The notes beneath the pieces were generated by a model that was given only the letters and a program-made list of their open reading frames with translations, was not told where the DNA came from and did no database searches. The translations under genes were made by a program, and so were the position numbers. From positions 1 through 25,349 of the IMG/VR virus record IMGVR_UViG_3300008050_003669: DNA of 25,349 nucleotides; one strand, written 5' to 3'. This stretch comes from a virus. How positions within the stretch are numbered: position 1 is the first letter of the stretch; every line of letters starts with the position of its first letter. This document shows, piece by piece, positions 1-25,349 of the stretch.

Positions 1-3
1 AAT

Positions 4-10
4 TATAATT
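4..10 (+). promoter_or_regulatory. Possible -10-like element at the left edge
   Basis: TATAATT at 4-10 lies 15 bases before the first ATG. It lacks the preceding C found at the other motif sites in this window, and the sequence further upstream is outside the window, so it is only a tentative promoter. Confidence 0.25.
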
Positions 11-24
11 GTTTTTCTAGTCCC

Positions 25-756
25 ATGCCATGCAAAGGACCTATTCTAAGTGCCCTTCCGGGTTCTACTTCAATAGAAGTGGTTGTTATTACTTACCACC
101 ATGATGAAGTACTTAAAACTCTTATAAACAGTGCAAAGGCTCAGATACTTGCGGAACATTTCGATGGAACCCACGAGCCGGGGTTCCATGTCAACTATAA
201 TGATAATTGGTCACCTTACCCTAATTGGAAACTTCATATTATACACGACGGAAATGATGATTTTTATCGTAAAATGAAAGATGATTTAACCCGTAACGGG
301 TATTTAGATGAGAGGATTACATATACCTGCTCGGAAGAACGCGAGGGTCAGGTAGGTCATGCTAACAGGCATTATGGACTTATGAATCTAGTGTCTAAAG
401 ACTCTGATTACGTGCTGATAACTAACGGGGATAATTATCTTGTTCCTACAATCTTTCAATGGATAGATGTAGTTCATAGACTACACAACCCCGATTTAAT
501 TTATTGGGATATAGTTCAGAGAGAGGTTCAAGATTCCCAAAATAGAGGAGGGTTGAGCTCTCATTTAAGCCCTGGGAGGATAGACTGGGCATCTGTAGCC
601 CTTAAAACCAAAATAGCTCAGTCCGTAGGTGTTACCTCTAGAGACTATGCCGCTGATTGGCATTATATCGTTGATGCTTTAGGAATAACCCCTGATAACA
701 ATATTCCCAAGATTAGTACTTACAAAATAGGCAAGATTTTGGCAGTTCATAATTAA
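25..756 (+). CDS. Family 2-like (GT-A) glycosyltransferase
   Basis: Probable glycosyltransferase with a GT-A fold that transfers a sugar from a nucleotide-sugar donor; the acceptor is unknown. The start of the fold is the strand at residues 18-24 (EVVVITY). An HDGNDD turn follows at 74-79, an NRxxG-like stretch at about 114-118 and the metal/donor-binding type motif NGDN at 134-137. The C-terminal part has a DYAADWHYI stretch near 208-215. At 243 residues it has room for one catalytic domain only. The ATG at 25 is the first in the window, but the frame stays open to base 1, so the true start could be upstream. No Shine-Dalgarno is visible. A 9-bp perfect inverted repeat lies inside the gene (164-189). 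Three more glycosyltransferases and dTDP-sugar genes follow further right. Confidence 0.75.
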   Translation: MPCKGPILSALPGSTSIEVVVITYHHDEVLKTLINSAKAQILAEHFDGTHEPGFHVNYNDNWSPYPNWKLHIIHDGNDDFYRKMKDDLTRNGYLDERITYTCSEEREGQVGHANRHYGLMNLVSKDSDYVLITNGDNYLVPTIFQWIDVVHRLHNPDLIYWDIVQREVQDSQNRGGLSSHLSPGRIDWASVALKTKIAQSVGVTSRDYAADWHYIVDALGITPDNNIPKISTYKIGKILAVHN

Positions 757-766
757 CACTTCTACA

Positions 767-774
767 CTATAACA
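767..774 (+). promoter_or_regulatory. Late-type promoter motif before dUTPase
   Basis: CTATAACA, a one-base variant of the CTATAATA motif repeated in this window. The hexamer TATAAC ends 6 bases before the ATG at 780. No -35 box and no Shine-Dalgarno are visible. Spacing places transcription start at or next to the start codon. Confidence 0.5.
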
Positions 775-779
775 ACACG

Positions 780-1214
780 ATGAAAATTAAAATACTAAAC
801 ACTTCCGACAATCCAACTCCTAGATTAGAAACTAAAGGAGCCGCCGGGTTTGATTTAGCGGTATCTCAAGAGACTTTAATTCCCGGCGCGAGTATGGCAC
901 TCGTTCCTACAGGCATAAGAATAGCTATACCAGAAGGCTACGAAGGACAAATCCGTTTAAGGAGCTCTATGAGTAAGAAACATATTGTTATGCCTAACGC
1001 TCCAGGCACCATAGACTCCGACTATAGAGGGGAGTTAAAAGTTCCTATTAGAAATCTAGCACCTTATTCGGGAATTATCCTTAAAAGAGGTGAACGGATA
1101 GCCCAATTAGTAATCAACAAGCTTCCTCAAGTTTCTTTGGAACCTGTTACCATAGAAGAGTTTGGAAAGCTTATGACTGATAGAGGCGACGGTGGGTTCG
1201 GAAGTACTAACTAA
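780..1214 (+). CDS. dut: dUTPase (trimeric type)
   Basis: Hydrolyses dUTP to dUMP and pyrophosphate, keeping uracil out of phage DNA and feeding dTMP synthesis. All five trimeric-dUTPase motifs are visible in order: motif I (KGAAGFDLAV), motif II (RLRSSMSKK), motif III (GTIDSDYRGE, with the catalytic Asp/Tyr region), motif IV (RGERIAQLVI) and motif V (DRGDGGFGSTN), the flexible C-terminal arm that closes over the substrate. The 144-residue length is typical. The start at 780 keeps motif I at its usual distance from the N-terminus. The gene has no Shine-Dalgarno but has a CTATAACA motif 6 bases before the ATG. A dCMP deaminase at 23164 acts in the same nucleotide pathway. Confidence 0.96.
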   Translation: MKIKILNTSDNPTPRLETKGAAGFDLAVSQETLIPGASMALVPTGIRIAIPEGYEGQIRLRSSMSKKHIVMPNAPGTIDSDYRGELKVPIRNLAPYSGIILKRGERIAQLVINKLPQVSLEPVTIEEFGKLMTDRGDGGFGSTN

Positions 1215-1241
1215 AAACCATTCAATATCTTAGCTCTTTGT

Positions 1242-1249
1242 CTATTATA
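1242..1249 (+). promoter_or_regulatory. Late-type promoter motif before helicase
   Basis: CTATTATA followed by GGTC and ATG. TATTAT ends 5 bases before the start codon at 1254. The 39-base gap upstream has no -35 box and no AGGAG-type ribosome binding site. Same placement as at 6944, 11130 and 14543. Confidence 0.6.
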
Positions 1250-1253
1250 GGTC

Positions 1254-2552
1254 ATGGCGTATAACTTCCAAGACTCAATACAGCGCGGCATTCTTTACCT
1301 ATCAAAATCCGAAGAAGGATTTTTAATCGAAACAATGCCTATGATTAAAGCGGAATATTTTGAATTTCCGTCTCATCAAAAATTCTACTCTACTTTAAAG
1401 GATTTCTTTCTTAGGTATAAGAAGCTTCCTACGAATGAACAGCTACTAGAAGAAACTAGAAAAATTTTAGCCTCTAATGAGTTGTTTGGAGATTATAAAG
1501 ATGAGTTAGCTGAAATTAATAAGTTGGATATTAAATCCATTGAAAACGAAGAATATTATTTGGATTGTGTAGAAGAGTTTGCTAAAGAGCAGTCTTTGAA
1601 AGAAGCTATTATTAATTCAGTAGACCATTTAGAGAAAAAGAATTTTGGAGCTATTGCCGAGGAGGTTCAAACAGCATTAACCGTCAGTCGAAATGTCGAT
1701 TTAGGTACGGATTATTTTACTGGAATTGCAGACCGGTGGAAACGACTGCAAGATAATAAAGTAAGTTCCCAGTTTAGAACCCCTTTTGAAACTGTAAACG
1801 AAGCCCTTGAAGGTGGGTTAGCTTCAAAAGAAATGGCAATGGTCGTCGCTCCTCCTGGAGTTGGCAAGTCTTTGTTTTTAGCTAATCAAGCGGTACGCTC
1901 AGTCTTGGATGGATATAATGTGGTGTATTTATCGTTAGAGATGGCTGAAGATAGAGTAGCTCAAAGGTTGGATAGTATTTTTACTAGGATTCAACAAAAG
2001 CAACTTTCAAAGCGTGTTAAAGACGTGGAGGAGCGACTGTCCACCATTGAGGAAAAGCTCCCTGGAAAAGGGCGGCTTATGATTAAAGAATTTCCTACTA
2101 AAAGGTTAAGTGTGAGCGGTATTAGAGCATACTTAAATCAGTTAAGGAACTATGAAGATTTTACTCCAGACGTTTTAATCGTAGACTATTTAGAGCTGTT
2201 ATCTTCGGATTCCACTGTTGCAGAATACCAAGCACAAGAACGAACCGCCCAAGAATTAAGAGGGTTGGCTACAGAATATAAATTATTGGTGTGGACTGCA
2301 ACACAAACTAATCGCGAAGGTAAAAAAGTTCAAATTATTACAGACGCTGAATTGGCTGATTCGTACGGTAAAATTCGCGTATGTGATTTAGTCTTCTCTA
2401 TAAACCAAACCGAGCAAGAGTTCGATAGTGGTGACGCACGTTTATATTTAATGAAATCTCGAAATGGTCGAGCAAGGTTTATCGTACCTATTAAAGTAGA
2501 TTATACAAGACTTGTCGTATCTCAAGAGCAAGTACAAGAACAGACAGCATAA
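1254..2552 (+). CDS. DnaB/gp41-like replicative DNA helicase
   Basis: Hexameric 5'-3' helicase that would unwind the replication fork and work with a primase (none recognised here). The N-terminal roughly 150 residues are helical, as in DnaB/gp41 N-domains. The RecA-like ATPase core follows: Walker A APPGVGKS at 199-206, a LSLEM strand with conserved Glu at 227-230, Walker B VLIVDY at 307-312, then WTATQTNREG, the glutamine-ended strand typical of DnaB motif 3, and a C-terminal SRNGRARFIVPI segment. The 432-residue length fits a DnaB/gp41 protein. The ATG lies just after a CTATTATA motif and has no Shine-Dalgarno. The stop overlaps the next start (TAATGG), which suggests coupling to the HExxH gene. 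Confidence 0.93.
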   Translation: MAYNFQDSIQRGILYLSKSEEGFLIETMPMIKAEYFEFPSHQKFYSTLKDFFLRYKKLPTNEQLLEETRKILASNELFGDYKDELAEINKLDIKSIENEEYYLDCVEEFAKEQSLKEAIINSVDHLEKKNFGAIAEEVQTALTVSRNVDLGTDYFTGIADRWKRLQDNKVSSQFRTPFETVNEALEGGLASKEMAMVVAPPGVGKSLFLANQAVRSVLDGYNVVYLSLEMAEDRVAQRLDSIFTRIQQKQLSKRVKDVEERLSTIEEKLPGKGRLMIKEFPTKRLSVSGIRAYLNQLRNYEDFTPDVLIVDYLELLSSDSTVAEYQAQERTAQELRGLATEYKLLVWTATQTNREGKKVQIITDAELADSYGKIRVCDLVFSINQTEQEFDSGDARLYLMKSRNGRARFIVPIKVDYTRLVVSQEQVQEQTA

Positions 2553-2899
2553 TGGCAACAAAAAAACAATCACTTCCAAAACACCCTTTAGAAGTTTATA
2601 CTGGAATAAAAACTTTTACAATCGACCAAAGGTCTTTAGCTAAAGATAATTTGTATGGGTGTGTGGAATTCCCCAAAGGCGTATTAACTATTGACCCCTG
2701 TCAATCTGTAGAAGATTACAAAGGAACTTTGCTTCATGAAATTTGCCATATTGCTTTTGATTTAGTTGGATTAGGGGATGATGACGAAATGCCTCAAATA
2801 GGAAATGAATACTTAACCACGGTTACATCTAATGTAATCCAACAACTTGCAGGTTTAAACCCTGAACTATTTCAATATATTTTTAGTAGTAATGAATGA
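2552..2899 (+). CDS. Small HExxH zincin-like protein
   Basis: A 115-residue protein with a metallopeptidase signature HEICH at 62-66 and downstream acidic residues (E79, E86) that could supply the third zinc ligand. The pattern 'GTLLHEICH' on a helix after a short strand is typical of compact phage zincins related to SprT or ImmA-type peptidases, but the precise family and substrate cannot be read from the sequence. It has no signal peptide. Its ATG overlaps the helicase stop by one base, and its own end overlaps the next gene by 8 bases, so it is part of the replication operon. A role in processing a replication protein is possible but is inference only. Confidence 0.7.
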   Translation: MATKKQSLPKHPLEVYTGIKTFTIDQRSLAKDNLYGCVEFPKGVLTIDPCQSVEDYKGTLLHEICHIAFDLVGLGDDDEMPQIGNEYLTTVTSNVIQQLAGLNPELFQYIFSSNE

Positions 2900-3338
2900 T
2901 ATAGAATTAACATACAGTCGAATAGAAGATACTTATTTAGATATAACAAAATCTTATTTAAGTATCGACGAGCGTAATATAGAAAAGGCGCTTCTTCAAC
3001 ATACAGGAGTATACGCATTTTTTGGAGCGGTTTTAGCTTATGCGAAGAGAGAGGTTGATATGGTATCAAATTCTTGGGAGCAGGAAGAGGCTAGGGTTAG
3101 AGAGCAACGAAGAGCAGAACTTTTAGACGACGGTAAAAAGGCAACTGATAGAGCATTGGATGCTTATGTAAAAACTGTAAGCACTGTAAAAGAGAAGGAC
3201 CGGTTAAAAACAGAGGCTGCTCACAAGTACCACCTAGCTAAAAATATTATGAACTCTTTAGACCATCAAAAAGATATGCTGGTCCAGATTTCTGCAAATA
3301 AAAGAGCAGAGGTAAAATTAGTTGGAGATATTGGATAA
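2892..3338 (+). CDS. UvsY-like recombination mediator family protein
   Basis: A 148-residue, mostly helical protein. The C-terminal KDMLVQISANKRAE stretch (about 128-141) matches a signature I recall from a widespread phage family near SSB/RecA genes (usually ending RKDMLVQLGANLRAE), sometimes annotated as UvsY-like. The middle is rich in charged coiled-coil residues (about 60-115). UvsY loads the UvsX recombinase onto ssDNA covered by SSB, and both partners are encoded close by (SSB at 3513, RecA/UvsX at 6956), which supports the call. The start overlaps the preceding gene by 8 bases. The gene ends directly before the structured SSB leader. The family assignment is from pattern memory, not alignment. 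Confidence 0.6.
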   Translation: MNDIELTYSRIEDTYLDITKSYLSIDERNIEKALLQHTGVYAFFGAVLAYAKREVDMVSNSWEQEEARVREQRRAELLDDGKKATDRALDAYVKTVSTVKEKDRLKTEAAHKYHLAKNIMNSLDHQKDMLVQISANKRAEVKLVGDIG

Positions 3339-3344
3339 ACCCAA

Positions 3345-3352
3345 CTATAATA
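3345..3352 (+). promoter_or_regulatory. Late-type promoter motif for SSB transcript
   Basis: CTATAATA, seven bases after the end of the UvsY-like gene. Using normal -10 spacing, transcription would begin at about 3357-3359, exactly at the first base pairs of the leader stem. No -35 box is seen. Confidence 0.6.
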
Positions 3353-3355
3353 AAC

Positions 3356-3483
3356 TGTAAGGGGGAAGTACTAAAGTAAGACTAGGCGCCGGACATATAG
3401 TGGGCAGGCTAAGCCAAGCAATTAAGCTTGCACTACCTCACTGTCCTGAGATACATGCTGTAAATGTCGCTTCCCCCCTTACA
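3356..3483 (+). ncRNA. Structured 5' leader RNA of the SSB gene
   Basis: The only long gap without an ORF in the left part holds a strong RNA fold. A 13-bp closing stem pairs 3356-3368 (TGTAAGGGGGAAG) with 3470-3483, with one extra C. Inside are small hairpins: 3369-3378 (TAC/GTA), a domain closed by GGAC 3391-3394 with GTCC 3443-3446, within it GGC/GCC 3407-3415 or CAAGC/GCTTG 3415-3430, and ACAT 3453-3456 with ATGT 3464-3467. The predicted transcription start coincides with the first bases of the closing stem. It is followed by a 29-base unstructured stretch with CGGAG and the SSB start. T4 gp32 is autoregulated through a structured leader, so an analogous operator is plausible. It does not match any RNA family I recognise. 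Confidence 0.65.
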
Positions 3484-3512
3484 TTCAACAACCAAATTAA
3501 CGGAGTAAAACC

Positions 3513-4256
3513 ATGGTCAATATAGACAAACTAAGACAAAAATATGAACAAATTCAAAACGCCCAATCAGGTGGCGGAAACAACGACTTCTTAAAGAAGT
3601 TTTTTATGATGGAGGAGGGAACTTCCCAAATCCGTGTTCTCCCTTCAGGAGATTCTGATACGGATTTTTATGCGGAGACTGCGATTCACCGTATAGATGA
3701 AAAGAACTATCACTGCCCTAGAGTAAAAGGAGATTCATGCCCTGTTTGTGATTTATATTACAAATTATGGAAAATGGATGTGGATGGTGCGCAAGACCTT
3801 GCACGTTCTATCAAACCACGCAAGCGTTATTATTTAAACGTAGTAGACCGTCGTGATGAGTCTGTAAAGATTTTATCTGTAGGCATGAAGCTGTTTGGTA
3901 AGATTCTTGACTGTTTCTTTGACGAAGACTTCGGGGATATTACTGACCTAAAAGAAGGTTGGGATTTCAAAGTTGTAAAAGATACCCAAGGACAATGGCC
4001 GAATTATGATAAGTCTTCTCCAAAACCAAAACAAACCGAAGCAGGTTCTGAAAAGCAATGTGCGGAATGGATGGACGAACTTCATGATATTCACGGTCTT
4101 GTTAAGGTTGCAGAGTATGACGACTTAAAGAATATGGCTATGGAAATGGAAGCTATTGTTACAGGTCGCCCGACAGGTACCACATCACAAGCAACTACTG
4201 ACTCTGACGAGGATGAAGATTATCTTGCTCATCTTAAGAGTATTAAAGTAGACTAG
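3513..4256 (+). CDS. gp32-like single-stranded DNA-binding protein
   Basis: Coats ssDNA during replication and recombination and partners helicase, RecA/UvsX and the mediator. The 247-residue protein has the T4 gp32 layout: a short basic N-terminal arm (about 1-12) for cooperativity; a core with a zinc site read as H59 or H67, C68, C76 and C79 (CPVC); and an acidic C-terminal tail with DSDEDEDY for partner binding. T4 gp32 uses one His and three Cys, matching this set. The ATG at 3513 is preceded by CGGAG at a good distance, one of the strongest RBSs in the left block, and the gene follows the structured leader. Codons are often C-ending, suggesting high expression. The stop overlaps the next GTG start by one base. 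Confidence 0.88.
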   Translation: MVNIDKLRQKYEQIQNAQSGGGNNDFLKKFFMMEEGTSQIRVLPSGDSDTDFYAETAIHRIDEKNYHCPRVKGDSCPVCDLYYKLWKMDVDGAQDLARSIKPRKRYYLNVVDRRDESVKILSVGMKLFGKILDCFFDEDFGDITDLKEGWDFKVVKDTQGQWPNYDKSSPKPKQTEAGSEKQCAEWMDELHDIHGLVKVAEYDDLKNMAMEMEAIVTGRPTGTTSQATTDSDEDEDYLAHLKSIKVD

Positions 4257-5446
4257 TGACTAAAAAGAGTAAGCTAAAAATACTAGCTTGCCCTGCGAAT
4301 GAGGGAGGATGCGCGTACTATCGTGTTATCCTCCCTATGTCTAAATTGCAGGAGAAGTGTAAGGATGAGGTTGAGATTAAACAAAATCTTAACCCTTTAA
4401 GCTACTGTGCTGAAACAGGTAAGCAAGACCCTGATTTTACAGAAGATGAGTTTAAATGGGCGGACATTGTGTTCCTCCAGAACATACATAACTTTGGCGC
4501 CCAATACACTGTAGACATTATAAAAATGGCTCACAAGCACGGATGTTTAGTTCATTATGATAATGATGACTTGTTAACAGACTTATATGAAGGGCACAGA
4601 CTTCATAGAGTGTATAAAGAGCAAAATCTTTCAGAGCTAACTAAAAGAATTTATGCGAGTGTAGATTTAGTATCTGTAACTCAAACAAAGTTTGCTAATA
4701 GAATTTCTCCATACGTAAGACACGCCCTTGTTGTTATTCGAAATGCGATTGACTTTGACTTGCCGTGTTGGAACCAGCCAAAGCTTCGAGCTCCTAAAAA
4801 ATTAACGCGTATGGGCTGGGTGGGAGGCATTCATCACGAGGAAGATGTTAAAGAGTTTCCTGGGATTATTATGAGTGTTAACTCTAAAGTAGGCGCGGAA
4901 AAAGCTCATTGGGGTTTTTACGGTCGTCCTCCTATGCCTATGAAAGACGGCAAACCAAATCCGGACTGGCAACAAGATGTTTGGGATAATTATGAAAAAA
5001 TACTAACTAAAGGAGTTCGACATAACAATTGTAAAGTTTACCATGCGATGCCTTCTCATGAGTATGGAAGAATGTATACTAATATTGATGTTGCTATTGC
5101 CCCTCTACAGTTTAATGAGTTTAATGATTCAAAATCCGAAATTAAATTAATGGAATGCGGAAGGTATGGAATACCTTTAGTGGCTACTAACTGTGGAGCT
5201 TATGATGATGTTATAAAAAACGGAGAGACGGGCTACTTAATATCCAAAGATAATCCTAGAAGTGAATGGGTTAGATATTTATCAAAAGTTATTAAAGATA
5301 GAAAGCATAGGCAAGAGATAGGGGAAAACCTCAAACAAATAGTTGACGCTCAGTACGATATAAACAAAATCGTAGACCAAAGACTTCAACTATATCGTGA
5401 TATTATAAAAGCTAAGAAGGAGTTTCAAAAAAATGTTAAAACCTAA
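4256..5446 (+). CDS. GT4-type (GT-B fold) glycosyltransferase
   Basis: Retaining glycosyltransferase of the group 1/GT4 type. The N-terminal domain begins ILACPANEGGCAYYR (9-23), the 'ACY R' pattern common in phage members. The C-terminal donor-binding domain is recognised by RMGWVGGIHHEEDV near 184-198 and the E-x7-E type segment SEIKLMECGRYGIPLVAT at about 293-310, followed by DDVIKNGETGYLI. The 396-residue length is normal. It uses a GTG start overlapping the SSB stop (TAGTG), so translation is probably coupled. It is the only GT-B enzyme among four glycosyltransferases here; the others look GT-A. Donor and acceptor are unknown. dTDP-sugars made by the Rml genes are candidate donors. Confidence 0.87.
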   Translation: MTKKSKLKILACPANEGGCAYYRVILPMSKLQEKCKDEVEIKQNLNPLSYCAETGKQDPDFTEDEFKWADIVFLQNIHNFGAQYTVDIIKMAHKHGCLVHYDNDDLLTDLYEGHRLHRVYKEQNLSELTKRIYASVDLVSVTQTKFANRISPYVRHALVVIRNAIDFDLPCWNQPKLRAPKKLTRMGWVGGIHHEEDVKEFPGIIMSVNSKVGAEKAHWGFYGRPPMPMKDGKPNPDWQQDVWDNYEKILTKGVRHNNCKVYHAMPSHEYGRMYTNIDVAIAPLQFNEFNDSKSEIKLMECGRYGIPLVATNCGAYDDVIKNGETGYLISKDNPRSEWVRYLSKVIKDRKHRQEIGENLKQIVDAQYDINKIVDQRLQLYRDIIKAKKEFQKNVKT

Positions 5447-6107
5447 GTTTTCCATTATAGGCACTCACTATGACGAGGCTATTTCAGACGAAGGTATGAT
5501 GCAGTGTTTAGAAAGTGTAGATAAGCAAACTTACCAAGATTTTGAAATGCTTTTATACCACGATGGTCCTCTATCCAGACCCCTTCCAAGCTTCGACCAT
5601 TTAAAAAATAAGCCAATATTTAGAGCTACTAAAAAAAGGTATAATGATTGGGGACATTCTTTAAGAGACCTAGGAATTAAGGAAGCGAAGGGTGAATGGA
5701 TAGTACATCTAAGTATTGATAATACTATGTCTGAGACCGCTTTAGAAGATTTAGTAACCGCTATGAAGATTAATGAGGATTTTGCAAAGAAGGCTGGATA
5801 CCCTCCGGAAACTAAAAAATCTTTTGATATTATAATAGCTCCTATAATAATGGAAGGCTGTATTAGACGTCCTGTAGATTTAGGTCTTACGAGAACTAGG
5901 AACCCTAAACACAACTTAATATTTGCGGGTATACCTCCCCATTTAGGCAACGTTGATTTATTTCAGTTTGTAGCTAAAAGAAAGTTGTGGTTGGAAGAAG
6001 GTGGTTGGTATGATAAAAGAGAAACTGGAGATGGTTATATAATAGAAGAGTTAACTTCTAAGTACGGATACACATACTGTAATGATATTATAGGCATTCA
6101 CAGGTAA
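5433..6107 (+). CDS. GT2-like (GT-A) glycosyltransferase
   Basis: A 224-residue GT-A type glycosyltransferase. It opens KFSIIGTHYDEA (5-16), continues CLESVDKQTYQDFEMLLYHDG (25-45), the usual GT2 pattern of 'S...Q.Y.dfE..i..DG', and has SIDN at 94-97 as the DxD-like donor/metal motif. The C-terminal half is shorter than in full GT2 enzymes, so it is a minimal catalytic domain. A good AAGGAG site lies 10 bases upstream of the ATG, inside the end of the preceding gene, which it overlaps by 14 bases. A CTATAATA copy at 5842 lies within this gene but is judged fortuitous. Confidence 0.8.
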   Translation: MLKPKFSIIGTHYDEAISDEGMMQCLESVDKQTYQDFEMLLYHDGPLSRPLPSFDHLKNKPIFRATKKRYNDWGHSLRDLGIKEAKGEWIVHLSIDNTMSETALEDLVTAMKINEDFAKKAGYPPETKKSFDIIIAPIIMEGCIRRPVDLGLTRTRNPKHNLIFAGIPPHLGNVDLFQFVAKRKLWLEEGGWYDKRETGDGYIIEELTSKYGYTYCNDIIGIHR

Positions 6108-6120
6108 GTAAAGGTTTAGT

Positions 6121-6936
6121 ATGAGTATACCTAAAGTTGTATGTTTCTGCTGTACAAAAGGCAGGTTTGAAATACTCCGTAAAAGTATTTCTTTTTTCTT
6201 AGCGCAAGACTACGAAAATAAAGAACTTGTTATAATGAATAACCACGAAGTTCCTTTAGTTTTATCTGAGGAACTACAGAGCGAGAATATAACCGTAGTA
6301 AATAAAGGTGCATCAACATCCATAGAACATTTTGTGGATATGATGAATGAAGTTCTACAAACGCTAGAGGGAGATTTTATAGCACCAGCTTGGGACGATG
6401 ACGATGTATTTCTCCCTTGGCACATATCATCTCTTGTTAAACTCTTTACTCCTGTTACGCAGGCAGTTAGAACAACTCCTAACTATCATTTTTATTGCAA
6501 AGACGGAAAACCTTCCATAAATATGTTAGGATGTATTTGTGAACCTACTCACTTGGCAAGAATGGACTTTATTAAAGAGCATGGTATTAGAGGGGCTGAA
6601 AGTAATATAATGCATTGGCATGCGTCATGGCTTTATAAACTTACTGAGGAGACTATCGTAAGAGGAGATGATACAGACACGGCATATGTTTTAGTGTGGG
6701 ATAGAACGTGTTTTGATGATTATCCTCATTTTCATGGGCAGTGTGTTGTAAACAATGAAGGGTGGGAAGCGCATATTGTAGCAAATGGCAAAGATACAGG
6801 AGAAGGCAAACCTTTAACATCTTGTGACGTAAAACCTCTTTACCAGAAGATATACGATGCTCTACATAATATGGAGTGTCCTGTAGAAGCCACGGGAATA
6901 ATAAGAGTTGCTATAAAACTCAAGCAGTATCTATAA
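6121..6936 (+). CDS. GT2-like (GT-A) glycosyltransferase with DDDD motif
   Basis: A 271-residue GT-A glycosyltransferase. It starts PKVVCFCCTKGR (4-15), has the SISFFLAQDYENKELVIMNN pattern (22-41) and an unusually acidic WDDDD motif at 91-95, the probable divalent-metal and nucleotide-sugar binding site. Several Cys and His lie in the C-terminal half (for example around CFDDYPHFHGQC). AAAGG upstream gives a modest RBS. It closes a run of three adjacent glycosyltransferases downstream of the SSB. Its acceptor (DNA, virion protein or host surface glycan) cannot be read from sequence. Confidence 0.8.
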   Translation: MSIPKVVCFCCTKGRFEILRKSISFFLAQDYENKELVIMNNHEVPLVLSEELQSENITVVNKGASTSIEHFVDMMNEVLQTLEGDFIAPAWDDDDVFLPWHISSLVKLFTPVTQAVRTTPNYHFYCKDGKPSINMLGCICEPTHLARMDFIKEHGIRGAESNIMHWHASWLYKLTEETIVRGDDTDTAYVLVWDRTCFDDYPHFHGQCVVNNEGWEAHIVANGKDTGEGKPLTSCDVKPLYQKIYDALHNMECPVEATGIIRVAIKLKQYL

Positions 6937-6943
6937 GCGCCAA

Positions 6944-6951
6944 CTATAATA
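6944..6951 (+). promoter_or_regulatory. Late-type promoter motif before RecA/UvsX
   Basis: CTATAATA preceded by CA; TATAAT ends 5 bases before the ATG at 6956. The 19-base gap to the previous gene contains no Shine-Dalgarno, and no -35 box is present upstream. Confidence 0.6.
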
Positions 6952-6955
6952 GAAT

Positions 6956-7930
6956 ATGGTAGGATTTTTAAACGATATTTGTAAACGCTTAGAAGGAGCC
7001 GCTTTACTTTCAGAGGAAGACCAAGTTTATGGGTTTGTTGATTCAGGCTCCTATTCTTTGAATAAGGTTCTTTCGGGTAAGTATGATGGAGGTTATCCGA
7101 TTGGAGGAATTACAGAAATTTACGGTGAGAGTAGTTCTGCTAAGACAGTATTCTTAACTCACGCTTTCGTAGGAGCCCAAAAGAAAGGCTATTACACTGT
7201 AATGATTGATAATGAGCATGCTTATTCCCCCTCCTTTGCTAAGATACTTGGGGTGGACCCTGAGAAGTTAATTTATTTAATGCCTGAAACTATGGAAGAT
7301 TGCTTTAAGGCGATTGAGGAGGTTATTGAGGCTATTAGAGAGAAAGACACGGAAACTCCTATTATTATAGGGTACGACTCTATTGGGGTATCTCCTACCC
7401 GCAAGGAAATGGACGACGCGTTTGCTAAAAACAGCGAAATGGGTGGAGCTTTGAGAGCCAAAGTAGCAGGTCAATGCCTAAGACGTATCAATCCTTTACT
7501 TAGGAAACACAAAGCCGCGTTGCTTATTGTTAACCAAGTAAGGAGTAAAGTTGGAGTTATGTTTGGAGACCCTCGCACCAAAGCTGGGGGAGGCAAAGCC
7601 CTTCTTTATTACTGTTCGGTGTCCATCGAGACTTCGTCCGGTAAAAATGATGTGCTTTATGATGACCTTAAAAACCCTATGGGTATTAAAGGAAATATTA
7701 AATGTGTTAAAAACAAAGTAACCGTCCCTTTTCAATCATGTGAGTTCCACTTACTATACGACAAAGGTTTAGATAGAAAATTTGGACTTACCAAGTACGC
7801 CTTAAAGAAAGGGCAAGTTACCTCCCCTACTAGCGGGTGGTATGCATTAGAAGGCGATAGTAATAAAGTTAGAGCAGCCGCTATGGACGGTATCCTGGCA
7901 GATAAAGTGGAATCTGGAGATATAAAATGA
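6956..7930 (+). CDS. RecA/UvsX-like recombinase
   Basis: ATP-dependent strand-exchange protein for recombination-dependent replication and repair. The core begins near residue 47. Walker A is GESSSAKT at 57-64, a variant of the RecA GPESSGKT with Ala before the Lys. IIIGYDSIG near 137-145 is the Walker B strand. KAALLIVNQVRSKVG gives the L1/motif with the sensing Gln, and RTKAGGGKALLYYCSVSIE is the RecA-like region around loop L2. The 324-residue length lies between UvsX and RecA, without a long RecA C-tail. The ATG lies immediately after a CTATAATA motif with no RBS. The stop overlaps the GroES-like start as ATGA. Confidence 0.92.
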   Translation: MVGFLNDICKRLEGAALLSEEDQVYGFVDSGSYSLNKVLSGKYDGGYPIGGITEIYGESSSAKTVFLTHAFVGAQKKGYYTVMIDNEHAYSPSFAKILGVDPEKLIYLMPETMEDCFKAIEEVIEAIREKDTETPIIIGYDSIGVSPTRKEMDDAFAKNSEMGGALRAKVAGQCLRRINPLLRKHKAALLIVNQVRSKVGVMFGDPRTKAGGGKALLYYCSVSIETSSGKNDVLYDDLKNPMGIKGNIKCVKNKVTVPFQSCEFHLLYDKGLDRKFGLTKYALKKGQVTSPTSGWYALEGDSNKVRAAAMDGILADKVESGDIK

Positions 7931-8193
7931 ACTTAAAACCAAACTTAGAGAAGATTATAGTTGAACGAAGACAATCCGAAGATATTTCAGCAGGAGGTAT
8001 TCTCATGCCTGAAGCAGCCAAGGAGGACCTTAATGAAGGGACTGTCGTTGCGGTAGAAGAAGCGGAGCCTTTGTTCAAAGTAGGTACTTATATAATCTTT
8101 AATGCTTACTCAGGCACAGAAGTGTCTGAAGGAGGCAAAACATATCTAGTAATCGGAAACGACGATGTAATCGCATACCGTACCGACGTATAA
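7927..8193 (+). CDS. GroES/Cpn10-like co-chaperonin
   Basis: An 88-residue co-chaperonin, probably forming the lid of host GroEL for folding phage proteins as T4 gp31 does. It starts LKPNLEKIIVERR, where host GroES has the 'RPLHDRVIVKR' strand. The mobile loop ISAGGILMPEAAKED carries a GGILM tripeptide region equivalent to the GroEL-binding GGIVL. It then follows the family pattern EGTVVAV, KVGTYIIFNAYSGTEV and YLVIGNDDVIAY. No GroEL gene is in the window, so host GroEL is the expected partner. Translation is probably coupled to RecA (ATGA overlap). Confidence 0.9.
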   Translation: MNLKPNLEKIIVERRQSEDISAGGILMPEAAKEDLNEGTVVAVEEAEPLFKVGTYIIFNAYSGTEVSEGGKTYLVIGNDDVIAYRTDV

Positions 8194-8430
8194 ATGATTG
8201 AATTCCTAACTTTTATAGTAGGGGGAGGTATTATCTTTTTGATAGGAGCTTCTATATTCTTTTCCCTGTACTCACTAAAAGGCTCTTTTGATTTTATATT
8301 TAAAAAGGATTATCCTGAAATATCTAAACCAAAAACCCCTTCAGTAGCTAAAAAAGCGAAATCTAAAGCTGTTATTATCTCCGAATTCGGAGACGATTAC
8401 AAACTTCCTGAATTTTATTGGGCTGAATAA
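8194..8430 (+). CDS. Small single-pass membrane protein
   Basis: A 78-residue protein with one hydrophobic segment at about 3-28 (IEFLTFIVGGGIIFLIGASIF), followed by a basic stretch (about 48-60, AKKAKSKA) and an acidic/aromatic end. It starts directly after the GroES stop (TAA ATG), without its own RBS. No family is recognised. A membrane-anchored role is all that can be inferred. A holin is possible by size, but the position among replication genes does not support that. Confidence 0.6.
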   Translation: MIEFLTFIVGGGIIFLIGASIFFSLYSLKGSFDFIFKKDYPEISKPKTPSVAKKAKSKAVIISEFGDDYKLPEFYWAE

Positions 8431-8437
8431 CCCGAAC

Positions 8438-8456
8438 CTCCTAAATAAAGAAGGAG
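8438..8456 (+). promoter_or_regulatory. Hairpin covering the ribosome binding site of the 138-aa gene
   Basis: CTCCT (8438-8442) can pair with AGGAG (8452-8456) around a 9-base loop. The AGGAG is the Shine-Dalgarno for the ATG at 8463. The fold would hide the RBS and could give conditional translation. Confidence 0.4.
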
Positions 8457-8462
8457 TATATT

Positions 8463-8879
8463 ATGAACTTATTTCAATACTGGACAGACCAATTAAACGA
8501 GAAGAAGCGTTCCGGACACCACAAAAAGGACAAGGAAGGCAAGAAAGCTGCGTTTGACCCCCGTAAGACCAAGATTCCACTCTTTCCTGATATTAAAACC
8601 GCTTTAGGAAGAGCAGATTACGGTCAGATTTTCACCACGCCTCAATCAAATGATATTTATGTTATTACCAGAGGTACGTGGGGCGATAAGTCCAAGGACA
8701 AGGTTGTGAAAAGTTTTCCTCCGGGAACTCCTTACACTGAAATAAAAGGTTTTTCTAAGCGCACTAAATCAAAGCACGGTGGAAAAACAGTAAAGAAAGG
8801 TGAAAAGGGTAAGGAAGAAGCAGGTTTTGCAACAAAGTCCAAGAAGGATAAAGCTAAAAACTTTAAACCTGTAAACTAA
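8463..8879 (+). CDS. Unknown lysine-rich basic protein
   Basis: A 138-residue protein not recognised as a known family. The N-terminal third (about 14-36) and C-terminal third (about 93-136) are dense in Lys with GKK and KSKKDKAK runs. A less charged middle (about 38-80, IPLFPDIKTALGRADYGQIFTT) looks like a small folded domain. The composition suggests nucleic-acid binding, but that is inference. It has a strong AAGGAG RBS that can fold into a hairpin. The stop overlaps the next ATG (TAATGG). Confidence 0.6.
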   Translation: MNLFQYWTDQLNEKKRSGHHKKDKEGKKAAFDPRKTKIPLFPDIKTALGRADYGQIFTTPQSNDIYVITRGTWGDKSKDKVVKSFPPGTPYTEIKGFSKRTKSKHGGKTVKKGEKGKEEAGFATKSKKDKAKNFKPVN

Positions 8880-9202
8880 TGGTCCGTAATTATATCCCAA
8901 AAAAGTCCTTTTTTGAGCCAAACCGTATTCATAAGATAGCTAAAGATATTCTTAAGGATTGTGGAACGGACAGAGATAGAGCTTTGGAAACCTTTGAGTT
9001 CTTCAAAGATATGGTAATTAATAACCCAGAGGATGATAAAGCCAAGACGGAACTTATACACGCTTTAAATCTCTCTATGGATGCTAATGATAAGATTGTA
9101 AAGATTTTAGAGTTGATGGTTAAAATGACCCAATCTGAAATGAAAAGCAGTCCTCCTAAAACAGAAACCATGTCTTTTGAAGAGTTGAGAAAAGGTAAAT
9201 GA
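8879..9202 (+). CDS. Unknown helical protein, possible small-terminase-like
   Basis: A 107-residue, mostly helical acidic/basic protein. Residues about 30-90 (ALETFEFFKDMV, then KTELIHALNLSMDANDKIVKILELMVKM) form heptad-like helices that recall small terminase or scaffold-type helical proteins, but no diagnostic motif is present and no large terminase is nearby. It starts at an ATG overlapping the previous stop and overlaps the next gene by 4 bases (ATGA), so it is cotranslated with the ClpA-like ATPase. Confidence 0.55.
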   Translation: MVRNYIPKKSFFEPNRIHKIAKDILKDCGTDRDRALETFEFFKDMVINNPEDDKAKTELIHALNLSMDANDKIVKILELMVKMTQSEMKSSPPKTETMSFEELRKGK

Positions 9203-10416
9203 ACGAATATTACATAGTATACAATGCGCAATTAGATAAGTTTGTAAAAATAAAAAAACTCACTGAACAGGCGCTTATCAAGTCAGTAAACTCTTACGGC
9301 GCTTTCTTATCCCAAAAGAATGTTGGTATATCTGATTATATTAAAAAGCTAATCGTTGAGTACATTCCTACCCACAAATCTTACGATTTGGATGAATGTG
9401 CTGAGTCCCTTTTCGAATGTCTAGTAGAAGTATACCCAGGACTCCAAATAGATTTTGTTTGTAAGCTTTTAAATGAGGATTTAGATGAAGGAGAAACCTC
9501 CCCTACGGTAGTAAAAACCTTAAAACAGATTAATACTATTAGAACTAAGATATCAAAAAAGCTTATTGGGCAAGACGAAGCCTTGGAAGAGTGTTTAAAC
9601 GCTATAAAATTATTGTCTAGCGGGTTAGAGAAGCATATTTCCTTATTCTTTATAGGTCCGACTGGGGTAGGCAAAACAGAGCTTTCTAGATTGTTGGCTT
9701 CTGAATACTTAGGAAGCAGTAAAAAACTACTTAAAATAAACTGTGGTGAGTATAGTAATTCTCATGAGTATGCTAAACTAGTCGGTTCTCCTCCTGGCTA
9801 TATCGGGCATAACGAAAAGGGAATATTAACTGAAAAAGCTGCCCAATCCTCTGAGTGGATTATATGTTTTGACGAGATTGAAAAAGCTCATGATAAGCTT
9901 ATAGACCTTCTTTTAAATCTTTTAGATGAAGGGAATTTAACAGACAGTCATGGAACGGAATTAGATTTTTCAAAATCTATTTTTGTATTTACAAGTAATG
10001 TAGGTCTTAAAGGTAATTTAGGGAGAAAGCAAATGGGCTTCGGCGCAACGACAGTTGATTATGACCAAGCCAAGGGAGAGATACAGGAAGAGTTTGAGCT
10101 TAAGTTCAGCCCAGAATTTCGAAACAGGTTGGATAGTGTAATACATTTTAATCAGTTAAGTAAAGACAGTGTTGCTATTATAACAAAAAATCAGCTTAAG
10201 AAACTTCCTGTAAAAATGTCCAAGAAATTAATTAATTACATAGTAGACCAATCTTATTCTCCTGAGTTCGGAGCGCGTAATATTAAAAGGTTCATTAAAA
10301 ACAACATAACTGTTAAAGTAGCAGAAAAAATACTGGACGGACAGCAAGCAGGACCTTACAAAATTGCATTTTCTAAGGAAAATGAGTTAACTTTAGAAGG
10401 CGCGGATAATATATAA
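9199..10416 (+). CDS. ClpA/ClpC-like AAA+ ATPase with ClpP-type loop
   Basis: A 405-residue protein with one Clp D2-type AAA+ module behind a non-Clp N-terminal region (1-115). Motifs: Walker A GPTGVGKT 153-160, pore loop GYIG 200-203 in the GSPPGYIGH context, Walker B IICFDE 221-226, sensor 1 TSN 265-267 and Arg finger region PEFRNR 305-310. A GARNIKR sensor-2 helix follows near the C-terminus. Between sensor 1 and the Arg finger is GRKQMGFG (275-282), where ClpA/ClpC/ClpX carry the IGL/VGF/IGF loop that docks on ClpP. No ClpP is in the window, so it may use host ClpP to degrade selected proteins. Alternatively it is a stand-alone unfoldase. Full ClpA is about twice this length. Confidence 0.88.
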   Translation: MNEYYIVYNAQLDKFVKIKKLTEQALIKSVNSYGAFLSQKNVGISDYIKKLIVEYIPTHKSYDLDECAESLFECLVEVYPGLQIDFVCKLLNEDLDEGETSPTVVKTLKQINTIRTKISKKLIGQDEALEECLNAIKLLSSGLEKHISLFFIGPTGVGKTELSRLLASEYLGSSKKLLKINCGEYSNSHEYAKLVGSPPGYIGHNEKGILTEKAAQSSEWIICFDEIEKAHDKLIDLLLNLLDEGNLTDSHGTELDFSKSIFVFTSNVGLKGNLGRKQMGFGATTVDYDQAKGEIQEEFELKFSPEFRNRLDSVIHFNQLSKDSVAIITKNQLKKLPVKMSKKLINYIVDQSYSPEFGARNIKRFIKNNITVKVAEKILDGQQAGPYKIAFSKENELTLEGADNI

Positions 10417-10419
10417 GTT

Positions 10420-10701
10420 ATGAGCAATAAAGAACCTCACATGATTGGCACCTTAACAATCGGCAAGGCGTTAATAGGACATGTCTTAACCTTGGCTACT
10501 ATAATGGCAACTGTAGCGTTCTCCTATGGCTCTTTAGGTTCTAGGGTAGATTCAGTAGAGCAGAGACTGAGCTCTTTGGAGAGTGACCTCCTTCCTCTTA
10601 TGAGAGAAGTTCAAAAAGATGTTACAGAGGTAAAAGTTGAGATAGCGGGTTTAAAAGCTGACATACAGTGGCTTAAAACTGACCAAGAAGAAAATAAGTA
10701 G
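10420..10701 (+). CDS. Membrane-anchored coiled-coil protein
   Basis: A 93-residue protein with one transmembrane segment at about 14-38 (IGKALIGHVLTLATIMATVAFSY) and a heptad coiled coil from about 41 to 88 (SRVDSVEQRLSSLESDL, then VQKDVTEVKVEIAGLKADI). The architecture resembles small phage membrane proteins annotated as holin-like or spanin-like, but no specific family is certain. It starts 3 bases after the ClpA-like stop with no clear RBS, so it is probably read by coupling. It is followed by the next promoter region. Confidence 0.65.
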   Translation: MSNKEPHMIGTLTIGKALIGHVLTLATIMATVAFSYGSLGSRVDSVEQRLSSLESDLLPLMREVQKDVTEVKVEIAGLKADIQWLKTDQEENK

Positions 10702-10732
10702 ACGGATTACCTTCATTTTTACCCCCAAAAGT

Positions 10733-10740
10733 CTATTATA
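10733..10740 (+). promoter_or_regulatory. Late-type promoter motif of the basic-protein cassette
   Basis: CTATTATA preceded by GT, as at 1242 and 17330. The predicted start is around 10746, one base before a hairpin. No -35 box is seen. Confidence 0.6.
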
Positions 10741-10746
10741 GTATGA

Positions 10747-10763
10747 AGGGGCAAAAAGCCTCT
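10747..10763 (+). promoter_or_regulatory. 5'-terminal leader hairpin
   Basis: AGGGGC (10747-10752) pairs with GCCTCT (10758-10763), one G-U, around an AAAAA loop. It would form the very 5' end of the mRNA, as the larger SSB leader does, and could protect the transcript from 5' decay. CGGAG follows near 10771-10775 as the RBS for the ATG at 10784. Confidence 0.5.
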
Positions 10764-10783
10764 CATAACTCGGAGTAAAAATT

Positions 10784-11059
10784 ATGAAAGAAATTACGTT
10801 TAACTACAAAAACGCTTCAAATGACCCGTCACCAAGTGTGCTCATGGTTGCTCGCAACCAACACATGATTCGCGGTTTTAACACTAACTACATGACCAAG
10901 GGACAAGCGACCCGAATTCGTAAAGAGTGGAATAAAATTAAGAATCAGCCGTGGAGCAACGACACCAAAGTACGTGTAGTCATGAAGCGTGTGGGCAAGC
11001 CCGCAAAAAAATCTTTCCGTACCTATCGTACTGAAAGTGTGAGCAAGTATCTCGGCTAA
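10784..11059 (+). CDS. Very basic 91-aa protein, likely highly expressed
   Basis: Unknown family. About 20 Lys/Arg against 5 Asp/Glu over 91 residues gives a strong positive charge, spread along the chain (RIRKEWNKIK near 44-53, then VRVVMKRVGKPAKKSFRTYRT near 63-83). This suggests binding to DNA, RNA or a polymerase. Many codons are the C-ending or CGT type (AAC, TAC, ACC, CGT), unlike the AT-ending bias of neighbours. The gene has its own promoter motif, 5' hairpin, CGGAG RBS and a strong terminator directly behind it, the pattern of an abundant stand-alone protein. A nucleoid-like or host-takeover function is possible; neither is shown. Confidence 0.75.
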   Translation: MKEITFNYKNASNDPSPSVLMVARNQHMIRGFNTNYMTKGQATRIRKEWNKIKNQPWSNDTKVRVVMKRVGKPAKKSFRTYRTESVSKYLG

Positions 11060-11087
11060 ATCGAATATTTACTTATATTCTCCTATA

Positions 11088-11126
11088 GAGGGTTTCTGAA
11101 AAGAAGCCCTCGTTTTTTTTATTTTT
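11088..11126 (+). terminator. Rho-independent terminator
   Basis: A 9-bp stem GAGGGTTTC (11088-11096) with GAAGCCCTC (11103-11111), one G-U pair, loop TGAAAA, then G and eight T followed by ATTTTT. This is the clearest intrinsic terminator in the window. It separates the basic-protein cassette from the Rml genes. Confidence 0.9.
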
Positions 11127-11129
11127 AAA

Positions 11130-11137
11130 CTATAATA
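11130..11137 (+). promoter_or_regulatory. Late-type promoter motif before rmlA
   Basis: CTATAATA preceded by AA, just after the terminator T-run. TATAAT ends 5 bases before the ATG at 11142. No -35 and no Shine-Dalgarno are present. The rmlA start is fixed by its conserved N-terminus, so the very short spacing is reliable. Confidence 0.65.
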
Positions 11138-11141
11138 ATTT

Positions 11142-11870
11142 ATGAAAGGAATTATTCTTGCTGGAGGTTTAGGAACTCGTCTATCTCCATTAACCAAAGC
11201 TACTAACAAACATTTATTGCCTGTGTATGATAAACCTATGGTATATCATCCTATTAGTACTTTAGTTAATGCAGGGGTTAAGGACATTATGGTTGTTACC
11301 GGAGGTCCTCACGCTGGCGATTTTATACGCGTTCTTAGGAACGGAGAAGATTTTGGGTTAAAGGGGTTAAGTTATGCATATCAAGAAGGAGAGGGAGGAA
11401 TCGCTGTGGCATTGTCTATGGCTGAGTCCTTTGTTGGTGACGATAAGTGTGTTGTTGTTCTTGGTGATAATATTATCGCTGACGATATTAGTAGTGCTGT
11501 CAATGAGTTTAGACATGTGGGAGGGGCTCAAGTGTTTGTTAAAGAAGTTCATGACCCCGAAAGATACGGAGTTGTAGAATACTCTGAGGACGGTGAAGTA
11601 ATAGGGTTGTTAGAAAAACCCGCTAACCCTCCATCCAATGACGCTATTATAGGTCTTTATATGTACGATAACACGGTATTCACCAGAATCAAAGAGTTAG
11701 CACCATCTAACAGAGGCGAGTTAGAAGTTACAGATTTAAATCAATCATATTTGAATGATGGTTTGTTACGAGTTAAACGTGTTCATGGAACATGGATGGA
11801 TTGCGGAACCTTTGATTCCTTAGCAGAGTCTTCTTATAAATTCTATGAAGACTATAAAAGTAAAATTTAA
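11142..11870 (+). CDS. rmlA: Glucose-1-phosphate thymidylyltransferase (RmlA-like)
   Basis: Makes dTDP-glucose from dTTP and glucose-1-phosphate, the first step of dTDP-deoxysugar synthesis. The conserved N-terminus MKGIILAGGLGTRLSPLT with the LAGGxGTRL nucleotide loop fixes the start. KHLLPVYDKPMVYHPI (24-39) and VVLGDNII (with the metal-binding Asp region) follow, then FVKEVHDPERYGVVEY and EKPANPPSN, with GELEVTDLNQSYL and GTWMDCGTFDSL. At 242 residues it is shorter than the usual roughly 290, lacking the C-terminal helices. The gene follows a terminator and a CTATAATA motif with no RBS. It is 4 bases from rmlB. Confidence 0.93.
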   Translation: MKGIILAGGLGTRLSPLTKATNKHLLPVYDKPMVYHPISTLVNAGVKDIMVVTGGPHAGDFIRVLRNGEDFGLKGLSYAYQEGEGGIAVALSMAESFVGDDKCVVVLGDNIIADDISSAVNEFRHVGGAQVFVKEVHDPERYGVVEYSEDGEVIGLLEKPANPPSNDAIIGLYMYDNTVFTRIKELAPSNRGELEVTDLNQSYLNDGLLRVKRVHGTWMDCGTFDSLAESSYKFYEDYKSKI

Positions 11871-11874
11871 TATT

Positions 11875-12858
11875 ATGAATAAAACAATTGTAGTTACGGG
11901 GGGCTTGGGCTTTATAGGCTCTCGCTTTATAGTCTGTGTTTACGAAAACACAGATTATTCAATTATCAATATAGATAAGAATACATATGCGGCTGACCTT
12001 GAGAGGGTACCTTTAAGTATTCGAGGAGATAGTGATAGATATCGTTATATGCAGGAGGATATTTGCAAAGATTTCAATACCCTACCTAGCATAGAACAGA
12101 AGGAACTTCTAAACGCTGAGTATGTTGTTAATTTTGCAGCTGAATCTCATGTAGATAACTCTATCGCAGACGGGAGACCTTTTGTTAGAAGTAATGTTGA
12201 AGGCGTTTTAAGCTTATTAGAGTTTTTCCGTCAAAATAAAAAGCTTAAAAAGTTTGTTCAAATCTCAACTGATGAAGTTTATGGTGATATGGCAGACCTT
12301 AGAGGTTCTCAAAGCTCTGATGAGAGTTTTCCTCTACGTCCTAGCTCCTATTATTCCGCAGCTAAGGCATCAGCAGACCTTATAGTTCAATCTGCCGGAA
12401 GAACATTTGATATACCCTTCTTAATAACTAGAAGCTGCAATAACTTCGGACCAGGGCAACATAACGAAAAGTTCCTACCTAAAATATTTAAATCTATTAG
12501 AGACGGCGACCCTATTCCTGTATATGGAGATGGTACTCAAATCCGCGAGTGGATACACACTGATGATAATGTAGCAGACATTCTCCAATTAATGTTATCC
12601 TGTAAAACGGTTAATCAAGTAGTAAACATAGGTTCAGGGGTTCATTTTAAAAATATTGAAATTGTTGAAATGATAGGTAAGTACTTAGAAAGAAACCCTA
12701 AAATGGAGTTTGTTACTGACAGGCTTGGACACGATAAGGTTTACAGACTGAATTGTGATAAATTAAATACATATATTGGAGATAAGGCGTATTTGCCCTT
12801 AGAAGGGTTTTTAAAAGATGAAGCTAGAGAATCAAACAATATTGCTAACGGGAGGTAG
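11875..12858 (+). CDS. rmlB: dTDP-glucose 4,6-dehydratase (RmlB-like)
   Basis: Extended short-chain dehydrogenase that converts dTDP-glucose to dTDP-4-keto-6-deoxyglucose with bound NAD. With the start at 11875 the protein begins MNKTIVVTGGLGFIGS, placing the GxxGxxG NAD loop at its usual position. An upstream in-frame ATG at 11845 would overlap rmlA and add ten residues without family support. NFAAESHVDNSI, the catalytic STDEVYGD triad region, the YYSAAK (YxxxK) motif, RSCNNFGPGQ and the IREWIHTDDNV segment are all typical of RmlB. Length is about 327 residues, normal to slightly short. It overlaps the next gene by 41 bases. Confidence 0.93.
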   Translation: MNKTIVVTGGLGFIGSRFIVCVYENTDYSIINIDKNTYAADLERVPLSIRGDSDRYRYMQEDICKDFNTLPSIEQKELLNAEYVVNFAAESHVDNSIADGRPFVRSNVEGVLSLLEFFRQNKKLKKFVQISTDEVYGDMADLRGSQSSDESFPLRPSSYYSAAKASADLIVQSAGRTFDIPFLITRSCNNFGPGQHNEKFLPKIFKSIRDGDPIPVYGDGTQIREWIHTDDNVADILQLMLSCKTVNQVVNIGSGVHFKNIEIVEMIGKYLERNPKMEFVTDRLGHDKVYRLNCDKLNTYIGDKAYLPLEGFLKDEARESNNIANGR

Positions 12859-13540
12859 CGGGGTCTTAGGGAGGTATTTAATACCTCGATTACAAGACCA
12901 AGGAGCCACGGTAATATCCCCTTCAAGCTCTGAGATGGATATTACTAACCCTAGTAAGACTTTTCAAGCAGTAAGCTGGCACAACCCTGATTTGGTTGTA
13001 CATTGCGCCGCATATACCAATGTCCCAGAAGCCGAAAATCCTAAAGGAAGACTTGAAGCAAATAAAGTTAATATTCACGGGTCTAAAAGTATGATAGAGG
13101 CTTCTCATTATTTTGGAGCTAAGGTTGTGTATATCTCCACGGAATATGTGTACGATGGTACGGGAGACCACCACAAAGGAGATAAGACTAAGCCTATTAC
13201 TTATTATGGCATGACCAAGTTAATAGGGGAATCTTTTTGTTCGAACAAAGACTTAATATTACGTTTATGTTTTAAAAATATCGGAACATGGGGACCTAAA
13301 GCGTATACTAAAGTTCCTCATCCCGTAAAAACTAATGCGGATTTTGTGGATGTTATAGCGGATAAGATTGTGGACTCTATAACAAGAAATATGGCAGGAG
13401 TTGTTAATCTAGGAACGAAAGCAAAATATTTAAAGGATTTAGCGAAACAGGAATATCCGGAAGTTGACATTATAGACGTAACATCACTAAATACTACATA
13501 TAAATACCCTCGCAACGGTACAATGAGGCTAGATATATAA
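12818..13540 (+). CDS. RmlD-like NAD(P)-dependent sugar reductase
   Basis: Short-chain dehydrogenase resembling dTDP-4-dehydrorhamnose reductase. It has TGGSGVLGRYL (GxxGxxG) at 11-21, the DITNP turn common in RmlD, HCAAYTNVPEAE (RmlD 'NaAAyTaVDkAE'), YISTEYVYDGTG and YYGMTKLIGE (YxxxK). The 240 residues are shorter than the roughly 290 of RmlD, so the C-terminal substrate part is reduced. No RmlC epimerase is in the window, so the product might be a dTDP-6-deoxyhexose other than rhamnose, or the host or an outside gene supplies RmlC. The gene starts inside the end of rmlB. Confidence 0.8.
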   Translation: MKLENQTILLTGGSGVLGRYLIPRLQDQGATVISPSSSEMDITNPSKTFQAVSWHNPDLVVHCAAYTNVPEAENPKGRLEANKVNIHGSKSMIEASHYFGAKVVYISTEYVYDGTGDHHKGDKTKPITYYGMTKLIGESFCSNKDLILRLCFKNIGTWGPKAYTKVPHPVKTNADFVDVIADKIVDSITRNMAGVVNLGTKAKYLKDLAKQEYPEVDIIDVTSLNTTYKYPRNGTMRLDI

Positions 13541-13550
13541 AGAGGTAAAT

Positions 13551-14027
13551 ATGAGCCAAGCATTCTTCCCAAATTACGATAGTTCAGCAAGAGTCCCGAT
13601 GTCCATAGAGGAAATTAAAGCCTCGGACGTGGGAAGTACTTCATCTTTAGCCGTTTCTGCTGCTAATGGAGGAACTTTCACCCCCTCCGCTCTTCACTTT
13701 TCAGGTGTTGGAGTGGGAACCGCCGCAGTCGTTCTTCCTGCATCCGCAGGACACAGTATAGTTATTTATAGTATAAATGCGACCACTAACAACACCGCTG
13801 CTTTTGCAGGGACATTCTTTCCTTCGGGCACTGTACCCGCTGACGACACTGAAGATATTTGGACATTTGCGTGTAACGCACAAGGTCCTATGTTTATGGA
13901 TTTCTCTCAGCCCGTGGTAGTTCCTACAGGCAAAGCTCTCGCCGCGTTTTATTTTGCAGCGAACTCCTCTTATATTAATCTTTTGAGTTTTAGGTACTCT
14001 TATCTACCAGTAGCAGGAGCTGTATAA
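13551..14027 (+). CDS. Probable virion surface/decoration protein, paralog 1
   Basis: A 158-residue protein with Ala, Ser, Thr and Gly-rich beta-type composition. It shares with the next gene an N-terminal signature (FFPNYDSSARVPM then EIK) and a C-terminal one (QGPMFMDFSQPVV then TGKAL), so the two are tandem duplicates. Low charge, repeated small residues and alternating hydrophobics suggest a jelly-roll or similar virion-surface fold. The exact role is unknown. AGAGG lies 6 bases before the ATG as RBS. It sits just after the dTDP-sugar genes and before fibre-type genes. Confidence 0.6.
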   Translation: MSQAFFPNYDSSARVPMSIEEIKASDVGSTSSLAVSAANGGTFTPSALHFSGVGVGTAAVVLPASAGHSIVIYSINATTNNTAAFAGTFFPSGTVPADDTEDIWTFACNAQGPMFMDFSQPVVVPTGKALAAFYFAANSSYINLLSFRYSYLPVAGAV

Positions 14028-14527
14028 TGTCTACCGGTTTTTATCCTGACTACGCCCCTTCCGCTCGACCTCCTATGAGGTTGGATGAAATAAAAGGCAT
14101 TGCTATCCCCAGTACCGCCACGATAGGTATCGAGAACTTCCCCTCTGGAGGCACTCCCGCCTTGTTTAACGCCACGAACGTTCATTTTAGTGGTACTAAT
14201 GGCGCTGCAGGGATTACCACGTTAGTAGCCGCCGTTTCCGGTATGAATATTGTAGTGTTTGGATTTGGTATTGTTACTAACGGGGATTATGATTCCGCAG
14301 TAGATGTATTTGCGGGAAGTATATATGAAGACGGTAATGATTCTGATATCTACACTTTTAGCACGTCCTTACAAGGACCTATGTTCCAAGATTTTGATAA
14401 ACCTGTTGTGCTTGCGCCCGGAAAAGCTTTAAAGCTTCAGGCATACGTAGGAAGCACAGCTGCAACTCCCATTGATGTTGTAACAGTTCGGTATGGCATT
14501 TATAATGTAGCAGGAAAATCAGCATAA
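14027..14527 (+). CDS. Probable virion surface/decoration protein, paralog 2
   Basis: A 166-residue paralog of the preceding gene, sharing FYPDYAPSARPPM then EIK at the N-terminus and QGPMFQDFDKPVV then PGKAL near the C-terminus, with most of the middle diverged. The composition is again beta-rich. The ATG overlaps the previous stop (TAATG), so the pair is translated together. The sequence around the start reads TATAATG, but there is no preceding CTATAATA-type motif. The function is inferred only from composition and position. Confidence 0.6.
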   Translation: MSTGFYPDYAPSARPPMRLDEIKGIAIPSTATIGIENFPSGGTPALFNATNVHFSGTNGAAGITTLVAAVSGMNIVVFGFGIVTNGDYDSAVDVFAGSIYEDGNDSDIYTFSTSLQGPMFQDFDKPVVLAPGKALKLQAYVGSTAATPIDVVTVRYGIYNVAGKSA

Positions 14528-14542
14528 ATTAACTTCTTAGTA

Positions 14543-14550
14543 CTATAATA
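14543..14550 (+). promoter_or_regulatory. Late-type promoter motif before 72-aa gene
   Basis: CTATAATA preceded by TA; TATAAT ends 5 bases before the ATG at 14555. No Shine-Dalgarno and no -35 box are present. Confidence 0.6.
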
Positions 14551-14554
14551 AAGC

Positions 14555-14773
14555 ATGGATAAAACATTTTTAACTTGTGATTATTATGCTGAAACTATGG
14601 ACGAAAGGACTAAAGGGAAGGTCTCAATCCGAAAGGATACTATTGTAGCTGCTTATACTATTTCTGGATTTCGAAACAGGACATTAGTAATGACCGATGG
14701 AGGTCTTAAGTTCGCTGTAAAAGGTAAGCTAGAAACTCTAGATTTAGGTACCCCCTCTGTACTTTCTGAGTAA
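14555..14773 (+). CDS. Unknown 72-aa protein
   Basis: Small soluble protein with no recognised family. The residue pattern (TFLTCDYYAET, then KGKVSIRKDTIVAAYTISGFRNRTLVMTDGG) alternates strands and suggests a small beta-barrel or KOW/SH3-like fold. It begins right after a CTATAATA motif without an RBS, and its stop overlaps the nuclease start (TAATG), so it heads a three-gene unit with the nuclease and the DUF1360-like protein. Confidence 0.6.
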   Translation: MDKTFLTCDYYAETMDERTKGKVSIRKDTIVAAYTISGFRNRTLVMTDGGLKFAVKGKLETLDLGTPSVLSE

Positions 14774-15267
14774 TGAAACAGGGCACTAAAGCAAATTTAT
14801 CGGGAGCTAAACTCGAACATAGAGTTCAAGGTATTATAACATCAGCCCTGGATGTAGAAGCCAAGTACTTCTCCAGAACTAAAATTAGAGATAATATATT
14901 ACTAAAAAGCGTTCCTTACACAAACATTTATGGTAGTGATAAGTGCAGGTCTGAGTTCGTAATATGCAAAAATAACAGAAAGATTAGAGTTGAGTGTAAA
15001 GCCCAACACGCTTCCGGGTCTGTAGATGAAAAACTACCTTACCTATATCTAAACTTTACATCCTCTATTAAAGAGGAAGAAGCTGTTATTGTTGTTGAGG
15101 GGGATGGCTTTAAAGCTGGAGCTAAGAAGTGGCTTAGGGATAAATGTAAAAACACTAAAGTGCTAGTGTTTAACCCTGTTGAGTTTAAGGCTTGGGTAGA
15201 GACTGGCATGCCAGTTAAGAAGGTCGGGCTTGTGAAAGCCTATATAAAGAGATGGTTTTCGCTTTAA
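14773..15267 (+). CDS. PD-(D/E)XK nuclease-like protein
   Basis: A 164-residue nuclease-like protein. The N-terminus GTKANLSGAKLEHRVQ (4-18) is the GTxANLxGxxLE helix common in phage PD-(D/E)XK proteins, carrying the first Glu (E15). The core is SEFVI (E61) and RVECKAQ with E74 and K76, the ExK metal site. The KAQHASGSVDEKLPYLYLNF segment follows, also common in the family. Such enzymes cut or process DNA; the substrate is not known. It overlaps both neighbours and is probably cotranslated. Confidence 0.8.
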   Translation: MKQGTKANLSGAKLEHRVQGIITSALDVEAKYFSRTKIRDNILLKSVPYTNIYGSDKCRSEFVICKNNRKIRVECKAQHASGSVDEKLPYLYLNFTSSIKEEEAVIVVEGDGFKAGAKKWLRDKCKNTKVLVFNPVEFKAWVETGMPVKKVGLVKAYIKRWFSL

Positions 15268-15593
15268 CAGTATGGTCTCTAGTAGTTTTTGGTATCACCA
15301 ATGGTATTAATACCGGGGGTTTATTCACTCCTATGTGGACATGGTTATGTACTAGAAATTCATGGATTTTAAATAAAATAGGAGAGTTATTCTCGTGCCC
15401 TAAATGCTTAGGTTTTTGGGTAGCGGGTATAGTATCTCAATTCATTGAAGGTCCTGTAACTAACACATGGTTCGTCGACTCAGAGCTCGCCTCAAAGTTC
15501 GACTTCGATACTATTATTTTAGTAGGTAATATGTTCGCAGGCTCTGCGGCATGTTGGTTGCTCCATGAATGGAAGAGGGATAGACTAGTATAA
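15252..15593 (+). CDS. DUF1360-like membrane protein with CPKC motif
   Basis: A 113-residue membrane protein with hydrophobic stretches near 3-25, 52-65 and 88-107. SCPKCLGFWVAG (48-59) is the Cys-pair signature of DUF1360-type phage proteins, where the CxxC sits at a membrane boundary. DUF1360 proteins are found in phages and bacteria without a settled function. It overlaps the nuclease end by 16 bases and is followed by the repeat patch. Confidence 0.7.
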   Translation: MVFALTVWSLVVFGITNGINTGGLFTPMWTWLCTRNSWILNKIGELFSCPKCLGFWVAGIVSQFIEGPVTNTWFVDSELASKFDFDTIILVGNMFAGSAACWLLHEWKRDRLV

Positions 15594-15700
15594 ACAGTAA
15601 AAGTCAAAAGACTGTCTAAGTACTCTTCCATACAGTAAAAGTCAAAAGATTACCCAGACAGTAAAAGTCAAAAGATTACCCAACAATAAAAGTCAAAAGA
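15594..15700 (+). repeat. Four direct repeats before the fibre gene (iteron-like)
   Basis: The 18-base unit ACAGTAAAAGTCAAAAGA occurs at 15594-15611, 15632-15649 and 15658-15675, with a one-base variant (ACAATAAAAGTCAAAAGA) at 15683-15700. Copies 2 and 3 share an extra TTACCCA tail. Start-to-start spacings are 38, 26 and 25 bases. The last copy ends one base before the ATG at 15702, so it occupies the ribosome binding region, which has no normal AGGAG. Possible protein-binding sites, or traces of module exchange at the fibre gene. Confidence 0.9.
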
Positions 15701-15701
15701 T

Positions 15702-17219
15702 ATGACCGCAACACCTTACCCAAATCCAGTTGAGCCTGATGGAATAACTCCCGTCCCTCGTACACCACCTTATGATGTATCCTCTTTTATAAATCCAATT
15801 TATGGAAAACCTTTAAGGAAAGTAGGTCTTGGGTATGGGGATTCCCAATACGGTAATCCTATTCCTATGCACCTTAGAAGGTCTTTAGGAAAGTCAAAAC
15901 CTACCGTTGATATTTATGGAAGGGTTGTTAATGTTACTCACCAAAAAAGAGTTTTTGATGCAGGACAACAGTTTGATAAAAATAAAGAACAATCAGCAGG
16001 AGGATTAAGTCAAAAATTAAAACGAATTGACTGGGACAATCCATATAACACACAAGATGTTTCTCAGGGAGGACAAGTTTTTTGTCCAAGTGGAATTGAT
16101 GAACTTCCGAAACACCTATACGCAGAATTATTCAAATCCAATCGTGGTCGGTCTTTTGATAGTGGTCTTGATTCTAGCGGAAGTCAAGACTGTATTTCTG
16201 TTTCCGCTTGCGGAGATGCTTTAAGCGTTTCGGCAGAAACACCCTTACCTGTTTTTTTTCCAAATGAAAACATAATTGGCGTTGTTAATCCTAACACATC
16301 ATCAGTTCTATCTGTTTCCTCTAACGATATAATAGTATCGAACCTTGATGAAATTTCTTCGATTTCAGTAAATAACTTTCCTGTTGTTCAACAAGTGAGT
16401 GGTGCATTATCTTTTGATACTTCAGCAACATTAACTGTTAGTGGTTCAGTAGGTGTTAGTAACTTAGCAGAAGTATCTTCGGTAAAAGTCAATAACCTAA
16501 GTGAAGTATCTTCCCTTGCCGTAAACAACTTTCCATCAACACAGGCTGTTAGTGGTTCAATAGGTGTTAGTAACTTAGCAGAAGTGTCATCAGTAGGGGT
16601 CAATAATTTCCCTACAGGTTTTGTTGCGTCAGGAACTGTTTTAGACAATATAGAAACTAAACTAGGAGAAATAGATACTGCGGTAGATACTATTGACGGA
16701 GTAGTTGATTCTATTAAGTCAAATAGTGATTCGAGCGTAGCCAATCTTGCGAATGTATTAACATTGAAAAGGCAAGTTGTAAATGCCACACCAGCAGGTT
16801 TAGAAATACAAACAGGTTCAGGAGGTTTAACAGTATCGTCTGTATATTCTCCAGAAAACGCTACATTAAGTTCTGTCTTACTAGATTTAGATACCGCAGG
16901 AGGAAGTCCTGCTACTGATACTGTGCTTGTATCCGCACAAGGCTCTGGAACTAGAATAAGTATTTATGGGTGGAACATAAGTATGACGGGAACAACAGCA
17001 GGAACTTTAGGTAATTGGGTTATAACAAATGGTGCAGTTTCAAGTGCTAAATATTTGGCAGGGGGAATGGTAACTTCTAATGTTCCAACTCATCAATGTA
17101 AGGATTTAACTTTACCGTTGGCTTGTGATGAGAATACGGATTTGAAGTTTACTTCAACAGAATCCTCTGGAAACATTTATGTTTACGGGACTATTCAATA
17201 TCGTATTGAAGCAGTTTAA
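15702..17219 (+). CDS. Repeat-containing fibre-like or virion structural protein
   Basis: A 505-residue protein that looks structural. The N-terminal part (1-150) has PNPVEPDGITPVPRTPP and SFINPIYG, with Pro, Gly and aromatics, as in attachment domains. From about 200 to 320 it holds imperfect 37-residue repeats with a core VSNLAEVSSVxVNNFP, which favour a beta-helix or fibrous stack. The C-terminal 180 residues (about 325-505) are Ser, Thr and Gly-rich, with a closing strand NIYVYGTIQYRIEAV. This fits a tail fibre or a decoration fibre. It has no RBS but is preceded by the direct repeats. The longest ORF of this region, it is followed by 143 bases without a gene. Confidence 0.65.
   Translation: MTATPYPNPVEPDGITPVPRTPPYDVSSFINPIYGKPLRKVGLGYGDSQYGNPIPMHLRRSLGKSKPTVDIYGRVVNVTHQKRVFDAGQQFDKNKEQSAGGLSQKLKRIDWDNPYNTQDVSQGGQVFCPSGIDELPKHLYAELFKSNRGRSFDSGLDSSGSQDCISVSACGDALSVSAETPLPVFFPNENIIGVVNPNTSSVLSVSSNDIIVSNLDEISSISVNNFPVVQQVSGALSFDTSATLTVSGSVGVSNLAEVSSVKVNNLSEVSSLAVNNFPSTQAVSGSIGVSNLAEVSSVGVNNFPTGFVASGTVLDNIETKLGEIDTAVDTIDGVVDSIKSNSDSSVANLANVLTLKRQVVNATPAGLEIQTGSGGLTVSSVYSPENATLSSVLLDLDTAGGSPATDTVLVSAQGSGTRISIYGWNISMTGTTAGTLGNWVITNGAVSSAKYLAGGMVTSNVPTHQCKDLTLPLACDENTDLKFTSTESSGNIYVYGTIQYRIEAV
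16435..16605 (+). repeat. Two near-identical 60-base units in the fibre gene
   Basis: Units start at 16435 and 16546, 111 bases (37 codons) apart, nearly identical over about 45 bases (for example TAGGTGTTAGTAACTTAGCA), encoding SGSxGVSNLAEVSSV. More diverged copies are seen on either side at the protein level (SNLDEISSISVNNFP). This suggests recent in-frame duplication. Confidence 0.85.
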
Positions 17220-17362
17220 TTCTGAATAACAGAAACATTGTTGGTTGGTCGAGGGCGGATTTAATTCTAGTTAAAATAAAGAGTTACATTCTTTTTTCTA
17301 ACTTCACGAAAATTAAGCCAAAGTTGAGTCTATTATAATAGGAGGGCAGACCTAGATAATAT
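17220..17362. other. Gene-free gap after the fibre gene
   Basis: No ORF is seen. A weak 5-bp hairpin TTCTG/CAGAA lies just after the fibre stop without a T-run, so it is not a convincing terminator. The only other feature recognised is the CTATTATAATA motif at 17330-17340. Confidence 0.5.
17330..17337 (+). promoter_or_regulatory. Late-type promoter motif before 127-aa gene
   Basis: CTATTATA preceded by GT, overlapping TATAATA (17334-17340). Transcription would start around 17343-17346, leaving a leader of roughly 17-20 bases. GGAGGG at 17341-17346 is too far (about 16 bases) from the ATG at 17363 to act as a normal RBS. Confidence 0.5.
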
Positions 17363-17746
17363 ATGAACGATAGACTAGTATTACTGAGAATGAATGATGA
17401 AGAGTATAAGATGTTATGTCTTTATAGTCCATTTGCCATTGCTTCTTTAACAAATAAAGATAAAGATTTTATCTCACGATTACTTGGTTTTGAGAATACC
17501 AAAGAATGTGTGCTAGAAGCAAAGGCAGATGAAAATGTCGTTGAGGCTATGTCTCTGTTATCCCTCTTACATTCATTTTCGGACGATAGAGCATCTTTGA
17601 AGAGTTTTTTCAATAATTTGATTTTCACAGACAAGTCTTTAGAAACTAAGGTTAGAAGAACCTATAACCTTGTAGACAAAGATGCTTTATCTCCTACCGC
17701 ATTACAGGCTATGTGGGAATTGGAATACGACGGAGATGAATATTAA
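17363..17746 (+). CDS. Unknown 127-aa protein
   Basis: No family recognised. The protein is helical and acidic, with short motifs LYSPFAIASLTNKDKDFISRLLGF (about 20-43), LLSLLHSF near 65-72 and an acidic C-terminus (MWELEYDGDEY). It stands alone between the late region and the early promoter, with its own promoter motif and without a close neighbour. A regulatory role at the module boundary is possible but unsupported. Confidence 0.6.
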   Translation: MNDRLVLLRMNDEEYKMLCLYSPFAIASLTNKDKDFISRLLGFENTKECVLEAKADENVVEAMSLLSLLHSFSDDRASLKSFFNNLIFTDKSLETKVRRTYNLVDKDALSPTALQAMWELEYDGDEY

Positions 17747-17783
17747 GAAATAAAAATATTTTCCTATTTTACGGTTTTTTTGC

Positions 17784-17812
17784 TTGACAGAGCCTATGCG
17801 CTATGTTACAAT
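17784..17812 (+). promoter_or_regulatory. Strong sigma70-type (early) promoter
   Basis: TTGACA at 17784-17789, a spacer of exactly 17 bases, then TACAAT at 17807-17812. This near-consensus host promoter is the only one of its kind recognised in the window. It reads into the block starting at 17876, with transcription start expected near 17819. Confidence 0.92.
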
Positions 17813-17821
17813 ACGCCCTTG

Positions 17822-17846
17822 AGAAACCCTCTCTAGGGCTTCTTTT
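17822..17846 (+). terminator. Leader hairpin with T-run behind the early promoter
   Basis: AGAAACCCT (17822-17830) pairs with AGGGCTTCT (17835-17843), one A-C mismatch, loop CTCT, then TTT. It lies only a few bases after the predicted start and looks like a weak terminator or attenuator. Its two arms are complementary to the arms of the terminator at 11088. Termination is not certain because the T-run is short. Confidence 0.45.
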
Positions 17847-17875
17847 CATTTAACCCAAAAAACAGGAGATTGTCT

Positions 17876-18721
17876 GTGAAATTCGTAATTGACGAAACAA
17901 AAGATTCAATGATTCGCAACTTAGTTGGTGCGGGCAAAAACATTATGCTAACAGGTGCTACAGGTTGTGGTAAGACTTCTTATTGCTACAAACTAGGAGA
18001 TGATTTAGGAATGGATGTAACCGTAATAAACTGTGGTTCATTACAAGATGCTAGAACTTCTCTTTTAGGTTACTTCACACTAGAAGATGGAAATACTAAT
18101 TTTCATGAAGCGGAGTTTATTCGTGCTATCCAAAAACCAAATTCTCTTATCGTGCTTGATGAGTTGAGCAGAGCAACAGATGATGCTTACAACATCTTGT
18201 TTCCTGTATTAGACCATCGTCGTGAGATTCGTATTGACGAAGAAGAAGGAGGTTCTAAAGTTATAAAAGCACACCCATCTGTTCGTTTTATTTCAACAGC
18301 AAACATTGGTATTGAATACTCATCTACTCGTAGTATTGACCGAGCATTACAAGACCGATTTATGTCTTTTAACATTCCTTACATTACAGGAGAGGAGTTA
18401 AATGCTTACATTTTTGCTACTGAAGAAATCACTAATAGTGGTAGAGGTCGTGTAGAACAAATGAGTAAAATTTATGATTACTCACACACTCTTTTTGGTA
18501 AGGGTAAAATTGGAACAAGGATTTCAACTCGTGCTGTTTTAGATGTAGTTTCTTTGTTAAAAGGAAGCGATTTTTCAGTTCAGCAAATTCTTGACCATGC
18601 TATTCTTTCTCAATATGAGCAAGATTCAAGCACTATTGTAAACGACGCAAATGTATTGCGTGAGTTTGCTGATTCTATTGGCGTATACGCAAATTCAGAA
18701 AACGATACTGTAAAAGGTTAA
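17876..18721 (+). CDS. MoxR/CobS-like AAA+ ATPase
   Basis: AAA+ ATPase of the MoxR type, which remodels protein complexes together with a VWA-domain partner. Start chosen as GTG at 17876: AGGAG at 17864-17868 is 7 bases away, whereas an in-frame TTG at 17870 lies against the RBS. Numbered from that GTG (281 residues): Walker A GATGCGKT at 27-34, Walker B LIVLDE at 91-96 (with ELSRA typical of MoxR), sensor 1 STAN at 140-143 and arginine-finger-type DRALQDRF. CobS, of the aerobic cobaltochelatase, is a close structural relative. Partner genes follow at 18723 and 20345. First gene after the early promoter. Confidence 0.9.
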   Translation: MKFVIDETKDSMIRNLVGAGKNIMLTGATGCGKTSYCYKLGDDLGMDVTVINCGSLQDARTSLLGYFTLEDGNTNFHEAEFIRAIQKPNSLIVLDELSRATDDAYNILFPVLDHRREIRIDEEEGGSKVIKAHPSVRFISTANIGIEYSSTRSIDRALQDRFMSFNIPYITGEELNAYIFATEEITNSGRGRVEQMSKIYDYSHTLFGKGKIGTRISTRAVLDVVSLLKGSDFSVQQILDHAILSQYEQDSSTIVNDANVLREFADSIGVYANSENDTVKG

Positions 18722-18722
18722 T

Positions 18723-19985
18723 ATGAGAAAGGAAGATACAATCTCGATAAACGAGAATGTTAAAGTAGATGCGGAGTTAATGTCTCAATGGCTAAACTCT
18801 ATGGGAGACATTGAAATGTCTCCCAAACTATTGTTTGATTTACAAACATTACTTCGCTACTATGCTGATTTTCTTGTTACTGATAAAGAAGTTGATGTGT
18901 CTTATCCTGTTGAGGGTGGAACACCTTGCGCTTCTGTAGATGAAAATAAAGTATTCATACCTCTTGAATTATTAGAACAAGGTAGGGTTGATGATACTAT
19001 TGCTAGTGTAGTTCATGAATTACACCATATTAAATATTCTCCAAAAGAATCAGAAATTATTGAACATTTGTTTCCTTTATATAAAAGGATTTTACAAACA
19101 TTAGAATCTGAGCATTTAGGAGATACTATGTCTGTATGGGATATTATACATACTGACTGTCTAATTACACCTACAGACATACTTAAAGGAACATCTGATA
19201 ATGATTTCTTTCCTTTTGTTCAACAATCTTTTCGGGTTTTCTTTTTCTTAATGAATGTGTTTGAGGATGTTCGTATTGACGAGAAGAATCCTGCGAACCT
19301 AGTAAAATATCGTTCTAAGATGGAATGTAGTGCTTGGAATACATTTTCTGAAACTATGAAAACAGAGGATACTTCTGATTTAATGTCTAAAATGTTTCGT
19401 GCTTTATTTCACTATAAAGATTTTTATGTAGATAAGGAATTTGAGAATTGTTCTATTGATAAAGATTCTATTGTTAATAGCAAAAATGGATTAAGTTATC
19501 AGTATAATGTTATTAAAGAATTTGCTAAGAGTTTACAAGAGCATTGCGGTGCTTTATGGAAAGAGTTTAAGCAAGAGTCTGACGGAAAAGGAAGTTCTGC
19601 TATTGACGATTTTATGAAAGGGCAATGGTTAGAAAATAATAATTGCAATGATACAACAGGAAAAGATGATGACGATTTAGGACTTTCGGTTAGGAAAACT
19701 AATGAATTTAATTCTAGCGAAATCTTAGCAAAAGATAATGAACCTACTAAAATGGCAAAAAATGCTATGGAAATTGAATTTTCTGCTAAAGAAGTTTTTG
19801 TAGGAGATGAAAAAAATGCACCTTCTATTAACAATGATAAAGGTAGAAAATGTATTTCACAAGGTGCTTGGGCTGAAATTCAAGCATTTAGACAAATTAA
19901 ACACATAAGATGTTCAGAAGTAGTAGAACAGTCGAATGACGAACCTATTGAATACGATACTGTAATCTTTGATACTTACGCCTAA
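18723..19985 (+). CDS. HExxH protein, N-terminal half of a split CobT-like pair
   Basis: A 420-residue protein with a zincin-like motif HELHH at 98-102 and the conserved NVFEDVRIDEK stretch at 178-188, a helix-type segment seen in proteins that accompany MoxR ATPases and VWA domains, where an HExxH-like domain and a VWA domain are often fused. Here the VWA domain is a separate gene (20345). The second half (about 250-400) is acidic, polar and Asn/Lys-rich, probably a flexible linker. Peptidase activity is possible but not certain. It starts one base after the preceding gene with AAAGG as a weak RBS. Confidence 0.7.
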   Translation: MRKEDTISINENVKVDAELMSQWLNSMGDIEMSPKLLFDLQTLLRYYADFLVTDKEVDVSYPVEGGTPCASVDENKVFIPLELLEQGRVDDTIASVVHELHHIKYSPKESEIIEHLFPLYKRILQTLESEHLGDTMSVWDIIHTDCLITPTDILKGTSDNDFFPFVQQSFRVFFFLMNVFEDVRIDEKNPANLVKYRSKMECSAWNTFSETMKTEDTSDLMSKMFRALFHYKDFYVDKEFENCSIDKDSIVNSKNGLSYQYNVIKEFAKSLQEHCGALWKEFKQESDGKGSSAIDDFMKGQWLENNNCNDTTGKDDDDLGLSVRKTNEFNSSEILAKDNEPTKMAKNAMEIEFSAKEVFVGDEKNAPSINNDKGRKCISQGAWAEIQAFRQIKHIRCSEVVEQSNDEPIEYDTVIFDTYA

Positions 19986-19999
19986 ACAGGAGAAAAAAA

Positions 20000-20344
20000 A
20001 TGAATGTAAAATTAACTAAAATTAACCACTTCCTTTCCAAGTCTTTAGAGATGACGGAAATGGAACTCGCACAGATTACAGACAAAGACTTGTCTGAATA
20101 TCGTGTATTATACGCAACTATTCCTTCCGATTTCGAGAGTGATAGAGATGAAGCAAGAAAATTGCAAGTAAAAGCAGAAAGTATTGCGGAAGAGTTGTAT
20201 GGCAGTTACTCTAATCAATATAAGTATATTGTTCGTAATTGGCATAAGGGATTAGATATTGTAGGTTCTCACTACGGTAGTCTTGAAAGTCCTACGAACC
20301 TAGAATGTCGTGTTCAAGATGCTAAAGTAGCACAGGAGATATAG
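20000..20344 (+). CDS. Unknown 114-aa protein in the MoxR/VWA operon
   Basis: A soluble, mostly helical protein without a recognised family. The N-terminal part (MTEMELAQITDKDLSEYRVLYATI) looks like a small helical bundle, followed by a charged helix (DRDEARKLQVKAESIAEELY). A good AGGAG lies upstream of the ATG. Its position between the HExxH gene and the VWA gene suggests it works with, or is an accessory of, that complex. Confidence 0.6.
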   Translation: MNVKLTKINHFLSKSLEMTEMELAQITDKDLSEYRVLYATIPSDFESDRDEARKLQVKAESIAEELYGSYSNQYKYIVRNWHKGLDIVGSHYGSLESPTNLECRVQDAKVAQEI

Positions 20345-21271
20345 ATGACAGAAAAAGTTTCGTTTGATGCAAAGGCTATCTTTCAATCTGAAGGAAGCAA
20401 AGATTCTAATCTAGTTTCGTATAGAGAAGAATTATATGGTAAATTCGCAAGACAAATTACTCGCTTATTAGAATCTAAGAAGCCAAAAAAGATTGCCACT
20501 AGAAAAGGACTGCTTAATACCAGAACCTTGTATAAGCATACTTTTGATGATAATGTATTCTATAAAAGAACACAAATCCCATCTTCGGATACCACTATTG
20601 TGTTTTTAATAGATAATAGTGGTAGTATGTCTAGTTATTGCCATGACGATTTTTCTGCTATTGAAAAATGTAATGCTGTAGTATCTGCTTTCTGTAAAGC
20701 AAATAAAGTATGTCTCAATAACGAGATTAAAACAGAAGTATTTTATAAATCAACTCCTTGTAGAGATATGACAGGGTTTGTAAGAGGACAAGTTCCTATA
20801 CTTACTAGGGTATTCTCTAATGTTAGAAATGATACTAATTGGGATAAGATATTAGATGTGGATACTACTGCTCCTGTAAGACATAATGGTCATGCTACAG
20901 GAAGTTTAACTCCTGAATTTCTTTTGCTTCCTGCTTTAACAGAATGGATGCGGAAGAATATTGTTACGAAAAATGTTGTTGTTGTTAATCTAACTGATGG
21001 TAGTGTTCAACATAGTTTTACTCAAGACATAGGAGAAGAAAATAGTAGGGGTAGAAAATTTTACGCTACTGATAATGATACAAAAACACTTCGTATTAAG
21101 TATCTTCGTGCTATCCCTCATATTACTATGTTTCTTGGTGCAAGTGATTGGATGAAACAGGATTTATCTCATGTATATGGAGAGAATAATTCTATGTTCG
21201 TGGAAGATGAAACTTTTGTTACAGAATTCTTTAAGTTATTAACAGGTATGGTGGCTGAAAATGTCGAGTAA
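20345..21271 (+). CDS. VWA-domain protein, CobT C-terminal-like
   Basis: A 308-residue protein whose second part is a von Willebrand A domain with an intact MIDAS: DNSGS at 90-94, a Thr near 185-189 (HATGSLTPE) and D218 in NLTDGS. The preceding GLLNTRTLYKHTFDDNVFYKR (55-75) matches the segment just before the VWA domain in CobT-type proteins. CobT/MoxR partners form a ring-ATPase and VWA complex that remodels a client; the client here is unknown. AGGAG gives a normal RBS. It overlaps the next gene by 11 bases. Confidence 0.87.
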   Translation: MTEKVSFDAKAIFQSEGSKDSNLVSYREELYGKFARQITRLLESKKPKKIATRKGLLNTRTLYKHTFDDNVFYKRTQIPSSDTTIVFLIDNSGSMSSYCHDDFSAIEKCNAVVSAFCKANKVCLNNEIKTEVFYKSTPCRDMTGFVRGQVPILTRVFSNVRNDTNWDKILDVDTTAPVRHNGHATGSLTPEFLLLPALTEWMRKNIVTKNVVVVNLTDGSVQHSFTQDIGEENSRGRKFYATDNDTKTLRIKYLRAIPHITMFLGASDWMKQDLSHVYGENNSMFVEDETFVTEFFKLLTGMVAENVE

Positions 21272-22031
21272 AAAAATGATAGAAATAAAACATAGATTGC
21301 ATTGGGATGCGTTAGAGTCTGAGTTACAGATTTACGCTTATGAAAACGCAAAAAAAGGAGGACATAAAAACCCTGCTACTGTAAAAAATAACTTTAAGTT
21401 TGGGGCTGTGCTTTTGGACAACAAAGAAGATTTTAAGATTAGAGAACTTCCTATAAATTCAAACTTTAGCGATTCAAGACCAACTGCTATGATAACAACA
21501 AGTGCGTTGCTTAATAGCATTATAGACAATCTTTATATCGGCGAAAGGCATTCGGGGAATGCTAACAGAAATAGTTTGAATAATATTATTTGGTTGTTGG
21601 ATTTACTGTGGTGTCTTGCAGAGAATACTGATAAGGGTGTAATGTTTCTTGGAGGGGAGTTAAAAAAAGGCTACCGAATGGGCTACTCAAACGATTTTCA
21701 TAACTCTCGTCATTTTCTCAGCAAACGATATTCTTCTTTATATCCATCAAAAAAATGGCTGAGAGAAAAAGAAGAAGCATACGACAAAGCGTATGAAGGA
21801 TATTCTGAGGAAGAAACAAAAGCGTTTGACGAGTTCAGACCTGTAAATCCTATACTTATGAATATAAGGAAGAAATTTCCTTATGATGAAGAAGAGATTA
21901 GGGGGATGAAAAAATATAAAAGAAGGAAGAACATTCCTTCAGAATGGGATTGGGAATCGGGGCATATAGATGCCTGTTTGAAAACCGAAATCCTTAAACT
22001 ACGAAACACATTGGAGAAAAAAAATGCCTAA
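21261..22031 (+). CDS. Unknown 256-aa protein
   Basis: No family recognised. Mixed helix and strand, with LLNSIIDNLYIGERHSGNANRNSLNNIIWLLDLLWCL in the middle and a charged C-terminal third (KKFPYDEEEIRGMKKYKRRKN, then WDWESGHIDACLKTEILKLRN). ATG at 21261 overlaps the VWA gene. An in-frame ATG at 21276 is a possible alternative start. Part of the same early operon. Confidence 0.6.
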   Translation: MSSKKMIEIKHRLHWDALESELQIYAYENAKKGGHKNPATVKNNFKFGAVLLDNKEDFKIRELPINSNFSDSRPTAMITTSALLNSIIDNLYIGERHSGNANRNSLNNIIWLLDLLWCLAENTDKGVMFLGGELKKGYRMGYSNDFHNSRHFLSKRYSSLYPSKKWLREKEEAYDKAYEGYSEEETKAFDEFRPVNPILMNIRKKFPYDEEEIRGMKKYKRRKNIPSEWDWESGHIDACLKTEILKLRNTLEKKNA

Positions 22032-22605
22032 TTGGGTAAGCAACGGATTAACAATAGAAGGAACGAAGTCCGAAGTAACGGAGTTCGCTAACATACTAAT
22101 GTATACCCTCGAAGGTGGGCAAAAGAAAGTTATCTCTTTCCACTCAACACTCCCTCTGCCAGAATCCGAATCGGAAAATTGGTATACTTGGCAAGTTGAA
22201 AATTGGGGAACTAAATGGGATACTTGTGAAGCAGATGGCGGAGAGGTTTATGTGAGCAATAAAGAGGAAAATAAGTTTCATTTGCATTATTGTTTTGATA
22301 CGGCTTGGTCATGTCCTACGCAATGGCTTATTAAAACTTCAAAACAATATCCTAGTTTAGTGTTTAATAATACTTGGACTGAAGAACAAGGGTATAGAGG
22401 TGTTTGTAGAACTAAAAATGGAACTGTTATAATGGAAGACCATTTAGATATTCCTAGCATTGATGATTTTTTGTCTTGGGCTGAAGAGCATGATATTGAA
22501 GTAAACAACGAGGGTTTTGAAGAAGAAGATTATTGGGAGTATGACGATTATAACGAATGGTGTAGCGAAAATATGTATCAATACCCTGAAAAATGGGAGT
22601 TATAA
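22024..22605 (+). CDS. YubB/DUF1281-like ferredoxin-like-fold protein
   Basis: A 193-residue protein. It starts MPNWVSNGLTIEG, has LPLPESESENWYTWQVENWGTKWDTCEA and FDTAWSCPTQWLIKTSKQYPSLVF, the NWxTKWD and AWSxP pattern typical of the DUF1281/YubB family, found on plasmids and phages with unknown function. The very acidic C-terminus (NNEGFEEEDYWEYDDYNEW) may be an interaction tail. GGAG upstream is a normal RBS. It overlaps the previous gene by 8 bases. Confidence 0.75.
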   Translation: MPNWVSNGLTIEGTKSEVTEFANILMYTLEGGQKKVISFHSTLPLPESESENWYTWQVENWGTKWDTCEADGGEVYVSNKEENKFHLHYCFDTAWSCPTQWLIKTSKQYPSLVFNNTWTEEQGYRGVCRTKNGTVIMEDHLDIPSIDDFLSWAEEHDIEVNNEGFEEEDYWEYDDYNEWCSENMYQYPEKWEL

Positions 22606-22607
22606 AA

Positions 22608-23171
22608 ATGGTTTATTATGAATTAAAAGAAGAAGATTGGAAAAAGGTTCTAAAACAATATAGAAAACTAATGTATATGATTGCTCATAGGATTGGTGGA
22701 GATAGAGTCGCACATGATTTTGACGATAACTTTCAAGAGTTATCTACCGCCTGTATGGAAGCAATAACAACATACGCTAGAAAAGTAGATGTGGAGTTTG
22801 ATGTGTTTTTTGAAACAACAGAATTTGATAAATACATAAAGACTTGTTTGTGGAATAAAAAGAATAATGTAGGTAATAGGATTAAAAAGAAATATGGTAT
22901 TAGAAACACTATGTCTCTTAGCGGAAGTCCCGAATCCCTTAACGATTTAACTGAATTAGAACAAGAACCTTTAGAGGTATCAGCATTAGATGATGTTAGT
23001 TTAGATACTACTGCGAAAAATGTCTTAAAGATTATTATGTCGGATTCCAAACTAATAAAACCTGATGGTAAAATAAATATATCTAAACTATCTTCTCAAC
23101 TAGGAAAAACGAAAACAGAAACACGCTTTCTTCTTGAGAAGATTGAACATCAACTTAAAGATTATGAATAA
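22608..23171 (+). CDS. Probable sigma factor of the T4 gp55 (late) type
   Basis: A 187-residue protein. The start at 22608 is preferred: GGGAG lies about 10 bases before it, and an in-frame ATG at 22593 would overlap the upstream gene. Residues about 15-95 resemble sigma region 2: YRKLMYMIAHRI, then FQELSTACMEAITTYARK, FDKYIKTCLWNKKNNVGNRIKK, the 'QE...AI..Y ... F..Y.....' pattern of core binding and -10 recognition, as in gp55. The C-terminal helix-turn-helix-like stretch ISKLSSQLGKTKTETRFLLEKI could be a reduced region 4. gp55-like factors read a TATAAATA-type element without a -35 box, matching the motif repeated in the left block. Recognition is by eye, so the family call is moderate. Confidence 0.6.
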   Translation: MVYYELKEEDWKKVLKQYRKLMYMIAHRIGGDRVAHDFDDNFQELSTACMEAITTYARKVDVEFDVFFETTEFDKYIKTCLWNKKNNVGNRIKKKYGIRNTMSLSGSPESLNDLTELEQEPLEVSALDDVSLDTTAKNVLKIIMSDSKLIKPDGKINISKLSSQLGKTKTETRFLLEKIEHQLKDYE

Positions 23172-23646
23172 GTTAAATAATAATTCCAAAGATTATTGGA
23201 CTGATGAAAAACAAAGAAAATACGATGATATGTATTTGGATATCGCTAAAAGAGTATCTGAAATGTCTCATTGTGAAAAACGAAAAGTTGGTTGTGTAGT
23301 TGTTCGTAGTGGTAGAATTTTATCTATGGGTTGGAACGGAACTCCTAAAGGATTTAATAATTGCTGTGAAGACTATGGAGAAACAAGAGATGAGGTTATT
23401 CATGCAGAAGAAAATGCTATTGCGAAAATCGCTAAAAGCACAGACACAAGTAACAAGGCAACTGTATATTCTACACTTGCACCTTGTATAGAATGTGCTA
23501 AACTTATGATACAAGCAGGTATTTCTCGTGTAGTATTTTTAAAGCGATACACTTATGATTATGGCGTAGATTTATTACGAGATAGCGGAATGTCTGTTAT
23601 AGATTTAGGAAACGCTTACCAAGAACAATTAGGAAAAGGAGATTAA
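23164..23646 (+). CDS. dCMP deaminase (zinc cytidylate deaminase)
   Basis: Deaminates dCMP to dUMP, feeding dTMP synthesis; the dUTPase at 780 produces the same dUMP. The zinc site is complete: HAEE at 80-83 (His ligand and catalytic Glu) and PCIEC at 107-111 (two Cys ligands). The N-terminal KYDDMYLDIAKRVSEMSHCEKRKVGCVVV matches T4-type dCMP deaminase. Start ATG at 23164 (160 residues) is preferred to a TTG at 23134 that would overlap the previous gene. It still overlaps that gene by 8 bases. Confidence 0.9.
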   Translation: MNKLNNNSKDYWTDEKQRKYDDMYLDIAKRVSEMSHCEKRKVGCVVVRSGRILSMGWNGTPKGFNNCCEDYGETRDEVIHAEENAIAKIAKSTDTSNKATVYSTLAPCIECAKLMIQAGISRVVFLKRYTYDYGVDLLRDSGMSVIDLGNAYQEQLGKGD

Positions 23647-23648
23647 CA

Positions 23649-23807
23649 ATGTATGTAATTTTAGTTGGGGAAGAGAAAGAGGTTCTTACTGACCGTGAAG
23701 GAGAACTTGAAATTTTTGAAGATTTAGATGAAGTCTTTGATTTCTATAAAAGACATCGAGATGAGATAAAAACTGAGAAAGTAAAATTGGAGTATCAAAA
23801 GATATGA
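23649..23807 (+). CDS. Small 52-aa acidic protein
   Basis: A short ORF. It begins MYVILVGEEKEVLT, then ELEIFEDLDEVFDFYKR. ATG at 23649 has GGAG about 7 bases upstream, and its stop overlaps the next ATG as ATGA, as several real gene pairs here do. Acidic, probably helical; no family recognised. The spacing fills the 157-base gap between its neighbours and supports it as real. Confidence 0.7.
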   Translation: MYVILVGEEKEVLTDREGELEIFEDLDEVFDFYKRHRDEIKTEKVKLEYQKI

Positions 23808-24001
23808 ATAGTATCGCAAAAAGAAGAATCACTCGTTGGAAGAAGCAAGGGAAAGAAATAATGAAATGTCCTATCTGTAATGGGGTAGGAACACAAGAAG
23901 AAAAAACTAAAGGGTATCGTAGATATTTGTGTTGGTCGTGCGAAGGTGCTAAGGTAGTGCTACACCCTTTTCCAAAAACACAGGAGAAAGAAAATGAATA
24001 A
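23804..24001 (+). CDS. DnaJ-type zinc-ribbon protein
   Basis: A 65-residue protein with two Cys pairs, CPICNGVG at 22-29 and CWSCEG at 43-48, resembling the CxxCxGxG repeats of the DnaJ zinc finger. N-terminal residues are basic (RRITRWKKQGK). Such mini zinc ribbons are common in phage early regions; binding to nucleic acid or a protein is possible. It is preceded by an ATGA overlap and overlaps the ligase start by 8 bases. Confidence 0.7.
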   Translation: MNSIAKRRITRWKKQGKEIMKCPICNGVGTQEEKTKGYRRYLCWSCEGAKVVLHPFPKTQEKENE

Positions 24002-24827
24002 AGAAAAATTTGCTATGTTGGCAAAAGATTATGATGAAAGGAAAGTTAAATTTCCTTGTTATGTTGAACCTAAGTTCGATGGAGTTAGAGTTATTGCTCA
24101 AGTTGATAAAACAACTAAGAGTGTTGAGTTCTTCTTCCGTAGCGGTAAAGAAGTGTTTACTCTAGAACACCTTATAGAGCCGTTACTAAGCATTTCATCT
24201 AAACATGATAAGTATTGGGTAGATGGGGAAATAATCCACGAGAAAGGCTTTATGACCTGTGTGGGAGATGTTCGTAGAAAGAGTAAGCAAGCACCACATT
24301 TAGAATACGCCATATTTGATATGGTATATGAAAATGATTCTCGTTTATACATAGAACGCAAAGAAGATTTAATTTCTGATGTTAGGGGGTCGGGAACTGA
24401 ACTTATTTTCCCAATAGACTATATCAAGGTTGATAGTATGGAAGAAGTAAAGAATCTTAAAAAGAGTTTTGAGAAGCAAGATAAGAATTGCGAAGGCGTA
24501 ATGATTAAAAAGGATACTTTGTATCAGCATAAACGAACTTGGGATTGGATGAAAATTAAAGATGAATTATCAGTTGATTTCCCAATCGTAGGTGCTTATG
24601 AAGGACAAGGAAAGTATGATGGAATGTTAGGAGGTGTGATTGTAGAGAATCCAAAAACGAAAATACAAATTCGTGTTGGAGGTGGATATACTGACGAAGA
24701 GCGATATTCTATTTGGCACAGTCTTGATGATTATATTGGAAAAACTGCTGAGGTAAAATACCAATACATGACACCAAAAGGTTCACTACGACATCCTGTG
24801 TATATGGGATTGAGGATAGATAAATGA
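23994..24827 (+). CDS. ATP-dependent DNA ligase
   Basis: Seals nicks in phage DNA using ATP. Motif I is EPKFDGVR at 25-32, with K27 as the adenylated lysine. WVDGEII is motif III, YAIFDMV motif IIIa, CEGVMIKK motif IV and WMKIKDE motif V. The C-terminal OB-fold includes VGAYEGQGKYDGMLGGV and ends RHPVYMGLRIDK, a typical ligase end. The 277-residue length is a minimal phage ligase (T7 ligase is near 360). AGGAG is the RBS. It works with SSB, recombinase and helicase in replication and repair. Confidence 0.94.
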   Translation: MNKEKFAMLAKDYDERKVKFPCYVEPKFDGVRVIAQVDKTTKSVEFFFRSGKEVFTLEHLIEPLLSISSKHDKYWVDGEIIHEKGFMTCVGDVRRKSKQAPHLEYAIFDMVYENDSRLYIERKEDLISDVRGSGTELIFPIDYIKVDSMEEVKNLKKSFEKQDKNCEGVMIKKDTLYQHKRTWDWMKIKDELSVDFPIVGAYEGQGKYDGMLGGVIVENPKTKIQIRVGGGYTDEERYSIWHSLDDYIGKTAEVKYQYMTPKGSLRHPVYMGLRIDK

Positions 24828-25096
24828 TTTTACCTAGACTAGAAAAAAGAACCAAAAGTTATTATGTTTTGGTTACAAACAACCATCATGCTTGGTATCG
24901 GGATAGCGAAACAGGAGAACAAGTTTGGAGAAGGTTTAGTAATAGTTATGGATTTGATTATTCTTATCGAGGATTCGCTATAAATAAAGCACGAAACATT
25001 GTTGCGTGGGCAGGTGGGAAAGATACCACCCATGCAGTAGTTTGTAATGAAAATGATATAGTTGTTTGGGATTCTTGCAAAGGACTTATAGAATGA
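24824..25096 (+). CDS. Unknown 90-aa protein
   Basis: Aromatic-rich small protein (YYVLVTNNHHAWYRDSETGEQVWRRFSNSYGFDYSYRGF) that may form a beta-rich domain. No family recognised. The ATG overlaps the ligase stop (ATGA), and the next gene starts by the same overlap, so it belongs to the early operon. Confidence 0.55.
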   Translation: MILPRLEKRTKSYYVLVTNNHHAWYRDSETGEQVWRRFSNSYGFDYSYRGFAINKARNIVAWAGGKDTTHAVVCNENDIVVWDSCKGLIE

Positions 25097-25349
25097 GCAT
25101 GAACAACTGTAACGAATGTAACGAATGTAACGAATGTTTTACAGGGTGTGTATTTTGTGATGCCACAGGTATAAAAACTGACCATCACATTATCGTGAAA
25201 GATAAATATCCAGTAACGAAAGGACATTTACTCGTTGTCCCTAAACGACATTTACTTCATGTTTCACAGTATGAGGTTCAAGAATGGTTTGATTTACAAA
25301 ATGCTATTAGGGAAGCAAAACAAATGTGTTCTTTCGCTACTGATTTTAA
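25093..25349 (+). CDS. HIT-family protein with Cys-repeat N-terminus (partial)
   Basis: Truncated by the window end, so the C-terminal HxHxH active site is not seen; 85 complete codons are present. The HIT fold is recognised by IIVKDKYPVTKGHLLVVPKRHLLHV, which matches the 'P...GH.LV.P.RH' signature. The N-terminus has CNECNECNEC (about 6-15) ahead of CVFC (19-22), which is where HIT proteins begin (CIFC). This forms a Cys-rich extension that may bind zinc. It is encoded by three tandem copies of AACGAATGT (25111-25137). HIT proteins hydrolyse nucleotide phosphates or transfer nucleotidyl groups; the exact substrate is not known. Confidence 0.75.
   Translation, partial: MSMNNCNECNECNECFTGCVFCDATGIKTDHHIIVKDKYPVTKGHLLVVPKRHLLHVSQYEVQEWFDLQNAIREAKQMCSFATDF
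25111..25137 (+). repeat. 9-base tandem repeat, three copies
   Basis: AACGAATGT three times in a row inside the HIT-family gene, encoding Asn-Glu-Cys each time. Replication slippage could change the copy number while keeping the frame. Confidence 0.9.

Follow-up and report, generated by a model that had tools for sequence, protein, structure and literature searches.

A conserved 5′-terminal hairpin and G-poor repeat linker upstream of gp32-family SSB genes in marine phages, with lineage-specific enlargement

Introduction

The leaders of ompA and T7 gene 10 carry 5′-terminal stem-loops that stabilize their mRNAs. In phages T4 and RB69, gp32 represses its own translation through a folded element and an unstructured stretch of UUAAA repeats that runs across the ribosome site (PMC535899, PMC3014915). 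In T4 gene 32 a pseudoknot lies about 67 nt upstream, the repeats are of the form UUAAA/UAAA (PMC3014915, PMC535899), and the 5′ part of the element overlaps the upstream reading frame (PMC535899). The STAXI motif, which is built of tandem pseudoknots, is another structured RNA near SSB genes (PMC2864571). Here we describe the leader of an SSB gene in a marine phage, located on a virus record of 25,349 bases that was analysed as a whole (‘the window’), and compare it with the leaders of related genes.

The SSB leader and its closing stem

The features of the leader and its gene are as follows.

3323–3351, + strand: predicted promoter of the SSB transcript (consensus match; the −10 motif recurs in relatives)
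3356–3368, + strand: 5′ arm of the closing stem, TGTAAGGGGGAAG (pairing; relatives hold a hairpin at the homologous position)
3369–3469, + strand: insert of 101 nt that enlarges the apical loop (missing from the next relative, L003/L086)
3470–3483, + strand: 3′ arm of the closing stem, CTTCCCCCCTTACA, with one bulged C (pairing with 3356–3368)
3484–3512, + strand: G-poor linker TTCAACAACCAAATTAACGGAGTAAAACC, with an SD-like GGAG at 3502–3505 (unpaired probability; family composition)
3513–4256, + strand: SSB gene of the gp32 family (PHROG 1192, E 1.3e-32; Pfam PF08804)

The gene product scores 53.8 bits against PF08804, where the cut-off is 26.8, and is thus a gp32-family SSB; its gene neighbours include those for a dUTPase, a DnaB-like helicase and a UvsX-like recombinase. 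The two arms of the stem form 13 Watson–Crick pairs around a single bulged C, exactly where an earlier note on this DNA had placed a 13-bp closing stem. At least 13 pairs were reached in one of 300 dinucleotide-preserving shuffles of 3340–3500 (that shuffle had 14), and random 161-nt windows from the same genome gave 12 at most, so that a chance origin of this stem is very unlikely. Upstream of it, a −35-like TGGAGA (3323–3328) and a −10-like TATAAT (3346–3351, within ACTATAATA at 3344–3352) are separated by a spacer of 17 and together match the consensus at 10 of 12 positions; their placement predicts a transcription start at about 3357–3358, that is, on the first bases of the stem, in agreement with the earlier note. 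The leader as a whole folds only moderately better than its shuffles (z −2.0 in one run, −1.5 to −1.7 in another), which locates the folding signal in the closing stem. A search for tRNA and tmRNA found none.

Other promoter-like sequences occur elsewhere in the window. The same motif, of the CTATWATA type, stands 3–5 nt upstream of five start codons (766–782, 1241–1256, 6943–6958, 11129–11144 and 14542–14557), those of the dUTPase, DnaB-like helicase and UvsX-like recombinase genes and of two others, which suggests leaderless or near-leaderless mRNAs; the motif before DnaB is kept in several relatives. The weakly sigma-factor-like protein encoded at 22593–23171 (PHROG 351, E 6.5e-5; Pfam Sigma70_r2 under the cut-off) is a candidate reader of such promoters. 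A further promoter with a 5′ hairpin (TGAAGGGGC-AAAAA-GCCTCTCA) and an SD lies at 10731–10786, upstream of a 91-aa gene of unknown function, and this hairpin folds at z −4.6, matched by none of 400 shuffles.

The insert within the stem

The insert has a G+C content of 46.5%, compared with 36.9% for the window. The several smaller hairpins that the earlier note had drawn inside the stem are indeed predicted, yet they do not rise above chance: folded alone, 3369–3469 is no better than shuffled sequence (z +0.43), and the inner hairpin at 3388–3449 reaches a z of −1.45. Besides the window, the insert is known from only two contigs, whose leaders are identical and which show two and five differences over 4.0 and 5.5 kb, respectively. 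Searching IMG/VR for an exact 18-nt core of the insert returned nothing beyond these two contigs, and searches of phage records by DNA similarity of the leader gave nothing useful. Against Rfam, STAXI included, the window gave nothing at the gathering score and nothing with an E-value of up to 6, the sole lax match being Chlorobi-1 on the opposite strand (E 6.5); sixteen related loci likewise gave no match at the gathering score. We rejected duplication from elsewhere in the window as the origin of the insert, since no such copy exists there, and by eye we dropped a group I intron and an HDV-like ribozyme, for which the insert is too short or lacks required parts; inspection by eye also showed no reading frame of note.

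Short-hairpin leaders of related phages

SSB searches of IMG/VR yielded 193 loci with 55 distinct leaders; among bacterial and archaeal genomes, no relatives of the SSB were found. In the next relative (L003/L086, 88% SSB identity) the corresponding position is occupied by GTAGG-GATAAT-CCTAC, a hairpin that has a loop of 6 nt and no insert. Seventeen such short-hairpin leaders, all upstream of SSBs of the same (T4 gp32) family, carry a hairpin of 4–11 bp directly after the promoter, and in most of them the −10 motif lies at −46 to −57 relative to the start of SSB. Compared with dinucleotide shuffles, these 17 leaders fold with a mean z of −2.5 (Stouffer −10.4), and a scan of 16 leaders from −150 to +120 confines the signal to the 30 nt that directly follow the promoter motif, where the mean z is −2.48, all other positions having mean z values between −0.86 and +0.55. 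Within the window's group the share of 5-mers with a pairing partner peaks at offsets 5–6 after the −10 hexamer (12 of 21 and 10 of 21), these counts not being independent events since leaders inside one group are related. Pairing also fills 98.6% of arm cells, versus 62.5% when the arms are re-dealt, with both-side changes at all five pairs, a result that is inflated because the stems were chosen from predicted folds; the shuffle, position-scan and 5-mer tests are fairer.

In the relatives, then, this position still carries a hairpin whose stems have changed yet remain paired, and the idea in the earlier note survives the test that the note itself set, a lack of compensatory changes or of conserved stems. 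That the large size is what has been conserved does not hold: the relatives have hairpins of 4–11 bp, and the interior of about 100 nt is specific to the window's lineage. We conclude that the window's leader has a conserved 5′-terminal hairpin that was enlarged in its own lineage. The loops have no conserved letters, and thus bear no mark of specific protein contact.

Some leaders depart from this form. The L106 group, L149, L151 and L157 have no separate leader or no recognizable promoter, and in the L106–L145 group TATAATAATA and a hairpin of the form TCxGC-N10-GCzGA lie within the coding sequence just upstream of SSB. Many relatives have such an in-gene hairpin just downstream of TATAATAATA, where it may serve as the hairpin of the SSB mRNA; its wobble positions tend to remain paired (mean z −1.47 in a synonymous-codon control with 19 sequences). 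The window has a counterpart:

3291–3310, + strand: secondary, weaker hairpin TCTGC-N10-GCAGA in the 3′ end of the upstream gene (synonymous-codon control)

Elsewhere, the leaders of L094, L095 and L097 contain small frames (MKRKRFLKELL..., MKGNRTPLW...) that begin at the predicted transcription start; L094, identical in sequence to L010, has a different enlarged leader with a 31-aa frame from that start. In L073 and L159 a T run follows the 5′ hairpin, resembling an intrinsic terminator at the transcription start.

The linker and ribosome site

Downstream of the stem, the leader is predicted to be open (mean unpaired probability 0.86 over 3484–3515), and we propose 3484–3512 as the stretch where SSB and the ribosome would bind. 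Linkers across the family are A-rich, depleted in G and repetitive in AAC: G makes up 6% of the 26 nt that precede SSB starts, versus 17% at 187 other starts, and [TC]AAC occurs 2.08 times per 26 nt versus 0.33, with two or more copies at 76% of SSB starts and 4.8% of the others; the 187 controls inadvertently include a few SSB starts. The repeats in the window are UUAAC with one UAAAA, those of the family mostly [UC]AAC.

gp32 leaders of Kyanoviridae and other T4-like phages

The same plan is common among the leaders of Kyanoviridae phages in culture and of 80 loci from IMG/VR; cyanophage S-CAM1, for example, has TATAATAC-GATC-GTGACGGGGGTCAC and a G-poor linker upstream of gp32. Among 39 Kyanoviridae-type leaders with a recognizable promoter, 28 contain a partner that can pair with the 5-mer 6 nt past the −10 hexamer, compared with only 0–3 for 5-mers at offsets 0–5, although these leaders are mutually related and the counts are not independent events. 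The stems include GTGAC/GTCAC, GTGAT/ATCAC, GTGGT/ACCAC and GTTGG/CCAAC. The plan was not clearly seen in gp32 leaders of Lysinibacillus, Bacillus, Flavobacterium, Vibrio and Microcystis phages.

Kyanoviridae also have an enlarged form, GYUGGGC-[hairpin]-CGUAAGACCCARC (GUUGGGC...CGUAAGACCCAAC), present in at least 120 contigs (loci with the motif are L233, L244, L248, L257, L258, L264, L273, L317, L324, and L326 onward) and followed by the gp32 N-terminus in all 114 of the listed contigs with enough downstream sequence. Its structure is paired in 97% of cells with both-side changes at six pairs, and it combines an invariant internal part with a covarying inner helix; the loci tested gave no Rfam match. 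Like the window's leader, these leaders consist of promoter, enlarged 5′ hairpin, G-poor linker and gp32 gene, whereas their letters, size and inner structure are unrelated to those of the window's insert, and direct reading of 3356–3483 confirmed that GYUGGGC...CGUAAGACCCARC is absent there. Enlarged 5′ hairpins thus recur before gp32 in separate forms.

What the leader may do

The earlier note had offered an autoregulatory operator, a 5′ stabilizer or an unrecognized RNA element; the gp32-family SSB, the T4-like layout and the hairpin kept in relatives support this framing in part, while large size as a conserved feature drops away. We hypothesize, with confidence about evenly divided for and against, that the leader acts in the manner of the T4 gene 32 operator while also capping the RNA end. 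Transcription would start at the base of the hairpin, so that the RNA begins with the stem and has little or no free 5′ end, and a single-stranded, G-poor linker, about 29 nt long and containing AAC repeats, would run across the ribosome-binding site to the start codon. SSB in excess of the available single-stranded DNA would then bind this linker cooperatively, with the hairpin as its boundary or nucleation site, and block translation of its own message, while the 5′-terminal stem would additionally slow 5′-dependent decay. In the window's lineage, the hairpin loop has gained about 100 nt, and its closing stem measures 13 bp. Counting against this model, strong translation would equally select an A-rich, G-poor stretch before the start codon, the loops bear no mark of specific protein contact, the hairpins resemble simple stem-loops rather than the T4 pseudoknot, and some relatives have no separate leader or no recognizable promoter.

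The main rival is pure stabilization, a serious possibility that nonetheless falls short of an even chance: the 5′-terminal stem would block pyrophosphate removal and RNase E-type entry, and with them 5′-end-dependent decay, the open A-rich linker would initiate strongly, and SSB would leave its own leader unbound. That the stem lies exactly at the predicted 5′ end argues for end protection, and in two phage groups the stem begins at the predicted start, the letters of stem and loop are free to vary, and the linker composition suits strong initiation. However, linkers with AAC repeats are much more frequent before SSB genes than before the 187 other starts; L149, L151 and L157 retain the linker without a recognizable promoter hairpin, a better fit to an SSB target; and autoregulation by gp32 of T4 and RB69 is documented (PMC535899).

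We consider it improbable that the insert is an independent regulatory RNA, that is, a ligand- or protein-sensing domain borne on the 5′ hairpin. A 101-nt segment of elevated G+C in an otherwise short leader would suit such a domain, and the invariant part and covariation of the second enlarged type, in Kyanoviridae, imply that a 5′ hairpin enlarged in this way can be a genuine RNA element; against this, the window's interior folds no better than shuffles, lacks an Rfam match (gathering score; up to E 6), and has copies that are all identical. It is very improbable that the hairpin serves as a terminator or an attenuator separating SSB from the gene upstream, as the T run that follows the hairpin in L159 and L073 is missing after the stem in the window and most relatives, and the hairpin lies downstream of the promoter. 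Chance folding of a G+C-rich stretch is hardly credible, whole-leader z values of just about −1.5 to −2.0 notwithstanding, since position and pairing are conserved in relatives; it is contradicted for the stem, and may apply to the interior.

It is conceivable, albeit rather unlikely, that gp32-type SSB genes across marine T4-like phages share a common, undescribed class of leader, a 5′-terminal hairpin with a G-poor repeat linker, and that different lineages have independently attached larger RNA domains to it (the window's insert of about 100 nt; GUUGGGC...CGUAAGACCCAAC), through which SSB control gains a second input. The conserved hairpin and repeat linker before marine-phage gp32 offer concrete RNAs for testing, several of them from cultured phages; among these RNAs is the enlarged form of cyanophages, which shows covariation and has no match in Rfam.

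Comparison with known systems

The window resembles STAXI in having structured RNA near an SSB gene, and differs in that STAXI has tandem pseudoknots and finds no Rfam match in the window. As in leaders of the ompA and T7 gene 10 type, the stem is predicted to lie at or beside the transcription start; unlike in these, a special G-poor repeat linker comes next.

The T4/T2/RB69 gene 32 operator shares with the window a gp32-family SSB, a folded element upstream of the initiation region, and an unstructured, G-poor repeat stretch that spans the ribosome site. In the T2 leader, which served as a control, the folded element likewise precedes the G-poor stretch, and the in-gene hairpin of some relatives parallels the overlap of the T4 element with the upstream frame. 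In contrast, T4 has a pseudoknot where we find simple hairpins, predicted by tools that do not model pseudoknots; its repeats are UUAAA/UAAA rather than UAAC/CAAC; and the enlargement of about 100 nt is a further difference. With what looks like a plain hairpin and with differing repeats, the leader is a candidate for, rather than an established member of, the T4 operator class. Even so, because its parts and their order match those of T4 and RB69, the analogy with that operator is well motivated, and as this layout is kept with different letters in many related marine phages, it is probably a T4-like control switch.

Follow-up and report, generated by a model that had tools for sequence, protein, structure and literature searches.

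A predicted sigma factor of an uncultured marine phage group and a candidate class of leaderless phage promoters

The nearest described systems to the locus analyzed here are the phage sigma factors phiEco32 gp36 and Salmonella phage 7-11 gp47, as far as the excerpted text of their description goes (PMC8948821), in which gp36 is reported to read a single -10-like element, tAATGTAtA, that has no -35 and places the transcription start 6-8 bp downstream. Leaderless genes with a -10 element a few base pairs upstream of the start codon are described, in the available portions of the two papers, from Deinococcus-Thermus (PMC12340547) and widely in bacteria, where they are termed TA-led (PMC3160421). 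Leaderless transcripts are no novelty in themselves, since a paper on phage AR9 reports that they are frequent among phages. Nothing listed in the literature searched, with subscription papers mostly outside it, describes a link between a class of phage sigma and leaderless spacing; a search pairing CTATAATA with phage gave no such promoter class among the matches listed, as titles and abstract beginnings, and one on leaderless transcripts, phages and late promoters found nothing on the phage group considered below.

The whole stretch of DNA that was analyzed, 25,349 nt and hereafter the window, comes from an uncultured marine phage. A sequence-only reading of it had singled out one gene as a candidate gp55-like sigma factor that may read a repeated motif, an observation that we find to be real and of more interest than was stated, although this gene was wrongly labeled gp55-like. 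Its product is called P0001, and the translation was confirmed.

22608..23171, + strand: predicted sigma factor, 187 aa, with region 2 at about 8-96, a disordered linker at 98-127 and a C-terminal HTH at 134-186

GGGAG lies 8 nt 5' of the ATG, a second in-frame ATG occurs further upstream at 22593, and 2 nt separate the gene from its predecessor at 22024. Relatives were found at 14 IMG/VR loci (28-100% identity) and in 5 of 27 additional records recruited via RecA. The family alignment, A6, holds 14 distinct members, omitting L105, which nearly duplicates L106, along with L001, L005, L007, L008 and L010, which are identical to rows kept; its most diverged member, at 27% identity, is the sigma of G014, a single fragment that also has no CTATWATA element at recA. 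A tblastn search of 50,697 phage records with P0001 returned nothing at E <= 1, a family-profile search of contigs from GTDB species genomes gave 138 pattern stretches and 0 relatives, and the sigma of L016 used as query recovered itself alone.

The sigma region 2-like block that had been noted in this protein is borne out by Pfam Sigma70_r2 (PF04542), which matches 13 of the 14 family members at E <= 1, the best at 6e-6. P0001 alone scores 14.5 bits (E 0.031) against a curated cut-off of 24, but T4 gp55 (13.1 bits), phiEco32 gp36 (18.3) and SPO1 gp34 (23.8), accepted sigmas, also fall below the cut-off; 7-11 gp47 reaches 26.4. PHROG 351 (sigma factor) matches P0001 at E 6.2e-5, Sigma70_r4 was not among the Pfam matches listed for family members, and a PDB sequence search with the family gave chance-level matches only. 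AlphaFold models of two members (mean pLDDT 76.6 and 72.5) have the same layout, which in P0001 comprises three long helices (8-30, 38-60 and 71-96) ahead of the linker and HTH. The best 50 PDB matches listed by Foldseek are mostly sigma factors, the best at E 6e-3 and none at 0.001. Structure prediction had been proposed as a check, and the predicted fold is of the sigma region 2 type: VIA-align places region 2 of P0001 on SigB and sigma-28 with a moderate Z of 7.8 over 77-80 residues, in a range (Z < 8) where by the program's own caution a match may be just a common, non-specific arrangement. The C-terminal HTH aligns with several HTHs at Z of about 6-7.3 and resembles sigma4 and AsnC/LuxR-type HTHs alike. 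We read P0001 as a predicted sigma-70-family factor of two-domain, ECF-like layout, and it would bind core RNA polymerase. The weak single-sequence Pfam score and the AsnC-type likeness of the C-terminal domain would also suit a regulator that binds DNA, or an anti-sigma-like protein, whose sigma fold has decayed and which does not work as a sigma, but this is highly improbable in our view, since nine residues of the putative region 2.3-2.4 helix (F73, K75, Y76, K78, L81, W82, N83, K85 and N86) are invariant across the 14 members and the position of the gene behind a host-type promoter is constant.

The description of P0001 as gp55-like has to be given up. Aligned by hhalign with 12 gp55s, the family gives a probability of 0.1% and E 0.66; A6 has no signal above shuffles against gp55s, phiEco32 gp36, 7-11 gp47 or SPO1 gp34 (hhalign, hmmsearch); the predicted fold adds the C-terminal HTH; and the virus group has a separate gp55-like protein. 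This second sigma-r2 protein, of 121-136 aa and encoded outside the window, emerged from a Pfam search of eight group records with T4 and SPO1, and tblastn places it in 9 of 34 records. Its alignment with gp55 reaches 80.6% in hhalign (E 1.3e-5, 95 columns), and PHROG 234 (late sigma) matches 5 of 6 members, the best at E 0.016.

G003 C1:67551-67943 (L031), - strand: gp55-like gene, sigma-r2, gp55 profile
G005 17938-18348, - strand: gp55-like gene, likewise
G010 6662-7027, - strand: gp55-like gene, likewise; others in further records

The gp55 profile A3 found nothing at E <= 1 in 14 records, missing the gp55-like protein too, although it recovers gp55 from each of 3 control phages; the gp55-like protein has therefore diverged from known gp55s. 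Its gene lies near genes for a PolA-type DNA polymerase and gp47/gp46 nucleases, a neighborhood similar to that in which cyanophages keep gp55; in G003, G005 and G010 it stands alone on its strand, opposite to the others, and it has no visible SD.

The repeated motif CTATAATA is over-represented, with 10 matches in the window against 2.24 expected from shuffling. The arrangement CTATWATA-N4-ATG, our class P, occurs 4 times in the window against 0.04 expected, and further copies of the word lie in leaders or between genes.

1242..1256, + strand: putative class P leaderless promoter, CTATTATA-N4-ATG, DnaB-type helicase
6944..6958, + strand: putative class P leaderless promoter, CTATAATA-N4-ATG, RecA/UvsX
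11130..11144, + strand: putative class P leaderless promoter, CTATAATA-N4-ATG, RfbA-like nucleotidyltransferase
14543..14557, + strand: putative class P leaderless promoter, CTATAATA-N4-ATG, conserved 72-aa ORF
3345..3352, + strand: CTATAATA in the leader of SSB (gp32-like), 160 nt before the start
10733..10740, + strand: CTATTATA, between genes, 43 nt ahead of the 10784 ORF
17330..17337, + strand: CTATTATA, between genes, 25 nt ahead of the 17363 ORF

Across 34 records, window included (1.158 Mb), CTATWATA stands exactly 4 nt 5' of an ATG at 56 sites once redundancy is removed (P about 2e-33), the other 30 spacings having a mean of 6.3 sites each; with redundancy kept there are 73 sites against 0-3 in five Markov-1 controls. 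Base composition was counted over the 54 class P sites that precede an ORF of at least 30 aa, where 53 have a pyrimidine immediately ahead of the ATG (background 44%, P about 5e-18), a -35 match of at least 5/6 occurs in 2 and a TG in none. Because transcripts usually start at an A that follows a pyrimidine, the mRNA of class P genes is expected to begin at the A of the AUG. Upstream, the columns at about -31..-26 and -42..-39 are weakly AT-rich, and an EM search for a -35 box over 65 class P sites turned up no more than a patch rich in A around -31, counted from the motif (LL 43.7, against 24.1 for a control region and 14-19 for shuffles). By the spacing, the pyrimidine and the lack of both -35 and TG, class P has the character of a set of leaderless promoters, the leaderless transcripts themselves being presumed. 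A reading of the motif as a palindromic operator, CTATWATAG, was rejected, the ninth base being G in just 18 of 53 sites. When all 6-mers were ranked at spacings 0-20 from ATG in 24 records, CTTGAC and CTATAA came top; the rank of CTTGAC appears to come from a -35 followed by an ATG within an extended -10.

At 37 recA loci, counted with redundancy kept and leaving out L072, which has no upstream sequence, the strict CTATWATA stands at 4 nt in 21 and at 5 or 6 nt in a further 5, a one- or two-base variant stands at 4 nt in 10, and 1 has none. With one-base variants allowed, the element precedes RecA in 27 of 33 records, DnaB in 11 of 22 and RfbA in 8 of 22, and hence is not universal. A leadered CTATWATA 28-40 nt 5' of the baseplate-hub gene in 4 of 4 records indicates that class P is not restricted to replication genes. 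The start of DnaB is class P in those 11 of 22 records (window and 21 relatives) and in the other records follows a leader that is SD-like or of another kind, a case of one gene switched between leaderless and leadered expression across records. The SSB leader (3339-3512, 174 nt) opens with CTATAATA and is possibly structured. Another word, AAGTCAAAA, lies on the coding strand at window positions 15601, 15639, 15665, 15690, 15891 and 16007, with four copies in the intergenic 15594-15701; the 34 records contain 72 copies, almost every one oriented with the genes, although some permuted words are commoner (maximum 134).

A host-type leaderless class, GTATAATA-N5-ATG, numbers 20 sites with redundancy removed. 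These precede small ORFs, have a TTGACA-like -35 of at least 5/6 in 16 cases and a TG in 13, and look like early promoters of the host sigma; host-type promoters cluster 4-9 kb beyond the sigma gene on the opposite strand. There are small-ORF clusters in which every ORF is preceded by a separate leaderless promoter of the host type (TTGACA-like, 17 nt, TGgTATAAT, 6 nt, ATG), at about 1.0-3.3 kb of G003 C1 (- strand) and near the sigma gene in G013, G023 and G006. Host sigma-70, alone or aided by a MotA-like phage co-activator, might itself read CTATWATA, leaving P0001 unrelated to the motif: CTATWATA includes TATAAT, and the weak AT-rich columns could be an activator or UP element. We regard this as improbable, however, given that the same genomes have clear host-type promoters with both the -35 and the TG that class P is without, and that the two differ in the base before the hexamer (C in class P, G in the host type) and in the discriminator (5 against 6 nt).

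The sigma gene itself had been assigned to a block driven by a host-type promoter, and a strong promoter of this type does open that block.

17784..17812, + strand: host-type promoter of the sigma block, TTGACA-17-TACAAT with TG, score 11/12
17870..22605, + strand: genes between that promoter and the sigma gene, namely a CobS-like AAA+ ATPase (17870), 18723, 20000, a CobT/VWA-like gene (20345), 21261 and 22024

The CobS-like gene, first in the block, has a host-type promoter scoring at least 10/12 with TG in 16 of 17 records, a set that includes two near-copy pairs (G004/G005 and G009/G010), against a background of 257 of 2,940 windows that reach 10. The order CobS - o18723 - CobT - sigma is kept in 16 of the 17 records holding a CobT-like gene, and the sequence of the seventeenth ends at that gene. 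CTATWATA-N4-ATG is absent between CobS and sigma in 15 of 15 records, about 4 sites being expected there by length, with 34 such sites elsewhere on the same strand; 2 of 144 occurrences of the word alone fall in this interval. From this arrangement we infer that P0001 is made early.

The question of which factor reads CTATWATA is bound up with the gp55-like gene, which in 8 of 9 records has a class P variant at its own start, in the class P place (-12): CTATAACA (5), CTATTACA (1) or CTATAATT (2). The promoter of that gene must therefore act before the gp55-like protein exists, and if class P needed that protein its own gene could not start, whereas P0001, made from a host promoter, can start it. 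This self-start problem favors P0001 over the gp55-like protein as the reader of CTATWATA, an assignment toward which we lean, if only somewhat. The assignment has its difficulties: sigmas with two domains usually rely on a -35-like element, in place of which class P shows the weak AT-rich columns; CTATWATA contains a sigma-70-like -10; and the element, as noted, is not universal. It is also conceivable, though rather unlikely, that the gp55-like protein reads CTATWATA and is autoregulated in the style of T4 late transcription, with P0001 serving another promoter class or a regulatory role. The profile match and a genomic neighborhood like that of cyanophage gp55 speak for that arrangement, and -10-only promoters, which T4-type late promoters also are, fit a factor that lacks region 4. 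The C-initial CTAAATA, putatively the late motif that gp55 of Aeh1 uses according to the portion of the source available (PMC1524935), would suit such a reader as well. On the other side, the gp55-like gene shows no start signal other than its class P promoter, so that something must read class P first, and the gp55-like protein would be better suited by the CTAAATA words that have SD leaders, a separate but weak class. CTATWATANNNNATG has 2 matches in twelve gp55-bearing phages (2.64 Mb) and its reversed control 7, and in the window T4's TATAAATA shows no enrichment, with 3 matches where 3.89 were expected.

CTAAATA occurs 15-22 nt ahead of several starts with an SD between, at window 8441-8447 and in G003, G005, G016, G030 and G032. 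With an SD leader it accounts for 19 of 179 occurrences against a mean of 2.2% in 60 permuted 7-mers, the best of which reaches 15 of 210 and, like CTAAATA, contains a TAA stop. A third promoter class, possibly late and near some virion genes, is only suggested by these counts.

Computation directly gave the sigma-type fold, the classes of promoter with their spacing and segregation, and a gene order that is conserved; to these we would attach the following scheme. Host RNA polymerase with host sigma would make P0001 early from the TTGACA/TG/TATAAT promoter, and P0001 would then direct core polymerase to phage promoters made up of the -10-like CTATWATA and lacking a -35 hexamer. In many of them the element stops 4 nt short of the start codon, so that the mRNA would begin at the A of the AUG and be translated without a leader; the targets would include the helicase, RecA and the small separate gp55-like sigma. 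An extension to a largely leaderless three-step cascade is tentative, and we hold it possible rather than probable: host sigma-70 would fire the leaderless early genes and the sigma block, P0001 the CTATWATA-N4-ATG middle genes, the gp55-like sigma gene included, and the gp55-like sigma CTAAATA late virion promoters with ordinary SD leaders. If the scheme is true, a phage sigma switch is coupled to message translation, the same few bases being promoter and start codon, and two sigma factors with two or three promoter classes in one marine phage group would make a directly testable cascade. Relatives of the P0001 sigma are absent from the cultured phages searched, and CTATWATA-N4-ATG offers a simple rule for finding such genes and their correct start codons in these genomes.

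Compared with known systems, P0001 shares with phiEco32 gp36 the ECF-like character of a phage sigma on host core and a single -10-like element without a -35 (PMC8948821, in the text excerpted). It differs in its predicted C-terminal HTH, gp36 having no region-4 homology according to the same excerpt, in its motif and in showing no detectable alignment, and the excerpt makes no mention of leaderless spacing for gp36. The late sigma gp47 of phage 7-11 is alike in its two-domain size (185 aa), with Pfam sigma r2 and r4, but it uses a bipartite promoter, GTAAtg-16-aCTA (PMC8948821, same excerpt), and does not detectably align with the P0001 family. T4 and cyanophage gp55 are phage sigmas with -10-only late promoters (TATAAATA/NATAAATA), whereas the P0001 family has no profile match to them and the virus group has its own gp55-like protein. 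The SPO1 cascade of gp28 and gp33-gp34 is, by annotation, likewise a case of a phage with more than one sigma factor, though gp34 does not align with the P0001 family; the window's helicase and RecA find their best matches in SPO1-like and related Bacillus/Lysinibacillus phages. Finally, the leaderless promoters of Deinococcus-Thermus and of TA-led genes are, in the portions available of those accounts, read by host sigma, whereas the phages described here carry a phage-specific, -35-less class beside a host-type leaderless class.
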